Shown piece by piece: positions 1 to 64,000 of a stretch of DNA of 64,000 nucleotides (positions are counted from its first letter, which is position 1; every line of letters starts with the position of its first letter). The notes under the pieces were generated by a model. That model did no database searches. It was not told where the DNA came from and was given only the letters and a program-made list of their open reading frames with translations. Source of the stretch: Engelhardtia mirabilis (GTDB taxonomy: Bacteria > Planctomycetota > UBA1135 > GCA-002686595); contig CP036296.1 of NCBI GenBank assembly GCA_007751255.1, forward strand, positions 6,324,001-6,388,000. Direction: 5' to 3'. The position numbers and the translations under genes were made by a program.

Positions 1-810
1 CAGGTAGTTCGCCACGCGCGGGTGGTCGCGCAGCAGTTCGGTCAGGCCCCAGGGGAAGCGGTTGGGGTAGGCGTACATGACGCGCACCTGGTGCTCGCCG
101 TCGAGGTCGGCCACGGCGCGCACCAGGTCGGGCAGCTCCAGATCCATGTCGCGGCCCCAGGCGGTGGAGTCCTCGGCCACCACGACCAACTCGCGCACGC
201 CCGCGCCGATCAGCTCCTCGGCCTCGGCCAGGACGGCGGGCAGGCGCTTGGAGCGGTGCTTGCCGCGCATGATCGGGATCGCGCAGAAGCTGCACTGGTG
301 GTCGCAGCCGTGGCTGATCCGCAGGTAGGCGTAGGAGCCGGGCGTCGCGAGCAGGCGCGCGCCCTCGCGCTCGTCCCCGCGCCCCTCGAGGGCCTCGAGG
401 TAGGCCGGCACCCGCTCGCCGCTGCCCAGCTTGAAGATCGACTTGGCCAGCTCGCCGTAGTCGGAGATCTCCGCCCACAGGTCCACGTCCGGGTACTTGC
501 GTTGGAGCTGGCGCTTGTAGCGCTGCACCAGGCAGCCGGCCACGGCCACCGCCTTGATGCGCCCGGCGCGCTTGTGGGCCAGCTGCTCGGCGATGGCCGA
601 GTTCGACTCCTCGCGCGCCAGCCCGATGAACGAGCAGGTGTTGACCACGACCACGTCGGCCTCGGCCGGGTCCCCGGTGACCATGCAGCCCGCTTCCGCC
701 ATCCGAGCCAGGATCAGCTCGGAGTCGATCAGGTTGCGGGCGCAGCCCAGGTGGACCAGGGCGGTGGTGACGGGGCTCGCGGTGGGTTGGGCGGTGGAGG
801 AGGGAGGCAC
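1..810 (-). CDS. rimO: Ribosomal protein S12 methylthiotransferase RimO (N-terminal part, runs off the window)
   Basis: Radical SAM enzyme that adds a methylthio group to an aspartate of ribosomal protein S12 in the cytoplasm. Translated from the GTG at 810, the protein opens with an MTTase N-terminal domain containing LGCARNLIDSE and NTCSFIGLAREES, which fit RimO better than MiaB (MiaB has the TMNxxDSE type). The radical SAM cluster motif SHGCDHQCSFCAIP follows at about residue 155. About 270 residues are present; the rest of the radical SAM barrel and the TRAM domain lie beyond base 1. The start is not certain because the frame stays open upstream, but conservation begins shortly after this GTG. 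A TAGAAT hexamer on the minus strand at 851-856 could be the -10 element. The family assignment is firm. Confidence 0.93.
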   Translation of the reverse strand, partial: MPPSSTAQPTASPVTTALVHLGCARNLIDSELILARMAEAGCMVTGDPAEADVVVVNTCSFIGLAREESNSAIAEQLAHKRAGRIKAVAVAGCLVQRYKRQLQRKYPDVDLWAEISDYGELAKSIFKLGSGERVPAYLEALEGRGDEREGARLLATPGSYAYLRISHGCDHQCSFCAIPIMRGKHRSKRLPAVLAEAEELIGAGVRELVVVAEDSTAWGRDMDLELPDLVRAVADLDGEHQVRVMYAYPNRFPWGLTELLRDHPRVANYL

Positions 811-1072
811 GGGCTGGCTCGGGGCTCGCTGAGCGGGCGGGAGGGCCCGGATTCTATCCGGTCGACACCCCGCTCCGGCCAGCGCCGCGACGCCACGAGT
901 CCGATCCGGGGGCCCCACCCATGGCCGCCGATCGAGCTGGACTCCCGCGTCTCGCCCTGGGGGTCCCGCGATACGAGCCGGGTCGCGGAGCCTCGCCCCG
1001 CGACCCGCTCGGCGGCCTCGATCTCAGCCGTATCCGTCGGCCGGTCGGGCGGATCCAGTCACCCCAGCGCCT

Positions 1073-3151
1073 TCAGATGCCTGCGGCGTCGTGGACCTCG
1101 TCCGCTCCGCGATCGACCATGCCGAGGGCTCCGGAAATCCGCGGATCACCGTCGATGTCCTTGTTGGTCAGCAGGGGCGTCGTGGAGTTGCCCGTGTCGA
1201 CGCAGGGCGAGGTCTGGGTCAGGTGGTAATCGTCACCGAGCAGATTGACGAAGAGCGGATCCACGAAGATGTCATTCGAAACCGAGGTCCAGAGGTTGTT
1301 GGCGTCGGCCTCGATGCAGCAATTGTAGGTCCGCGCCTGCGCCTGGTTCCCGGCGGCGATCGATCCGCCTGTGTGGTTCCAACTGATCGTGTTGAAGATG
1401 ATCAAGTTGCCTCCCGGGGACACGTAGAGTGCCGAACCCGACCCGCCGCTCGTGGACCCGACGCAGTTGGCCAGCGTATTGGAGGTGATCGATACGAAGC
1501 TCGAATCGACTTGGATCCACATGCCCGACCCCACTGGAGCCTCGCAGCGGGCAATGAGGTTGTTGTCGATGCGGGCCCCGCTCGGCATCAGGTCGAAGCG
1601 CACCCCCCCGCCGCCGCCGGCGGCGTAGTTGCGGAGCAACTCGTTGCGCAGGATCTCCACGTCCGCCTTCGAGGCGTAGATGGCACCGCCCTCGGCGGGC
1701 GCGACGCCCACCTCACCGTTGTCGAAGAATTGGCTGGTGCGCACGATGGCCTTGCCGAGCCCGCCGCCGGGCACGGCGTCGGTGGCCGTCACGAACACGG
1801 CACCGCCCAGGTCCGCGGCCTGGTTGTCCCTGAACTCGCAGTCCTTGACCCGCACGATGCCCGCGCTGTTCAGGCCTGGATTGCGGATCGAGACCGCGCC
1901 ACCGCGCGCTACGCCCGGGTTGCCGGGGATCAGCGAAGAGCTCGCGCTGCAGCCCTCGAAGTAGCACTCATCGACCTCCACGTCGGAGTGGTGCACGTAG
2001 ACACCGCCGCCGTCGGCCGGCTCTCCGGCGCCCCCGCTGCGTGCCTCGCAGTCGATGAACGAGCAGTCGGTGACCGTCACAGCCGATTCGCCGACGATGG
2101 CCAGAGCGCCTCCACGTCCCTCGCTGAAGCAACCCGCAAAGGCGTCGTGGAAGAAGCTGGCCGAGCCGCTCATCACGCAGACACCGCCGCCCTTGAGCTT
2201 GCTCGTCGGGTTGACCGCCGAGATCCGCACGTCGCCCTCGATCTGGTTGTCCTGGAAGGCGACCTCGGCCTCGTAGACCAGCACCGCTCCGCCGTTGGTG
2301 AAGGCATTGCTACTGCCGAACAGGTTGCCGCGGATCACCACGGGGCTCTCGCCGGTCTCGATCACGGCGATGGAACCGCCGCCGACCGGGTCGGTCGCCG
2401 GCATCTGGTCTTCGGCGCACACGTTGACGTAGAACTCGTTGCCGGCGATGACCGTTGACACATCGCCCCACACGAACACGGCTCCACCGCGCTCGGAGGA
2501 CTCGTTGACGAGGAACAGGCTGTTGGCGATCACGGCCGTGCCGCCGCTGGCCAGGTTGTCGATGATGCGAATCGCACCTCCCGCGCCCGTGCCCGAGTTG
2601 TTCCCCGCGAAGTAGCAGTCGGAAATGAAGGGGCTCGAGGCGTACGAGCTGATCGCGCCGGAGACGTCCAGGGTCGGAGAGCCGAGCACACCGTCGCTGA
2701 ACGTCGACGAGCCGTTCCCGTTCTGGAAGAAGTCACACTCGAGGATGCGGGGAGCCGACTCGCGGATCACCAGCGCGCCGTGGTCGCTGCCGCCGAGGCT
2801 GCCACTGCCGAAGAGGTCATCGCCGAACTGCAGGTTCTGGAGCAGGGTGGCCGAACTCTGTCCGCCGGCGATCGTGCACAGGGGCGCGGTGTGGACGCTG
2901 GGAGGGATGATCATCGGGGGGTCGGTGGCGACGCCGACGATCTCCAGGTCCTTGATGCCGAGGTCGAATTCCTCGCGGTAGATCTCTGAATCGAGGACCT
3001 CGATCCGGTCGCCGCTCGAGGCGCTGCTGATCGCGGCGCTGATGCTCAGGAAATTGCCGCTGCCGTCCTTGGCGACGGTGATGGTGCTCTGGGCGAGGGC
3101 GGGCGCCGCCAGGCTGGCGACGACGAGAGGGAGAGTGGTGTGCAATCGCAT
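1073..3151 (-). CDS. Secreted right-handed parallel beta-helix protein
   Basis: A 692-residue protein starting MRLHTTLPLVVASLAAPALA, a clear Sec signal peptide with an ALA cleavage site, so the frame's longer upstream extension (from 3286) is rejected. The body is built from repeated short strands of the type xxIxxNxFxxCxAxxGGAVxV, typical of pectin-lyase-fold right-handed beta-helix proteins that list 'features' in successive coils. The C-terminus carries the IDGDPRISGALGMVDRGADEV signature, common at the end of such secreted proteins in Planctomycetota. No catalytic residues of a known polysaccharide lyase can be identified, so the role (surface adhesin or polysaccharide-active enzyme) is open. 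It is transcribed towards rimO and lies 172 bases beyond the ftsK-like gene, separated from it by a strong terminator hairpin. Confidence 0.85.
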   Translation of the reverse strand: MRLHTTLPLVVASLAAPALAQSTITVAKDGSGNFLSISAAISSASSGDRIEVLDSEIYREEFDLGIKDLEIVGVATDPPMIIPPSVHTAPLCTIAGGQSSATLLQNLQFGDDLFGSGSLGGSDHGALVIRESAPRILECDFFQNGNGSSTFSDGVLGSPTLDVSGAISSYASSPFISDCYFAGNNSGTGAGGAIRIIDNLASGGTAVIANSLFLVNESSERGGAVFVWGDVSTVIAGNEFYVNVCAEDQMPATDPVGGGSIAVIETGESPVVIRGNLFGSSNAFTNGGAVLVYEAEVAFQDNQIEGDVRISAVNPTSKLKGGGVCVMSGSASFFHDAFAGCFSEGRGGALAIVGESAVTVTDCSFIDCEARSGGAGEPADGGGVYVHHSDVEVDECYFEGCSASSSLIPGNPGVARGGAVSIRNPGLNSAGIVRVKDCEFRDNQAADLGGAVFVTATDAVPGGGLGKAIVRTSQFFDNGEVGVAPAEGGAIYASKADVEILRNELLRNYAAGGGGGVRFDLMPSGARIDNNLIARCEAPVGSGMWIQVDSSFVSITSNTLANCVGSTSGGSGSALYVSPGGNLIIFNTISWNHTGGSIAAGNQAQARTYNCCIEADANNLWTSVSNDIFVDPLFVNLLGDDYHLTQTSPCVDTGNSTTPLLTNKDIDGDPRISGALGMVDRGADEVHDAAGI

Positions 3152-3266
3152 TGGATTCGGGTTCTGTGATTTGGACAGGGGGGTCGGACGCGGGTTGGCG
3201 TCGTGACCTGCCCTCCGAGTTTCTGGCATTGGCCAAAAACTCGAGCCCCGGCCCGCGACCGAACGC

Positions 3267-3303
3267 AGGCGGGCCGCGCAGCTCATCGCTGCGCGGCCCG
3301 CCT
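3267..3303 (-). terminator. Perfect 15-bp hairpin downstream of the ftsK operon
   Basis: Bases 3267-3281 are an exact inverted repeat of 3289-3303 around a 7-base loop. The hairpin starts 21 bases after the stop codon of the minus-strand gene at 3324. No U-tract follows, which is common in very GC-rich genomes, so calling it a terminator is inference; the 15-bp perfect stem is directly visible. Confidence 0.7.
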
Positions 3304-3323
3304 GAGGTCGGACCGGCGACGGC

Positions 3324-6092
3324 TCAGCTCGAGGTGCCTGCCACGAGGGCCGTCCACTCGTCCTTGGTGATCAGGATGTCCCGGCGCTTGCCGCCCAGGT
3401 AGGGCCCGATCAGGCCGCGTTGCTGGAGCTCGTCGAGGATCGCGGTGGAGGTCTTGAAGTCGAGCTCGTAGCGCTTCTGCAGCATCGACACGGCCACGCG
3501 CCCCTCGTCGAGGAACATGCAGCCGGCCTCGTAGACCAGCTTGTCGTGGTCGGAGCCGAAGTCGATCGGCTGGCTCGGCAGGGAGGTGCGGGCGGCGGGC
3601 TCGAGCACGACGTCGGCCGATTCGGCGGCTGCTGCGACCGCCGGCTGCTTCGTCTTCGGAGCGGCAGCGGCCTCAACTACCGGAGCGTCGGCCGACTCGG
3701 CGTCGGCCTCCTTGTCGGCCTTCGCGCTGGCCTTGGCTTTCGAAGAAGTCTTCACCTTCGGTTCGGACTTGGCCTTGGCCTTGGGTTCAGCCTTGGGCTT
3801 GGATTCCGCAGTCGCCTTGGGCTCAACCTTGGACTTCGGCTCGACCTTCGCCTTGCCCTTGTCAGGTGCCTTGGCCTCGGGCTCGGCCTTCGCTTCGGCC
3901 TCGTTTGCGCCCTCGGTGACTCCGGTGGCGGCCGGCGCCTGGACGTCGGAGGCGACATCCTCGACAGGCAGCGCTGCGGGCGCGGTCTCGACCACCGGCT
4001 CCGGGTCGATGGCCTGCGAAGCGACATGTGTAGCGACAGGTTCCGGCTCGACGCTCGCTCGAGGGTCGGACTCGCTCTCGTCGGACGACTTTGACCCTGC
4101 CTTGGCGGTCGCCTTCGACTTGCCCTTCGACTGGGCCTTCGACTGGGAGCCGGCCTTTGCCGCCGGCTGGGGAGTCGCCTCTGCCACGGCTTCGTCAGCA
4201 GGCTCGTGGACCACGCCGGACTCGTCCAGCTCGGAGAACAGCCCGCGCTGGGCGGGCCCCGAGGCGTGGGCGCGGACGACTTCACCCTCGGCTTGCGCCT
4301 CGGAGGTCGTGACCTCCGTGGGCACCTTGGCCGTGCTCTTGCCGGTGTTGCCGCCCTTGTTCTTGGCGCCGCCCTTCGACTCCGCAGCGGGCTGCTCGGC
4401 GACGAGTTCTTCGGAGTCCGTGGCTACAGCCTCGTCCTCTTCGTCCTCGTACTCCCACTCGCCGTCGTCCTCTTCGTCCTCTTCCTCGTCGTCGTCCTCG
4501 GCGTAGACCTCTTCGGCCTCGTCTTCCTCCCACTCCTCGTCGTCTTCGTCCTCTTCGTCGCCCTCGGCGACGACCTCATCGTCGTCGTCTTCTTCGACCC
4601 ACTCCCACTCCTCGTCGTCTTCGTCGTCCTCTTCCTCACCCTCATCGAGCTCGGCGACGGCGTCCTCGTCCTCTTCTTCTTCGTCCCACTCCTCGTCGTC
4701 GTCCTCGCTCTGGACGGCGGCCGGGGGCGTGGTGACCTCGTCCTCCTCGGACTCTTCCTCGTCCTCGAGCTCCTCACCGGCGGCGAGGGCTTCGGCGGCC
4801 TCGTCCCAGTCGTCCTCGTCGCCGTCGAGTTCCTCCTCGGCGTCCGGCAGCTTCGCGGCGAAGCCGCCCGGGTCGGCCTCCGTGGCCGCCGACAGGGCGT
4901 CATCGACTGCGTCCTCGCGCGCCTGCGCCGCGGCGGCCTCTTGCGCGGCCAGCAGCTCGCCGACGGTCGGGGGTGCGACGTCGGCTGCGGCCGGCTCCGC
5001 CTTCGTCGAGTCCTCGACCCGACGCATCGGCCGCACGTTCCCCACGCTGCCCTCGTCCGGCGCTACGACGACCGCGTCCGGCTCGGAAGGAGCATCGGTC
5101 TTGGATCGCCCGCTCCCCGCGCCGGTCAGGTCGACGGGTTGCTCGGACGTCGCCGCCGCGGCGGCCGCTGCGGCTGCGGCGGATCCGAACGGACGAACGC
5201 CGGCCCCCATATCCGTTGCAGCGGGCTGGCCGGACCGGTCAGGTCCACCGCCGGCGCCTTCGAGGGGTCGCGCCACGTGAGGCGCGGGAGTTTTGGTTCT
5301 TGGTTCTGCACGTTCTTGGGTCCCGGGCTTCGGGACCGCTTTGGAAGCCGGGGAGGATGCCGACATCGGTCGGACCCCGGGGGTGTTCACGCCGGTGGAA
5401 TCCGAAGAGGTCTTGCTCTCGGGAACGGCCTCGACGGCCGCACCGGACTTCGCTGCGCTAGGCGACGCCTCGACCTCGATCCTCGGCTGCGCGCTGGGCT
5501 GCGGCTTGTCGCCGGCACCCTTGCGACGCCCCTTCGCCTGGATCGGCCTGGCTTCGCTCGGCGCGGAAGAAGTCCCGCGTTCCGTCTTGTCTACATCGCC
5601 GCGGACCCAAGGTTTCGCCCCCGGGGCCAGGCCGAAACCGACCGCCACCCCGTAAGCGCCTGCTGCGAAGGCGATTAGCCCCAGTGCCAAGCCCAGGACG
5701 ACGATCGCCGTTCCGCTCTCGGCGCCCACCAGGACGGCGCCCAGGGCGCCGCCGGCGGAGCCACCGGTCAGGGCTCCGAAACCCAGGCTGAGCCCCACGA
5801 GCAGAGCCGCTCCGCCCGCCGCCGTGGGCGCGGGCTTGACCCTTCGAGGGCTGACGAACAGCAGGGCGCCAAGCACCAAGAGCCCGATCGAGATCACCAG
5901 CAGGGGCCAATGCCCCGCCAGGCCGATCAAGCCCACGACCAGGCGGGTCAGCGGATTGAGGTTCTCGTCGGCGGTGCCCTGGAGCAGGCCGGCGACGGCC
6001 GAGGCCGCCACGAGGGTGCCGACGGCGAAGAGGGCCAGGCCCGCGTAGTCGCGCGCACCGAAGCGGGCGCGCCGTTCAGTTTGTTCAGTCAT
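3324..6092 (-). CDS. FtsK-like membrane protein without motor domain (membrane region, long acidic/basic linker, gamma-like winged helix)
   Basis: A 922-residue protein. Residues 15-155 hold four or so hydrophobic segments resembling the FtsK N-terminal membrane domain. Residues 160-415 are a low-complexity Pro/Ala/Ser linker with an 11-Ala run; 417-565 are almost entirely Asp/Glu with periodic Trp/Tyr; 640-800 are Lys/Ala/Glu/Pro repeats of the KAEPKAK type. Residues 845-920 (DKLVYEAGCMFLDEGRVAVS...GLIGPYLGGKRRDILI) match the FtsK gamma winged helix, which in FtsK binds KOPS DNA and XerD. There is no Walker A or B motif anywhere. The start codon lies inside the 3' end of ftsK (ATGACTGA), so translation is probably coupled. 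It looks like a paralogue that kept both ends of FtsK and lost the translocase. Function is inferred only: it could modulate FtsK or bind DNA at the division site. Confidence 0.82.
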   Translation of the reverse strand: MTEQTERRARFGARDYAGLALFAVGTLVAASAVAGLLQGTADENLNPLTRLVVGLIGLAGHWPLLVISIGLLVLGALLFVSPRRVKPAPTAAGGAALLVGLSLGFGALTGGSAGGALGAVLVGAESGTAIVVLGLALGLIAFAAGAYGVAVGFGLAPGAKPWVRGDVDKTERGTSSAPSEARPIQAKGRRKGAGDKPQPSAQPRIEVEASPSAAKSGAAVEAVPESKTSSDSTGVNTPGVRPMSASSPASKAVPKPGTQERAEPRTKTPAPHVARPLEGAGGGPDRSGQPAATDMGAGVRPFGSAAAAAAAAAATSEQPVDLTGAGSGRSKTDAPSEPDAVVVAPDEGSVGNVRPMRRVEDSTKAEPAAADVAPPTVGELLAAQEAAAAQAREDAVDDALSAATEADPGGFAAKLPDAEEELDGDEDDWDEAAEALAAGEELEDEEESEEDEVTTPPAAVQSEDDDEEWDEEEEDEDAVAELDEGEEEDDEDDEEWEWVEEDDDDEVVAEGDEEDEDDEEWEEDEAEEVYAEDDDEEEDEEDDGEWEYEDEEDEAVATDSEELVAEQPAAESKGGAKNKGGNTGKSTAKVPTEVTTSEAQAEGEVVRAHASGPAQRGLFSELDESGVVHEPADEAVAEATPQPAAKAGSQSKAQSKGKSKATAKAGSKSSDESESDPRASVEPEPVATHVASQAIDPEPVVETAPAALPVEDVASDVQAPAATGVTEGANEAEAKAEPEAKAPDKGKAKVEPKSKVEPKATAESKPKAEPKAKAKSEPKVKTSSKAKASAKADKEADAESADAPVVEAAAAPKTKQPAVAAAAESADVVLEPAARTSLPSQPIDFGSDHDKLVYEAGCMFLDEGRVAVSMLQKRYELDFKTSTAILDELQQRGLIGPYLGGKRRDILITKDEWTALVAGTSS

Positions 6093-8850
6093 CGTCGACT
6101 CCGGAGCCTGCGGCAGCGCCGTACATCTCTTCCCACTGCTCGAGGGTCAACAGGACCTCACTGGCCTTGCTGCCCTTGTGCGCGCCGACGACACCGTTGT
6201 CGCGCATCATGTCGATCAGTCTGCTGGCCCGGGTGTAGCCGATGCCCAGCGCGCGCTGGAGCAGGCTTGCCGAACCACGCTTGCTCTTGAGGATCACGCG
6301 CACCGCGTCGTCCCACAGGTCGTCCTGCTCGGACGGATCCTTGTCGGCCAGGGTCTCCGACCGCGACCCGCTGGCGGCCTGGATCAGCTCCTGGCTGAAG
6401 GTCGGCGCCGACTCCTGCTCCACGAAGTCCACGATCGCCTGCAGCTCGTGGTCCTCGACCAGCGCGCCCTGCACCCGCTTGAGCGAGGAGGACTGCGGCG
6501 GGTTGTAGAGCATGTCGCCCTGACCGAGCAGCTTCTCGGCGCCCATGGCGTCCAGGATCACGCGGCTGTCGATCTTGCTGGCCACGGTGAAGGCGATGCG
6601 CGTGGGCAGGTTGGCCTTCAGAACACCAGTGATCACGTCCGTGGAGGGGCGCTGGGTGGCCACGATCACGTGGATGCCGACCGCGCGCGACTTCTGCGCC
6701 AGGCGCGTGATGGCCTGCTCGGCCTCCTTCTTCGAGATCATCATCAGGTCGGCCATCTCGTCGATGATGATCACGATGTAGGGCACGTGGCGCGGGGTGC
6801 GCTCCTCGTTGAAGTCGTCGCCCATGCGCTCCTTCAACTTGTCCTCGCCCAGGGCGTTGTAGCCCTTGATGTTGCGTACGCCGGCGTTCTTGAAGAGGTC
6901 GTAGCGCCCCTCCATCTTCTCGACGGCCCACAACAGCACGTTGGTCGCGTGCTTCATGTCCGTGACCACCGGACACATCTGGTGCGGCACGTTCGAGTAC
7001 ATCGCCAGCTCGACCATCTTGGGGTCGACCATGATCATCTGCACCTCGTGTGGGGTGCGGGTCAGCAGCAGGCTGGCGATGATCGTGTTGATGCAGACGG
7101 ACTTGCCGGCGCCGGTCTGACCCGCGATCAAGAGGTGCGGCATGCGCGCCAGGTCCTCGACGATCGGGTTGCCCTCGGCGTCCATGCCCAGGAACAGCGG
7201 GAGCGCCGCGAACTTGGGATCGTAGGCCTCCTTGCAGATCAGCTCGCTGAAGCGCACCAGGCGCCGCGCACCGTTGGGCACCTCGATGCCGATCGTCGAG
7301 CGGCCGGGGATCGGCGCGATGATCCGCACCGAGCGGGCCTTGAGCGCGGCGGCGATCTCCGAGCTGAGGGTCGTCACGCGGTTCATGCGCGTGCCCTGGG
7401 CCACCTCGAGCTCGAACATGGTCACGGACGGGCCGATGGTCGAGCCGACCACGTTGGCCTCGACGCGGAAGGAGCGCAGGGCGTTCTCGAGCTTCTCGGC
7501 CTGGGCCTCGATCTTGCCGCGGGCCTCCTCGGTCACGCCGGAGTTGACCGAAGGCGGCTCGAGCAGGTCGAGGGGCGGGAACTTCCACGGGCCCGGGGGC
7601 GGCGTCGGCGGATCGAAGGGCAGGGAGATCGGCGCGTTGAAGGTGGGCTTCTTCTTGGGCAGGGCCGCCGCGGGGACGATCGGCTCGACCTCATCGGCGT
7701 CGGCCTCTTCCTCGTCCTCGTACTCCCACTCCTCGTCCTCGTCCCAGGCCTCGTCGCCGTCTTCTTCCTCCCACTCCTCGTCCTCGTCGCCTTCCTCCCA
7801 CTCCTCGTCGTCCGAGGCCGCGGGCTCCTCGTCCCACTCCTCCTCGGCGCCTTCCTCTTCCCACTCGCCCTCTTCGTCGTCCTCGTACTCTTCGAACAGC
7901 TCGGGCTGGGCCTCTTCCTCGGCCTTCTTCTTGGAGGTCTTCTTCGGGGTGGTCTTGGTGGCCTTGGCCTTGGCCTTGGCCGCAGCCGCCGGCGGGGCCT
8001 GGGGCTCGAGTTCGAGATCGGCCCCGCGCAGGAAGTCCCACCAACCGCGCAGGGTGCGACCCGCGAAGCCCTTGACCGCGGCCCCGGCGCCCTCGCCCTG
8101 GCTCTCGCGGCGCTCACCGAGCCAGTCCAGCAGCGCACGAATTGACGGGTAGAAGGTGCGCTCGGTGGCCAGCAGGAACGAGCTGAGCGAGATCCCGAGC
8201 AGCAGGATCCACAGGCCCGGCCGGCCGAACTTGGCGATCAGCACCGCCGGAGCGTCGGCCGAGTGGTTCTCGCTGGGGCCGATCAGCTCCCGCGCCAGCC
8301 AGCCGCCGGGGCCGTAGGGCAGGTTCGACGAGCCGCCGGCCAGCATCCGCTCGTGGAAGCCCTCACCCAGGGAGAGCTGCAGCAGCAGGGCCGTCGAGAA
8401 CAGGAAGCAGAGCGTCCCGAAGACCCGCAGCAGGGGCCACCAGACCTCCCGGCCGGAGACCAGCACGGCCCCCCAGGCGATGCCCAGGGCCACGCACAGG
8501 TACCCCGCCAGACCCAGGGCGACCAGCACCCACGACGCCAGGTAGAAGCCGAGTTGCCCGCCCCAGTTGACCCCCGAGTAGGCCGCGCCGCTGGCGTCGC
8601 TGTAGGGCTGGTGGAAGCTGAACAGGGCGATCCCGAGCCAGACCGCGAATCCGATCAGGAGCAGGGCCCCGATCTCGCGCAGGTGCCCGTGGGTCTCCTC
8701 GTCGTCGGCCCCGGCGACCAAGCCGCCGACGAGCTGGCCGATGCGCCCCAGGGCCACGCGAATGCGCCCCGGACCGGGCGCAGCACCGCGCTTGGCCTTG
8801 GACTTGGCCTTGCCCTTCTTGGATGTCGACTTGGAGGCAGCGCGTGCCAT
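6085..8850 (-). CDS. ftsK: DNA translocase FtsK
   Basis: A 921-residue septal DNA pump that clears and resolves chromosome termini at division. From the chosen ATG (MARAASKSTSKKGK) there is a basic N-terminus, four membrane segments between about residues 58 and 228, a Lys/Ala stretch (290-310), and a strongly acidic linker (about 315-390). The motor follows: alpha domain from about 435, Walker A GQTGAGKS at 577-584, and Walker B IIIDE ending at 698. The gamma winged helix is at about 843-905 (LLQRALGIGYTRASRLIDMM). All catalytic motifs are intact. The ORF is open 72 bases further upstream but those residues look non-coding. It overlaps the motorless paralogue downstream by 8 bases. Identification is firm; the acidic linker is longer and more biased than is usual. 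Confidence 0.96.
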   Translation of the reverse strand: MARAASKSTSKKGKAKSKAKRGAAPGPGRIRVALGRIGQLVGGLVAGADDEETHGHLREIGALLLIGFAVWLGIALFSFHQPYSDASGAAYSGVNWGGQLGFYLASWVLVALGLAGYLCVALGIAWGAVLVSGREVWWPLLRVFGTLCFLFSTALLLQLSLGEGFHERMLAGGSSNLPYGPGGWLARELIGPSENHSADAPAVLIAKFGRPGLWILLLGISLSSFLLATERTFYPSIRALLDWLGERRESQGEGAGAAVKGFAGRTLRGWWDFLRGADLELEPQAPPAAAAKAKAKATKTTPKKTSKKKAEEEAQPELFEEYEDDEEGEWEEEGAEEEWDEEPAASDDEEWEEGDEDEEWEEEDGDEAWDEDEEWEYEDEEEADADEVEPIVPAAALPKKKPTFNAPISLPFDPPTPPPGPWKFPPLDLLEPPSVNSGVTEEARGKIEAQAEKLENALRSFRVEANVVGSTIGPSVTMFELEVAQGTRMNRVTTLSSEIAAALKARSVRIIAPIPGRSTIGIEVPNGARRLVRFSELICKEAYDPKFAALPLFLGMDAEGNPIVEDLARMPHLLIAGQTGAGKSVCINTIIASLLLTRTPHEVQMIMVDPKMVELAMYSNVPHQMCPVVTDMKHATNVLLWAVEKMEGRYDLFKNAGVRNIKGYNALGEDKLKERMGDDFNEERTPRHVPYIVIIIDEMADLMMISKKEAEQAITRLAQKSRAVGIHVIVATQRPSTDVITGVLKANLPTRIAFTVASKIDSRVILDAMGAEKLLGQGDMLYNPPQSSSLKRVQGALVEDHELQAIVDFVEQESAPTFSQELIQAASGSRSETLADKDPSEQDDLWDDAVRVILKSKRGSASLLQRALGIGYTRASRLIDMMRDNGVVGAHKGSKASEVLLTLEQWEEMYGAAAGSGVDDD

Positions 8851-9081
8851 GGATCGGATGCGGGAAGCTCGGGACGCCGGCCATTCCCGGAGTCGGTCCT
8901 GCCCGCGGACGCATGGTCGCAACCGCGAGGGGACGGTTCAACGACGGCGACGCTCCTGCAAGCGGACTGAACCGAAGCCGGCGAAAGGCCGGAGGTTGGC
9001 TCGATGGACTTCGATGAGACCACCCGCGTCTCTGAGGCCAGGGCGCCGGTCGTTGGCCGGCTTCCGGGTCCTGCCGGCGAA

Positions 9082-10221
9082 TCAACCCAAGGTGCACGAC
9101 CGGCACAGGGGCAGCTCGCGGCGCACGAAGCGCGCGACGACTTCCGCGTGGCGGCGGCCGCGCCAGATGTCGGCGAAGTTCTCCTGGGCCAGGTTGCCGA
9201 AGGTCGTGGTGCCGAGGGCGTCCATGCAACAGGCCACGACCCGACCGTCGGAGAGGATCGAGGCGTGCTCGAGCTGCGGGCAGAAGCGCCGGTTGCGGTA
9301 GAAGCGGCCGCCTCGCTCGGGAACCTGGCGGGAGCCCTGGTCGGGGGCGGCGCCCGGCGTGGGGCCGTTCGGCCCGGCCCCATCCCGCTCGTCCCCGTCG
9401 GAGCTGGCGCCGGTGGATCCGTCCTTGCCGGAGCCGCCCCCGCCGGAGCCCGCGTCCTGTCCATGCGACCCCGCCCCGACGCCGATGGACTCGACGAACT
9501 GCGCCGCGGCCACCTCCGTCCGCGCACGCAACTGCGGGTCCAAGCGCACTCCGAGCGCCTCGCCGCGGGAGTAGTCGTGGAAGTAGGAGGGTCGCTTGAA
9601 GCGGATGCGGTCGGCCCCGAGGCTTCGGAACAGGACTCGCAGCTCCTCGCGGCGCGGGAGGTTGTAGGGGAACAGGATCGCCTGGAGCTGGACCACGGGC
9701 TCTCGCGCGCCGCGCGCACTCCGGGCCTCGACCAGCCGCCGCACCCCGCCGACCACGCGCTCGAAGTCACCGCCGCGGCGGTAGCGCGAGTAATCCAGGG
9801 CGTCGGCCCCGTCGATGTCGATCGAGATCCCGCTCAGCCCGCTGGCGAGGATCGCCTCCAGCTTCTGACCGACCAGCATGCCGTTGGTTCCGAGCCACGA
9901 CTTGACCCCCAGCTCGCGGCAGCGCGCCACGATCTCGAACAGCTCGGGGTGCACCGTCGGTTCGCCCTGGATGTGGAAGCTGATCTCGGCCAGGGAGCCG
10001 CGGGTGCTCTCGAGCACGTCGAAGGCCTGATCCCTGCTGAGGAAGCGGGATTCACGTGGCACGAGGTGCGTCGGGCACAGGGGGCAGCGCAGGTTGCATT
10101 GGGTCGTCACCTCGAGGTTCGCGAAGCGCGGCAGGCGGCGCGCGACGAGGGCTCCCACCCAGCGCGCCGGCAGCAGTCGATACAGGGCCCGGCGAACGAG
10201 GCCGAAGAACCTAGCTCGCAT
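9082..10221 (-). CDS. Radical SAM protein with C-terminal SPASM-type domain
   Basis: A 379-residue radical SAM enzyme. The cluster-binding CNLRCPLC (Cys 42, 46, 49; CxxxCxxC) follows a basic helical N-terminus. GEPTVHPELFEIVARCRELG and GLSGISIDIDGADA are typical of the PqqE/MoaA-like group. The C-terminus has a SPASM-like set (RFCPQLEHASILSDGRVVACCMDA and LCRSCTLG) that probably binds an auxiliary [4Fe-4S] cluster. A roughly 50-residue Gly/Ser/Asp-rich insertion (about residues 257-305) separates the two. SPASM enzymes usually modify peptides or transfer groups to lipids or sugars, but no precursor peptide or dedicated partner lies next to it, so the substrate is unknown. It stands alone: 231 bases to ftsK and 535 bases to the next gene, with no overlap. 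Confidence 0.88.
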   Translation of the reverse strand: MRARFFGLVRRALYRLLPARWVGALVARRLPRFANLEVTTQCNLRCPLCPTHLVPRESRFLSRDQAFDVLESTRGSLAEISFHIQGEPTVHPELFEIVARCRELGVKSWLGTNGMLVGQKLEAILASGLSGISIDIDGADALDYSRYRRGGDFERVVGGVRRLVEARSARGAREPVVQLQAILFPYNLPRREELRVLFRSLGADRIRFKRPSYFHDYSRGEALGVRLDPQLRARTEVAAAQFVESIGVGAGSHGQDAGSGGGGSGKDGSTGASSDGDERDGAGPNGPTPGAAPDQGSRQVPERGGRFYRNRRFCPQLEHASILSDGRVVACCMDALGTTTFGNLAQENFADIWRGRRHAEVVARFVRRELPLCRSCTLG

Positions 10222-10756
10222 CGGAGGCCAGCATCCGCGGCCGACTGGGGCGCGCGGCGAGCCGTGGGCAGCCCAAGCTCGCGGGGATCACCTCGACGAT
10301 CGAACCGCACTGACTGCGAACTCGGAGTCGTGCGGGATGCGTTCGACGCACTGGGCGGCGCCCGCGTCCGAGTTCGACGCTTGGAACGGCGACCAACTCG
10401 GCCGGTGCGGGCTCAGCACGGCCCTTCGACCGCGACTCGCGGTCGCGGATGCGATGGGTCGAGGTCGGCGAGAGGCAAGGCAAGGGCATCAGGGCAGGGG
10501 TCAATCGAGGGTCGTGGCCGCGAGGCATGGAAGCGTGGGGTCGCCCCCGCGTCCCGCCCTCCTGGTCACGGGCGCCAGGCCGTTACGGCGGGCGCTCGAT
10601 CACTCGTTCGCACCTCGGAAGCGCAGGGCCGAGGCAGAGTTCGCCGTAACGCTCGAGCCCCCGCGACCAGGGCTCGGTGGCTACACCCCCGCGGCCGCCC
10701 GGAGAGCCCGTGCTCGAGGCCTCGCCTTGCCTTCGCAACCCCAGGAATCGACCCCG
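10222..10756. other. Intergenic region with no recognisable gene
   Basis: A 535-base gap between two divergent genes (radical SAM on minus, CHRD protein on plus). Frames that stay open here are Arg-rich with no domain-like content and no conserved start context, as expected by chance at this GC content. Promoters for both genes should be here. A TACACC hexamer at about 10682, 70 bases before the CHRD gene, is a weak -10 candidate. No hairpin or RNA gene is evident. Confidence 0.5.
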
Positions 10757-11647
10757 ATGCAGCTCGCCGACCTCTCGATCCGCCACCCCCGTTGCCTCGC
10801 CATGCTCGTCCCGCTGGTCGTGGCATCGGCCAACCTGGCCGCGGCCACGGCTCAGAACGACTACACGGTGCCCATCGACGGCGTGCAGATGGAGACTCCG
10901 TCGCCGGGCACGGGCACGGTGCAGATCACCCTCGACCCGACGAATGGGCTGGTCACCGCCCAGGGCACCTTCGCGGGGCTGATGGGCGAGGTCTCCGGCG
11001 TCCACATCCACGGACCCGCGCTCCCCTTCGAGCACGCGCCGGTCAAGTTGGTGCTGCAGTTCGACGGGACGACCAACGGCACGATCTTCGGCAGCGACAA
11101 CCTGGCCAACCCGACTCAGGTCAAGGACATGCTGAACGGCCTCTACTACGTGGTCGTGCACACCTGGGAGTTCGGCGGCGGCGAGATCCGCGGGCAGATC
11201 GTGGCCGAGCCGGCGGTCGTGACCCTGGGCTCCGGTGTGAACCCGGCCGGCAGCCTCACGATCCTGGCGGGCGCTCCGGTGGTGGGCACGACCCTGACCT
11301 TCGGCATCGACAACCCCACGGGATCGCAGACGGCGCCGGGGACGGGGATCCTCTACATCTCGACCGCTCCCGATCCGTTCTTCTCGCTGACCGGGACGGG
11401 GCTCATGGTCGAGGGCCTCGGCATGGGCGGTCCGGTGGGCGAACTCTTGATCAGCGCGTTCCCGCCGAACCCGATCCTGGCCCTGCCCGCCTACGGTTGG
11501 CAGGGACCCGGCACGCCCCTGCCGCGGACCCTCGACATCCCGAACGAGCCGAGCCTGATCGGCTGGCGCGCCTACGCCCAGGGCTTGCTCGTCGCGAACT
11601 CGACCCTGGGCCTGACCGAGGGCGTGGAGCTCTACTTCGGCATGTGA
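10757..11647 (+). CDS. Secreted CHRD-domain protein
   Basis: A 296-residue protein starting MQLADLSIRHPRCLAMLVPL with a signal peptide ending near ATAQ. Residues 35-140 form a CHRD domain (named after chordin): GTVQITLDPTNG, VSGVHIHGPA, LQFDGTTNGT and LYYVVVHTWEFGGGEIRGQI. In bacteria CHRD domains occur in exported proteins of unknown function. The remaining 150 residues (LGSGVNPAGSLTILAGAP...) resemble the C-terminal module found in several planctomycete surface proteins. The ATG at 10757 is chosen because the signal peptide begins there; the frame is open upstream to 10094 but that part is not protein-like. The gene is convergent with the FG-GAP gene, 23 bases apart, with a shared hairpin. 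Confidence 0.85.
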   Translation: MQLADLSIRHPRCLAMLVPLVVASANLAAATAQNDYTVPIDGVQMETPSPGTGTVQITLDPTNGLVTAQGTFAGLMGEVSGVHIHGPALPFEHAPVKLVLQFDGTTNGTIFGSDNLANPTQVKDMLNGLYYVVVHTWEFGGGEIRGQIVAEPAVVTLGSGVNPAGSLTILAGAPVVGTTLTFGIDNPTGSQTAPGTGILYISTAPDPFFSLTGTGLMVEGLGMGGPVGELLISAFPPNPILALPAYGWQGPGTPLPRTLDIPNEPSLIGWRAYAQGLLVANSTLGLTEGVELYFGM

Positions 11648-11656
11648 GCGGCACCT

Positions 11657-11687
11657 CCGCGCTCGGGCTCCTACGGCTCGAGCGCGG
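11657..11687. terminator. Hairpin between convergent genes
   Basis: Bases 11657-11665 pair exactly with 11679-11687 (9 bp), and the 13-base loop can add further pairs including G-U. It sits between the plus-strand CHRD gene and the minus-strand FG-GAP gene and overlaps the end of the latter, so it could end transcription from both sides. No T-tract is present; the function is inferred. Confidence 0.45.
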
Positions 11688-13398
11688 TGGGGATCGCGTT
11701 GCTGGTGAGGGTGACTTGACTCGCCGCCAGGTCGAAGGCGGCGAAGGCGTGGTGCACCGTCGCGCCGGCGAGCGCGGTGGGCAGGGCGCCGGCCGGGATC
11801 GTCAGGGAGGCCGAGCCCGCGCCGGCGCCGTCGAGCAGGCCGATGCCGGCCACGAGCGGTCCGCCGCCACCCAGGGTCTGCAGCAAGTAGCCGTCGACGT
11901 TCAGTGGCAGCACCAGCCCGTCCACCGGCAACCCGGGGGCTGTGCCGGAGAGGGATCCCAAGAGGACGTACAACTCGGCCGCGTGGGTTGCTCCTGCGCC
12001 GAGCGCGAAGTCGACCGTCCCGCCGGCCGCGATCGAGATGCTCGCGGCACTGGCCGCGAGGGCCTGGCATTCGTCCGGCGTGCCCTCGCCGTCGAGATCG
12101 AGCGAGGTCCCGGCCGCCAGGTCCAACAGGTCGGGCGAGCCGTTGCCGTTGCAGTCGCCGCCGAGGGGATAGGCGTAGACGGAGCCCGCGTGGACGAGGC
12201 CGTCGATGTCGTCGTGGGGCGCCCCCACCAGGACCAGGTCGTCCGCGACGGCGACGATCGAGCCGTAGTTCTCCGAGTCGCTCGCGTCGCTGGCGGTGAA
12301 CTTCGTCAGCTCGGTCCAAGCGCTTCCTTCGCGCCGCAAGAGGTAAGCCGAGCCCGCATCGAATCCGCCCGCGTGGTCGTCCTGGGCCGCGCCCACGGCG
12401 AGCAGGTCCCCGTGCAAGGCCACCCGATGGCCGAAGGAGTCGCCGGCCTCGGCGTCGCTCGCGGTCAGCGCGGCCTCCTGGCTCCAGGCCGCGCCGTCGC
12501 GGCGGTAGACCAGCACCGTGCCCGCGTCGGGCGCGCCGGGCAGGTTGCGCCGGGGCGTCCCGACGACCGCCGTGTCGCCCTCGAGGGCGACGGAGCTGCC
12601 GAACTCGTCGCCGGCAGCCAGACCGCTCGGTGCGAACTTGGTCACCTCGCTCCAGCCCGCGCCATTGCGTTCGAACAGGTAGGCCGAGCCCGCGTCCACC
12701 ACGCCGGCCACGTCGTCGAAGCGCGAGCCGATCAAGGCGGTTTCGCCGTCGAGGGCGACGATCCAACCGAAGCCGTCGAGGGCCGCCGCGTCGGCGGGGT
12801 TCAGCTCGGCCTCTTGGCTCCAGCTCGCGCCGCTGCGCCGGAACACGTAGACGGACCCCGCGTCCGCAGCGCCGGGAGCGTCGCCGTAGAGCGCCCCCAC
12901 CAGGGCCAGGTCCCCCGCGATCGCGACCGACACGCCGAAGTGGTCGCCCGCAGCGGCGTCGCCGGCGGTCAGCTTGGCCTGTTGCGACCAACCGCCGGCG
13001 TCCCGCACGAAGACGTAGGCCGAGCCCGCGTCGATGCCGCCGGCGTGGTCGTCGTTGCGGGCGCCGACGAGCGCCGTGTCACCGAAGATCGCGACGGCGT
13101 GCCCGAACACGTCCTCGGCTTCGGCGTCCGCCGCGGTGAGCTTGGCCTCCTGGACCCAGCCGTCGCCCTGGCGCAGGAACACGTAGGCCGAGCCCGCGAG
13201 CTCCACGCCCCCGAGACCGTCGAAACGCGACCCCACCACGACCCGCTCGCCCCACAGGCTCAAGGTCCGGCCGAAGTGGTCGTGCAGCCCCGGGTCGCCA
13301 GCGAGGAGCTTGACCTCGTCGCTCTGCTGGGTCGGCACGGCGGCGGCGACGCTCCCGATCAGGAGCGTCTGGGCGAGTGAGGTCAGCGCGTGGTTCAT
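11671..13398 (-). CDS. Secreted FG-GAP (integrin-like beta-propeller) repeat protein
   Basis: A 575-residue protein beginning MNHALTSLAQTLLIGSVAAA (signal peptide). About eight copies of a 50-residue repeat follow, each with the pattern FGxxVAxxGDxALVGAxxDDxxGxxDAGSAYVFxR, up to about residue 430. These are FG-GAP repeats expected to fold into a calcium-binding propeller. Next comes GDCNGNGSPDLLDLAAGTSL, a Ca-loop pair like those in dockerin-type and planctomycete surface proteins, then a C-terminal module of about 120 residues. The frame is open upstream to 13623 but the signal peptide fixes the start at 13398. The probable role is extracellular or surface binding; the ligand is unknown. Confidence 0.87.
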   Translation of the reverse strand: MNHALTSLAQTLLIGSVAAAVPTQQSDEVKLLAGDPGLHDHFGRTLSLWGERVVVGSRFDGLGGVELAGSAYVFLRQGDGWVQEAKLTAADAEAEDVFGHAVAIFGDTALVGARNDDHAGGIDAGSAYVFVRDAGGWSQQAKLTAGDAAAGDHFGVSVAIAGDLALVGALYGDAPGAADAGSVYVFRRSGASWSQEAELNPADAAALDGFGWIVALDGETALIGSRFDDVAGVVDAGSAYLFERNGAGWSEVTKFAPSGLAAGDEFGSSVALEGDTAVVGTPRRNLPGAPDAGTVLVYRRDGAAWSQEAALTASDAEAGDSFGHRVALHGDLLAVGAAQDDHAGGFDAGSAYLLRREGSAWTELTKFTASDASDSENYGSIVAVADDLVLVGAPHDDIDGLVHAGSVYAYPLGGDCNGNGSPDLLDLAAGTSLDLDGEGTPDECQALAASAASISIAAGGTVDFALGAGATHAAELYVLLGSLSGTAPGLPVDGLVLPLNVDGYLLQTLGGGGPLVAGIGLLDGAGAGSASLTIPAGALPTALAGATVHHAFAAFDLAASQVTLTSNAIPTALEP

Positions 13399-13717
13399 GG
13401 ATGACGTCTCTGAGCGGGACGGCCGACCTACCCTGGTCCGAGCCAGCACCACCGTTACGGAGCCCAGGCCGGTGTGGCGGGATTGGCCCGGTTCGGTCAC
13501 CAGGATCCGCGCCCAGCACGCCCAAACGGCGGCCTGGGGACTCCTCGCATCCGCTGACGGAACTCTGCGCGCCGTCCCGTCTCCGGCTGGGCGCGACGGC
13601 CCGCCCGCTGGGGCCCGGCTCACGAGTCACCGTGTGCGGACGAGGTCGTCGCCCGGGACCCGGACGCTGGCGACCGACGCGGGCCACAGTCGCCCAGATG
13701 CCTCGACGTCGGCGAAC
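13399..13717. other. Intergenic region, no gene seen
   Basis: A 319-base stretch between two minus-strand genes. It should contain the promoter of the FG-GAP gene and any terminator of the gene upstream. Open frames here are short or Arg/Pro-rich and have no recognisable content. No strong inverted repeat was found. Confidence 0.4.
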
Positions 13718-15277
13718 CTACGGCCCCGACGTGCAGGACTCCGGGCGACTATCAGAGCTGCACGAAGACGCCCAGGTGACGATCTCCAAGCAGTCCTTCC
13801 ACTCATCCCCCACCTGATAGTGGCAGTTGGGCGAAAACTCGGCCTCGACCTGCTGCGCCCCGCCTTCGGGCACGGAGATCGACCCGAGGCCTACGCCGGC
13901 CACCATGAAAGTGCTGACCGCATTCAACTGGTAGTTCTGCAGCGTTCCCTGGCAGCAGTCGTGAGCGACCTGCGTGCCCAGCGGACTTCCGATGGGAATG
14001 TCGACCTTCGTCTCGAAGGTGATGCCGCCCGCCGCGTTCACATGGTAATCCGAGTTGCCGGTGAGGCCGGCAGAGGCCAGCCACTCGACGATCCCATCGA
14101 CACCGAGGCTGAGCTCGGCCTGGAGCTTCGCGATCAACGAAGTCGAAATGGAGAGGCTGAATCCGGCATTGATCGACATCACCGTGTTGGCCGTCGTCCT
14201 CCCGCAATTCACGAGGCATGAGGTATTGGGCAGGCAGAGCTTCGACTTCTGAATTCCGATCTCGACCTCGGACTTCGGTGAAGCCGACGGGTCGACGTAA
14301 CCGCCATAGAGCCAGTTCAAGATGCCGACCACCCCCGCATCGCTCGGGTCCGTACTCCCCAGCCAAACTTGTTCTTGGCCCTGGGGAATAGAGATCCCCA
14401 CTCCGTTGAGACCGGTCGATTCGACATCCCAAGCCACCATGCTCGTCACGGGGTCGATCGTCGCGCTCGATCCACTGGGGAGCACCTCGCCCGCCGCGCT
14501 GTCATAGCTGCGGGGCACGACCAACGTCGAGTCCGTCACGAACGCCCCACTAGCTGAGGGGGTGGTCATCCAGGGAAAAATCGTCACCCGTATGTCAGCG
14601 CCCAGATTGGCGTCTGGCAACAACTTGCCCTGGGCATCGCGGAGGGCCAGATGGAAGTAGCCCAACTGGTACTCCTCGACGTCATTCGCGAGGCCCTTCC
14701 ACGCCGTCGCCAGGGGGCTGAAGGGTGTGATGTCCAGGTAGCCGTCGAAGGGCATCGCGCCACCGGGCACCTCGACCTCCATGTAGAACTGATTGCCGTC
14801 GACCTGTCCCATGAGCTCGAATGTCCCCCCGACTGCGGCCTCCACCAGCGGGGAGAGGTGCTGCCCGATCATCGGCAGCGTGACGAACAGTTGCATGTTG
14901 TCCTCGTCGAGGAGGTCCCGAACGACGATCGGAGCATGCCCCCTCGACTGAACCTGGAACGTCACTTCGTCGCCGTCGGGCGGCAGGTAGTGGACGAAGG
15001 ATGCGAGCCCGGACGCTCCGGTCACCCCCATCGCGGAGGAGTGCGACGACAGGATCGCTGCTCCTTCAACAGGCGCTCCCGTACCGGCGTCGGAAACGCG
15101 GATATGGGTCTCCCGGTTGACCGAGATCACTCCGCCCTGAGCGACGGCCGAGCCGCCCCCTACAAGCGTCACGCCCGCGATCGACGCCAATAGGGTCCAC
15201 GCCCGCACTAGAGTCCTCCAGAGACTTGGCGGCGGGGTCGCTCGGTCGTGCGTAACTCGCTCGCTAATGCCATTCAT
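13718..15277 (-). CDS. Secreted protein of unknown function with an N-terminal CNA-B-like domain
   Basis: A 519-residue protein. From the ATG at 15277 the N-terminus has a basic stretch, a hydrophobic core (LLASIAGVTLVGGGSAVA) and a likely AVA|QG cleavage site. An alternative ATG at 15340 would add a second hydrophobic stretch. Residues 50-130 (THIRVSDAGTGAPVEGAAILSS...GVTGASGLASFVHY) look like a carboxypeptidase-regulatory or CNA-B-like beta sandwich. The middle resembles large surface proteins but matches no family I can name. Seven cysteines in the C-terminal third (CLPNTSCLVNC, DCCQG, CHYQ...) suggest disulphides. The base composition looks less GC-rich than that of the housekeeping genes nearby. 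No dedicated partner is adjacent. Confidence 0.7.
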   Translation of the reverse strand: MNGISERVTHDRATPPPSLWRTLVRAWTLLASIAGVTLVGGGSAVAQGGVISVNRETHIRVSDAGTGAPVEGAAILSSHSSAMGVTGASGLASFVHYLPPDGDEVTFQVQSRGHAPIVVRDLLDEDNMQLFVTLPMIGQHLSPLVEAAVGGTFELMGQVDGNQFYMEVEVPGGAMPFDGYLDITPFSPLATAWKGLANDVEEYQLGYFHLALRDAQGKLLPDANLGADIRVTIFPWMTTPSASGAFVTDSTLVVPRSYDSAAGEVLPSGSSATIDPVTSMVAWDVESTGLNGVGISIPQGQEQVWLGSTDPSDAGVVGILNWLYGGYVDPSASPKSEVEIGIQKSKLCLPNTSCLVNCGRTTANTVMSINAGFSLSISTSLIAKLQAELSLGVDGIVEWLASAGLTGNSDYHVNAAGGITFETKVDIPIGSPLGTQVAHDCCQGTLQNYQLNAVSTFMVAGVGLGSISVPEGGAQQVEAEFSPNCHYQVGDEWKDCLEIVTWASSCSSDSRPESCTSGP

Positions 15278-15545
15278 CACACAGATGCCGGCGAGCGAAG
15301 GAAGCTCGAGGAGAATGAGAAAGGGAAAGGTCAGTCGCATCGAAGGCTCAGTGGGAAGTTGCGAGCGAAACTAGTGACGCCATTGGCCAGGCCACGGCTT
15401 AGCGCAACCTACCCCCCCCCCTTTTATCTCGTCTACAGAGATCACCCCAGATTCGGCTCTTGCACGGCGCTGCGGCCCCGGTCCACCAGCCGATTTCGGA
15501 TCCCCAAAGGCCTGGACGGAGGAGCAAAGGGCCGAGTGAGTCCAG

Positions 15546-15650
15546 CCAGAACCTTCGCCACGGCCGCCTTGGACTTGTGGGTCAGCGTCTTCGACGCTGC
15601 CGTCCACGCCCAGGATCGTGACCGTGTTGTGGTCCGAGCCCGGGGCGCTG
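15546..15650 (-). pseudogene. Degenerate copy of the coaB 3' end
   Basis: About 105 bases nearly identical to 18025-18128, the last 35 codons of coaB before its final few residues, in the same orientation. I count about seven differences, one of them a single-base insertion (CGACGCTGCCG here, CGAGCTGCCG in coaB) that breaks the frame, so GSDHNTVTILGVDGS continues in one frame and THKSKAAVAKVLAGL in another. The similarity stops abruptly on both sides. It is not translatable as a useful product. It marks one boundary of a roughly 2.4-kb segment whose other boundary is coaB itself. Confidence 0.8.
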
Positions 15651-15731
15651 CGCTCCATGATGACTTGGCGGCGCTGTCGCGGGGCAGATCGGCCAGTGAC
15701 CGTTGCCTTCCGCTCTCGCGGGCTTCAGGGT

Positions 15732-17541
15732 TCACCGAGCGACCGCAGTCAGTCTGGGTGGGGTTGCTCGCAGCTCGCGCCACTTCGATGCTACTTGGTC
15801 CACCAGCTCGGGCGGAACCCCATCGGAAGCGCCGGGCGGTTGGGCTGCGAACTCGACCAGCTCACCGACCGGGATCGAGATGCTCAGTTCACTCTCGCCT
15901 GGCGGAACGTCGAGGACTCTCTCAATGTAGGTCTGCTCACCTGTGGCGATCCTGAGGGCAATGGCGATTCTGCCCCCGGCCGGGGCCCTCAGCGGCATCC
16001 TCCAGCGCTGACCCGCGACGGCGCGAACTCCGCCGATGGCTGGCTCGGTCGCCTCGGCCCCCGAATAGGGCATCCATGTCGGATCCACTGCGCGGGCGGA
16101 GATCCAGAACACCATCTGGTTGGCGGACGAGCCTGGCGTGGCCCCCGTGATCTCGACTCGTCCGTCCAGGATTCGATCGGAGGCGTCGAGATCGATGTCG
16201 AGCCGGCTTACCTCGCCGAGCGACAACTCCAGCGCCTCCGGCGGCGAGGCCTGAACCCAGCCAACTGGACGGAGATCTCGCTCGGCTTGCACCGTGACAA
16301 GCACTGCTGGAAGGCCCTCGAAGACGAACCAGCCCGACGGGTCGGGCACGACGGACTGATTCCGGCGATGAACGGTCGGACATGCAGCGCCGAGTGGCTC
16401 CCACGACGCCACGATGCGGAGCCCGGCGTCGGACGCCGGCTGCCCGGACGCGCTGACGACACCTTCGACTCGACAACCATGCCCTAGCTCTACTCGGATG
16501 GGGATCAGCGTCGTCCCGTCCAGACTCGCGTAGGTGGGCGCGAAGCCCTCGGCGGTTACGGCGAGGCTCCCCACGAGGGGCTCGCCCGCCCGCCAGAGCA
16601 GCTCAAACCTCCCGTCGGCCTCGGTCTGCCCTTCCGGGAGCAACGAGCCGGCCCCGAAGATCTCCAACTTGGCCGCGGGGACGCCCTGGCCGGACTCGCC
16701 GTCGACGACTCGTCCGGCGATGCGATCAGGCTGGGTGACCTCGATCGCGACCGCGACAACCGGATGTTCACCGGCTTCGACCGGCCAGGGGCCACTTCGG
16801 AACTGACCCAAGCCCTTCAGTGTCACGAAGATCGTGACCTCGACATCCGGCCGGTCGGCCACGAAGAACTCACAGCTCGACCGCCCTCGCTCGATCCCTG
16901 CCTCTCGAGTGTTCGATACCGCTCCCTCGCCACTGAGTTCGATCGTGACCTGCGCGGACGCCGGAAGGGCGACCTGATTGGCGTGGAACGTCAGGTCGAG
17001 GGTGGCCGCCCGTCTCGAAGCATCGAGCCGCACCTCGACGTAGCGCTCGGCTGGAGCGACGTCGACCGTCTTCGCTGCGCCGAGAGGCCCCACGGCACAG
17101 AGACGGGTCGCCTCGCCCGGCATGACGTCGCGGACAATCGCGAAGCGACCGTCACGCCCGGTCAACGCATGACCGACCGGAACGTCGACGGGGAGCGGAC
17201 GGTCCTCGATCACCCTCGATGCCCAGAGGGTGACACGCGCACCCTCGATCGGCTCGCCGTCGCGAGCGCTCGAGACGACGCCTTCGAGGAGCGGGAGCAG
17301 CGCACGCTCGACTCTAGCGACTCCCGGCGCACCGTCTCGCGACTTTGGATCGGCGCGCAGACCGCCCCCTTTTGGATTCCGAACTACCAAGCACTGCCAG
17401 ATCCGCAACGTGCTTGGGTCCGTCAGCCTGCGCAGTGGCAACGCCCCCGCTCGGCGCGGGGACGACGCCGGACCGTTGGCCGAAGAGCAGCCATCCGACA
17501 AGGAGCAGCGCGAGCGCTCCCACAGGGAGAAGGACCTTCAT
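15732..17541 (-). CDS. Surface protein with carboxypeptidase-regulatory-like domains, interrupted by an apparent +1 frameshift
   Basis: The main frame (15732 to about 17370) encodes repeated CNA-B/carboxypeptidase-regulatory-like units: LEGVVSSARDGEPIEGARVTLW, IAGRVVDGESGQGVPAAKLEIFG, CRVEGVVSASGQPASDAGLRI. It lacks a proper N-terminus. In another frame just upstream, an ATG at 17541 gives MKVLLPVGALALLLVGWLLF, a signal anchor like those of related genes in this window. The two frames meet at a homopolymer, CCCCC/TTTT on the plus strand at 17365-17373; removing one base there would give a single 602-residue protein (SKGGGLRADP). Without it the downstream frame would need to start in non-protein-like sequence. 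This is a sequencing error, a pseudogene or slippage. Function: exported surface protein, ligand unknown. Confidence 0.72.
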
Positions 17542-18004
17542 CAACCACCGATCGGATTCAGGCCAACGGAGATCGAACGACCGTTCACGGACAGCTCTCC
17601 TTGGTGGAGTGGCAGCCGGCAGACAGTAGAGGGTCCGCATGGGCTCGCCCCATCTTCACGTACCTCGCTGGACCTTGGCGGAGATGCCTTTCTCGCTTCC
17701 GTCGACGGAACGCGTCCCTGTTCCTCTTCGGACCCAGCACGACCTCCTGCAACTCGCTCGCGAGCCCTCGTCGGAGAAGGTCGGTCATCACCCTTCGCGG
17801 GCTCCTCCTCGAGCAGTCCGCAATCAGGACTGGTCTCGCCCGAAGCGTCTCGACGCCTGTGGGGCAGTCTCGGCCGGTCGCCCGCGGGCTTGAGCCACTG
17901 TCTCGACTCCGCTCCGGAACTTCGTAGATCCCTTGGCTGCGATCAGCTGCTCGGTGGCGCGGCGAGTTCGGAGACCCGACCTCTGGTGAGCTGGATCGCA
18001 AGAG
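17542..18004. other. Non-coding stretch between the frameshifted surface gene and coaB
   Basis: 463 bases. The longest frame (minus, 17585-18001) is Arg/Ser-rich with no similarity I recognise and no signal sequence, so it is not called as a gene. The composition looks less GC-rich than in the coaB operon. It lies wholly inside the segment bounded by the two coaB 3' ends. The promoter of the surface gene is presumably here. Confidence 0.4.
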
Positions 18005-18769
18005 TCAGTGACGATCGAGCGCGGCCAGCACCTTCGCCACGGCCGCCTTGGACTTGTTGGTCAGCTTCTTCGAGCTGCCGTCCGCGCCCAGGATCGTGAC
18101 CGTGTTGCGGTCCGAGCCCAGGGCGCTGTCGTCGTTGAGGACGATGTAGTCGGCGTTCTTGCGGCGCAGCTTGGCCAGGGCGCGGCGCTCGCCGTCGCCG
18201 GTCTCGAGGGCGAAGCCGACGACCATGCGCTCGCCCTTGGACTTGGCGACCGTGGCCAGTACGTCGGGGTTCTTGACCAGGTCGATCGACGCGGTGTCGG
18301 TGCCGTCGTCCTTCTTACGCCACTTGCCGGAGAGGCGTCGCTTGGGGCGCCAGTCGGCGACGGCGGCGGCCATGTAGAGGGCGTCGGCGCGGCCGAAGTG
18401 CAGGCGCACCTCGGCCAGCATCTCGCGCGCGCTCATGACGTCGATGCGGCGCACGCCCTTGGGCGTCTCCTGGTGCACGGGCCCGGCGATCAGCACGACC
18501 TCGTCCCCGCGCGCGGCGCAGGCGGCGGCGATGGCGAAGCCCTGCTTGCCGCTGGACTCGTTGGAGAGGTAGCGCACGGGGTCGACGTACTCGCGGGTGG
18601 GTCCGGCGGTGACGACGACCTTGCGGCGGGGCGCCTTGCGACTGCGCTGGGCCTTGGGCTTGGACTTCGTGCTCACGGCCTTCGCGAGGGCCGCGGCGGC
18701 CTTGCGGCGCTGGCGCGGCTTGGTGACCACGCCGGCCGCCTGGGCGGCCTTCTTCGGTAGCGGGCTCAC
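18005..18769 (-). CDS. coaB: Phosphopantothenoylcysteine synthetase (CoaB), stand-alone
   Basis: Joins 4'-phosphopantothenate and cysteine in coenzyme A synthesis. From the GTG at 18769 (GTGA overlap with coaC) the 254-residue protein starts with a 45-residue Lys/Ala/Arg-rich tail, then the CoaB fold: VVVTAGPTREYVDPVRYLSNESSGKQGFAIA, ALYMAAAVADWRPK, IDLVKNPDVLATVAKSK, VVGFALETGD and IVLNDDSALGSDRNTVTIL. In most bacteria CoaB is the C-terminal half of one CoaBC polypeptide; here it is a separate gene. The frame stays open into coaC, but those residues are the shadow of coaC. The last 35 codons are duplicated at 15546-15650. Last gene of the yicC-gmk-coaC-coaB chain. Confidence 0.9.
   Translation of the reverse strand: MSPLPKKAAQAAGVVTKPRQRRKAAAALAKAVSTKSKPKAQRSRKAPRRKVVVTAGPTREYVDPVRYLSNESSGKQGFAIAAACAARGDEVVLIAGPVHQETPKGVRRIDVMSAREMLAEVRLHFGRADALYMAAAVADWRPKRRLSGKWRKKDDGTDTASIDLVKNPDVLATVAKSKGERMVVGFALETGDGERRALAKLRRKNADYIVLNDDSALGSDRNTVTILGADGSSKKLTNKSKAAVAKVLAALDRH
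18025..18128 (-). repeat. Direct repeat, coaB copy
   Basis: This part of coaB is repeated in degenerate form at 15546-15650 in the same orientation. The two copies are about 2.5 kb apart and flank the frameshifted surface-protein gene. Confidence 0.8.
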
Positions 18770-19304
18770 GCCCCCAGCACCTTCGTGACGACCTCGACGA
18801 TCTGCGCCGGCTCGGCCAGGCGCCCGCGGCCCTTCACGCCGCAGGCCATGTGGCCCTCGCCGGGCTCGACCACCTGCCAACCGTCCTCGCGCAACTGGTC
18901 CAGGTTCCGCGCCACGGCGGGGTTGGCCAGCATGTGGGGGTTCATGGCGGGGCACAGGATGCGCGGCACGTCCTGGGGTGTGGCCAGGGCCACGGTCGAC
19001 ACGAGGTCCGCGCCCAGGCCGTGGGCCAGGTTGCCGATCAGGTTGGCGCTGGCCGGCGCGAACAGCAGCAGCTCGGCCCACTCGGACAGGTCGATGTGGT
19101 CCATGGCCGTGCGGCGGCCGGCGCCGAACTCGGCCACCGAGGCGGGTTGGCCGGTCAGGGCCTCGAAGTGCTGGGGCGCGATCAGTTGGGCCGCGTGGCC
19201 GGTGAGCACGCAGCGCACCTCGTGACCCGCCTGGGTCAGCTTGCTGGCCAGGTCGGCGCCCTTGTGGAGCGCGGCCGAGGCGGCGCAGCCCAGAACGATG
19301 TGAC

Positions 19305-19308
<4 letters not shown>
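18766..19308 (-). CDS. coaC: Phosphopantothenoylcysteine decarboxylase (CoaC), stand-alone
   Basis: Flavoprotein (HFCD family) that decarboxylates phosphopantothenoylcysteine to phosphopantetheine. 180 residues: IVLGCAASAALHKGADLASKL, the substrate-binding MDHIDLSEWAELLLFAPASANLIGNLAHGLGADL, PAMNPHMLANPAV and HMACGVKGRGRLAEP, whose Cys corresponds to the conserved active-site cysteine. It ends where bifunctional CoaBC proteins would continue into the synthetase domain. Its ATG overlaps the gmk stop (ATGA) and its TGA overlaps the coaB start (GTGA), so the order gmk-coaC-coaB is translationally coupled. Confidence 0.92.
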
Positions 19309-20809
<1,501 letters not shown>

Positions 20810-20839
20810 GGGATGGTGGGGAACGGTTGCGGGCGGATC

Positions 20840-21451
20840 TCAGAGACCCGGGCGGCTGCCGGGCTTGATCGGTTCCGTGCCGACGAACTCGGCGGGCACG
20901 TCGTCGGCGCTCCAGGTACGCGCTTGGACCTGAGCCAGGCTGACCAGTTCGAGACCCACATCGGCGAAGGGCTGGCCGCCGGAGCGGTTGACCACCGAGC
21001 CCACGCCCACGACCTCGGCGCCCATGCCGCGCAGGAGGGTGATGACTTCCTTGGCCGAGCCGCCGGTGGTGACCACGTCCTCGACCACCAGCACCTTCGT
21101 GCCCGGGGCGATCTTGAAGCCGCGGCGCAGGGCGAACTGGCCGTCGACGCGCTCGGTGAAGAAGGACCGCAGCCCCAGGGCCCGCGCGACCTCCTGGGAC
21201 CAGACCACCGCGCCCATGGCGGGCCCGACCACCAACTGCGGCGCTTCGATCGAGCTCGCCGCGAGACGCTGGGCGAAGGCGCGCGCGAGCTTGTCGGCCG
21301 CCACGGGGTTCGCCAGGGCCAGGGCACACTGGAAGTAGCGATCCGAGCGCAGCCCCGACGAGAGCAGGAAGTGACCCTCGAGCAGCGCGTCTTCGGCGCG
21401 CAAGAGGTCGAGCACCTCGTCGGTGTCCACGATGCCTTTGCCCGCGTCCAT
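20840..21451 (-). CDS. pyrE: Orotate phosphoribosyltransferase
   Basis: Transfers ribose-5-phosphate from PRPP to orotate in pyrimidine synthesis. 203 residues from the ATG at 21451 (MDAGKGIVDTDEVLDLL), one base after the secG stop; an alternative GTG at 21460 would overlap secG. It has HFLLSSGLRSDRYFQCAL, the PRPP-binding motif KVLVVEDVVTTGGSAKEV, and VVGPAMGAVVWSQEVAR. Upstream residues in the same frame are a shadow of secG. The placement between secG and yicC suggests a shared transcript from tpiA onward. Confidence 0.95.
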   Translation of the reverse strand: MDAGKGIVDTDEVLDLLRAEDALLEGHFLLSSGLRSDRYFQCALALANPVAADKLARAFAQRLAASSIEAPQLVVGPAMGAVVWSQEVARALGLRSFFTERVDGQFALRRGFKIAPGTKVLVVEDVVTTGGSAKEVITLLRGMGAEVVGVGSVVNRSGGQPFADVGLELVSLAQVQARTWSADDVPAEFVGTEPIKPGSRPGL

Positions 21452-21452
21452 C

Positions 21453-21779
21453 TCAGCCACCCTGACCGGTGCCACCCGTCGGAGCGCCACCACCCTGGCC
21501 ACCCAGGGGCGCCTGGATCGTCGGGGCGATATCGCCCTCGCCGACGATCGAGTCCGACTGGCGGGTGTCGGTCTTGTGGATCGCGATGGCGAGCGCGAGC
21601 ATCGCCGCGCACACCACGGCGGTGAACTTGGTGATACCGCTGGTGCCGACCCCGAAGGTCTGCTGACCGGCACCGCCGAAGGCGTTGCCGAGGCCGCCGC
21701 CCTTGCCCTCTTGGACGAGGACCACGGCGATCAACAGGAGACAGGCGAAGACGAAGACGAGATTGAGGAGGAGGACCAT
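21453..21779 (-). CDS. secG: Preprotein translocase subunit SecG
   Basis: Small membrane subunit of the SecYEG channel. 108 residues from MVLLLNLVFVFACLLLIAVVLVQEGKGGGLGNAFGGAG, the SecG signature of a first membrane helix followed by VQxGKGGGLGxxFGG, then a second helix (FTAVVCAAMLALAI) and a Gly-rich tail. An upstream in-frame ATG at 21809 adds ten non-hydrophobic residues and is less likely. It lies directly downstream of a second SecG-like gene and tpiA; tpiA-secG pairing is common in bacteria. Confidence 0.92.
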   Translation of the reverse strand: MVLLLNLVFVFACLLLIAVVLVQEGKGGGLGNAFGGAGQQTFGVGTSGITKFTAVVCAAMLALAIAIHKTDTRQSDSIVGEGDIAPTIQAPLGGQGGGAPTGGTGQGG

Positions 21780-21819
21780 CGGTCGAGCCACCGCGGACAG
21801 CGGGGGCACGTCGTTGAGC

Positions 21820-22107
21820 TCAGTACTGGGGCGAGGCGGCGGAGACTTCGGCGGGCAGCTCGTCGAGCAACGAGCCGCTCATGCCGCCGTCGGCGACCGC
21901 CGTTCCCAGGGCGCTGAGCAGGAAGATCGCGGCGCTCCACGCGGTAGCTCGGCCCAGCGTGCCCGACGGCCCGGAGGGGGTCGACGCGGCACGCGAAGCC
22001 ACGGACGCATCGCTGCGCGCGGGGCTTCGATCCTGGATCAGGATCAGGGCGATCAGAGCGATCGCGGACAACACCGAGGTGAGATAGAGAGCGGTCTGCA
22101 GCAGCAT
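21820..22107 (-). CDS. Second SecG-like small membrane protein
   Basis: 95 residues from MLLQTALYLTSVLSAIALIALILIQDRSP. It shows the SecG layout: N-terminal helix ending in LIQ, a short hydrophilic loop ending in SGTLGRATAW, and a second helix (SAAIFLLSALGTAV). The Gly-rich KGGGLGxxFGG motif of true SecG is replaced by a Ser/Ala/Arg loop. Position and architecture suggest a diverged tandem duplicate of secG, 40 bases upstream of it. It may be a specialised SecG or a decaying copy; no experimental family is known to me. The in-frame extension to 22185 is Ser/Pro-rich and rejected. Confidence 0.72.
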   Translation of the reverse strand: MLLQTALYLTSVLSAIALIALILIQDRSPARSDASVASRAASTPSGPSGTLGRATAWSAAIFLLSALGTAVADGGMSGSLLDELPAEVSAASPQY

Positions 22108-22218
22108 CGCGGCAGCAGTGGGGTGAGAGACAGACGAGTTGTCGCGGGGGGGCGTCCCCCCATCGACCGACGCGGATCGAACCACCGATCCGCGCGGACG
22201 AGCCCGGGTCCGTGGGGT

Positions 22219-22983
22219 TCAGCCCCGCGCGCGCGCGGCGTCCACGATGCCCATGAAGTCGTCGGCGGTGAGCGCTGCTCCCCCGACCAAGGCACCGTCG
22301 ACGCCGGGCGCGGAGAGCAGCTCCGCGGCATTCCCCGGCTTGACGCTGCCACCGTACTGAATGCGGACCCCGTCGGCGACTCGCGCCTCGTACAGTCCCT
22401 CCAGCAATCCGCGCAGGTACAGGTGCACCTCGGAGGCCTGCTCGGGGCTGGCGGTGCGGCCGGTGCCGATGGCCCAGACCGGCTCGTAGGCGACGGTCAC
22501 GCGGGCCATCTGTTCGGAGGTGACCCCGTCGAGGCCACCCTGGAGCTGTTCGCGCACCACGGCCTCGGTGCGGCCGGCGTCGCGCTCCTCGAGCAGCTCG
22601 CCCACGCACAGGATCACGTCCAGGTCGCCCTCGAGGGCGGCGCGCAGCTTGGCGTTGGTCAGGGCATCGTCCTCGCCGTAGACGTGGCGGCGCTCGGAGT
22701 GGCCCACGATCGCGAAGCGGGCACCCACGTCGCGCACCATCGCGGCGCTGACCTCGCCCGTGAACGCGCCCTCGGCCCGGTCACACACGTCCTGGGAGCC
22801 GACGCGGACGCCGCTCTTGCCCAGGGTCTGGGCCACCAGCTCCAGGTAGACGAAGGGCGGCGCGACCGCCACATCCACCGAAGACAGGTCGCCGGCGCGG
22901 TTCCTGAGAGCCTCGGCGAGCTCGAAGGCCCGGCGGCGATCGAGGTTCATCTTCCAGTTGCCGGCGACGTAAGGGGTCCTCAA
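22219..22983 (-). CDS. tpiA: Triosephosphate isomerase
   Basis: Interconverts dihydroxyacetone phosphate and glyceraldehyde-3-phosphate. 254 residues, full length: AGNWKMNLD (catalytic Lys), VAIVGHSERRHVYGE-type segment FAIVGHSERRHVYGE (catalytic His), AYEPVWAIGTG (catalytic Glu), IQYGGSVKPGNAAEL and GALVGGAAL. Start ATG at 22983. Heads the run tpiA, secG-like, secG, pyrE, yicC, gmk, coaC, coaB, with 111 bases to the next gene. Confidence 0.97.
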   Translation of the reverse strand: MRTPYVAGNWKMNLDRRRAFELAEALRNRAGDLSSVDVAVAPPFVYLELVAQTLGKSGVRVGSQDVCDRAEGAFTGEVSAAMVRDVGARFAIVGHSERRHVYGEDDALTNAKLRAALEGDLDVILCVGELLEERDAGRTEAVVREQLQGGLDGVTSEQMARVTVAYEPVWAIGTGRTASPEQASEVHLYLRGLLEGLYEARVADGVRIQYGGSVKPGNAAELLSAPGVDGALVGGAALTADDFMGIVDAARARG

Positions 22984-23106
22984 GGGGAGGTCTCCTGCAA
23001 TGCGGTCGGAGCTCGCGCCGACCGTTGGTCGCCGGCGCCGTGCTGAGGGGGGGGATTGGCGGGGCGCGATGGCCCATCCGTGCGGCGGCAGCCGGTGGGG
23101 GTCGGG

Positions 23107-24150
23107 TCAGACCCCCTTGCCGACCAGCTCGCGACGAGGGGCGGCCAGGATACGGCCGTCCAGGGCCAGGATGGCCCTCGCGTCGGCCGCAATCTGCGCC
23201 AAGTCGTCCAAGGACACGGCCTGGGGCGCGTCCGAGCGGGCTTCGTCGGGTCGCGGGTGGGCCTCGATGATCAGGCCGTCGGCGCCGGCGGCCAGACCGG
23301 CCCGGGCCAGGGCCGGCACCAGGTCGGCGCGGCCGGCCGCGTGGGAGGGGTCGACGATCACCGGCAGGTGGGTCGCGCCCTTGAGGTGCGCCACGGCGCC
23401 GAGGTCGAGCAGGTTGCGGGTGACCCGGTCGAAGCCGCGCACCCCGCGCTCGCACAGGATCACCTGATCGTTGCCGGCGTCGAGCACGTACTCGGCCGCG
23501 AGGCAGAACTCTCGCACCGTGGCCGCCAGGCCGCGCTTGAGCAGGACCGGCTTGCCAGCCAGGCCGACCTCGCGCAGGAGGGCCGCGTTCGCCATGGAGC
23601 GGGCGCCGATCTGGAAGGCGTCGGCGCTGCGGCCGACCAGCTCCACGTCGCGCGGGTCGAGCACCTCGGTCAAGATCGCCAGGCCGGTGGCTTCGCGCGC
23701 CTCTTCGAGCAGCAGCAAGCCCTCGGCGCCCAGGCCCTGGAAGGAGTGGGGCGAGGTGCGGGGCTTGAAGGCCCCGCCACGCAGCACGGTGGCGCCGGCG
23801 CGGTGGGCGGCGTGCGCGATCTCGAGCAACCGGTCGCGACTCTCGACGGCGCAGGGTCCGGCGATCAGGGAGGCGTGACCGCCCCCCAGGACCGCGTCGC
23901 CGATCCGCACCACGGTGTCGGGGCGCCCGTTGCGCTCGTGCAGCTCGCGGGCCTGGCCGGGATCGAGGATCTCGCGCACGACCTTCAGGTCCTCGAGGCG
24001 CGAACGCAGGTGCGGGCCGCGGGCGCCGACCAGCTCGGCCACCCGGCGGCGCTCGTCGAGGAAGCGCAGCTCGAACCCGCCCTCGTCGGCCAGGGCCCGG
24101 AGGGCCGCGAGCTGGGCGTCGTCGGCGTCAGGGCGGAGGCTGAGGAGCAT
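23107..24150 (-). CDS. aroF: 3-deoxy-7-phosphoheptulonate (DAHP) synthase, type I-beta with N-terminal regulatory domain
   Basis: First enzyme of aromatic amino acid synthesis: phosphoenolpyruvate plus erythrose-4-phosphate. 347 residues. The first 70 (MLLSLRPDADDAQLAALRAL...) form a ferredoxin-like regulatory domain as in Thermotoga DAHPS. The TIM barrel carries LIAGPCAVESRDRLLEIA, VLRGGAFKPRTSPHSFQGLG, QIGARSMANAALLREVG, KPVLLKRG, LCERGVRGF, and PVIVDPSHAAGRADLV. The start at 24150 is chosen by homology; the frame is open upstream but Arg/Pro-rich. Divergent from the HD-hydrolase gene, with the promoter region between. Confidence 0.95.
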   Translation of the reverse strand: MLLSLRPDADDAQLAALRALADEGGFELRFLDERRRVAELVGARGPHLRSRLEDLKVVREILDPGQARELHERNGRPDTVVRIGDAVLGGGHASLIAGPCAVESRDRLLEIAHAAHRAGATVLRGGAFKPRTSPHSFQGLGAEGLLLLEEAREATGLAILTEVLDPRDVELVGRSADAFQIGARSMANAALLREVGLAGKPVLLKRGLAATVREFCLAAEYVLDAGNDQVILCERGVRGFDRVTRNLLDLGAVAHLKGATHLPVIVDPSHAAGRADLVPALARAGLAAGADGLIIEAHPRPDEARSDAPQAVSLDDLAQIAADARAILALDGRILAAPRRELVGKGV

Positions 24151-24225
24151 GGGGATCGACTCGGGTCGGGGCGGGCCGCGGACAGGTGTCGAGCGAGACC
24201 TCGCCGGACGGCGCCGAACCCGGGG

Positions 24226-24233
24226 ACTATAAG
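24226..24233. promoter_or_regulatory. Candidate overlapping -10 elements between aroF and the HD gene
   Basis: The sequence ACTATAAG reads as TATAAG on the plus strand (24228-24233) and TATAGT on the minus strand (24231-24226). AT-rich hexamers are rare in this window. It lies 76 bases upstream of aroF and about 70 upstream of the TTG start of the HD gene, so it could serve either. No clear -35 element is visible. Confidence 0.35.
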
Positions 24234-24302
24234 CTGCCTCCGTCGGCCCCACAACGCGCCCAGGCGCCCCAACCGGGGCGCAGCCCACCCCGCCTCCGCA
24301 CC

Positions 24303-24860
24303 TTGACCACCCTCGACCGCCTGCTGACCCTCCTGGCCCTCGACAGCCTGCCCCGCACCGGGTGGCTCCAGGCCGGGGTTCCGGCGCCGGAGTCCGTCGC
24401 GGCGCACAGCTTGGGGGTGGCGCTCGTGGCGATCGCGACGGCGGATCGGGTCGCGCCGCCCCTGGACGTCGACCGCTGCGTGGCCCTTTGCATCGTGCAC
24501 GACGCTCCCGAAGCCCTCCTTGGCGACATGCCCCGGGCCGCCTCACGCCTGCTGCCCGAAGGAGCGAAACGGGCCGCCGAGAAGGGGGCGGCTGTCGAAC
24601 TCCTGGGTAGTGCGGAGCGGGTCGCCGCCCAACGCTGGGCGGAGTACGCCCAGGGCGTGACGCGCGAAGCCCGCTTCGCGCGGGCCTGCGACAAGCTGCA
24701 CCTGGGGTTGAGGGCCCTGGGCTATGCGCGGGCCGGATTGGGCGAGTTGACGGACTTCTCCCGCGGCGTGGACGAGCTCGATTGCGGCGAGTTCGAACCC
24801 CTCGAGCAGCTCCGGGCCGAACTCAGCGCCGCGCTGCGCGAACGACTCGATCGCCGGTGA
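24303..24860 (+). CDS. HD-domain hydrolase, YfbR/HDDC2-like
   Basis: 185 residues if started at the TTG at 24303. Conserved block LDSLPRTGWLQAGVPAPESVAAHSLGVALVAI contains the first metal His (AHS), followed by CIVHDAPEALLGDMPRAA (HD pair), and a later Asp in ACDKLHLGLRAL. This matches the YfbR/HDDC2 5'-deoxynucleotidase group, which dephosphorylates dNMPs. The frame is open back to an ATG at 24186, but that extension is Pro/Arg-rich, would overlap the probable aroF promoter, and is not conserved in the family. Family confidence is good; the start is uncertain. Confidence 0.82.
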   Translation: MTTLDRLLTLLALDSLPRTGWLQAGVPAPESVAAHSLGVALVAIATADRVAPPLDVDRCVALCIVHDAPEALLGDMPRAASRLLPEGAKRAAEKGAAVELLGSAERVAAQRWAEYAQGVTREARFARACDKLHLGLRALGYARAGLGELTDFSRGVDELDCGEFEPLEQLRAELSAALRERLDRR

Positions 24861-25019
24861 GGGGGCGCCACCCCGGTTGGTCCCACCAACGGGGCGGATT
24901 CACGGCTTCTGCGCGCCAGGACCGCAGGCCTGCATGCCGGCTCCTCGGGGCTGCGTAGCATCGCAGTGTCACCACCTTGCCCCCTGGGCGCCTGCCAGCC
25001 CGGACCGCGCCCGCTCGCC

Positions 25020-27791
25020 ATGAATCGCCAGCTTCGGATCAATGTTGAAACCGCGGATGACGACCGCCGCCGTCGGCTGTGCGCGCTCCTCGAGAGCGTC
25101 ACCGACCGGCCGCTCGCCTTCGTGGACGGTCGCGACGCCGACCTGATCGTGCGCGATCCGACGCGACCCGAAGACGCGGCGGGGGACGACGGGAACTGGT
25201 CGATCGCGATCAACCTCGACGGCGCCGACCCCGGTGTCCGCGCGCGGCGGGCGATTCGCGTGGCACTGGACCACGCTCGGATGCGGCGGGAGCGCGAGGC
25301 CGGTCGCACGCCCCTCGACGCCTTCTTCGACTTGCCCCATGCGGCCTTCGCGTTCGTCGGCCGGCGCGGGGCGCTCCTGCGCGCCAACCGGCATCTGGCC
25401 GAGCTCCTGGGCACCAGCCCGGAGCGCTTGGTCGGCGTGCACGTGGACGACCTCTTGGCCAAGGGCGAGCTGCCCCACGAGCTGCGTCGCTTCCGGACCC
25501 GCAGCACGGTGACGGCGGTGGTGCACACGGGCGAGCGTCGCTACGGCGTCGAGGGACGGGAGCCGGTCGGATTGCACCTGGTGATCACGCGCGTCACCGA
25601 CACGGCGGGTCGGCCGGCCTACTACTTCGTGCAGGCCTCGCCCGTGCGCGAGCGCGCCGCGAACGACTGGACCGGCAACGACAGCGTCGCGCTGTTGGCG
25701 GCCATTCGCCGCGTGCAGGCCATGGCCATGCGTGGCTCGCACCCACGCATCGTCTTCAACGAGATCCTGCGCCACTACCAGAAGCTGACCGGGAGCGCCG
25801 ACGCGATCCTGGCCCTGGTCGAGCAGGAGTTCGAGTTCGAGCTGCAGCTTCGCATGGTCGCGGTGCAGAGCCCGAAGGGCTACCTGGGCTACGACCAGAT
25901 CGGCACGGCCGACGGCATTCCGCTGACCGAGACCTGCCAGGTGATCCGTCGCTCGATCGAATCGGGTCAACCCGCGTCGGCGGTGGCGCCGGGGCGCCTT
26001 TGGTCCGACCTGGACTCGGACTTCGAGGCGCGGAACGCCCTGATCCTGCCGCTCAAGCAAGGCAGCCGCGTCGTCGGGCTCGTGATCCTGACCAATGCGT
26101 CGCCGGACTACGCACCGGAGTTGGTCGAGAACCTCAAGCCCTTCACGACGACCTCGACCAGCATCCTGGCCTCCCACGTCGAGGCCGAGCGCCGGGTGCG
26201 CGTCGAGGAGGAGCTGCTGGAGAGCAGGCGGACCTTCGAGACTCTCTTGGCGCACCTGCCGGGCATGGCCTACCGCTGCAACGACGACGATCAACGCACC
26301 GTCCTGTTCGCCAGTGAGGGTTGTCGTGAGCTGTTCGGAGTGGGGCCCGACGTGTTGGTCAACGAGCGTGGCGGCTCGCTGCTCGAGCACGTACACCCGG
26401 CGGATCGACGGGCCGTGCTGGAGGAAATCCGCTGGACCGTGCTGCAGGGCCGACGCTTCGAGTTGACCTACCGCGTGCTCGCCGCCGACGGGGCCGAGCG
26501 CTGGGTCTGGGAACAGGGTCAGGGAGTGCGTAGCACCGACGGCGAGCTGCTCTTCGTCGAGGGCTTCGTGACCAACGTCACCGAGCACCGACGCGCCGAC
26601 GAGGAGCGGCGCAGACTCGAGGCGCGCATCCGCCGGGCCCACAAGGTCGAGAGCCTCGGGGTGCTGGCGGGCGGGATCGCCCACGACTTCAACAACCTCT
26701 TGATGGGCGTGCTCGGAAACGCGCAACTGCTGCGCGAGCGCCTCTTGGGCGACTCGGACACCCACTCCGCCCTGACCGAGATCGAAGACGCCGCCCAGCG
26801 AGCGTCCGAGCTGACCGACCACATGCTGTCGTACACGGGCCAGGGCGCGGTGACCCTGCACCCGATCGAGCCCACGGAGGTGCTGCGCCGAACCCTGGCG
26901 GTCGTGGAGCGTCTGATGCCGCCGAGCGCGACTCTCGAGGTCGACCTGGTCGGCGGACTGCCGGGAGTGATGGGCGACGCCGGATTGATCCAGCGCTCGG
27001 TGGTCGAGCTGGTCCGAAACTCCGTGGACGCCTTCCCGAACGGCGTGGGCCGCGTCAGCCTGCGCACCTCGGCGCGCCAGGTCGCGACCGAGGAGCTGAT
27101 CGAGTCCTGGCTCGGCGCGCGACTGCCTTCCGGGCTGTACGTGACGATCACTGTCTCAGACGACGGACAGGGGATGGACGAGCAGATCCGGCAGCGCGCC
27201 TTCGACCCCTTCTTCACCACCAAGGGCACCGGGCGCGGCATGGGTCTGGCCACGGTGCTGGGGGCCGTGCGGGCCCACGGCGGGGCCGTGCACCTGTCCA
27301 GCGAGGTTGGAGGGGGGACGCGCGTGACCCTGATCCTGCCGCCCGCCGAGGAGCCCGCCGTGGAACTGCGACCGGCGGCGAGCCCGACACCGATGGAGGC
27401 CGGCTCGCCCTCCCCCACGATCCTGGTTGTCGACGACGAGGTCGTCGTGCGCGAAGTCGCCCGCAGAGCCCTGACCCGCGCCGGCTACCGGGTGCTCTGC
27501 GCCGTCGACGGCGAGGACGCCATCGCCCAGTTCGACGAACACGGGGCTACGATCGACGCGGTGCTGCTGGACCTGACCATGCCGCGACTGAGTGGCGAGC
27601 AGACGCTCAACGAGTTGCGGCGGCGGCGTACAGACCTGCCGGTCCTGCTCTCCAGCGGCTTCGCCGAGCACGCGGTGATGGACCGACTCGCCGGTCGGGA
27701 AGGCGTGCACTTCCTGCACAAGCCCTACCGCTTGGGCGAGCTGGTCGAGAAACTGAGGGCAGCGCTCGCCGGAGCCGAGCGCGTGCCTTGA
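25020..27791 (+). CDS. Hybrid sensor histidine kinase (PAS-GAF-PAS-HisKA-HATPase-receiver)
   Basis: 923 residues, cytoplasmic: no membrane segments. Starting from MNRQLRINVETADDD: a pseudo-receiver-like first 100 residues, a PAS domain (about 107-220, AFVGRRGALLRANRHLAELLG), a GAF domain (about 240-390), a PAS_3 domain (about 405-520, MAYRCNDDDQRTVLFASEG), the phosphoacceptor box AGGIAHDFNNLLMGVLGNAQ (His about 555), an ATPase domain (N box ELVRNSVDAF, G1 VSDDGQGMD, G2 GRGMGLATV), then a C-terminal receiver (about 800-920) with acidic pocket VVDDE, phospho-Asp in VLLDLTMP and Lys in LHKPY. All catalytic motifs appear intact. No cognate output gene is adjacent; the 4-base overlap downstream is with a surface-protein gene. 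Confidence 0.93.
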   Translation: MNRQLRINVETADDDRRRRLCALLESVTDRPLAFVDGRDADLIVRDPTRPEDAAGDDGNWSIAINLDGADPGVRARRAIRVALDHARMRREREAGRTPLDAFFDLPHAAFAFVGRRGALLRANRHLAELLGTSPERLVGVHVDDLLAKGELPHELRRFRTRSTVTAVVHTGERRYGVEGREPVGLHLVITRVTDTAGRPAYYFVQASPVRERAANDWTGNDSVALLAAIRRVQAMAMRGSHPRIVFNEILRHYQKLTGSADAILALVEQEFEFELQLRMVAVQSPKGYLGYDQIGTADGIPLTETCQVIRRSIESGQPASAVAPGRLWSDLDSDFEARNALILPLKQGSRVVGLVILTNASPDYAPELVENLKPFTTTSTSILASHVEAERRVRVEEELLESRRTFETLLAHLPGMAYRCNDDDQRTVLFASEGCRELFGVGPDVLVNERGGSLLEHVHPADRRAVLEEIRWTVLQGRRFELTYRVLAADGAERWVWEQGQGVRSTDGELLFVEGFVTNVTEHRRADEERRRLEARIRRAHKVESLGVLAGGIAHDFNNLLMGVLGNAQLLRERLLGDSDTHSALTEIEDAAQRASELTDHMLSYTGQGAVTLHPIEPTEVLRRTLAVVERLMPPSATLEVDLVGGLPGVMGDAGLIQRSVVELVRNSVDAFPNGVGRVSLRTSARQVATEELIESWLGARLPSGLYVTITVSDDGQGMDEQIRQRAFDPFFTTKGTGRGMGLATVLGAVRAHGGAVHLSSEVGGGTRVTLILPPAEEPAVELRPAASPTPMEAGSPSPTILVVDDEVVVREVARRALTRAGYRVLCAVDGEDAIAQFDEHGATIDAVLLDLTMPRLSGEQTLNELRRRRTDLPVLLSSGFAEHAVMDRLAGREGVHFLHKPYRLGELVEKLRAALAGAERVP

Positions 27792-28777
27792 TCCGCTTCC
27801 GCCGCACATTCATCGTCGCCACCCTGGTCGGCCTGGCCATCGGTTTCGCCCTGCAGCGCATCCGCGCCCCGCAGTTGGGCGGGGTCGGGACTGGCTTCCC
27901 CTTCGAACGGCGACTCCCGGCGCTGGTGGCGGCGTCGGGCCCGGACCGACTGTCCGGACAGGTCGTCGACTCCGGCGGCACCGCGCTGCCCCAGGTGGCG
28001 GTGACCGTGGTCGGCCCCGCCGGGGTGCACTCGGTCTGGAGCGGCACCGACGGGGAGTTCTCGATCGACGGGCTGGCCCCGGGGGCCCACGAGGTGCACC
28101 TGGTGTCGACCGATCGTCCGGGCGCGACGGTCGCCGTCACGGTGCCGAGCGACGGGCCCCTGAGGCTGGTCGCCCCCGATCCGTGGCCGGTGCTGGAGAC
28201 CCTGCCGAGCATGGAGCTGGCGCCGATGAACGGGCGCATCGAGCCCCTGCCCGTGGGAGGAGCCACGGGGTACGTCGTGCTGCTGACGCCTGAGGGTGCG
28301 GCCGTCGAAGCGGGGCTGGCAGGCCGGTTGCAGCGTCGCGCGGTGGTGGGTGCGGACGGTGAGTTCCGCGTGGAGCGGCTGACCCTGGGCAGCTATCGGG
28401 TCTCGCTGCTCCCGCCCTGGGCAGGGGGCGGAACCTGGCCCGAGCTCGTGGTGAGCGGCTTCGAGCACCGAGGCGACGGCACACCGTTGCGACTGCCGGG
28501 CAGCTCGGCGGAACTCGTCGGGCGAATCGTCGACCAGGGTGGCGAGGCCGTCGCGGGCGCGCTCGTGACCCTGCGCAGCTCGACCCAGCCGGAACGGCGC
28601 TGGCCCTCGGCCGAGACCGGCTCCGATGGCCACTTCCGAATCGGTGACCTCCCCGGCGGCAGCTACGAAGTCCGCGTGAGCGCGGGCCGCGCGCGCTTCG
28701 AACGATCCCTGCGCGTGCCGGACCTGCGCTCGGTGACGCTGGAAGTTCCGCCGCTCGACGTGGCGGCGCCGCGCTGA
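27788..28777 (+). CDS. Membrane-anchored protein with carboxypeptidase-regulatory-like repeats
   Basis: 329 residues from a TTG that overlaps the kinase stop codon (TTGA). N-terminal signal anchor (FIVATLVGLAIGFAL), then at least two CNA-B-like units: LSGQVVDSGGTALPQVAVTVVGPAG...FSIDGLAPGAHEVHLV and LVGRIVDQGGEAVAGALVTLRSS...FRIGDLPGGSYEVRVSAG. Such beta-sandwich domains make stalks on surface proteins. Coupling to a histidine kinase gene is unusual and may mean the kinase and this protein are co-regulated, but that is inference. Same family as the genes at 15732, 48243, 59592 and 61146. Confidence 0.82.
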   Translation: MIRFRRTFIVATLVGLAIGFALQRIRAPQLGGVGTGFPFERRLPALVAASGPDRLSGQVVDSGGTALPQVAVTVVGPAGVHSVWSGTDGEFSIDGLAPGAHEVHLVSTDRPGATVAVTVPSDGPLRLVAPDPWPVLETLPSMELAPMNGRIEPLPVGGATGYVVLLTPEGAAVEAGLAGRLQRRAVVGADGEFRVERLTLGSYRVSLLPPWAGGGTWPELVVSGFEHRGDGTPLRLPGSSAELVGRIVDQGGEAVAGALVTLRSSTQPERRWPSAETGSDGHFRIGDLPGGSYEVRVSAGRARFERSLRVPDLRSVTLEVPPLDVAAPR

Positions 28778-28889
28778 TTCCGAGCTGGCGCGGTCGGTCG
28801 GGCCGGTGGCCTGGCCCCTGGGCAACTGGAACGGCGAGTGATCGGGCCGGGTGGCAGGATGCCGCTTCGCGGAGCGACGAATCGTCGGG

Positions 28890-29924
28890 TCAGCGTCCGA
28901 GCAATCCGGCGGCGAAGGCCAGGAGTTCCGCGGGCCGGAAGGGCTTCGCGAGGCACGCGAGCTCGGCTCGATCCTCCGCGACCGGGCCCTGGCTGAAGCA
29001 GCCGATGGCCGGCCCGCGGGGGCTCGTCAACTCGTCGACGAGGGCCAGCGCTTCCCTGCGGCGTTGCACGCCCTCGCCCTGGTCCACCAAGAGGAGATCG
29101 AAGGCGCGCTCGCCCGCGGCCGCCCGCGCGCCCGCCGGATCCGAGCAGGTGGTGACCGCGTAGCCACCTTCGCGCAGGACGATTCCGACCAGCTCGGCGA
29201 GCTGCGTGTCGCGTTCGAGGACGAGCACCGACGGCGCCGCGCTCGCCGCCGGGGCGGCGAGCGGGGTCGCGCCGCCCTCAGGGGTGTCCGAGGGTCCACG
29301 CTCGAGGCCCGCCAGGTTGACTCTGAGGGTCTTCGAGGGGCCGCTCGAGTCCTCGTGGTCGGCGGGGACGATGCCCAGTGAAGACCAGACATCGCGGTCG
29401 AGTTCAGAATCACGCCCGTCGCCGAGCTCGACGACGAAGCCCGAGGGCGAGCTTCGCGCCGCCATCCGATAGGTGTTGCCGCGCCCGACGAGGGCGGACT
29501 CGACTCCCAGCACGACGGCCAGCTGCAGGAGCGCCCTCGAAACGAGCACGGCCGGCATGGCCGACGGGAGGTCGACCTCGATCGAGAGGCCGGTGGCCTG
29601 GCAGACCGGCTCGAGGAGCTCGCGCGCCTGATCGAGGGCGAAGCGGGCGTCGACCTTGTCGGGCGGGCCCTCGGCATCCTTGGCGAAGCTGGACAGGAAT
29701 CGCACCAGCCGCACCACGGCGCGGGTCTGGTCGTCGACCGTCGCTGCGAGCTGCTTGACGGCGGGCGCGGCAGGCTTCGCCCGCACCAGCTCCCCCAGCC
29801 CGACGACGGTCGCCAGGCCATTGTTCAGGCGATGGGCGACCGCCGGCACGAGCGCTGCCAGCGCGGCATCGCGTCGACGGGTGAAATCGGGCCCGAGGCC
29901 GCAGTCGTGCTCGCTCTCGACCAT
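28890..29924 (-). CDS. Degenerate histidine kinase fused to a decayed receiver domain
   Basis: 344 residues. The N-terminal 90 residues form a dimerisation/phosphotransfer-like helix pair with AAVAHRLNNGLATVVGLGELV, an HxxNN box as in HisKA domains (normally HDFNN or HELNN). The next 120 residues occupy the ATPase position (ARELLEPVCQATGLSIEVDL...) but show no G1 or G2 glycine box. The C-terminal 115 residues are receiver-like: SVLVLERDTQLAELVGIVLREGGYAV has lost the usual acidic pair, while the phosphoacceptor Asp (LLLVDQG) and Lys (CLAKPF) remain. It is probably a phosphotransfer or scaffold protein. Divergent from the membrane protein at 30070, convergent with the surface gene ending at 28777. 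Confidence 0.75.
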   Translation of the reverse strand: MVESEHDCGLGPDFTRRRDAALAALVPAVAHRLNNGLATVVGLGELVRAKPAAPAVKQLAATVDDQTRAVVRLVRFLSSFAKDAEGPPDKVDARFALDQARELLEPVCQATGLSIEVDLPSAMPAVLVSRALLQLAVVLGVESALVGRGNTYRMAARSSPSGFVVELGDGRDSELDRDVWSSLGIVPADHEDSSGPSKTLRVNLAGLERGPSDTPEGGATPLAAPAASAAPSVLVLERDTQLAELVGIVLREGGYAVTTCSDPAGARAAAGERAFDLLLVDQGEGVQRRREALALVDELTSPRGPAIGCFSQGPVAEDRAELACLAKPFRPAELLAFAAGLLGR

Positions 29925-30069
29925 GATCTGGGGCGGGTTCCGGGGCTGAAGGTGTGCGGTCCCGAGCAGCCGTGGTGCGGTCCGGCCCGCTGGCCATTAG
30001 TCTGCGCCGTCGGGTGCGGTCGTCCCAGGCTTCACCGGGCCGACCCTCCCGAAAATCAACACCGATCGG

Positions 30070-31968
30070 TTGAAGCGCACCACCGCCCTGCTCCTGGCCC
30101 TGGCTCTGCTGGTGGCCCACGTGCTGACCCTGCAGCAAGACGCCGCGGGCCATCTGGCCCAGGTCGGGGAGCGCGGGCATGCCGTCCTTCGCCTCGCACG
30201 GCAGATCGTGCACGAAGGCACCCTGGCCTGGAACGCCGGTGGTCCTGTGGTGGACGCGTACCCCTCGTGGGCCTGGCTGGCGACCGCGGCGACGGCCGAG
30301 CGTTTCTACTGGCCAACTCCGTGGATCCTCCAGGCGACGGGTGGATTCGCGGCTCTGATGCTGGTCTTCGTTCTGGCGCGCTTCAGCCCGGCGCGGATGA
30401 CCGGCGTGATCGCGCCGCTGCTGCTGGTGGTCAGCGGCCCCTTGGCCGCCGCGGCCCTCTCCGGCGTGGAGTGGACGACCTTCGCCCTGGCCGCCTGCGT
30501 CGGCTTCCTGGCCCACGAGGGCCAGCGACCACGCTGGTGTGCCGGCGCCATGGCTGCGGCGGTGTTGATCCGGCCAGAGGGCATGGGCCTGGCCCTCCTG
30601 TTGGCCGCGTTCGAATGGCGCAGCGCCGTGCGGCGCGGCCCGCGCGTGGGCTGGCTGCCCTTCGCGGCGCCCCTCGTAGCCGTCGTTCTGACCACCCTGA
30701 TCCGACGGGCAGTGACCGGCGTCTGGCTCAGCCCCCTCGCTGCCGACGCGCTGCATTACGACCCCGCGCGCATTCGGGTGGGCCTCTCGTACCTGCGCAG
30801 CTTCCTGCTCCACAGCGGCGCCCCCCTGACCGCCGTCTTCGCCAGCCTCGCCCTGATCCTGATGCGCGGCAAGCCCCGTCGCGCCACCCGGGCGGCGATC
30901 CTCGGCTGGGCCTGGTGCCTGTGGATCGCCTGGAACGGCGGCGACGACGAGCCCTTCTGGCTGGCCCTGGCCCCGGCGCTGCCGGCGCTGTTCCTGTCGG
31001 TCCAAGGGGTCATCACCCGCGCGGTCGACTCCGACTCGCGTCTGCTGCACGCCAGCGGGTGGGGCCTGTTCGTCCTCGGTGGCTTGGCCGGCATCCTCGC
31101 CAGCAAGCTCCCCGGCAACATCGGGCCGATCCCCCTAGAAGCGGCGCAGCACGCCTGGATGGGCCAGGGCCAAACGACCGTCGCCCCCGGCCTCGACGTC
31201 GGCCTCGCGCGACTCGGCAAGCACGCCGACCTCGCTCGCGTCGAGCGACTGCGAACCATCGGCATCTTCCTGCGCGACGAGTTGCCCGCCAACGCGACCG
31301 TGTTGACCCCCTGGCCGGGCGCGATCGGTTACCTCTCCCGGCGTCGCGTCTTCGACCTCGCCAACCGCGTCGTGCCCCCCCCCGGCACCCGCCGGACCCA
31401 TTCGTGGCTCGGCCCCCCCCAGGGCGACATCCTCGCGGCCCTCGAGCGCGAGCCCGAGTACGTGATCCCCTCGACCCAGCTCGACGAACCCCTGCGCAGC
31501 CTCGAGCAAGTCGCCGAACTCTGGCTGGACCAGTTCGACAGCGAGCCGCGCACGCCCGAGCGCGAGGCCGCCGTCGCCGAGGCGTTCCAGGCCTACGAGT
31601 TGGTCGGTGTGCCGATCGCAGTCGACAGTCGCCAGCCCCACCTGACGGCACCCGATCCAGTCTCCATCCTGCGCCTGCGCCGGTTGGGGTTGACCCCGGA
31701 ACTCGAGATCGAGCACGACGACACGACGTTCGCTATTCGGGTCCGTCACCGTGGTCACCGCCAGATTGCCGACTTGGAGGTGCTGCTCGTGGATCGAGAG
31801 GGTCGTGAGTGGACCCTCCATCCGACGGGGGAATTCAGGGTGTCCTCGCCGGCTCGGGCGCGGGTGAGGTTGTTGATCTATCGGTCGGGGAGGCGGCCGG
31901 TGGAGTTGATTTCTGGGGTACTGCCGGAGGGGGGGGAGATTCGTGCCGCCCTGCGGTTGCCCCACTGA
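30070..31968 (+). CDS. Polytopic membrane protein, GT-C glycosyltransferase-like
   Basis: 632 residues from a TTG start (MKRTTALLLALALLVAHVLTL if read as Met). About ten membrane segments in the first 350 residues, with the loop sequence SGVEWTTFALAACVGFLAHEG and AAAVLIRPEGMGLALLLAA. The SG-E-W and IRPEG motifs recur in bacterial GT-C-type integral membrane glycosyltransferases that use lipid-linked sugars. The C-terminal 280 residues are a soluble, probably periplasmic region. No diagnostic catalytic residue can be assigned from sequence alone. The stop codon TGA is completed by the first two bases of the insertion sequence (T from the target, GA from the element); without it the frame would have ended a few codons later. 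Confidence 0.72.
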   Translation: MKRTTALLLALALLVAHVLTLQQDAAGHLAQVGERGHAVLRLARQIVHEGTLAWNAGGPVVDAYPSWAWLATAATAERFYWPTPWILQATGGFAALMLVFVLARFSPARMTGVIAPLLLVVSGPLAAAALSGVEWTTFALAACVGFLAHEGQRPRWCAGAMAAAVLIRPEGMGLALLLAAFEWRSAVRRGPRVGWLPFAAPLVAVVLTTLIRRAVTGVWLSPLAADALHYDPARIRVGLSYLRSFLLHSGAPLTAVFASLALILMRGKPRRATRAAILGWAWCLWIAWNGGDDEPFWLALAPALPALFLSVQGVITRAVDSDSRLLHASGWGLFVLGGLAGILASKLPGNIGPIPLEAAQHAWMGQGQTTVAPGLDVGLARLGKHADLARVERLRTIGIFLRDELPANATVLTPWPGAIGYLSRRRVFDLANRVVPPPGTRRTHSWLGPPQGDILAALEREPEYVIPSTQLDEPLRSLEQVAELWLDQFDSEPRTPEREAAVAEAFQAYELVGVPIAVDSRQPHLTAPDPVSILRLRRLGLTPELEIEHDDTTFAIRVRHRGHRQIADLEVLLVDREGREWTLHPTGEFRVSSPARARVRLLIYRSGRRPVELISGVLPEGGEIRAALRLPH

Positions 31969-31990
31969 TGCTGACCCAGTTCGCTGGGGT
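31967..31990 (+). repeat. Left terminal inverted repeat of the insertion sequence
   Basis: Begins GATGCTGACCC and ends GCTGGGGT. Matches the reverse complement of 33210-33233 at 22 of 24 positions; the mismatches are at 31974 and 31979. Confidence 0.85.
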
Positions 31991-32041
31991 AAATCCGAGT
32001 TGGACCCGTAACCACGGCGGCTCTCGATCGGTCCTTCGGAC

Positions 32042-33166
32042 ATGGACTCGATCATCTGGCAAGCTGGGCGCGACGAAGACCGTCTCTCATTCGAGCACTT
32101 CGTGCCCCTCGAGTGTCCGTGGAGCAGCTGCCCCTCGCGGAACAGCGAGGCGACCTACCGAGCTCACTCAAACGGCTCCTTCCTGAGGAAATGCGACGGA
32201 AGGAGGGTTCCACGCTTCCGATGCCCCGCCTGCAAGGCTGGCTTCTCGGCACAGACCTTCCGCGTCGACTACCGACTCAAGAAGCCCCAGCTTCTTCGAC
32301 TGCACATGGAGCTGTTTGTCTCCAAGGTCACCCTCAGGCAGACGGCTCGGATATCGGGCGCGAACTACGACACGGTCGCGCGGCATCAGCGCCTCCTGGG
32401 AGTCCACTGCCGCGCACTCCAACGCTCGCTTCTCATTCGCTCCAGAGACGCCACCTCGAGCGGGAGCGAGCTGGGCGGTAGCGCTCCGAGCGACGGCGAT
32501 CAGAACAGCCGCATCACAACGATCGCATTCGACGAACTCGAGACCTTCGAGACCGACCGGGTGAACAAGCCGGTCACTGCCGCGGTCGTCGTCGACGCGA
32601 AGTCGCTGTTCATCTTGGAGGTGGAGGTCGGGGCTCTTCCGCAAAGGCGCCGCCGTGGCTCGAAACGGCGAGATTCGGGGCAGGCGGGTTCGAGCGGGAC
32701 GACTCGTCGCTCGGGATCCAGGCGTGCCGTGCGGTCTGCGCTCCGACGAACGGCCGAATGGCTCGGCACCGAGGCGCGTGTCGTCGCGATCTCCGACAAG
32801 AAAAGGACCTACCCGGCAGCACTGAAGAGGGCCTTTGGCACCAGGTGCATCGCACACGTCCAAGTGAGCTCGAAGGCACGCCGAATCAACTCGAATCCCC
32901 TCTTTCCCGCGAATCTGACCCTGGCAATGCTGCGCGACGGCGTGTCGCGGCTCGTCCGGCGGTCGTGGGCCCACTCGAAGCTTCGATCTCGCCTCCGACT
33001 CCATCTCTGGATCTGGATCGCCTGGCGCAATTGGTGCCGCGATCGAGTCGTTGGCTCGCGCGGACACACGGCGGCCATGGAGGCTGGACACGCGAATCAA
33101 CCGTTGAGTCGGGGCCGACTCCTCGGCTGGCACGGCCGATTCACCTGGCTAGCAGGCCGTCCTTGA
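32042..33166 (+). CDS. Transposase with N-terminal zinc ribbon, IS1/IS1595-like
   Basis: 374 residues. Residues 25-70 contain CPWSSC and CPACKAGFSAQTF, a likely zinc ribbon for end recognition, followed by a helix-turn-helix (FVSKVTLRQTARISGANYDTVARHQRLL). The catalytic core shows AFDELETFETD (first Asp region), a strand-like TAAVVVDAKSLFILEVEVG, an Arg/Ser-rich insertion, AISDKKRTYPAALKRAF (second Asp), and LAMLRDGVSRLVRRSWAHSK...LHLWIWIAWRNWCR, which resembles the IS1 InsB end (RLVRRTLAFSK...YHNF). The frame is intact. It is the only gene of the element. Family level is confident; the exact IS family is not. Confidence 0.8.
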   Translation: MDSIIWQAGRDEDRLSFEHFVPLECPWSSCPSRNSEATYRAHSNGSFLRKCDGRRVPRFRCPACKAGFSAQTFRVDYRLKKPQLLRLHMELFVSKVTLRQTARISGANYDTVARHQRLLGVHCRALQRSLLIRSRDATSSGSELGGSAPSDGDQNSRITTIAFDELETFETDRVNKPVTAAVVVDAKSLFILEVEVGALPQRRRRGSKRRDSGQAGSSGTTRRSGSRRAVRSALRRTAEWLGTEARVVAISDKKRTYPAALKRAFGTRCIAHVQVSSKARRINSNPLFPANLTLAMLRDGVSRLVRRSWAHSKLRSRLRLHLWIWIAWRNWCRDRVVGSRGHTAAMEAGHANQPLSRGRLLGWHGRFTWLAGRP

Positions 33167-33209
33167 TTGGCGGATGGAGCGGTACGACGGGACCCACTTC
33201 GGCGGACAG

Positions 33210-33233
33210 ACCCCAGCGAAGTGGGGCAGCATC
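33210..33233 (-). repeat. Right terminal inverted repeat of the insertion sequence
   Basis: Reverse complement begins GATGCTGCCCC and ends GCTGGGGT. It pairs with the left repeat at 31967-31990 with two mismatches. Its outer end overlaps the stop codon of the regulator gene at 33232. Confidence 0.85.
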
Positions 33234-35157
33234 ACTTGATGTCGTAGCGCTTGAGCTTCCGATACAAGGTGCTCTTCCCGATCTTCAACAACCGAGCCGC
33301 CGCCAACTTGTCCCCCCCCGTGTGCTCGAGCGCCCGCAACAACGCCTTGCGCTCGAACGACTCCAATGAGATGGGCTCCTCCTCGACCGCCGCCGCCTCG
33401 ACCCCGTACTGGGTCCGCGGGGCAGGCATCGGCGACACCGGCGTGAGCACGTGCGTCCCCGTCGGTCGATCGGTCCTCGGTCGCTGGGGCGCCATCTCGT
33501 CATTGCGGGTGAGCGAGGCGTGCAGGTCCCGCAACTTGCGCGGCAGCTGATCGACATCCACCACCGGCTCGGTCGCCGCCCGGCAGGCGCGCTCGACCAT
33601 GCTCTCGAGCTCGCGCACGTTCCCCAGCCAGTCGAAGGACTCGATCACCCAGAGGGCTTCGTCGCTGAATCGGGGTCGGCCGAGGTGAACGCCGTAGCGC
33701 TGGGCAAAGTGCTCGGCCAGCGGAACGATGTCCTCGCGGCGCTCACGCAGGGGCGCGAGACGCAGCACGTGGTTGGCGAAGAGCTTGCGCAACTCGGGGT
33801 CGAAGGTGCCGGCTTCGACGCGGCTGGTCAGGTCGCCGGCATCGTGGGCGATCAGTCGGCAGCTCAAGCGTCGCTGGGTCGCATCGCCGACGCGCGTGGT
33901 GCGTCCGGTGGTCACGGCTTCGACCAAGCGCCTCTGAAGGGCAGAGGGCATCAGGCCGATGTCAGCCAACAGCAAGGAGCCGTGGGAGGCTCGCTCGAGC
34001 AGGCCCGGGGCGGCCTTGTCGGCGCCGTCGAAGGCCCCTGCGCTGTGGCCGAAGAGCTCGCGCTCGAGGGACTCGGGCGCCATGGCGCCACAGTCGACGG
34101 TGAGGAACGGCCCGCGGCGGTTGGAGCCGTGGTGCAGGGCACGCGCGGCGCGGTGCCGTCCAGTGCCCTCCTCACCAACCAACAGGACCGGGTCGGATTC
34201 CTTGGCGAGCTCCGCCAGTCGAGCGCGGAGGTCGACCGTGCTATCCGCTTCGCCCACCATGTTGCCCGGGTGGAAGACCGAGCGGGCCGCTTCGATCAGC
34301 GGCGCCAACTCCCGATCGCGGCGGTCGGCGACCGATGCGCTGCGCTCTTGGATCAGGACGATCCGAAGGCCCGGGTCGGGGTGGCCCGGGCGCGGAACGA
34401 GGGGGATCACCGACGCGGTGAGGCGCAGGGTGTCGCGGGCGGAGGTCGGCCGCAGGTCGAAGCGGAAGCCGTGTCGAGGCTCGGTGCGTGCGTCGCGGAC
34501 GAAGGCTTCGAGGCCCGAGCCCACGGCGAGGGAACCCAGATTGCGGCCCTCGACGTCGCGACCGAACAACTCGCGGCCACCGCGATCGACCAGCCGTACG
34601 AGGCCTTCCGAATCGACGACCATCAGGGCATCGAGAACCGCTGAATCCCCGCGCGGACCGCCCTTCGCACCGCCCTCGCTGGCCCGCAGGGCCACCTCCA
34701 GATCAGCCCCGCGACGACGCTCTTCGAGTAGCCGCCGGTTGTGCTCGTCCAGCAGGCGGTTCTGGAGGTGCAGGTCGTCCTGCAGCGCCTTCGTCCGCAG
34801 CATGGCGCGCACGACGTCCTCGAGCAGGGTGTTGTCGCCCTTGATCAGGAACGAGTCGCAACCGGACTCATAGCCACGGTGAAGCTCGTCGCGCCCCTTC
34901 ACCTGCCCGCTCACCAGCACCACCGGAACGGCGTGCACATGGGGCATGGCCTTGATGCGTCGGCAGACCTCGTAGCCGTCGATGCCTGCGCCCAGCATGA
35001 CGTCGACGAGGAACAGGTCGAAGCCACCAGCTCGGGCTTCCATGACGCCCATCGCCCCGGTCGGTGCGATCACGACGACATGCCCTAAGTCCTGCAGGCG
35101 ACTTTGGAGTAGGAGCTGGGTCCCTGGGTCGTCTTCGATGACGAGGATTCGTGCCAC
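33232..35157 (-). CDS. Receiver-AAA+-Fis response regulator (NtrC-like) with altered catalytic motifs
   Basis: 641 residues from the GTG at 35157 (ARILVIEDDPGTQLL), aligned to the start of its paralogue; a GTG at 35178 is an alternative. Receiver domain 1-125 with acidic pair EDD, phospho-Asp in FLVDVML and Lys in LIKGD. A PAS-like region lies around 170-280. The AAA+ domain from about 310 keeps the overall NtrC fold (NWRELF-type FDWLGNVRELESMVERAC) but Walker A reads GEEGTGRH (Lys replaced by Arg), the sigma-54-contacting GAFTGA loop reads GAFDGA, and Walker B reads LLLADI instead of LFLDE. The C-terminal Fis-type helix-turn-helix (GGDKLAAARLLKIGKSTLYRKLKRYDIK) is intact. It probably binds DNA but may not hydrolyse ATP or open sigma-54 promoters. 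Confidence 0.85.
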   Translation of the reverse strand: MARILVIEDDPGTQLLLQSRLQDLGHVVVIAPTGAMGVMEARAGGFDLFLVDVMLGAGIDGYEVCRRIKAMPHVHAVPVVLVSGQVKGRDELHRGYESGCDSFLIKGDNTLLEDVVRAMLRTKALQDDLHLQNRLLDEHNRRLLEERRRGADLEVALRASEGGAKGGPRGDSAVLDALMVVDSEGLVRLVDRGGRELFGRDVEGRNLGSLAVGSGLEAFVRDARTEPRHGFRFDLRPTSARDTLRLTASVIPLVPRPGHPDPGLRIVLIQERSASVADRRDRELAPLIEAARSVFHPGNMVGEADSTVDLRARLAELAKESDPVLLVGEEGTGRHRAARALHHGSNRRGPFLTVDCGAMAPESLERELFGHSAGAFDGADKAAPGLLERASHGSLLLADIGLMPSALQRRLVEAVTTGRTTRVGDATQRRLSCRLIAHDAGDLTSRVEAGTFDPELRKLFANHVLRLAPLRERREDIVPLAEHFAQRYGVHLGRPRFSDEALWVIESFDWLGNVRELESMVERACRAATEPVVDVDQLPRKLRDLHASLTRNDEMAPQRPRTDRPTGTHVLTPVSPMPAPRTQYGVEAAAVEEEPISLESFERKALLRALEHTGGDKLAAARLLKIGKSTLYRKLKRYDIK

Positions 35158-35423
35158 GGGGGTTTCCGCTGGTCCCACGAGGTGGAAGCGGGTGGGGGGA
35201 TTGGGGGGTTGGGCGAGCGAGCGCGAACCCGTGCCATGGAGTCAGAACCGGGAACGCGAGGCGGGGTGACGAGGGGAGGGAGATGGCAGTGTCCCTGGAG
35301 ATGAGTTAGCAACTCGCGTTGGACGGATCCACGACCGATCCGAAACCGTATCCGGGAACGCTTCCCCTATCAGGGAATGGCGCAGCGCAATCAGGCGATC
35401 GGGCCCGCCCCGATCGCCGTCAT

Positions 35424-37208
35424 TCAGCGCAGGCCGTGCTCCTTCAACTTGCGGTAGAGCGTGCTGCGGCCGATGCCGAGCAGCCCTGCGGCCTCCTTCA
35501 CGTTGCCCTGCGAGCGGCGCAGCGCCTCCTCGATGATCAGGGGCTCCCCCATCTCGAGCCGCAGCGGCTCGTCGACCGGGATGTCGAAGGCGATCGACGC
35601 CGAAGGATCGACGCCCACATGGGTCCCCGGCGTTGGGCGCTCCATCGGACGGGCGGGCATCAGGGTGCCCCTGCGCGCGAGCTCTTCATGCAGGTCGCGG
35701 AGCTCCGCCGGAAGATCGGAGACCTCGATCAGCGACCCACGGGCCATTCTGCAGGCCTCCTCGACCGCCGCGTCGAGTTCGCGCACGTCCCCCGGCCAAT
35801 CGTGGTTCTCGAGCACCCAGGAGGCTTCTTCGCTCAGATCCCGCGGCGCGGACTTGGCCGAGAAGCGCGCCAGGGCGAAGCGGGCCAGGTCCAGTACGTC
35901 GTCTCGCCGCTCGGAAAGCGGAGGCAGGACCAGGGTCTCCGCCCCCAACTCGTCGGCCAGGGCCGTGGCGCGCGCCTGACCCCCGACAACGCCGACGAGC
36001 ATCCGTGCCGCACTCTCCTGGCTCAGGGCGCGCAGCGATCGACGCCGGACAGTGGAGAGCCGATCGATGTCTTCGAACAGCAGGGTTCCATCGCCGGCCC
36101 GCTGGACCAGTTCGCGTAGCTCGGCGTCGCCACCGCCTTCGGCCTCGAGCACCGCACAGGGCACCGGGACGATCGGCCCGCGACGCTCACCGGTGAAGTG
36201 CAAGATGCGAGCGAGGCGCCGGATCTGTTGCGAGGTCGGGGCCGCGAGCACCAGCGGTCCGTTCTGGGTCGCGTGGCGCAGGAGGGCCGAACGCACCTCC
36301 GCAATCGCTGCGCTGCGCCCCACCAAGGTTCCGGGCTGGAACGCCTGACGCAGTTCGTCGCGACGCTCGGCCAGCTCCCAGGCGGCCCCCTCGCCAGCCT
36401 CGATGCCGCCCACCACGGCGGGCCCGTCGACCTGTTTCAGCAGCACGATGCGGGCATCGCGAGCCTCGCCCACCGCCGATCCCGGGAGGGGAATGACCGT
36501 GGCCGACACGCGCCGCGCCGGGATGCTGCCGCGCTGGGCCAGGGCGAACAGGTGCCCGGGGCGCAGCTCGTCGCGGGAATCGCGAACCCAGGCCTCCAGG
36601 CCGGTTCCGGGCGCCAGGGCCCCGACGTGCCGACCGCTGACCTCGCCGGCGAAGAGGGTGTGCGAGCCTCGATCCGCGGCGGTGACCACGCCGTCGGCGT
36701 CCACCACCAGCAGCGCGTCGGGCTCCACGACCACCTCGGCACCGTTCTGCGGATCGTGGTGGACCTTGTGCCCCCGCTCGAGGCGCTGGTTCTGGAGCTC
36801 GAGCAGTTGGTTCTGTCGGGCGAGTTCGTCCCGCAGGGCCTTCAGACGCAGCATCGCCCGGACCACGTCCTCGATCAGGGGGTCCTCGCCCTTGACCAGG
36901 TAGGAGTCGCAGCCGGCCTCGTAGCCCAGGTGCAGCTCACTGCGGTCTCGAACGCGGCCGCTGAGCAACACCACGGGCACTCCCTGCACCCCTGGCATCG
37001 ACTTCAGTCGACGGCAGACCTCGTATCCGTCGACCCCCGGGCCGAGCTGGACGTCGACCACGAAGAGGTCGAAACCACCCGCGCGCGCCTCCATCAGCCC
37101 CATGGCTCCGGTAGGCGCGGTTACGACTTCGTGACCCAGGTCCTGTAGTCGACTTTGCAACAGGATCTGCGTGCCCGGCTCGTCCTCGATCACCAGGATT
37201 CGGCCCAT
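35424..37208 (-). CDS. Second receiver-AAA+-Fis regulator, AAA+ domain more strongly degenerate
   Basis: 594 residues, ATG preceded by GGGAGGGAA, one of the few visible Shine-Dalgarno-like sites. The receiver (MGRILVIEDEPGTQILLQSRLQDLGHEVVTAPTGAMGLMEARAGGFDLFVVDVQLG) is nearly identical to its neighbour's, so the two are tandem duplicates. A PAS-like region (DALLVVDADGVVTAADRGSHTLF) follows. In the AAA+ position Walker A is gone (LVLAAPTSQQIRRLAR), the GAFTGA loop is deleted, and only an LLFEDID remnant of Walker B remains; WPGDVRELDAAVEEACR is still recognisable. The Fis helix-turn-helix (GNVKEAAGLLGIGRSTLYRKLKEHGLR) is intact. Likely a phosphorylation-controlled DNA-binding protein independent of sigma-54. 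Divergent from the methyltransferase at 37360. Confidence 0.85.
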   Translation of the reverse strand: MGRILVIEDEPGTQILLQSRLQDLGHEVVTAPTGAMGLMEARAGGFDLFVVDVQLGPGVDGYEVCRRLKSMPGVQGVPVVLLSGRVRDRSELHLGYEAGCDSYLVKGEDPLIEDVVRAMLRLKALRDELARQNQLLELQNQRLERGHKVHHDPQNGAEVVVEPDALLVVDADGVVTAADRGSHTLFAGEVSGRHVGALAPGTGLEAWVRDSRDELRPGHLFALAQRGSIPARRVSATVIPLPGSAVGEARDARIVLLKQVDGPAVVGGIEAGEGAAWELAERRDELRQAFQPGTLVGRSAAIAEVRSALLRHATQNGPLVLAAPTSQQIRRLARILHFTGERRGPIVPVPCAVLEAEGGGDAELRELVQRAGDGTLLFEDIDRLSTVRRRSLRALSQESAARMLVGVVGGQARATALADELGAETLVLPPLSERRDDVLDLARFALARFSAKSAPRDLSEEASWVLENHDWPGDVRELDAAVEEACRMARGSLIEVSDLPAELRDLHEELARRGTLMPARPMERPTPGTHVGVDPSASIAFDIPVDEPLRLEMGEPLIIEEALRRSQGNVKEAAGLLGIGRSTLYRKLKEHGLR

Positions 37209-37359
37209 GATCTATTCCCTCCCTGCCCGGTCTCCCGGGCGCTCCTCCTCGAATTGACGACTGGCTCGTTCCTCGGCGATCCGGCACCGAAGTACCGGGA
37301 CCATTGGGGGCCAGCTTCCCTCTATCGTTACAGTCCCACCTCGAGGCCCCGCTGATGCA

Positions 37360-38589
37360 ATGAAGCCTGGAACCCGGCGAGATCGTCTCGCTGCCGAAAC
37401 ACTTCTGGCCGAAGCCTTGGCGTCCACGGGCGAGGGGGAGCCGCAACAGCTCCAACTTAGTCGTCACCTGCGCCGGCTTGGCAATCCCGCTCTCGCACTG
37501 GAGGCGCAGGGGCTCTTCGAGCTGCGCCGGAGGGCCCGCCGCAAGCTGGCCGGGAGCGACCGCATCTTCCTTTCAGCAAAGGGATTGGAGCAGAGCTCCA
37601 GCCTCGCCGTCGCAGCCTGGCGAGCGGCCCGAGTCAATGCGTTGACGGCGCCCCACATGCCGCTGGTCGACCTCACCTGCGGGATCGGGTCCGACGCGGC
37701 GGCGCTGGCCGCTGGAGGACGCCCGGTCCTGGCACTCGATCGCGATCCCGAGACAGTCCTACTCGCGAGCCTCAACCTCGAGCGCCTGGTGGGCCCGGGG
37801 GCGCTCGCGGTGCGCGCCGACGCGAGCCGGCCGCCCCTGCGAAGCGAAGTCCTGTTGATGCTCGACGCCGATCGCCGACCGGAAGGTCGCCGCGAGCTTG
37901 ACCCCGAACGCTGGGCCCCGGCCTGGTCCGCGGTGCTCGCCACGATCGCCCGCGCGCCCGGCGCCTGCATCAAGCTCGCACCAGCGGTCGAGGTCGACAC
38001 GCTCGACGCAACCCTCCCGTCCGACCTCCCCCGCCGCTGGTCCTGGGTCGGCCTGGGCCGCGAGTTGGTCGAGGTCGTGCTCTGGACGGGGCAACTCGCG
38101 CCGTCGGACGCTCCGCCGTTCGAGGCCCTGGTGCTCGAGCGGGACGGAACCCTGCGCGGCGAAGTCGCGGGCGATGCCTGGGCCCGGAACCTCGCCACGC
38201 CCCTGACCGCGGCCGAGGTCGAAGCCTGCGCCTTCATCGTCGAGCCCCACGCCGCGGTCGTCCGCTCGGGCTTGATCGGCGCCCTGTGCCCCCAGCTCGG
38301 CGTTTCACCCCTGGGTCCGCGCCTGGCCTTTCTCGGCGGCCGGGAGCCGGTGCCCCACCCCCTGGCCCGGCGCTGGCGGGTCCTGGCCTCCTGCGCCGCC
38401 GACCGACGCCGGGTGCGGGCCATGCTCCGCGAGGCGGACGTCGGTCCGATCGAGGTCTTCACCCGCGGCCACCCCACCCCGCCGGAGAAGCTCGCCAAGT
38501 CCCTGCGCGGGCCCGGCCACTGCCCGGGAGTGGTCCTGATCGCGCGCCTGGCCGAAGGCCATCGGGCATTCCTGGTCGAAGAGGCCTGA
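37360..38589 (+). CDS. Class I SAM-dependent methyltransferase with THUMP-like domain
   Basis: 409 residues. Motif I of the Rossmann fold is VDLTCGIGSDAAALAAGG (about residue 105), followed by VLALDRDPETVLLASLNLE and LLMLDADRRPEGRRE. The C-terminal 100 residues (HAAVVRSGLIGALCPQLG...RRWRVLASCAADRRRVRAMLREADVGPIEVFTRGHPTPPEKLAKSL) match the THUMP-like module that accompanies this group. Related proteins are presumed RNA methyltransferases, but the substrate has not been read from sequence. It starts at ATG 37360, divergent from the regulator gene with 151 bases between; a TATCGT at about 37322 is a possible -10. Confidence 0.82.
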   Translation: MKPGTRRDRLAAETLLAEALASTGEGEPQQLQLSRHLRRLGNPALALEAQGLFELRRRARRKLAGSDRIFLSAKGLEQSSSLAVAAWRAARVNALTAPHMPLVDLTCGIGSDAAALAAGGRPVLALDRDPETVLLASLNLERLVGPGALAVRADASRPPLRSEVLLMLDADRRPEGRRELDPERWAPAWSAVLATIARAPGACIKLAPAVEVDTLDATLPSDLPRRWSWVGLGRELVEVVLWTGQLAPSDAPPFEALVLERDGTLRGEVAGDAWARNLATPLTAAEVEACAFIVEPHAAVVRSGLIGALCPQLGVSPLGPRLAFLGGREPVPHPLARRWRVLASCAADRRRVRAMLREADVGPIEVFTRGHPTPPEKLAKSLRGPGHCPGVVLIARLAEGHRAFLVEEA

Positions 38590-38619
38590 ACGCGGGCCGG
38601 TCCCGCGGCCGGCCGCCCT

Positions 38620-38625
38620 TATCCT
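38620..38625 (+). promoter_or_regulatory. Candidate -10 element TATCCT upstream of the flippase gene
   Basis: TATCCTGCC, ending 20 bases before the ATG. The same TATCCT hexamer followed by GC or CT occurs upstream of four other transcription units here. No convincing -35 is visible. Confidence 0.4.
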
Positions 38626-38645
38626 GCCCGCCGCTCGTCCTCCCC

Positions 38646-40205
38646 ATGTCCGACGGTCCCCCCACCGCGAAGCAAGAGTCCGGCTCGCTCGGCTCCCTGC
38701 TCCGCCACTCCCTCAACTACAGCCTGGTTCCGGTCGTCGGGCGGGTGATCTCCGTCGTGATGATCGCCTTCTACACCCGTTGGTTCGACACCGACGAGTA
38801 TGGGACGGTCGACCTCGCCGATCTGCTGCTGGCCGGGCTGGTCCAGTTCATCGGCTGGAACCTGCTCAGCGGGATGCAGCGCTTCTACTTCGAGCGCACC
38901 GATCAGCGCGAGCGCAACGCGGTGGTCAGCTCCTGCGCGATCCTGCTGACGGCCGTGGGCTGGACCGTCGTCGGCGCGCTGTTGATGTTCCGCCACGAGC
39001 TGGCGCCGATCCTGATCTCGACCGAGGGCAGCGCCAACGTCTCGCCCAGCCAGATCGTGGACGTGGCCACCGTCGCGCTGCTGATCGTCCCCTTGCAGCT
39101 CTCGAGCCAGGCCGGCTTCTTCTACCTGCAGATCCAGAAGCAGTCCGGGCTCTACGCCAAGGTCGCGCTGGTGAAGCTCGTGTTCGAGCTGTCCCTGCGG
39201 ATCTGGTTCCTGTTCGGCCTCGAGTGGGGTCCCGTCGGCTACCTCCTGCCGGTCCTGATCGGCGAGGGGCTGTGCACGATCTTCCTGACCGGCCACGTGC
39301 TCTGGCGCGTGGGCCTGGCGATCCACTGGGACATCCTGCGTCCGATCGTCGCCTACTCCCTGCCGCTGATCCCGGTGGGCGTGTTCCAGCTCGGGCTGCA
39401 CTACGGCGACCGCCGCATGCTCGACCACTTCGCGGCCTCCGACGGTCTGGATCAGGTCGGCATCTACGGCCTGGGCTACAAGCTCGGCTTCCTGGTCACG
39501 ATGGCCATGCTCGGCCCCTTCGTGCAGATCTTCCACCCCTGGCTCTACTCCGAGCAGGATCCGCAGGAGCAAGCCAAGAAGGTCGCGCGAGTCAGCACCT
39601 ACGGGCTGGTCGCCATGAGCGCCGCGAGCCTGCTCGTGATCCTGTTCGGCAAGCAGGGCATCGACCTGCTGGCTTCCCAGGCCCAGTACCTGCCGGCCTG
39701 GCGCGTGGTGCCCCTGATCACCGTCGGCTACACCTTCTGGGCCGTCTACCACATCACCCAGATCCCGCTCTACATCGCCAAGGACACCTTCCCGCTGATG
39801 TGGATCAACGCCGCGGCCCTGTTGCTGAACGTGCTCTTGAACTGGTGGCTGGTTCCGCGCTACGGCTTCGTCGGCTCGGGCTGGGCCACGCTGGTGACCT
39901 TCGCTGCCTTGGCGGCCGGGGGCATGTTCGAGGCGCGGCGCGTGATGAGCGTCCCCTTCGAGCTGCGACGGCTGTCCTTGACGGTCGGAGCCGTGGCCGC
40001 GGCGGCCGCGGCCGCGCTCGAGCTCGACGCCAACCTCCCGGTGGCGACGATCGGCGAGCTGGCCCTGGCCGTCGCGCTCAAGGGCGCGATCGCGATCACG
40101 CTGCTCGCGGGCCTGTGGGCCGTCGTGCTCGAGCGTGACGAGCGCAGTCAGGTGACCGCATGGGCCCGCGCGCGCCTGGGTCGAGGCGGGGAGCGCGCCG
40201 CTTGA
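38646..40205 (+). CDS. Polysaccharide flippase (Wzx-like, MOP superfamily)
   Basis: 519 residues with about 12-14 membrane segments. The N-terminus LLRHSLNYSLVPVVGRVISVVMIAFYTRWFDTDEYGTVDLADLLL is typical of Wzx/RfbX-type exporters, as is the repeat-half boundary YSLPLIPVGVFQLGLHYGDRRMLDHF. Flippases of this family move lipid-linked oligosaccharide units across the inner membrane for capsule, O-antigen or exopolysaccharide assembly. The upstream frame back to 38286 is shadow. Its stop overlaps the start of the SGNH-like gene (TTGA), giving a three-gene cassette with that gene and the MBOAT acyltransferase. Confidence 0.9.
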   Translation: MSDGPPTAKQESGSLGSLLRHSLNYSLVPVVGRVISVVMIAFYTRWFDTDEYGTVDLADLLLAGLVQFIGWNLLSGMQRFYFERTDQRERNAVVSSCAILLTAVGWTVVGALLMFRHELAPILISTEGSANVSPSQIVDVATVALLIVPLQLSSQAGFFYLQIQKQSGLYAKVALVKLVFELSLRIWFLFGLEWGPVGYLLPVLIGEGLCTIFLTGHVLWRVGLAIHWDILRPIVAYSLPLIPVGVFQLGLHYGDRRMLDHFAASDGLDQVGIYGLGYKLGFLVTMAMLGPFVQIFHPWLYSEQDPQEQAKKVARVSTYGLVAMSAASLLVILFGKQGIDLLASQAQYLPAWRVVPLITVGYTFWAVYHITQIPLYIAKDTFPLMWINAAALLLNVLLNWWLVPRYGFVGSGWATLVTFAALAAGGMFEARRVMSVPFELRRLSLTVGAVAAAAAAALELDANLPVATIGELALAVALKGAIAITLLAGLWAVVLERDERSQVTAWARARLGRGGERAA

Positions 40206-41269
40206 AGCTGGCCCAGTACGCGGTGATCTTCTGGACCCTGGGCCTGCTCGCCGCGGCCGAGCTGGCGCTCGAGTACCGGGCCCACGCGCGGGGCTGGGAG
40301 ACCCTGCTCTTCGGCGGCCCGACCTACTCCGAGCTGCCCGTCGATTCCCCCTTCGGGCCGACGCCCGACTACCCCTTCCGCTCGCGCATCGTCCCGCGCG
40401 AGAAGCCCCCGGGCGTGCTGCGGATCTGGGTCGCCTCGGCCTCCTACGGCGAGCACATCTTCCTGCCCGCCGACCAGATCTTCCCCGTGGTGCTCGAGGA
40501 CGAGCTGCGCGAGCGCGGCTTCGAGGTGCAGGTGCTGAACGCGAGCCGCGCCAGCCTCACCGCGCGCGCGGCGGTCCGCGACCTCGAGCTGGTCGCGCCG
40601 GCCTGGCAGCCGGACGTGGCCCTGATGTACCACCTGTCCAACGACCTCGACGGGCTGACCGCGCGCATGCTCGCGGTACGCGCCGACGAGGACGCCGAAG
40701 TGGTGATCGCCTCCGAGCGCGCCGAGACCCTGGCACCGACCGCCGAGGCGGCCCACCACGAGGGGCAGGCTCCCTGGCCGACCCGCCAGGCCCGTCGCAC
40801 GACCCTCTACGAGCAGGCCAAGAACCAGATCGGCGCGCGGCTGACCCCGGCACGCATGCTCCGCGACCAGGTCCCGGACGAGGTGGCCGACGTCTTCGAA
40901 GCGCGGGCCGCGGACTTCATCGACGCCGCGCGCGCGCTGGGCGCCGTGCCGGTGCTGGTGACCTTCGCCACCAGCCATCCGCCCGGGGACCCCGACCTCT
41001 TCCCGGCGGGCTACCGACGCAACCTCTACCGCCACAACGGCGTGCTCTCGGTCGCCGGCTGGCGCGCCGGCGCCGCCGACTGGAACCGGCGCCTGGCCCG
41101 GCTCGGCGCCTCCAGCGGCACGACGGTCGTGGACCTCGCCGCCGCCGTCGCCGGCCACTCCGAGTTCTTCATCGACTTCGTGCACTTCACCCCCGCGGGC
41201 CACGCACAGGTCGCGCGCACCCTGGCCGACGCGCTGGCGCCGGTGCTCGAGGAGTTGCGAGCCAGGTGA
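40202..41269 (+). CDS. SGNH/GDSL-hydrolase-like protein of the acylation cassette
   Basis: 355 residues from the TTG at 40202, overlapping the flippase stop; an ATG at 40160 is possible but would overlap by 46 bases. N-terminal signal anchor (AQYAVIFWTLGLLAAAEL), then a block-I-like strand RIWVASASYGEH where GDS is replaced by SAS, and a clear block V DFVHFTPAGHAQVA (DxxH). Serine and the Asp-His pair are kept, the block I Asp is not. Proteins of this type accompany MBOAT acyltransferases in polysaccharide O-acetylation (compare AlgX/AlgJ and PatB). It probably acts in the periplasm. Family assignment is by fold motifs only. Confidence 0.75.
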   Translation: MKLAQYAVIFWTLGLLAAAELALEYRAHARGWETLLFGGPTYSELPVDSPFGPTPDYPFRSRIVPREKPPGVLRIWVASASYGEHIFLPADQIFPVVLEDELRERGFEVQVLNASRASLTARAAVRDLELVAPAWQPDVALMYHLSNDLDGLTARMLAVRADEDAEVVIASERAETLAPTAEAAHHEGQAPWPTRQARRTTLYEQAKNQIGARLTPARMLRDQVPDEVADVFEARAADFIDAARALGAVPVLVTFATSHPPGDPDLFPAGYRRNLYRHNGVLSVAGWRAGAADWNRRLARLGASSGTTVVDLAAAVAGHSEFFIDFVHFTPAGHAQVARTLADALAPVLEELRAR

Positions 41270-42675
41270 GCTTCAACTCGGCCGAGTACCTCCTGTTCCT
41301 GCCGCTCGTGCTGATCCTGCACGGGCTGCTCGAGGGCCGTGAGAACCGGCGGCACTGGCTGCTGTTGGTCGCCAGCTACGGCTTCTACATGAGCTGGAAC
41401 TGGCGCTACGCCGGCCTGATCGCCCTGTCGACCCTGGTCGACTTCTGGGTCGGCAAGCGCATGTCCCGCTCGGATTCCCCCTCCGAGCGGCGCCTGCTGC
41501 TGATGCTCAGCCTGGTGCTCAATCTGGGCATGTTGGCGGTCTTCAAGTACTGGGGCTTCTTCGCCGGCAGCGCCGAGAGCGTGTTCGAGCTGTTCGGCTC
41601 GAACCTCTCCCTGCCCAAGCACGACCTCCTGCTACCGGTCGGGATCAGCTTCTACACCTTCCAGACCCTCAGCTACACGATCGACCTCTACCGCCGGCAG
41701 ATCGACGTCGAGCCGAGCCTGACGCGCTTCGCGCTCTTCGTCAGCTTCTTCCCGCAACTCGTCGCCGGCCCGATCGTGCGCGCCTCCGACTTCCTGCCGC
41801 AGCTGCGCGAGGAACGCTCCGTGCGCGCGGACCAGGTCCGCCGGGGCATGGCCCGCATCTTCCGCGGCCTGATCAAGAAGATCGTCTTCGCCGACATCCT
41901 GGCCGTGGCGTTGGTCGACCCGATGTTCGCCAGCCCCGGCGACTACGGCTCGCTCGACCTGCTCCTGGGCCTGTACGCCTACGCCTTCCAGATCTACGGC
42001 GACTTCTCCGGCTACAGCGACATCGCCATCGGCTCGGCCCTGTGCCTGGGCTACGAGCTGCCCGAGAACTTCAACCGGCCCTACCTCTCGCAGAACGTGC
42101 GGGAGTTCTGGACCCGCTGGCACATCAGCCTCTCGAGCTGGCTGCGCGACTACCTCTACATCCCCCTGGGCGGCAACCGCGTGGGGCCGCGGCGCACGGC
42201 GATCAACCTGATGCTGACCATGGGCCTGGGCGGCCTGTGGCACGGCGCCGCCTGGAACTTCGTGCTGTGGGGCATCTACCACGGCTTGCTGCTGATGTTC
42301 GCGCGCTCGAGCGACCGCCACGCCGAGGGCCAGCGCGATTCCACGGCCACGGTGCTGTGGCGCCGCATTGTGTGCTTCCACCTGGTGGTCGGCGGCTGGC
42401 TGTTGTTCCGCGTCAACAGCCTCGAGAACCTCGCCGACTACGCCACGGGCCTGGTGAGCATGCGCGGGGGCCTGCAGTCGAGCCCACTCGCGATCGGGGT
42501 CCTGGCCCTGGCCGCCCTGGCGCACTTCTTCCCGAAGGACGTGGTCGACCGCTGGCAGGAGCGTGGCGCGAGCTCGACCCCGGCCTGGCTCCAGGGCGCG
42601 GCCTATGCGGCGCTGATCGTCCTCTTCGTGGGCGCGACCTTGGACACGGCCGCCTTCATCTACTTCCAGTTCTGA
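41266..42675 (+). CDS. MBOAT-family O-acyltransferase (AlgI/PatA-like)
   Basis: 469 residues from a GTG overlapping the SGNH gene stop (GTGA). It shows the AlgI pattern: SFNSAEYLLFLPLVLILHGLL, LLPVGISFYTFQTLSYTIDLYRRQ, FFPQLVAGPIVRASDFLPQL, YSDIAIGSALCLGYELPENFNRPYLSQNVREFWTRWHISLSSWLRDYLYIPLGGNR and GLGGLWHGAAWNFVLWGIYHG with the catalytic His. These enzymes pass acetyl groups across the membrane to polysaccharide. Together with the SGNH-like protein and the flippase upstream it points to an acylated exported glycan. Confidence 0.93.
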   Translation: MSFNSAEYLLFLPLVLILHGLLEGRENRRHWLLLVASYGFYMSWNWRYAGLIALSTLVDFWVGKRMSRSDSPSERRLLLMLSLVLNLGMLAVFKYWGFFAGSAESVFELFGSNLSLPKHDLLLPVGISFYTFQTLSYTIDLYRRQIDVEPSLTRFALFVSFFPQLVAGPIVRASDFLPQLREERSVRADQVRRGMARIFRGLIKKIVFADILAVALVDPMFASPGDYGSLDLLLGLYAYAFQIYGDFSGYSDIAIGSALCLGYELPENFNRPYLSQNVREFWTRWHISLSSWLRDYLYIPLGGNRVGPRRTAINLMLTMGLGGLWHGAAWNFVLWGIYHGLLLMFARSSDRHAEGQRDSTATVLWRRIVCFHLVVGGWLLFRVNSLENLADYATGLVSMRGGLQSSPLAIGVLALAALAHFFPKDVVDRWQERGASSTPAWLQGAAYAALIVLFVGATLDTAAFIYFQF

Positions 42676-42810
42676 CCCGGCTACGGCCGTCCGGATCCGA
42701 GCCGCTCGCGCGAGCGGTGACCGACCCTCCAATCACCTGGCGGTCACGTTGACGAGCCGGCCCGATCGGCCGACGGGGCTACACTCGGATCCCTGCTGCG
42801 CGCGACATCG

Positions 42811-44604
42811 ATGCCTCCCACCAAGACCATCACACCGGCCCGGCGTGCGATCGCCCTGGCCGTCTTCGCGAGCCTCCTGGCGGCGGTCGTCGTCAAGGAT
42901 CGCGCGAGCCGCAGCGCACCGGTGCCCTCCAAGGGGTCGATCGGATTCCGACTGCGCGAGGTGTCCGCGGAGCACGGACTCGAGTTCCAGCACCGCGTGG
43001 CCCCGGTCGACGCCCAGATCGAGCACGTGGCCGACCACATCATGGCGGTCGGCGCCGCCGTCTCCGCCAGCGACTACGACCGCGACGGCTGGGTCGACCT
43101 CTACGTCACCAACTCCGACTTCGGCGCCCCCAACGCCCTGTTCCACAACCGCGGTGACGGCCGGTTCGAGGACGTCGCGGCCGCCGCGGGCGTGGCCGAC
43201 CTGAACCTCCCCGGCCGCGGGGTCTCGATGGGCAGCGTGTGGGGCGACTACGACAACGACGGCGACGAGGACCTCTTCATCTACCGCTTCGGCTATCTGG
43301 CTCTGTTCCGCAACGACGGTCGAGAGGGCGGCAACTCAGGCGGAGGCGGCTTCGTCGAGGTCAGCCGCGAGGCGGGTCTCGAGCGCTGGATGAACTCCAA
43401 CGGCGCGATCTGGTTCGACTACGACCGTGACGGCTACCTCGATCTGTTGGTCTTGGCCTACTACAGCTCGAAGCACGACCTGTGGCACCTGGCGACCACG
43501 AAGATCATGCACGACAGCGGGGAGTTCGCCACCAACGGCGAGCGCAACCTCCTGTTCCACAACAACGGTGACGGCACCTTCGAGGAGCTCGGCGAGCGGC
43601 TCGGCATGGACAGCCGCATGTGGAGCTACGCCGCCCTCTCCGCCGATTTCAACCGCGACGGCTGGCCCGACGTCTACGTGGCCAACGACTACGGCTCCGA
43701 GGAGCTGTGGCTGAACGTCGAAGGCCAACGCTTCGAATCCGCCGAGGCCAACCTCGGCCACGACAGCAAGAGCGGCATGTCGGTGGCGCTGGGCAACGTT
43801 CGCAACGACGGGCGCAACTCGGTCTTCGTCACCAACATCTCGAGCCCCGGCTACGTGTTCCACGGCAACAACCTGCGAGAGAGCCGCATGGATGGCGCCG
43901 GCGTGATGGTCCAGAAGGCGCGGGGCGCCCTGGTGGACACCGGCTGGTCCTGGGGGGCCCAGTTCGGCGATCTGGACCGCGACGGCTTCCAGGACCTGGT
44001 GGTGGTCAACGGCTTCATTTCGGGCGATCGGGACCGCAGCTACTGGTACGACTCCTCCAAGCTCTCCGGCGGGGCCGGCGGGATCATGGCCGACGCGGCG
44101 AACTGGCCGCCCATCGAGGGCCGCAGCCAATCTGGCTACGAGCGCAGCGCGGTGCTCCACAACAACGGCGACGGCACCTTCGCCGACGTGGCCGAGGCGG
44201 TCGGGATCACCGACACCTACGACGGCCGCGCGGTGATCCTGGCGGACCTGGAGAACCGCGGCGCGCTCGACGTGGTCGTGGCGAACCAGAAGGGGCCGCT
44301 CTTGCTGTACCGCAACGAGCCCGCGGGCGGCGCGTGGATCGGCTTCGAGCTAGAAGGCACCGTGTCCAACCGCAGCGCGATCGGCGCCGAGGCCGAGTTG
44401 ACCTTCGGCCCCAACGTCCAGCGCCAGGTGGTGAACGGGGGCACGGGCTTCTCATCACAGAACGACCGCCGCCTGTTCTTCGGCCTGGGCGAGAACGATC
44501 GCGACCTGCACCTGACCCTGCGCTGGCCGTCCGGGCGGGTGCAGGAACTCGACGGCCTCGAAGCCGGGCGCTACCACCACCTGGTCGAACCCGAGGGCGA
44601 CTGA
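42811..44604 (+). CDS. CRTAC1-like protein: VCBS/FG-GAP repeats with C-terminal ASPIC/UnbV domain
   Basis: 597 residues. N-terminal hydrophobic signal or anchor (ALAVFASLLAAVVV), then VCBS-type repeats with Ca-binding DxDxDGxxD loops (YDRDGWVDLYVTN, YDNDGDEDLFIYRF, FNRDGWPDVYVAND, LDRDGFQDLVVVNG) forming a propeller. It ends with ASPIC/UnbV (RSAIGAEAELTFGPNVQRQVVNGGTGFSSQNDRRLFFGLGEND...LRWPSGRVQEL). Such proteins are exported and common in Planctomycetota; their role is not settled. A TACACT at 42780-42785 could be the -10. Fifty bases upstream of the RnfD-like gene, probably the same transcript. Confidence 0.9.
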   Translation: MPPTKTITPARRAIALAVFASLLAAVVVKDRASRSAPVPSKGSIGFRLREVSAEHGLEFQHRVAPVDAQIEHVADHIMAVGAAVSASDYDRDGWVDLYVTNSDFGAPNALFHNRGDGRFEDVAAAAGVADLNLPGRGVSMGSVWGDYDNDGDEDLFIYRFGYLALFRNDGREGGNSGGGGFVEVSREAGLERWMNSNGAIWFDYDRDGYLDLLVLAYYSSKHDLWHLATTKIMHDSGEFATNGERNLLFHNNGDGTFEELGERLGMDSRMWSYAALSADFNRDGWPDVYVANDYGSEELWLNVEGQRFESAEANLGHDSKSGMSVALGNVRNDGRNSVFVTNISSPGYVFHGNNLRESRMDGAGVMVQKARGALVDTGWSWGAQFGDLDRDGFQDLVVVNGFISGDRDRSYWYDSSKLSGGAGGIMADAANWPPIEGRSQSGYERSAVLHNNGDGTFADVAEAVGITDTYDGRAVILADLENRGALDVVVANQKGPLLLYRNEPAGGAWIGFELEGTVSNRSAIGAEAELTFGPNVQRQVVNGGTGFSSQNDRRLFFGLGENDRDLHLTLRWPSGRVQELDGLEAGRYHHLVEPEGD

Positions 44605-44654
44605 ATCCGCCTCCGGCCGAGCCACGAACCCGCCCGGACCCGCCAACAACGACC

Positions 44655-45512
44655 ATGACCACCGCCCAACCCACCCTCCAGCAGCCGCGCCCGAGCTCGC
44701 CCCTGCAGTGGGCGGCGTCCCTGAACCCCAAGTGGCTGATCACGATCCTGATCACGCTGATCCTGGTGGTGGCCCAGGTCTCGGTGGACCTGTTGTCGGA
44801 CATCTGGATCCTCCCGGCGGCCCTGGGTGCGGCGGTGCTGACCGAGAGCGTGCTCTCGTTGGCCCTGCGCGGGCACCTGGTCAGCATCCAGAGCGCCTAC
44901 ATCAGCGGCATCTCGATGACGATCCTGACCAAGCCCCAGCAGGGCTTGATCTGGCCCTTCGTGCTGGGCGCCGCGATCTCGATCGCCAGCAAGTACGCCC
45001 TGACCTACCGCGGCCGACACCTGTGGAACCCGACCAACTTCGGGATCAGCATCATGCTGCTCCTGGCACCGGGCTCGGTGGCGGTGCTCTCGACCCAGTT
45101 CGACAACTCGATCTGGCCCCTGCTGGTGATCTGGACCGTCGGCCTCCTGGTGGCGAGCCGGGCCAAGATTCTGCACGTGACCGGCGCCTACCTGGCGTCC
45201 TTCGTGGCCCTGGCGGGGATGCGCGCACTGCTGACCGGCGACTCGTTCGTGACCGAGCTGGCTCCGGTGACGGGGCCGATGTACCAGCTCTTCCTGTTCT
45301 TCATGATCACGGACCCGCCCACGACGGTCTCCACCAAGCGCGGCCGGATCGCAGTCGCGATCACCATCGCCGTGGTCGAGTGTGGGATCCGCCTGCTCGA
45401 CGAACTCCCGGTCGAGACGCCGCTGCACGTTCTGTTGCAGGCGCCGCCGATCTTCGCCCTCGCCATCGTGGGCCCGATCGCCAAGGTCATCGACCTGCGT
45501 CGCAAGGCCTGA
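44655..45512 (+). CDS. RnfD/NqrB-family-like membrane protein, orphan
   Basis: 285 residues from MTTAQPTLQQPRPSS. Eight or nine membrane segments. SIASKYALTYRGRHLWNPTNFGISIMLLLAPG resembles the NqrB/RnfD core, and FFMITDPPTTVSTKRGRI matches the segment where those subunits carry covalent FMN on a Thr (here DPPTT). The remaining Rnf/Nqr subunits are not in this window. It follows the ASPIC/UnbV gene; this pairing of an exported propeller protein with an RnfD-like subunit suggests a joint role at the membrane. Flavinylation and electron transfer are inference. Confidence 0.82.
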   Translation: MTTAQPTLQQPRPSSPLQWAASLNPKWLITILITLILVVAQVSVDLLSDIWILPAALGAAVLTESVLSLALRGHLVSIQSAYISGISMTILTKPQQGLIWPFVLGAAISIASKYALTYRGRHLWNPTNFGISIMLLLAPGSVAVLSTQFDNSIWPLLVIWTVGLLVASRAKILHVTGAYLASFVALAGMRALLTGDSFVTELAPVTGPMYQLFLFFMITDPPTTVSTKRGRIAVAITIAVVECGIRLLDELPVETPLHVLLQAPPIFALAIVGPIAKVIDLRRKA

Positions 45513-45749
45513 CAGCTGGGAGCCCCGCCCGCTCGCCAACGGTGCCGAGCGCCGCTTCCGCTCGACCGTCCGGAACGACGACTGCCTCGGTCCGACCCGC
45601 GATCCCCGGCTCGTGCGAGCAGGCCCCTTGCGGGCAAACAGGGCGGTCGGCGAGCCGACCGCCCCGATGCCACGTAGCTTCTCCAGGAGGGGTTCTCCGC
45701 CTCGACGGGCGAGCCCGTTCGCGACGATTGAGAGCCAGAGAAATAGGTA

Positions 45750-45778
45750 GGGGAGGACGCCCCCCCGGGGTCCTCCCC
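45750..45778. terminator. 9-bp GC hairpin in the convergent gap
   Basis: GGGGAGGAC pairs with GTCCTCCCC around an 11-base C-rich loop and is followed by ATTT on the plus strand. It is 237 bases after the RnfD-like stop, so its link to that transcript is weak. Confidence 0.35.
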
Positions 45779-45979
45779 ATTTGGTCCGTGGAAATCCGGA
45801 CCCGACGCTCCCGGCCTGCCCAGCCGGGGTTGGCAGCGACCGAAGCCTCCAACATGGATGCTCGCTCGCTCACCAGGGCGACGTCGCCGCGCCTGGCAGA
45901 GGGATCTACGGTCGGGCGCTGACCCGGTTACCGAGCGGCCCCGAAAAAATCCCGCGAGTGGTTGTCGAACGCTCCCACG

Positions 45980-46007
45980 GATGCGCCGCAGGCCCCTGGG
46001 GCGCATC
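45980..46007 (-). terminator. 8-bp hairpin after the SDR gene
   Basis: GATGCGCC pairs with GGCGCATC around a 12-base loop, 38 bases downstream of the SDR stop codon in its direction of transcription. Plausible terminator; no T-tract. Confidence 0.4.
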
Positions 46008-46045
46008 AGGGGCGCTCCCCCGCGCCTCGGGCCCGCGGGAGAGTC

Positions 46046-46795
46046 TCAGATCCCGAAGCGGTAGCCGCCGTCGACCGGCAGCAACACCCCGGTCACGTTC
46101 TCGGCCTCGAGCAGGAAGCGCACCGCCCGCGCCACATCGAGGGGGCTGCCCTCGCGCCCGCGCAGGGTCGCCGCACGGTCGTCGTCGGCGCGCTCCTGGG
46201 GGTAGTCCTGCGGAAACAGCACGGGCCCCGGCCCCACGGCGTTGACCCGCACCCTCGGGGCCAGGGCCTTGGCCAGGCCGTAGGTCATCGAGACCACCCC
46301 CGCCTTGGCCATGCAGTAGGGCAGGCTGTCGGGCCAGGGGCGGTCGAAGGAGACGTCGGCGATGCTCACGATCGCTCCGCCGCCGCGGGCGCGCATGCGG
46401 GTGCCCAGGGTCTGGGCCCAGAAGAAAGGCCCACGCAGGTTGACTTCGAGGGCCGCGTCGAAGTCCTCCTGCTCCAGGTTCTCGATCGCCACGTGCGGCC
46501 AAGTTGCCGCGGAATTCACCAGCCAATCGATGGGCCCCAATTCGCTCTCGGCCTCGTCGCAGGCCGCGCGCACGGCTGCCACGTCGCGCTGATCGGCTGC
46601 GACGACGATGGCGCGCCGACCCAGGGCCCGCACGGCCTCGGCCGTCTCCTCACCCGGTCCGTGGGAGCGGTTGACGTGGATCGCCACATCCGCCCCGGCC
46701 CGCGCCAACTCGAGCGCGATCTCGCGCCCGACGCGCACGCCGGCGCCCGTCACCAGGGCACGCCGCCCCGCTCCGACCCTTGACTGCTCTTCCAT
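46046..46795 (-). CDS. Short-chain dehydrogenase/reductase, pteridine-reductase-like
   Basis: 249 residues from MEEQSRVGAGRRALVTGAGVRVGREIAL. NADP-binding TGAGVRVG, NSAATW (NxA region), catalytic YCMAKAG (YxxxK), RVNAVGPGPVLFP and VTGVLLPVDGGYRFG at the end. The RVNAVxPGxxLxP segment and the Arg in the first loop resemble PTR1/FolM-type pteridine reductases rather than FabG, so a role in pterin or folate metabolism is possible. Generic oxidoreductase activity is safer. Lies 44 bases downstream of the TauE/SafE gene on the same strand. The frame is open upstream but there it is a shadow of that gene. Confidence 0.85.
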   Translation of the reverse strand: MEEQSRVGAGRRALVTGAGVRVGREIALELARAGADVAIHVNRSHGPGEETAEAVRALGRRAIVVAADQRDVAAVRAACDEAESELGPIDWLVNSAATWPHVAIENLEQEDFDAALEVNLRGPFFWAQTLGTRMRARGGGAIVSIADVSFDRPWPDSLPYCMAKAGVVSMTYGLAKALAPRVRVNAVGPGPVLFPQDYPQERADDDRAATLRGREGSPLDVARAVRFLLEAENVTGVLLPVDGGYRFGI

Positions 46796-46839
46796 GGCCG
46801 GATCATCGGCCCTCCCGCGCACGCTTGGAAGTCGCCGGG

Positions 46840-47625
46840 TCAGAGGGACAGCAGGCCACTCTCGCGCAGGAAGATCAGCACGCCCATCAAGAGCAGGAAC
46901 ACCGCAAAGCCGCGCGTCAGGGTGCGGTGCGAGACCTTCTTGCCGAGGGAACGCCCCCAGAAGCTGGCCAGGGCCCCGACGCCGATGAAGGCCCCCAGCA
47001 GGCCGAAGTCGAGCTCCACGTGCTCGCCGGCCGACAGGTACCAACCCACGAAGCCGGTGAACGACTTGGTCGAGATGATCGCCAGGCTGGTGCCCACCGC
47101 GCGCTTCATGTCCAGCCCACCGAGCACGACCAGGGCCGGCACGATGATGAAGCCGCCGCCGACGCCGACCATGCCGGTCACGAGGCCGACGATCAGCCCG
47201 TCGAAGACCATGCGCCAGGCAGTCCGCTGAACGCGATCCTCCTCGGCCTCGAGTTCGGCCGGATTCGCCATGAACCAGGCGGCGGTGAGCATCATCGCCG
47301 CGAAGAGGCACAGCTTGATCGGACCGTCGCGACCGGGGAACCACTGCCCCAGCAGGGGGGCCAGGTACTTCCCCGCCTCGTAGGTACCGACCATGCTCGG
47401 CACCCCGAACCACCCGACGCTGCGCCACTCGACAGTGCCCTTGCGCGCGTAGGGCAGGCAGGCGAAGAACGAGATCCCGCCCACCACGAACAGGGCGCCG
47501 GTGAAGGCGGTGTCGACCTCCTGCCCGCACAGGTAGCGCAGGATCGGCACCATCAGGATCGACCCGCCGGCGCCCAAGAGGCCCATGGAGAGCCCGATCA
47601 AGAGTGCGCCGATGACGACGGGCAT
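46840..47625 (-). CDS. TauE/SafE-family sulfite/anion exporter
   Basis: 261 residues with eight membrane segments in two homologous halves. Each half starts with the family glycine motif: GLSMGLLGAGGSILMVPIL and GLVTGMVGVGGGFIIVPALV. Full length for the family. These proteins export sulfite, sulfoacetate or related organosulfur anions. The substrate cannot be read from sequence. A metallo-beta-lactamase/rhodanese protein of sulfide/persulfide metabolism is encoded 2.7 kb away, which fits a sulfur link but is not close enough to be an operon. Confidence 0.9.
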   Translation of the reverse strand: MPVVIGALLIGLSMGLLGAGGSILMVPILRYLCGQEVDTAFTGALFVVGGISFFACLPYARKGTVEWRSVGWFGVPSMVGTYEAGKYLAPLLGQWFPGRDGPIKLCLFAAMMLTAAWFMANPAELEAEEDRVQRTAWRMVFDGLIVGLVTGMVGVGGGFIIVPALVVLGGLDMKRAVGTSLAIISTKSFTGFVGWYLSAGEHVELDFGLLGAFIGVGALASFWGRSLGKKVSHRTLTRGFAVFLLLMGVLIFLRESGLLSL

Positions 47626-48111
47626 GGCGTCAGATCAGCGAGCCGCGACTGCTTGCGCGGCCCGATCGCTCTGGGTGAGCGGCTGGCTCACGGGGTGACC
47701 GAGGGGGGCGGCGAGGGACATCGGGTGCGAGAGGATACGCCCCGTCCTCGGTCGAGTCAGGTAGCCGAGCTCCAATCGCACCCGGATCGGGAGTGTCCGG
47801 ACGACAGCCCTTCGCCGCGTGTCGGCGATGGCACGGCGATGGCACGGCGAGCCTACGGCCGCGCCGCTCTCTCGCGGGGTCGGAGCCGATTCGATCGGAG
47901 AGGGAGCCTTGGTGGCGCGGTCGAGGCTCCCGCAGCAGTCTTCGGCGCAGCCGCGGGAGGTCGCGCGACTCGAGCCGCGCGTGCCGGCGAGCGATCTGGG
48001 GCCGCGGCGGCGTCGAAGAGTGAGGACTTGCAACCAGACGGACGAGCACCCGCAGCCCGTGTGGGATCCAGCCGCCTGATTCGGATCAGGGGCACTGCGG
48101 TAGGCTCCTGC
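47626..48111. other. Divergent intergenic region, no gene recognised
   Basis: 486 bases between the TauE/SafE gene (minus) and the small ORF/surface gene (plus). A minus-strand frame at 47630-48049 is Arg/Pro-rich without recognisable features and is not called. A short tandem GGCGATGGCAC repeat occurs near 47824-47844. A TAGGCT at about 48101-48106 could be the -10 for the plus-strand genes. Confidence 0.4.
47732..47737 (-). promoter_or_regulatory. Candidate -10 element TATCCT upstream of the TauE/SafE gene
   Basis: TATCCTCTC on the minus strand, about 106 bases before the ATG. One of five occurrences of the same hexamer in intergenic DNA, each pointing toward a gene. Confidence 0.35.
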
Positions 48112-48246
48112 ATGCCCGTCGAAGGTGGACCACCGGCGTTCGAAGCCGAGCCGAGCGAGGAGATGCAGCAAGGGACCGCCGGGGCCCCCTCGAGCACGTG
48201 CGGGTCCGCCCAGGCGCCCGTCGACCCGTGGACGAGAGAGCTGTGA
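48112..48246 (+). CDS. Possible 44-residue leader ORF
   Basis: ATG at 48112, stop TGA at 48244-48246 overlapping the GTG of the following surface gene (GTGA). The product (MPVEGGPPAFEAEPSEEM...) has no known motif. The 4-base overlap matches the coupling style seen throughout this window, which is the main support; a chance frame is equally possible. Confidence 0.3.
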   Translation: MPVEGGPPAFEAEPSEEMQQGTAGAPSSTCGSAQAPVDPWTREL

Positions 48247-50120
48247 GCTTCGATCCAGTCCGACCGAAGCGGACATGGTTCGCGTTCGCCATCGTCGGCC
48301 TGTTGGCTGCGGCCCTGATCTACGTCCTTTGGAGGACCTCGGAAGGTGGATCGCCACCGACGACCGACTCGCAGCCGGAGGCCGATCCGCGCACCGGCGA
48401 GCCTGCCGGCCTGGTTCGACTTCGGGCTGGCGATCCCGAGCAACGGTCGATCCCGGTCGTCTCGAATGAGGTCGAGCTCCGGCTCGCCTACCTGCTTCCC
48501 GACGGCTCCCGCGTCGATCAGTTCCCGGCACTCGCATCCTCGACAGGTGGATCGGGCCCCATCACCGTCGACCCATTCGTCTTGGTCCGCAAGAGCGACG
48601 GTGAGTACCGCCTGGCACGTGCCCGTCGCAGCACCCTTCGCCTCCCGATCCCGGAGTACGAGGGATCGACGGTCATCCGGGCCTATGGGCCTTCGCGAGT
48701 GCTGCCGGCCGTGCAGGGGATGGCGATCGTCGACGCCCCCGGGCAAGAGGTGACCTTCTCCGCCCAGGGTTTCGAGCGAGACGACCTGCTGCGGGAACGA
48801 CTGGTCGAGTACGCGCCCGATGCTCCCGAATGGGAGAGGATGGCCATCGTCAGCGAGTGCCCGCCAGGGCCAGATCTCGGGCGAGTGATGCCTCTGTCGA
48901 CCATGGACAATCACCCCGATGGCGGGTGGATCTCCGTCGACGCCGGGCCGTGGCGCCGCTATGGAGCTGGCGCTCGCTTTGCCTCGGTCAGGGACGCGGT
49001 CACCAGGGCACTGCGTCCGTCCACCCCGGTGATGTGCGACCTCGACCAACTCGACCCCGCGAGTTGGGGTGACGACCCACGTGGCTATCTCGAGGTGTTC
49101 ACCCGTCAGAGTGCTGCATCCGTCTACCGGCCGGCCTACTACCTGGATGTCCGAGTCGACGGCCCCATACAACTCCCGCTGCATGAGGGTTCGGAGTTCA
49201 TGGTCGAGCTCTTCGAACGCGAGTCGGGAATCCTGCGGGCAAGGGGTGAGTGCGGCCCTGGATGGACCGGGACGGGTTGCCGCATTGGCCTGACGGCTGT
49301 TCCGGATGAGCGCGAGCTCGGTCGACTCGTCGGCAGGATCGACTTGAGAGGCGGACGGACCCTGTCGGAGCTTGAGCTGCACTCCATCCATCTGTTCAGG
49401 CAACCGCGTGTCGCGGGCCGGAGCGTCTCGATGCCATCCGAGCTCGTCACGGGACAGCAGGTCCTTGCCTTCGACCTGGCCCTGCCGTCTGGCGACTACA
49501 CGTTTGACTTCCCCGCCATCGGATTCTCGAAGGACGTATCCGTCCATCAGGGCCTGACGTCGTCGGTGGAGTACCAGGTGCCGGCGCCGGTGACCGTCTC
49601 TCTGGTGAGCGGGGCAGACGACGGCGAGGAAAGGACACCGTTCGAGGTCCTGAGCCTGAGGGGCGTCGACTTGTCGCGCGCTGCGACCGTCGAAAGTCCA
49701 TCCCAACTGACTCTCTCCCCAGGCCGCTACGCTGGGACCCTACGCTCGGGTCAATCGAATCGACTCGCTGTCAGTTTCGACGTACCAAGGGGCGGCGGGG
49801 TGGTGGAGGTCGAAGTCAGGGAGCGAGAGCTCTTGGCCGTCCAGTCGGAAGCCGGCGTCGACCTGGGGGGCGACACCGAGAACGCGATGCTCTTCGATCG
49901 GGGGGGCGACCCGATCGAGGCACGGGTGGTCGGGGTCCGCGGCGGCCTCGATGTGGAGGGTCGCGCGGTGAACCAAGAGCTTCGATTCGAGTTGGTGTCC
50001 GGCGGGGCCAACGACTTGGCGACCCTCTTGCTCTGGACGCCCCATGAAGACGGAGAAACGTCGATCTGGCGAGTCGGGGAGGACCTGGCGCCGTGGATGG
50101 CCGTCGAGCTTGCTCCGTAG
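48243..50120 (+). CDS. Membrane-anchored surface protein of the carboxypeptidase-regulatory-like group
   Basis: 625 residues from the GTG at 48243 (SFDPVRPKRTWFAFAIVGLLAAALIYVLW), an N-terminal signal anchor; a GTG at 48198 would add 15 hydrophilic residues. After a short linker come beta-rich segments such as VELRLAYLLPDGSRVDQFPAL, LVGRIDLRGGRTLSELELHSIHL and DYTFDFPAIGFSKDVSVHQG, which look like successive immunoglobulin/CNA-B-like sandwiches, though more diverged than in the other family members here. No enzymatic motif. Probably an exported envelope protein; ligand unknown. Confidence 0.72.
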   Translation: MSFDPVRPKRTWFAFAIVGLLAAALIYVLWRTSEGGSPPTTDSQPEADPRTGEPAGLVRLRAGDPEQRSIPVVSNEVELRLAYLLPDGSRVDQFPALASSTGGSGPITVDPFVLVRKSDGEYRLARARRSTLRLPIPEYEGSTVIRAYGPSRVLPAVQGMAIVDAPGQEVTFSAQGFERDDLLRERLVEYAPDAPEWERMAIVSECPPGPDLGRVMPLSTMDNHPDGGWISVDAGPWRRYGAGARFASVRDAVTRALRPSTPVMCDLDQLDPASWGDDPRGYLEVFTRQSAASVYRPAYYLDVRVDGPIQLPLHEGSEFMVELFERESGILRARGECGPGWTGTGCRIGLTAVPDERELGRLVGRIDLRGGRTLSELELHSIHLFRQPRVAGRSVSMPSELVTGQQVLAFDLALPSGDYTFDFPAIGFSKDVSVHQGLTSSVEYQVPAPVTVSLVSGADDGEERTPFEVLSLRGVDLSRAATVESPSQLTLSPGRYAGTLRSGQSNRLAVSFDVPRGGGVVEVEVRERELLAVQSEAGVDLGGDTENAMLFDRGGDPIEARVVGVRGGLDVEGRAVNQELRFELVSGGANDLATLLLWTPHEDGETSIWRVGEDLAPWMAVELAP

Positions 50121-50279
50121 TGCGGGGATCACGTCGGCCCGGTGGGCGCGTGCCGCGACGCCTCGGTCGGCACCGCCGAGTCCGGCGGCGCGCTCGCCGG
50201 TGTGCTCCGCCAGCGTGAAGGCGTAAGAGGCAGGCTCGGCTCGCCGAGTCCATGCACCCCGGGCTCGGGAGGTCCGAGC

Positions 50280-51671
50280 TCAGCCCTTCGCGGAGCCTGC
50301 GGACTCCACGGCGAGCATTCCGCCGCGCAGCTCCATCACAGGGCCGAAGCCCTCGCGCTCGAGGATCGCGGCTGCCGGCGACGAGCGGTAACCGCTACGG
50401 CAGATCAAGAGCAACGGCCGATCGCGCGGCAGCTCCGCGGTCCGGCCGGCCAGCTCGACCAGGGGCACGTGGACCGCGCCGTCCAAGTGGCCGTCGGCCC
50501 ATTCGCCCGGCGCGCGGATGTCCACCGGCAGGGGCGCGCCTGTGCCGGACAGCAGCGTCGGCAGCGCGCTCGCCTCGACCCGCGGGAAGCTGCGCACCAG
50601 GTCCGGGCGCGCGGCGAAGGCCTGCTCGGCCCCGTCGAGGTAGCCCAGCACGCGGTCGAGGCCGACCCGCGCCAGGCGCACGGCGACCTCGCGCTCGGTG
50701 CCGGGCTTCGTGACGACCACGATCGGGCGCTCGAGGTCGAGCAGGCTCCCGGCCCAGGAGGCGAAGCGACCCTCGAGGCCGATCGCGTCGCTGCCCGCGA
50801 GGTGGCCGGCGGCGAAGGCCTCGGCCCCGCGCACGTCGAGCACCTGGGCACCCTCGGCCTGGGCGGCGAGCACCTGGTCGAGGGTCATCGCCGGCGGTCC
50901 GTCCCCGACCAGCCGGTCGAGGCCCTCCACCTGCCCGCGGTTGAGGGTCGCGTCGTGGGCGAAGTAGGCCGGCGCGGCGGGCTGGCCGGTCGTGAGCTCC
51001 GCCACGAACTCCTCCTTGCCGAGGGGCCGCAGGGCCGGGTTGGTGGCCCGCTGCTCGCCGATGGTCGAGCGCTCCGCGTCCGACAGGGACTTGCCGCAGG
51101 CGGACCCGGCGCCGTGACCCGGGTAGACCACGGTGTCGTCGGGCAGGGCCAGGAGCTTGTCGTGCAGCGAGTCGTACATCTCGCTCGCCAGCTCCTGCGC
51201 GGTGACCCCCACCGACGCCATCAGGTCCGGCCGCCCCACGTCGCCGATGAAGAGCGTGTCGCCGGTCAGGGCGTAGAGCGGCACCGCCGCGTCGGGCGCC
51301 AGGTCGCGGACCAGCCAGGTGACCGACTCCGGGGTGTGCCCGGGGGTCTCGAGGGCCTCGATCGACACCTGGCCGAACTCGACCCGGTCGCCGTCGCCCA
51401 TGGGCCGGAACTCGTAGTCCGCCGTGGCCCTGCGCCCCAGGTACAGGGTCGCCCCCGTGCGCCGCGCCAGCTCCAGGTGCCCGGCCACGAAGTCCGCGTG
51501 GAAGTGGGTCAGGAAGACGTGCCGGATGGTCGCCCCGTGGCGCGCCGCCGCCTCGAGGTAGAGCTCCACGTCCCGCCGCGGATCGACCACGGCCGCCGTC
51601 TTGGTGAGCTCGTCGACGATCAGGTAGGAGGCCTGGGACAGGCAGCCGAGGTAGTGGCGCTCGAGGATCAC
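50280..51671 (-). CDS. Metallo-beta-lactamase-fold hydrolase fused to two rhodanese domains (persulfide dioxygenase-like)
   Basis: 463 residues. Residues 1-245 are an MBL-fold domain with THFHADFVAGH, ETPGHTPES, TGDTLFIGDVGRPDL and VYPGHGAGSACG, close to ETHE1/Blh-type persulfide dioxygenases, which oxidise glutathione persulfide to sulfite. The first rhodanese domain (about 260-350) has VVVTKPGTE where the active Cys should be, so it is catalytically dead. The second (about 365-460) has LLICRSGYRSS with the active Cys. Together they would link persulfide oxidation to sulfur transfer. It runs convergently to the surface gene, with 159 bases between. Confidence 0.9.
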   Translation of the reverse strand: MILERHYLGCLSQASYLIVDELTKTAAVVDPRRDVELYLEAAARHGATIRHVFLTHFHADFVAGHLELARRTGATLYLGRRATADYEFRPMGDGDRVEFGQVSIEALETPGHTPESVTWLVRDLAPDAAVPLYALTGDTLFIGDVGRPDLMASVGVTAQELASEMYDSLHDKLLALPDDTVVYPGHGAGSACGKSLSDAERSTIGEQRATNPALRPLGKEEFVAELTTGQPAAPAYFAHDATLNRGQVEGLDRLVGDGPPAMTLDQVLAAQAEGAQVLDVRGAEAFAAGHLAGSDAIGLEGRFASWAGSLLDLERPIVVVTKPGTEREVAVRLARVGLDRVLGYLDGAEQAFAARPDLVRSFPRVEASALPTLLSGTGAPLPVDIRAPGEWADGHLDGAVHVPLVELAGRTAELPRDRPLLLICRSGYRSSPAAAILEREGFGPVMELRGGMLAVESAGSAKG

Positions 51672-51838
51672 GGTTGAGTGGGGGTTGGCCCAGGGGGAAG
51701 CTCAGGGGAGTCCCGAAGGGGACGCGGAGCGAGGATCCGGCGGCCGGCGCCCCCGCAGATCGGGCATCGAAGGTCGCCAGGCAAGCCGGCCCGGCAGATC
51801 CGTTCCAGCCACCGGGTGCGGCTACCCGATACGGCGGA

Positions 51839-51915
51839 TGGTGGGCGATGAGGGATTCGAACCCACGACTTCTTCCTTGTAAGGGAAGCACTCTGACCAG
51901 CTGAGTTAATCGCCC
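51839..51915 (-). tRNA. tRNA-Val (anticodon UAC), CCA encoded
   Basis: Minus-strand cloverleaf: acceptor stem GGGCGAT/ATCGCCC, D-arm with CTCAGCTGGTCAGAG, anticodon stem CTTCC/GGAAG around the loop CTTACAA (anticodon TAC, reads GUA and related Val codons), T-arm GTGGGTTCGAATCCC, discriminator A followed by genomic CCA (51841-51839). No intron. A TATCCT element lies 13 bases before the 5' end. Confidence 0.95.
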
Positions 51916-51927
51916 CCGAGGCCCGGC

Positions 51928-51933
51928 AGGATA
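51928..51933 (-). promoter_or_regulatory. Candidate -10 element TATCCT of tRNA-Val
   Basis: TATCCTGCC on the minus strand, ending 13 bases before the tRNA 5' end, a spacing that would give a leader of about six bases. This is the best positional support for TATCCT acting as a -10 in this genome. Confidence 0.45.
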
Positions 51934-51988
51934 CCCGCCCGAGCCCAGAGAGGGACCCTGCGAGCCTGCCGCCGGGGGCTGGGCCGGG

Positions 51989-51994
51989 TATCCT
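51989..51994 (+). promoter_or_regulatory. Candidate -10 element TATCCT upstream of ugd
   Basis: GGGTATCCTCTGCCG about 69 bases before the ugd ATG. Shares GGGTATCCT with the minus-strand element of tRNA-Val 55 bases away, so the two transcripts diverge from one short control region. Confidence 0.4.
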
Positions 51995-52062
51995 CTGCCG
52001 CTCGTTCCGCCGGACGGGAGCCTCCGGGCCCCCTCCAGCCCCCAGACCCCCCCCTACGATCC

Positions 52063-53364
52063 ATGCGCATCGCAGTCATCGGTACCGGCTACGTAGGACT
52101 CGTCGCCGGGACCTGCTTCGCCGAGAGCGGCAACACGGTCACCTGCGTCGACATCGACGAAGAGAAGGTTCGCAAGCTGAAGGACGGCCACGTCCCGATC
52201 TACGAGCCCGGCCTCGAGGAGCTGCTGAAGCGGAACGTCCACGACGGCCGCCTGCACTTCACGACCAACTACGCCGAGGCCGTCCCCGGCGCCCACGCGG
52301 TGTTCATCGCGGTCGGCACGCCCCCGGGCGAGGACGGCAGCGCAGACCTGCAGTACGTGGTGGCGGCGGCCAAGTCGACGGCCGAGTCGATGACCGGCTA
52401 CACCGTGGTGGTCGACAAGTCGACCGTGCCGGTGGGCACCGCCCGCAAGGTCCAGGCGGCCCTGGCGGAGAGCACCAGCCACCCCTTCGACGTGGTCTCG
52501 AACCCGGAGTTCCTCAAGGAAGGCGCCGCCATCGACGACTTCCTGAAGCCCGACCGGGTCGTCATCGGCAGCGACAGCCAGCGCGCCGCCGAGGTCATGG
52601 ACGAGCTCTACGCGCCCTTCGTCCGCACCGGCAACCCGATCATCCACATGGACGTGGAGTCGGCCGAGCTGACCAAGTACGCCGCCAACGCCATGCTGGC
52701 CACGCGCATCTCGTTCATGAACGAGATCGCCAACATCTGCATGCGGGTCGGCGCCAACGTCGACCAGGTCAGGAAGGGCATCGGCTCGGACGACCGCATC
52801 GGTTCGCGCTTCCTCTTCGCCGGCCTGGGTTACGGGGGCTCCTGCTTCCCCAAGGACGTCAAGGCCATCGTCCAGACCTCCCAGCAGCACGGCTACGAGT
52901 TCAAGATCCTGCAGGCGGTCGAGGCGGTGAACGAGAACCAGAAGCGGCTGCTGTTCGACCAGGTCTCCTCCCACTACGGCGGGCAGCTCGCGGGCAAGCG
53001 CATCGCGATCTGGGGCCTGTCCTTCAAGCCCAACACGGACGACATGCGGGAGGCCCCCGCGGTCGTGGTGATCGACCACCTGCTGGCCGCCGGCGCCGAG
53101 GTCGTGACCTACGACCCCGAGGCCATGGACGAGGCCAAGCGCTGGCACCTGGCCGACCGCGTGACCTACGCGACCGCGCCCATGAGCGCCCTCGACGACG
53201 CCGACTGCCTGGTCCTGGTCACCGAGTGGAACGAGTTCCGCCGGCCCGACTTCGACGAGGTCAAGCAGCGCCTGAAGACCCCCGTGATCTTCGACGGCCG
53301 CAACATCTACAACCGCAGGACCCTCGAGGCCCAGGGCTTCACCTACTACGGCATTGGCACCTGA
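52063..53364 (+). CDS. ugd: UDP-glucose 6-dehydrogenase
   Basis: Oxidises UDP-glucose to UDP-glucuronate for polysaccharide synthesis. 433 residues, full length: MRIAVIGTGYVGLVAGTCFAESGN (NAD site), IAVGTPPGEDGSADLQYV, DKSTVPVGTARKV, NPEFLKEGAAIDDFLKPDRVVIG, ELTKYAANAMLATRISFMNEIANIC, the catalytic-Cys motif GLGYGGSCFPKDVKA, and the C-terminal IAIWGLSFKPNTDDMREAPA. All active-site residues are present. It is monocistronic: tRNA-Val is divergent upstream and 785 bases of mostly non-coding DNA follow. Confidence 0.97.
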   Translation: MRIAVIGTGYVGLVAGTCFAESGNTVTCVDIDEEKVRKLKDGHVPIYEPGLEELLKRNVHDGRLHFTTNYAEAVPGAHAVFIAVGTPPGEDGSADLQYVVAAAKSTAESMTGYTVVVDKSTVPVGTARKVQAALAESTSHPFDVVSNPEFLKEGAAIDDFLKPDRVVIGSDSQRAAEVMDELYAPFVRTGNPIIHMDVESAELTKYAANAMLATRISFMNEIANICMRVGANVDQVRKGIGSDDRIGSRFLFAGLGYGGSCFPKDVKAIVQTSQQHGYEFKILQAVEAVNENQKRLLFDQVSSHYGGQLAGKRIAIWGLSFKPNTDDMREAPAVVVIDHLLAAGAEVVTYDPEAMDEAKRWHLADRVTYATAPMSALDDADCLVLVTEWNEFRRPDFDEVKQRLKTPVIFDGRNIYNRRTLEAQGFTYYGIGT

Positions 53365-53473
53365 CGGCGGTGGCGTCAGCACCTGACGGCGGTCACTGAC
53401 CAAGGTCGGAGTCGGACGCGACGAACGACACCTGGTTCCATCGGCGGGCGCACCGAACTTCGGTCCCCCCAAC

Positions 53474-53508
53474 GCGGCGCGGTGTCCCCGATCGGGGAAC
53501 CGCGCCGC
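53474..53508 (+). terminator. Hairpin downstream of ugd
   Basis: GCGGCGCGGT (53474-53483) pairs with ACCGCGCCGC (53499-53508), and five further pairs form inside after a one-base bulge. A run of six T lies at 53525-53530, slightly too far for a textbook terminator. It is 110 bases after the ugd stop. Confidence 0.55.
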
Positions 53509-53905
53509 TGTCGTTCGGGCAAAGTTTTTTCGGGGGCGGCGCCCCGCGCGGGGAGTTCTGCGGGCAGCCGGGGTGCCTCGCGCGGCTCGGTGAGCGCATG
53601 TCGCGCCGGCCCTCGACGCTCCCGCGGCGCGCCGCACTCGACGTGGTCGGAGAGGTTCACTCGGCCCGCGCGCGCTACGCGTCGGAGCGATCTTCAAGGG
53701 CCACGTCGCGGAGCGCGAGCGGCTGCGAGCGAGGCCGCGACGTCGCGGCGTGGCCACGGTCGCACATGACACGCGACGGCCGAAAATCGTCCTTCTCGGC
53801 TACGTCAGGGCCGATTTGGAATCACGCGGCGCCGGTGCGCGGCGGCGTGGGCCGTTGCGCGCGCGAGCTTGTCGACCGCTCGTTCACCGGCGCCGTCCAC
53901 CAATG

Positions 53906-53942
53906 GAACGACCCGCGCCCAGCGGAAGGGCACGGGTCGTTC
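53906..53942. terminator. Hairpin in the ugd/ECF gap
   Basis: GAACGACCCG (53906-53915) pairs with CGGGTCGTTC (53933-53942); after one mismatch three more pairs form. It could terminate leftward transcripts from the ECF operon or rightward ones from ugd. No T-tract follows. Confidence 0.4.
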
Positions 53943-54149
53943 TCGGTGTCGTGTCGATCGATGAAGACCTGAGCTCGGAGCGCCGCGACCAGTGATCTGG
54001 TCAGCCGAAGAATGAACAACGGCGCTCCGTCCCGTGCCTTCTGCAAATCCAAATGAAGGATCGGACGGAAGATGTCAAGAGCTTGTGCCTCGGCAGAGGA
54101 GAAGTGCCCAGTTGTGCGACCACGCATCCGCGCGGGGAACGCGAGTGGA

Positions 54150-55040
54150 TCAACGATCGTCAGAGTCACGTAGCCGCGCGTCGAACGCGGCGCAGCGCAG
54201 CTCCACCACTCCGCGCATCCGCATCAATGCCCGGCGTACGCGGTCGCCGCTCGGCGTGTCTCGGGCGGCGACGGCCTGGTGGTGGTGGTGGCACGCATCG
54301 ATCCAGCCCGCCGCACGACCCAGGTCACCGGCAGCGACGTCGGCCAGGACCAACTCGTCGAAGGCCCGCACGCTGTAGACGGGATCACGGGCATCGTGCG
54401 CCAGGGCCACCAAGACCCGCTCGGCCTCCTCGCCGCGACCCAGGGCCAGGGACATGCGGGCCGACCACAGGCGCGCGTGGTCGCGATCGCCCTCGTCCAA
54501 CTCACGGTCCTGGGCGCAGGCCGCGTAGGTCGCCGCCGCGCTGCGAACCTCTCCCCGCCGACGCTGCAGGTCGGCGAGCTCGAGACGCCAGCGCGCGGCG
54601 CTCGGTCCGACGGCCACGGCGTCGAGGGCTCGCGCGATCTCCACTGCGGCCTCGTCCAACAGACCCAGGGCGCGCAGCTCCCCCGCGGCCGCCGCAGCAG
54701 CCGCGGCAGCGCTGGCCGAGTCGCCCTGGTGCAGCTCGCCGACGGCGTGCAACGCGTCCACCGCCCGCAGCCGGCCGAGCAGGCGCGACCGTCCCTCGAG
54801 GGCCCGGGCCCGCTCGAGCTGCTGCTGCGCCGCGCGCAACTGCGCGGCGCCATCCGCAAGAGGTGTGGTGCTCGAGGAGGACGTGGCGCCGCACAGCTCG
54901 CAGCGCCGAGGCCCCTGCGAGGGGCTCTGGCTCGAGCCCGTGAACGCCATCAGTGCCGCGAGCAGCGCGGCGCTGGCTGGTCCGGGCGGGCGGGCCCCTC
55001 GGCACGCGCTCCACATGTCGGCCGCTCGAAGACCGATCAC
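54150..55040 (-). CDS. Helical-repeat protein encoded with the ECF sigma factor
   Basis: 296 residues from a GTG overlapping the sigma-factor stop (GTGA); an ATG eight codons in is the alternative. A hydrophobic N-terminal segment (ASAALLAALMAFTGSS) suggests export or membrane anchoring, followed by CELCG and about 230 residues of Ala/Arg/Leu-rich helices with TPR-like spacing (AAQLRAAQQQLERARALEG, GLLDEAAVEIARALDAV, GRGEEAERVLVALAHDA). It holds the position usually taken by an anti-sigma factor but has no zinc anti-sigma (ZAS) HxxxCxxC motif. It may be a regulator or target of the sigma factor; the function is unknown. Confidence 0.75.
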   Translation of the reverse strand: MIGLRAADMWSACRGARPPGPASAALLAALMAFTGSSQSPSQGPRRCELCGATSSSSTTPLADGAAQLRAAQQQLERARALEGRSRLLGRLRAVDALHAVGELHQGDSASAAAAAAAAAGELRALGLLDEAAVEIARALDAVAVGPSAARWRLELADLQRRRGEVRSAAATYAACAQDRELDEGDRDHARLWSARMSLALGRGEEAERVLVALAHDARDPVYSVRAFDELVLADVAAGDLGRAAGWIDACHHHHQAVAARDTPSGDRVRRALMRMRGVVELRCAAFDARLRDSDDR

Positions 55041-55708
55041 GCCACCGCCTCCCGCTGCCGGCCTGCGTGCAACGCGACCTCGCGCTCGAACAGAGTTCGA
55101 AGACGGGCCCGCGCGCGGAACAGGCGCACCTTGAGCGTCTGCTGTGCAACGCCGTGGCGCTCGGCGGACTCTCGACAGGGCCAGCACAGCTCGTAGTGCT
55201 CGAACAGGAGCTGCCGATCGAACGGGACTAGGCGCGAGCGCGCCCGGGCGAGCAGGCGACAGGCGGTGGCGAAGGACAGGGGCTGGCCGTCCTCCAGCCA
55301 GAAGTCCTCACCCGGCTCGAGGATGTCGGGCGGCTCGCACTCGCGGCCGAACGGCTCGGCCCCCAGCTCGCCCCCCACGTCCTCGATGGCGAAGAGGCTG
55401 CGCCGACCCGCGTCGATTCGGGCTCGGTCGACCAACACGTTGCGCGCGATTTGCACGAGCCAGGGCCGCAGCGGTGCGCCCGAGCGCAGGGCGCTCGCGT
55501 AGCGCAGGGCCCGCAACAGACTCTCCTGCACCACGTCGTCGACCTCGTGCGAGTCGCGGCAACGACGAGCCACGGCCCGCGCCACCTCCGGGCGCAGGCG
55601 CGCGAGCTCCGACCGCACCCGCGCCGACTCGAACTCGCTCCTTGACTCGGCGGAGTCCGGACAGGCCCCCGCGACTCGATCCGCGGCCCGCTTCGATAGC
55701 GCCGACAT
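55037..55708 (-). CDS. ECF-type RNA polymerase sigma factor
   Basis: 223 residues from MSALSKRAADRVAG. Region 2 is VARRCRDSHEVDDVVQESLLRALRYASALRSGAPLRPWLVQIARNVLVDRAR (DDVVQE-type core-binding helix). Region 4 is RARSRLVPFDRQLLFEHYELCWPCRESAERHGVAQQTLKVRLFRARARLRTLFER (helix-turn-helix for the -35). The spacer between them is about 50 residues and acidic. Typical ECF size. It is coupled by a 4-base overlap to the helical-repeat gene. The regulon cannot be deduced. Confidence 0.92.
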   Translation of the reverse strand: MSALSKRAADRVAGACPDSAESRSEFESARVRSELARLRPEVARAVARRCRDSHEVDDVVQESLLRALRYASALRSGAPLRPWLVQIARNVLVDRARIDAGRRSLFAIEDVGGELGAEPFGRECEPPDILEPGEDFWLEDGQPLSFATACRLLARARSRLVPFDRQLLFEHYELCWPCRESAERHGVAQQTLKVRLFRARARLRTLFEREVALHAGRQREAVA

Positions 55709-56015
55709 GGAGCGCCTCCTCTCCGCCTCCCGGCGGTGCGAGCACGCCGCCCCATGCGACGCGCGGCTGCACGAACGCACACAGGCCCGGTCGTGTTTCG
55801 ACGACCGCCATACTCCGGGGGCCCGCTCAGGGAGCGCGCCTCGCAGAAGGAGGGAATCGACGGCAATTCCGCTCTTCCTCAGCGGGTCGCGAACCGAAGT
55901 GGAGCGGCTCCGAACGGGAGCGGGCGGCGCCGGGTCATCCCGTCGCCGCCCGCGCCCCTCGCCTGGCGAGGATCTCGCCCCGCCGTCAGCGGGATCGCCC
56001 CCCTACCTCCATCCG
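55709..56015. other. Intergenic region upstream of the ECF gene, no gene seen
   Basis: 307 bases between two minus-strand genes. The minus strand has an open frame rich in Arg that is a continuation of a sigma-gene shadow. It presumably contains the ECF promoter; no clear element was found beyond a weak TATGGC near 55809. Confidence 0.4.
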
Positions 56016-57140
56016 TCAGCGCACGTAGCGCTTGGCCTCGTCGGCCCAGACGCTGTCGGGGTAGCGACGCTGCACCTCGCGCATCATCCGACGGCCCCGC
56101 GCCTTGGCCTGCTCGTCCTGGTTCAGGTCGGCGAGCTGCAGGAAGCAAGAGCCCGCGTGGAAGGTCGCCTTGGAGGCGTAGCGCGCTTCGTCGCCGTAGA
56201 GCACGACCACGCGCAGGTAGAGCATCTGCGCCCGCTGCAGCCCCGCAGCGTCGTTGGCCACGGAGGCGGGCAAGAAGTTGCAGTCGCCCAGCCCGACGGT
56301 CGCGCCGGCGCGGGTGGCCGGCAGGGCTCCGTCGGATTCCAGGGCCTGCTCGAAGACGGTCCGCGCGGAGTCCAGGTGCGCGGCGCGCTCGGCGGGGTTG
56401 GCGTTGGCCAGCTCCAGGTAGACCTCGCCCTGGGCCACGAGCGCGCGGTCGCGGACGGTCGGGTAGGTCGACCCCGCCTGGGCTTCGAGCTGCTCGAGGG
56501 CCTCGATCCGCTTTGCGCCACTGCGATCGCCGTCGATGGCCGCCAGCTCGACCTGCGCCGCCAGGGTGTAGCGATCGGAGAGGCCGCGGGACTTGGCCAG
56601 CTCGGTCAGACCGGTCAGGGTCGCCCGCGCGCTCTCGCGGTCACCGGACTGCACCTGGGCCTCGGCCTTGGCCAAGTAGGCATCCGGCACGTGGCGCGAC
56701 TCGGGGAAGCGCGCGATCAGGTCGGACGCGGCCGCCTGGGTCGCGGCGAGCTTGTTGCTCGAGGCGTTGATCTCGACCGCCCGCTTGGCGGCGGCCGCCG
56801 GCCCCCAGGGGAAGCGCTTGTCGGGGTTCGTCGAGAGGCTGGCGTCGACGTAGTAGCCGAGCTCGACCAGGGCCTGCTCCACCTGACCCTCGGCGACCAG
56901 CGCGTCGGCCTCGTCGATGGCCTGGGGCAGGCGGTCGTACTCGATCCGCAGGACCTGGTGCGTGGGGACCTCTTCGCGGTCGTTGCGCTGGCGGTAGCGG
57001 ACCACGGCGAGCTCCTCCGACTGGATCGTGACATCCGCGATCTTGCGGCCGTCGACGAGCGTGATGGTGTCGGCGCCGACGGTCTGGGCCGCGACGAGGA
57101 GGGTCACGGCGGCGGCGAGGGAGGTGCGGAGGCTGAGCAT
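56016..57140 (-). CDS. Secreted TPR-repeat protein
   Basis: 374 residues with a signal peptide (MLSLRTSLAAAVTLLVAAQTVGA). Residues 25-70 (DTITLVDGRKIADVTIQSEELAVVRYRQRNDREEVPTHQVLRIEY) form a small beta domain of the kind that precedes TPRs in planctomycete exported proteins. The rest consists of helical TPR-like repeats (ADALVAEGQVEQALVELGYYV, DAYLAKAEAQVQSGDRESARATLTGL, DRALVAQGEVYLELANANPAERAAHLDSARTVFEQAL). A scaffold or assembly role in the periplasm is likely but unspecified. Confidence 0.83.
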   Translation of the reverse strand: MLSLRTSLAAAVTLLVAAQTVGADTITLVDGRKIADVTIQSEELAVVRYRQRNDREEVPTHQVLRIEYDRLPQAIDEADALVAEGQVEQALVELGYYVDASLSTNPDKRFPWGPAAAAKRAVEINASSNKLAATQAAASDLIARFPESRHVPDAYLAKAEAQVQSGDRESARATLTGLTELAKSRGLSDRYTLAAQVELAAIDGDRSGAKRIEALEQLEAQAGSTYPTVRDRALVAQGEVYLELANANPAERAAHLDSARTVFEQALESDGALPATRAGATVGLGDCNFLPASVANDAAGLQRAQMLYLRVVVLYGDEARYASKATFHAGSCFLQLADLNQDEQAKARGRRMMREVQRRYPDSVWADEAKRYVR

Positions 57141-57297
57141 GGTCTGGGTCGGTCGGTTGGTCCCGTCGCGCCGGAGGGGAAGCCGGACGATGGACGGAGC
57201 GGGGCTTCGCGGGCGGCGTCGGCCCCCCCTGTACCCCTCCCGTCGCGGGAGGTTGCAGGCCTGGTGGCGGCGGATCCGCCGGGCGGATGGGCCGAGC

Positions 57298-57303
57298 AGG
57301 ATA
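57298..57303 (-). promoter_or_regulatory. Candidate -10 element TATCCT upstream of the TPR gene
   Basis: TATCCTGCT on the minus strand, about 158 bases before the ATG; one of the five matching intergenic elements. Confidence 0.35.
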
Positions 57304-57421
57304 GGAGCGCTCCCGCGAGACTGTCAACGCGACCGGGCTTGCTGGGGCCGCGTGGAGCCCTCCAGGACCCCGCGACGTCGCTTGATGGCGCCATCGCGCC
57401 CGGGCCCGGGCCCGGGGGGGC

Positions 57422-58273
57422 CTAGGCCGGCCTCGGACCGCTGCGGCGCGCGGGGGCCAGGCTCGGCTCCGCGTCCGCCGCCGGGGCCTGGGGCACCGGA
57501 GCGCCGCGCCGCACGGCGATCATCTCGGCCACGACGCTGACGGCGATCTCGGCGTGGTCGCGCGCGCCGATGGCCAGGCCCATGGGACTGCGAACGTGGG
57601 CGAGCCAAGCCGGGTCCACGCCCTTGGCGCCGAGCTGGGCCTCGATCTGGGCGCGCTTGGCGCGGCTGCCGATCATCCCCAGCCAGCGCGGCTGGCAGCG
57701 GGCCTGCCACAGGGCTTCCAGGATCTCCGCATCCCCGTCGTGCCCGCGGGAACAGACCACCAGGAAGCTCGCCGCGTCCGGGGCCAGCTCGGCGACCGTT
57801 TGCGACCAGGGGCCGACCGCGAAGGCCTGGGCGTCCGGGTGGCGCTCGGCGCTCGCGAACTCGGCGCGGTCCTCGGCCACGGTGACGTGGAAGCCGACCG
57901 AGCGGGCCACGTGGGCGATGGCGCCGGACACGTGCCCGCCGCCGAACAGGACCAGTCGCGCTTCGGTGATGGGTTCCACGTAGATCTGGAGTCGGCCGCC
58001 GCAGATCAGGCCGGAGTCGGGGTAGTCGCGCTCGTTGAGGGCGAACTCGAGCATCCGCGGGCGCTCGTCCCCCATGGCGTCGAGGGCGGCCTCGAGCACC
58101 TCGGCCTCGAGGCAACCGCCGCCGACGGAGCCCGCGAAGGAGCCGTCGTCGCGCACGAGCATCTTCATCATCGCCTTGCCGGGCGTGGAGCCCTTGGTGG
58201 AGACGATGGTGCACAGGGCGCAATTGCGGCCCTGGGCCCGCAGGCGCACGATCTCGGAGTAGACGTCGGTCAC
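57422..58273 (-). CDS. XdhC-family protein (molybdenum hydroxylase maturation)
   Basis: 283 residues from the GTG at 58273 (TDVYSEIVRLRAQGRNCALCTIVSTKGSTPGKAMMKM). The N-terminal XdhC/CoxI domain has STKGSTPG and GSVGGGCLEAEV; the C-terminal Rossmann-like domain has RLVLFGGGHVSGAIAHVARSVGFHVTVAEDR, VCSRGHDGDAEIL and WLGMIGSRAKRAQI. XdhC inserts sulfurated molybdenum cofactor into xanthine dehydrogenase-type enzymes. No xdhA/xdhB or cox genes are within the window. A TATAGT at 58316-58311 (minus) could be the -10. The in-frame extension to 58444 is Arg/Pro-rich and rejected. Confidence 0.9.
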   Translation of the reverse strand: MTDVYSEIVRLRAQGRNCALCTIVSTKGSTPGKAMMKMLVRDDGSFAGSVGGGCLEAEVLEAALDAMGDERPRMLEFALNERDYPDSGLICGGRLQIYVEPITEARLVLFGGGHVSGAIAHVARSVGFHVTVAEDRAEFASAERHPDAQAFAVGPWSQTVAELAPDAASFLVVCSRGHDGDAEILEALWQARCQPRWLGMIGSRAKRAQIEAQLGAKGVDPAWLAHVRSPMGLAIGARDHAEIAVSVVAEMIAVRRGAPVPQAPAADAEPSLAPARRSGPRPA

Positions 58274-58465
58274 GTTGGGGCTGCGGCCGGAAGCGGACGC
58301 CCGGCCACTATAGGTCGGGCGCGGCGCGGGTTCGGCGGGCGGGTCGGGATGAGATTGCCGGGCCGCGCGCCGGCGGTGGCGGGTCCGGGGCTCGGGCGGG
58401 CCGACCCGCGCGGGCGACCACGGCCCGGCACGCAGGTCGCTCACGTCGGAAGTTCCGGACTCTGC

Positions 58466-59062
58466 TCAGCTCTCGGGGAGTGCGATCAGCATCGCGGCTT
58501 GGAGCTCGGTGGCCTTCTCGGGGCCGACCCAGCGGCGCACGAGCTCGAGTCCGAACTCCAGGGCCGTGCCCGGGCCTTGGCTGGTGACCACGGGGCCGGT
58601 GCCCTGGCCGATGCCCTGGGCAGTGACGACACGCGGCATGTCGAGCACCGTTGCGCCGGCCAGCATCCCGCGCACGCTGGGGTGCGAGGTCAGCTCGAGG
58701 CCGCTGACGATCCCGGCCTCGGCCAGGACGCGAGGAGCGGCGCAGATGGCGGCGACGGTCTCACCGGCCGCGTAGAGGCGCCGCACGAGGTCGACGATGC
58801 GCCGGTCGGCCATCAGGTTGGTGGTGCCGGGCATGCCCCCGGGGAGCACGATCGAGGTCACGGTCGCCAGGTCGACGTCGGCCAGGGCGGCGTCGGGGAC
58901 CATGGCGATCTGGTGGCTGCCGGTGATCGGGCCCGGAGCGAGGCCGGCGACGGTCACGCGCAGGCCCGCGCGCCGCAGGACGTCGATCACGGCCACGGCC
59001 TCGGTCTCTTCGAAGCCGTCGGCGAGGGGGACGAGGATGTGCTGTCGGTCGGGTTCGGTCAC
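58466..59062 (-). CDS. DJ-1/PfpI-family protein
   Basis: 198 residues from a GTG (TEPDRQHILVPLADGFEETEAVAVIDVLRRAGLRVTVAG). Motifs of the DJ-1 group: FEETEA with the conserved Glu, TSIVLPGGMPGTTNL, the nucleophile elbow VAAICAAPRVLAEAG with the reactive Cys, and GPGTALEFGLELVRR near the end. Family members include deglycases, chaperones and redox sensors such as YajL; the subfamily (closest in pattern to DJ-1/YajL) fits length and motif order. Divergent from the DUF523 gene, 40 bases between starts. Confidence 0.92.
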   Translation of the reverse strand: MTEPDRQHILVPLADGFEETEAVAVIDVLRRAGLRVTVAGLAPGPITGSHQIAMVPDAALADVDLATVTSIVLPGGMPGTTNLMADRRIVDLVRRLYAAGETVAAICAAPRVLAEAGIVSGLELTSHPSVRGMLAGATVLDMPRVVTAQGIGQGTGPVVTSQGPGTALEFGLELVRRWVGPEKATELQAAMLIALPES

Positions 59063-59102
59063 GAGTGGGCTTCCGTGGGTTAGGGTCGTGCTCACGGTAG
59101 CG

Positions 59103-59588
59103 ATGAACGACGAACACGAAAGGCCGGAGCGCGTGCTGGTCAGCGCCTGCCTGTTGGGGCGGAGCTGCCGGTACGACGGCAAGGACAACGGGGATCAGGT
59201 GCTCGGCGCGGAGCTCGAGGCGCAGGGCCTGGTGGCGGTGCCCTTCTGCCCGGAGGAGCACGGGGGCCTGGGCACGCCGCGGCCGCCGGCTTGGTTGACG
59301 GCGTCTGCGGAGGCGGTGCTGGACGGGGAGGGACAGCTCGTGACCGACGCGGGGCGCGACGTGACGGCGCAGTTCCGCGCGGGGGCCGAGGGCGCGCTGG
59401 AGGTCTGCCAGCGCGAGGGCGTGCGGCGGGCGTTCCTCAAGGAGCGTTCGCCGAGCTGCGGCTGCGCGCAGACCCACGTGGACGATCGCGTGGTGCAGGG
59501 ACCGGGGCTGACGACGGCGCTGCTTCTGCGGGCGGGGATCGAGTGCCGGGGCGTGGAAGGCCGGCGCTCGCGTGACGACGCGGATTGA
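59103..59588 (+). CDS. DUF523-family protein
   Basis: 161 residues. Conserved family blocks: RVLVSACLLGRSCRYDGKDNGD, PFCPEEHGGLGTPRPPAWL, and AFLKERSPSCGCAQTHVDD with clustered cysteines. The biochemical role of DUF523 (YbbK-like) is not established; the conserved Cys pairs suggest metal or iron-sulfur binding. It shares a 40-base divergent promoter region with the DJ-1-like gene and ends 3 bases from the stop of the surface gene at 59592. Confidence 0.88.
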   Translation: MNDEHERPERVLVSACLLGRSCRYDGKDNGDQVLGAELEAQGLVAVPFCPEEHGGLGTPRPPAWLTASAEAVLDGEGQLVTDAGRDVTAQFRAGAEGALEVCQREGVRRAFLKERSPSCGCAQTHVDDRVVQGPGLTTALLLRAGIECRGVEGRRSRDDAD

Positions 59589-59591
59589 GCG

Positions 59592-61091
59592 TCAGCCGCC
59601 GCAGATGCGGCGCAGGTCGTTCTCGCTGAGCTCGATCCTGAAAGGCTCCTCGCCGGCAGGGACGTCGATGGTGAAGGGCTCGACGCCGCTCCGGAGGGGC
59701 CCGAAGGGGGTGATCTGGTGGCGGCCCGGCGTGTCCAACGTCCCCCGGCTGGATTGGCTCTCCGGCTTGAAGGTCAGGTGACCACGGTCCCACGAAGGGT
59801 CGGTCGAGGCGGTCGAGAGCCACAGGCCCTGCGGCCAGAAGTAGCTCGAGCCGAGTTCGTCCGCAACGATCGACTCCCAGCTCTCGGGGAACACCAGCTC
59901 TGCTGACCCTCCACGATCCAGTTGGACCGCGCACTCGTCGCCGACGATCGGCGCCCACCGACCCCAGAAACCCTTTGCCGTGAACCGGAGTCGATCAACC
60001 TCCGCGCAGAGGGTGAGCTCGACCTGGCCGCCCGAGTCCGTCCAGGCAGGGAGGACCCAATCTCCATTGAAGACATGGCGGTGCGTGCGGGCCTCGGCGT
60101 GGCGAATCGGGTTGCCTTCGGCGTCGTGAACCCGGGCTCGGATCGATCGGAGTCCAGCGCCGATTCGGATCGGCGGCAGTCGATTGTCGACGCCGGCTTC
60201 GAGCTCCACCCCACGCAGCACTCGGAAGACGTCGCGACTCCCCCAACTCTCCACCCACAGCTCGAAGGGTCCCGTCTCGTCCACCGCGAGCGAGAGGGCC
60301 GACTCGCCTTGATGGCCGGCGCTGGCGACGACTCGGCCCCGCTCGTCCAAGAGGCAGACGAAGAAGTAGTCGGGAGCGACCCAACCCTCGACGGGCTGCA
60401 GCTCGACCGTGACGGTCGTCGGCGCGGGAGCCCTGACGACCTGTCCCGACTGTCCAGGGACCAACTCCCACCGGTGGGCCGTGCGCACGCCCTCCTCGGC
60501 CGGCAGGCTCACCGACAGGGGGGCGCCGTCGATCGAGGGGAAGTGGCGGACCTCGAAGCGACCCTCGGCATCGGTTCGCGCGAAGGGCAGGCCCTCGCTA
60601 CCCCGCTCGCTAAAGAGGACCAGTTGACCGGCGAGCGGTGCTCCCGAGTGATCGAGCAGAACGGCCGAGGTGGTCAGGGGCGCCGGGCCGAGCGCCACGT
60701 CGCCGAGCTCGAGCACCGGGCCGCCCGAGCTTCCGACTCGCAGGTCCGTCGGGAGCGGCACCACCGCCCCTCCCAGCTGCGCGACGCGGAACCGCAGCTC
60801 GATGTGTTCACAGCGCGTGGGCACGCGCAGGAGCGGCTCGGTGACGAAGTGGCCTCGGGCGTCGACTCGCAAGCCCGAGTGCTGCCCGAACCCGCCGAGA
60901 CCACCGACGGCGACCGTCCGGCCGTCGAGCAGGCCGACAAGGTCCCAGGTCACGAACTCGGGCCGCAGGGAAGCGCCCCGCTCGTCCACGAAGTGGCCTT
61001 CGAGGCGCACGAACTCGGGGGGGTCGGTCTGGATCGCATCCAGGGGTTCTGCTCGGCCTTGGAGCGCTGCGATGACGAGCGAGGCCAGCAC
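59592..61091 (-). CDS. Exported surface protein with carboxypeptidase-regulatory-like repeats
   Basis: 499 residues. The only start in frame is a GTG at 61091, which gives a short uncharged hydrophobic N-terminus (LASLVIAALQG); this is a weak signal peptide and the start may be misplaced or preceded by an undetected frameshift. Beta-sandwich segments follow: LEGHFVDERGASLRPEFVTWDLVG, VLLDHSGAPLAGQLVLFSERGSEGLPFARTDAEGRFEV, IRARVHDAEGNPIRHAEARTHRH. No catalytic motif. It lies 54 bases downstream of the larger related gene at 61146, forming a tandem pair. Confidence 0.75.
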   Translation of the reverse strand: MLASLVIAALQGRAEPLDAIQTDPPEFVRLEGHFVDERGASLRPEFVTWDLVGLLDGRTVAVGGLGGFGQHSGLRVDARGHFVTEPLLRVPTRCEHIELRFRVAQLGGAVVPLPTDLRVGSSGGPVLELGDVALGPAPLTTSAVLLDHSGAPLAGQLVLFSERGSEGLPFARTDAEGRFEVRHFPSIDGAPLSVSLPAEEGVRTAHRWELVPGQSGQVVRAPAPTTVTVELQPVEGWVAPDYFFVCLLDERGRVVASAGHQGESALSLAVDETGPFELWVESWGSRDVFRVLRGVELEAGVDNRLPPIRIGAGLRSIRARVHDAEGNPIRHAEARTHRHVFNGDWVLPAWTDSGGQVELTLCAEVDRLRFTAKGFWGRWAPIVGDECAVQLDRGGSAELVFPESWESIVADELGSSYFWPQGLWLSTASTDPSWDRGHLTFKPESQSSRGTLDTPGRHQITPFGPLRSGVEPFTIDVPAGEEPFRIELSENDLRRICGG

Positions 61092-61145
61092 GCGGGGCCC
61101 GGACGATCGGGGCGCGCAGATCTTTCAGGCATCGGGGCCGTTCGT

Positions 61146-63644
61146 TCAGCGCCCGCCGAGGAGGCGGAACTCCGCTTCGGTCAGGCTCACGACGACCGGA
61201 TCGTTGGTGTAGGGGACCTCGATCTCCCGGATCAAGACGGCGTCGCGTCCCCCCGGCCGCAGGAGCTGGTAGGACCCGGCCCAGGGGACTTCGCCGGTCC
61301 AGGCGCGGCTCGCGCGATCCCAGCTCAACGTCACCTCGCGCGAGCCGTTGGGTCCGTCGCGACGGAGGATGGCTCGCGGCCCCTCTGCGACTTCGGGCGC
61401 TAGCGCGGGCGGAGCCTCCAGGCGGACGACGACGGCCCGCTTCGTCAGACGCACCTCGAGCGGGCCGGGTCGGAGAGGCTCCAGTGCCCAGCGAGGGTCG
61501 AACCCGTCACGGACGACGACGACGTCGAGGTCCGCAGGTGGGGCCGAGAGGCTCGCTCGGCCGGCCGAGTCCGTCAAGGTGACGGCGCCGAAGGTCGTAC
61601 CCGCCGATCCGAGACGGACGCTCGCTCCCGGCACGGGCTCGCCGCGCCCGTTCACCACATCGACGTCGGTGCGGCGCAACCCGTCGCCTACGCGAATGGG
61701 GTCGAGTCGGATGACCTGGTCGCGACCGATGCGGAGCTCCTCGACGGCGGCAAGGACCCCCGCCCCCGAGGGCGAGAGCACCCACAGGTCGTAGGTGCCC
61801 GGGTGGTCGAGCTCGAACGACCATTCGTCCCCGAATGGGACCGGGGAGGAGCCTTGCATGGCGCCTGTCTCCGCGTTGGTCACGCAGACCAGCGGGGGCT
61901 CGCTCGGAATACCGGTGCGGGCGCGTTCGAGCACGAACTCGATCCGCGGTGGAGCGGCGAGCCGCACGAGGTTGTCGCGGGAGCCCAACTGCACGCGCCA
62001 GCTCTGCTCCTCGACCTCGATTGTGACCCTGGCCTCGGCTCCTTCGAGGGGTATCGGGTGCTGGATGGAGAAACGACCCTCGGCGTCGGAGACCGTGCGC
62101 CCGAGCGACGGGCCATCGACCACGCGCAACTCGACCGGCACCCGCGAAGCCGGTCGATCGAGCGGGAAGGTCAGGATCCCGGCCGTGGTCAGCAGCGATG
62201 AGGACATCGCGAGGTTCCCGAGATCGACGAGATCGGTGCCGAGCGCGGCGACACCAAGTTCGTCGGGAAGGCGCGCGACGGCGAGGCCGTAGCGCTTCGA
62301 GACGACGCGGAGCTCGGCGAGCTCGAAAGAAAGGGGCAGGAAGTCCAGGGGCCCCGTGCTGAAGCGACCGTCGCGATCCACGTCGATCCTGTGGGAGGCG
62401 ACCCCGGCAAGGTCGTTCTCGTCGAATGACTGTGCCCTTGACCCGCCGGAGCGTGTGACGATCTCGAACTGGTGCAGGGTGAAGCGGGCGGGTTCGCCAT
62501 CGCCGTCGACCAGGCGGCCTGTGAGGCCGGCGCGGACAGTCGGCCCGACGATCGACACCTCGACGTTCTCGCCATCGGTGGTGGGTCCGGCGAAGGTCCG
62601 GGTCGCGACGGCGGTCGAGAGCTCGAATTGCCGACCGAGGCCGACGACGGCCAGGCGGTAGCTCCCGGATTCGTCGAGCTCGGCGTCGAAGTCGGACCAC
62701 GAGTCGGCCAAGCTCAGCGTGATCCGAGAACCCGCTCGGAGGGGTACACCGTGTTCGTCGTGCGCAGTTACGAGGATGGAGCCGTGGGGCGGCAAGGTCG
62801 CGACCAGGGGCTCGTCCCAGGAGGCGGGGAATTCCAAGCGCGGCCCTCGATCCGCGATGCCGAGGGACTCGACGGCCAGGACGAAGGGGCCGACCTTGCC
62901 GGAGGCGTCGACCGGTGCGACCACGAAGCCCGCTTCGTCCGTGGGCTCCTCGCTCCACCGGCTCCCGCCGCCCAGGGAAGTGCCGCGGGTCGCGAGACGC
63001 ACCGCAGCCCTGGCGCCGACCACTGGGCGGCCATCCTCGCCCAGAAGCTCCAGGGGCACGAGCGGCTTGGTATGGATCGCCAGGCGCAAAGGCTCGTCGG
63101 CGCCGGAGGTCGAACGCTCGCGGGACGCGACCAGCTCGGCCAGGGCGCCGAGGTCGATACGCCGCCAAGGGAGTCGGACGCTGAGTCGATTCTCCGCAGG
63201 AGCTACTTGAACCCGGGTCCGGCCGAAGCGATCGGTGACGCCTGCCTCACGCCACCGCCATCGTGCCCTCGACGAGCGGTCGGGGTCGCTTTCGTCGTCC
63301 GCGCGGGCGAGATCGATCCGAGCATCCGCCACCGGCAGGCCGTGGACCTTGTCCACGACGAGCATCTCGACCTCGAGCGGTGCGGCGGCATCGATGGCGG
63401 TCGCGGCGCCGCCGAAGGATCCGAGCTCCGTGCGACCCCTGGCGCTCGAACGCGGTTCGACCGGTCGCAGGCTCAGCTCGTCGCCCTCCGGGCGGGCGTC
63501 TGCCGCGACTTGGTCGGAACCCTGAGCGACAGTCGGCGACGCCGCCGCACCTCGGCCATCGGGCTCGGACGAGTCGAGCCAGGCCCAGAGCACGGCCCCG
63601 GCGAGCAGGCAGGCAATCAGCAGACCTGCGGACGTTCTTCCCAT
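61146..63644 (-). CDS. Large membrane-anchored surface protein with carboxypeptidase-regulatory-like repeats
   Basis: 832 residues. N-terminal signal anchor MGRTSAGLLIACLLAGAVLWAWL, a 60-residue low-complexity linker, then a series of beta-sandwich units: VEMLVVDKVHGLPVADARIDLARA, LELLGEDGRPVVGARAAVRLATRG, LVTAHDEHGVPLRAG-type segment, LTGRLVDGDGEPARFTLHQFE, VELRVVDGPSLGRTVSDAEGRFSI and VDVVNGRGEPVPGASVRLG. The pattern VxxxxGxPVxGAxVxL...TDxxGRF is the family hallmark. It is the largest member of the group here. Probably an envelope protein; ligand unknown. Confidence 0.82.
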   Translation of the reverse strand: MGRTSAGLLIACLLAGAVLWAWLDSSEPDGRGAAASPTVAQGSDQVAADARPEGDELSLRPVEPRSSARGRTELGSFGGAATAIDAAAPLEVEMLVVDKVHGLPVADARIDLARADDESDPDRSSRARWRWREAGVTDRFGRTRVQVAPAENRLSVRLPWRRIDLGALAELVASRERSTSGADEPLRLAIHTKPLVPLELLGEDGRPVVGARAAVRLATRGTSLGGGSRWSEEPTDEAGFVVAPVDASGKVGPFVLAVESLGIADRGPRLEFPASWDEPLVATLPPHGSILVTAHDEHGVPLRAGSRITLSLADSWSDFDAELDESGSYRLAVVGLGRQFELSTAVATRTFAGPTTDGENVEVSIVGPTVRAGLTGRLVDGDGEPARFTLHQFEIVTRSGGSRAQSFDENDLAGVASHRIDVDRDGRFSTGPLDFLPLSFELAELRVVSKRYGLAVARLPDELGVAALGTDLVDLGNLAMSSSLLTTAGILTFPLDRPASRVPVELRVVDGPSLGRTVSDAEGRFSIQHPIPLEGAEARVTIEVEEQSWRVQLGSRDNLVRLAAPPRIEFVLERARTGIPSEPPLVCVTNAETGAMQGSSPVPFGDEWSFELDHPGTYDLWVLSPSGAGVLAAVEELRIGRDQVIRLDPIRVGDGLRRTDVDVVNGRGEPVPGASVRLGSAGTTFGAVTLTDSAGRASLSAPPADLDVVVVRDGFDPRWALEPLRPGPLEVRLTKRAVVVRLEAPPALAPEVAEGPRAILRRDGPNGSREVTLSWDRASRAWTGEVPWAGSYQLLRPGGRDAVLIREIEVPYTNDPVVVSLTEAEFRLLGGR

Positions 63645-63773
63645 GACGTCCTGATCCTAGTCCTCAGAATCCGAACGGGCGGGGTGGCCGGGTCCGAGCT
63701 CGACGCCACCCCCCCTCGATCGGCCCGTAGCTGGCAGACTGAGAGGGCTCCCCCGCCCCTCTCCGACCGCTCC

Positions 63774-64000
63774 ATGCTGACCACGATCTTCTGTCTCGCC
63801 GCCCTGGCCCAAACGACGCCGCCGCAACCCGTGCACTTCAACTGGGGCAGCGACGTCAACGAGGAGGCTTGGCTCTGGGAGGCGCCCGGGGCCAGTCACC
63901 TGGTCTGGTACCTGCCTGGCGGTTCCTGGAAGCAGGGCCCGGGTGGATTCGCGCCGGCCGCCATGCCGTCGATCCTCGAGCCGCTGCTGCAGGCTGGGAT
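63774..64000 (+). CDS. Secreted alpha/beta-hydrolase-like protein (N-terminal fragment, cut by window end)
   Basis: The ATG at 63774 opens a frame to the window edge: MLTTIFCLAALAQTTPPQP (short signal peptide, cleavage near ALAQ), then VHFNWGSDVNEEAWLWEAPGASHLVWYLPGGSWKQG. The strand LVWYLPGGSW resembles the start of an alpha/beta-hydrolase core (oxyanion-hole loop). Only 75 residues are visible, so the family is tentative. Divergent from the surface gene at 61146, with 129 bases between. Confidence 0.6.
   Translation, partial: MLTTIFCLAALAQTTPPQPVHFNWGSDVNEEAWLWEAPGASHLVWYLPGGSWKQGPGGFAPAAMPSILEPLLQAG

Follow-up and report, generated by a model that had tools for sequence, protein, structure and literature searches.

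The ftsK locus and its second gene

The window analysed here is a stretch of 64,000 nucleotides of Engelhardtia mirabilis (contig CP036296.1, positions 6,324,001 to 6,388,000), and all positions given below are those of the window. Its minus strand carries ftsK and, directly downstream, a gene coding for a protein that is hereafter called the paralogue (Table 1). The two genes have eight nucleotides in common, and the start codon of the second lies inside ftsK, in agreement with the original prediction.

Table 1. Features of the ftsK region, in window positions.
Feature	Positions	Strand	Evidence or remark
Motorless FtsK paralogue, 922 aa	3324-6092	-	Open reading frame; Pfam gamma only; homologous genes in relatives
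ftsK, 921 aa from ATG	6085-8850	-	Pfam 4TM, alpha, motor and gamma
Overlap, ftsK end / paralogue start, 8 nt	6085-6092	-	ATG at 6092 inside ftsK
FtsK motor domain, PF01580	6643-7212	-	204 bits
4TM domain of FtsK, PF13491	8287-8685	-	44.9 bits
Gamma domain of FtsK itself	6148-6330	-	84.1 bits; R1300 kept
Paralogue membrane domain, 4TM of FtsK type (residues 15-155, approximately)	5628-6050	-	Hydrophobic segments; profile-profile match
Linker of the paralogue, long, low-complexity, about residues 160-845	3558-5615	-	Abundant Ala, Lys, Glu and Asp
Gamma' winged helix of the paralogue, PF09397, residues 848-909	3366-3551	-	48.7 bits (genome profile search); 43.4 bits (Pfam)

A Pfam scan of the 922-residue protein gives FtsK_gamma alone, with 43.4 bits for a cut-off of 30.6; the C-terminal domain (gamma') is thus of the predicted type. 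Pfam scans reveal no PF01580 motor in the paralogue nor in 20 further ones, and a search for Walker A and B motifs in the window paralogue was negative, as had been announced. Among the 34 paralogues of the order to which the window belongs, GxxxxGK(S/T) is matched twice, both times within the gamma wing. At the level of the whole genome, Pfam profile searches give one FtsK motor over the cut-off, i.e., that of ftsK, and two gamma matches, i.e., those of FtsK and of the paralogue.

The lengths of 922 (open reading frame) and 921 residues (ftsK from its ATG) are correct. Their near identity was considered as a meaningful trait; this was rejected, since other pairs differ widely (e.g., 662 vs. 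896 residues, open frames), and it looks like a coincidence. The overlap itself recurs. Linked pairs of family f1 number 17 besides that of the window, of which 16 are readable (G014 has unread bases). In 10 of these 16 an ATG creates the 8-nt overlap seen in the window, and the nearest start of the remaining six ranges from a 4-nt overlap to about 44 nt downstream.

The paralogue and FtsK have in common an N-terminal 4TM domain, a long linker and a C-terminal gamma domain, in the same order. They differ in that FtsK has alpha and motor domains and the paralogue neither. It must be noticed that the paralogue does not replace a complete FtsK but accompanies one. The translocases of the FtsK family, SpoIIIE and SftA among them, are its relatives and contain gamma domains; none of them is known to lack the ATPase motor, which the paralogue does not have.

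Membrane domain, linker and gamma' domain

Four hydrophobic segments are found in the paralogue (residues 19-37, 63-81, 90-108 and 128-146). The resemblance of this region to the FtsK membrane domain, which the original prediction had put forward, stands by profile-profile comparison but escapes the Pfam model (PF13491), which does not match the window protein. The profile of 30 paralogue N-termini, that of the window included, matches the profile of 32 FtsK 4TM domains with 98.0% probability (E 2.2e-13); G013, G014, G021 and G023 have no readable N-terminus and are absent from it, and G040p was cut by hand. The f1 N-termini alone (n=18) reach 94.1% and the other 12 reach 99.0%, while the controls, i.e., FtsK profiles read in reverse or with their columns shuffled (six times), remain at or below 0.36%. 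Moreover, four of the 20 scanned homologues (G037, G043, G091 and G159) pass the Pfam 4TM cut-off; gamma is seen in all 20, three times below the gathering score, and a motor in none. By the profile-profile match and these four homologues, the N-terminus is of the FtsK 4TM type. The predicted structure of the domain is a poor model (pLDDT 55). The N-terminal region of the FtsKs of family f5 (L064-L067, n=4) contains five hydrophobic segments, not four.

The linker of the paralogue contains 25% of Asp plus Glu, and 76% in its densest 50 residues; acidic linkers are found in many members of the family. By eye, very acidic linkers with repeated stretches resembling DEEW or EEWEYEDEE are seen in the window paralogue and in the window FtsK (about 4413-4835 and about 7681-7893, minus strand). 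Two approximate motifs, GVSxAEAxxL and DVRxxGxIP, are each present in 15 of the 18 paralogues of family f1 whose linker is complete, at about 25-110 residues past the fourth helix (L033-L049, L068). None was found in the 65 FtsKs scanned, in the other families scanned or in the window paralogue. They are possible partner-binding sites; being absent from the window paralogue, they are not used for its mechanism below.

The AlphaFold2 model of gamma' (two rows) has a mean pLDDT of 80. In a Foldseek search its first PDB hit is the gamma domain of E. coli FtsK (2j5p, E 1.9e-3; none reaches E 0.001), and the KOPS-bound chains of 2ve9 align to the model with a target TM of 0.83-0.85. Other winged helices score nearly alike, and a ROK repressor equally; thus the fold alone is no proof of kinship, which is proved by the sequence profile.

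The residues of gamma were compared using the numbering of E. coli FtsK, with the roles given in PMC2680272 and PMC5052618. The order set contains 34 FtsKs and 34 paralogues, which are not strictly paired: four FtsKs are from f5, without paralogue, and the paralogues of G002, G013, G021 and G023 are taken without their FtsK. Arg1300, without which E. coli FtsK does not recognise KOPS (PMC2680272), is present in 34/34 FtsKs vs. 6/34 paralogues, and is replaced by Ala in that of the window. Arg1297 and Gly1294 are each kept in 34/34 FtsKs vs. 1/34 paralogues. Positions 1294-1306 carry a mean charge of +0.8 in FtsKs and −2.6 in paralogues (−3.3 in the 22 from f1), and several positions of the recognition helix of gamma' vary freely. 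Other positions are better kept: Gln1288 is found in all 34 FtsKs and in 31 paralogues, and position 1289 is Arg in all FtsKs and Arg or Lys in 33 paralogues (Lys in the window). Position 1303 is acidic in 34 FtsKs and 27 paralogues; the window paralogue has Asp, which is also the commonest residue in the FtsKs considered here (Glu1303 in E. coli). Glu1306, third of the residues used for KOPS in E. coli, is found in just 8 FtsKs and 6 paralogues and, being rare in both, is no evidence of a loss of KOPS residues.

The set from outside the order comprises 31 FtsKs and 33 paralogues; for three of the latter (G073, G110 and G117) the frame that was read is devoid of hydrophobic segments, and those of G073 and G117 are compared without their own FtsK. 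Position 1300 is Arg in 31/31 FtsKs and, among paralogues, Arg in 13/33 and Lys in 5/33. Arg1297 is kept in 31/31 and 14/33, respectively, and Arg or Lys at 1289 in 27/31 and 30/33. The mean charge of the recognition helix is +1.2 for FtsKs and +0.2 for paralogues. The loss of KOPS-reading positions in gamma' is thus strong within the order of the window and partial elsewhere.

These values bear on two explanations. According to the original prediction, gamma' could compete for KOPS or guide FtsK, tuning its loading or direction. The common fold and the coupling to ftsK are consistent with this, as are the acidic position 1303 in 27 paralogues of the order and the gamma' of family f63, which keeps Tyr1295, Arg1297 and Arg1300. 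However, Arg1300, essential for KOPS in E. coli (PMC2680272), is mostly lost and the helix is acidic in the order of the window, thus such competition is unlikely there; outside the order more residues are kept. For these FtsKs, a KOPS-like target motif is itself an assumption carried over from E. coli. Overall, this explanation is considered improbable.

According to the second explanation, the paralogue is a membrane-tethered DNA binder whose gamma' reads another motif, or DNA unspecifically, and keeps the chromosome anchored at the septum beside the pump. The winged helix of gamma' is genuinely of the gamma type, and positions 1288 and 1289 are kept in the order as described; outside it, the recognition helix is near neutral on average and position 1300 is Arg or Lys in 18/33, and DNA reading is thus possible there. 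On the contrary, the acidity and variability of the helix in the order of the window, and the acidic linkers of many members, argue against a DNA binder, which we regard as unlikely though less so than a KOPS competitor.

The conservation of position 1289 raises a third explanation, i.e., that the XerD-activating role of gamma has shifted to a separate motorless protein. Arg1289 is the central residue in the contact of gamma with E. coli XerD (PMC5052618), and Xer-type matches are present in 39 of 41 genomes (that of the window and 40 relatives), two of them over the XerD cut-off. Ten loci were looked at, of which three had no match to the search motif and seven were readable, XerC and XerD being unsorted; positions E183 and E184 were placed on the GEE stretch of the E. 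coli XerD sequence, so that their assignment is inferred. Glu is found at the E183 site in 3/7 sequences. On the contrary, the E184 site is Arg in 6/7 and Tyr in 1/7, the two sequences of the window genome included; Lys1289 of the window paralogue would thus face no Glu in any of the seven. The salt bridge of E. coli is missing there, even for the gamma domain of FtsK itself, and the XerD contact that the original prediction mentions is not transferable in its E. coli form. XerD docking, considered as best explanation for the kept Arg or Lys at 1289, was set back since its E184 partner is missing; a dedicated XerCD activator has a low probability. Residue 1289 may simply hold the DNA backbone or the fold.

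Distribution, origin and selection

The genome of the window and 40 relatives were searched. Two gamma matches are found in 34 of these 41 genomes, one in five and none in two. In 28 of the 34 genomes with two matches, that of the window included, both lie at most 3 kb apart, on the same contig and strand. The pair is split at contig ends in G013, G021 and G023. Three genomes, G002 and the two of family f8 (G031 and G035), have the genes at separate places. The f5 genomes (n=4) have a single gamma and no paralogue; in two of them (G028 and G039) a rimO-like gene, named by eye, directly follows ftsK.

A sample of 391 genomes of the phylum was also searched for gamma matches. At least two are found in 34/35 f1 genomes, 13/28 other genomes of the order and 45/328 genomes outside it; the 15 other genomes of the order with one match are all f5. 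Outside the order, 35 of the 45 multi-gamma genomes were taken up (all but G050, G089, G096, G122, G133, G172, G253, G345, G396 and G403). They gave 28 linked pairs, which belong to 11 further families of the phylum. An FtsK-type Walker A is present in 0/28 of their second proteins; that of G091 contains GxxxxGKT but no Pfam motor. The second gene of several of these pairs begins farther from ftsK, more than 400 nt away in G176.

Some members depart from the common scheme. By a simple measure, f25 and two of the three f61 members have fewer than four hydrophobic segments, and those of the f61 member G168 are in unusual places. The f59 genomes G206 and G138 (L116, L117) have a second complete FtsK with Walker A and membrane segments; these proteins (G206p, G138p) are omitted from the paralogue counts. 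Two or three gamma matches in tandem are seen at G345:C28:1972-2430, G138:C209:49235-49672 and G050:C69:81323-82412; in G345 and G138 the spacing places both in one open frame.

The tree of 132 gamma domains (74 columns) splits 67 paralogues from 65 FtsKs with two label changes. A constraint holding the paralogues together has a better likelihood (p-AU 0.68); a single ancient duplication is thus not rejected, though 74 columns are no proof of it. In the unsaturated comparison of G309 and G118, of the same genus, the paralogue has dN 0.071 and dS 0.328 over 397 codons (gamma being cut off in G118), and ftsK has dN 0.026 and dS 0.194. For gamma' of G286 and G309, dN is 0.085 and dS 0.61; other dS values are near saturation. 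The paralogue is under purifying selection, its linker and 4TM domain evolving faster than FtsK.

The faster evolution of these two parts and the absent motor could suggest a decaying, functionless ftsK duplicate. On the contrary, the conservation across many families, the purifying selection and a single ancient origin that is not rejected make this very improbable; a recent duplicate or pseudogene was rejected on the same grounds.

It can be concluded that the paralogue is a real and conserved FtsK-family architecture, with both end domains and coupled to ftsK as originally described. On the two points on which the prediction could have failed, i.e., the gamma match at its C-terminus and the recurrence of the pair in close relatives, it held; the mechanism proposed there finds support in part.

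A probable motorless partner of FtsK in bacteria without FtsZ

FtsZ (PF00091) was found in none of the 41 genomes, i.e., the window's own and 40 relatives; the same search was positive in 13 of 14 control genomes. Literature on FtsK is pertinent to this setting. The N-terminal domain of E. coli FtsK hexamerises without the translocase (PMC3870252). In Chlamydia, which has no FtsZ, divisome assembly needs FtsK (PMC11975371). In P. limnophila ftsK is the only FtsK homologue and appeared essential, alone among four division genes tested (PMC6952346). Chlamydia trachomatis resembles the present case as an FtsZ-less PVC bacterium whose FtsK membrane protein has a scaffold role, but it has a complete FtsK and the accessible part of PMC11975371 mentions no motorless partner, unlike the window pair. 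FtsK is also discussed in work on how PVC bacteria divide, again with no motorless partner mentioned in its accessible part (PMC12283558). As the original prediction supposed, no description of a motorless FtsK paralogue was found in the titles and abstract beginnings of open-access literature.

Tuning or joining FtsK is the preferred class of explanation, and the paralogue is probably a working partner of FtsK. Within this class, the reading adopted here, to which we give an even chance, is that of a motorless membrane subunit of the FtsK assembly whose gamma' has been repurposed to dock another partner. Translational coupling would supply the paralogue alongside FtsK; at the division site, its 4TM domain would become part of the membrane assembly of FtsK or lie alongside it; gamma' would dock a protein of division or of the chromosome instead of reading KOPS; and a scaffold role of FtsK would be uncoupled from DNA pumping in bacteria lacking FtsZ. 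Co-assembly with FtsK is suggested by homology and gene order.

The subunit reading is favoured by: (i) the 4TM homology with its controls, and the four homologues having Pfam 4TM and gamma without motor; (ii) the gene overlap, the pair conserved in the order and in 11 other families, and the purifying selection; (iii) the contrast between FtsKs and paralogues at Arg1300 and in helix charge, together with the absence of FtsZ matches; (iv) the hexamerisation of the FtsK N-terminal domain and the data from Chlamydia and P. limnophila cited above. Several results count against it: (i) ftsK and the second gene lie far from each other in G002 and the f8 genomes, and f5 has no second gamma; (ii) Arg or Lys at 1300 outside the order makes DNA reading possible there; (iii) position 1303 is mostly acidic in the order, as E. 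coli FtsK needs for KOPS, and acidity is strongest in f1; (iv) the 4TM model is poor.

More tentatively, and with odds that we place well below even, in many FtsZ-less Planctomycetota the FtsK assembly of the division site might unite two subunits, one FtsK that pumps DNA and one that has no motor and a repurposed gamma, the second being a dedicated division scaffold that helps replace the missing Z-ring system. The paralogue is a natural experiment that detaches the membrane and gamma parts of FtsK from its motor. For planctomycete division without FtsZ, the conserved and coupled motorless FtsK found in species other than P. limnophila is a concrete candidate component.
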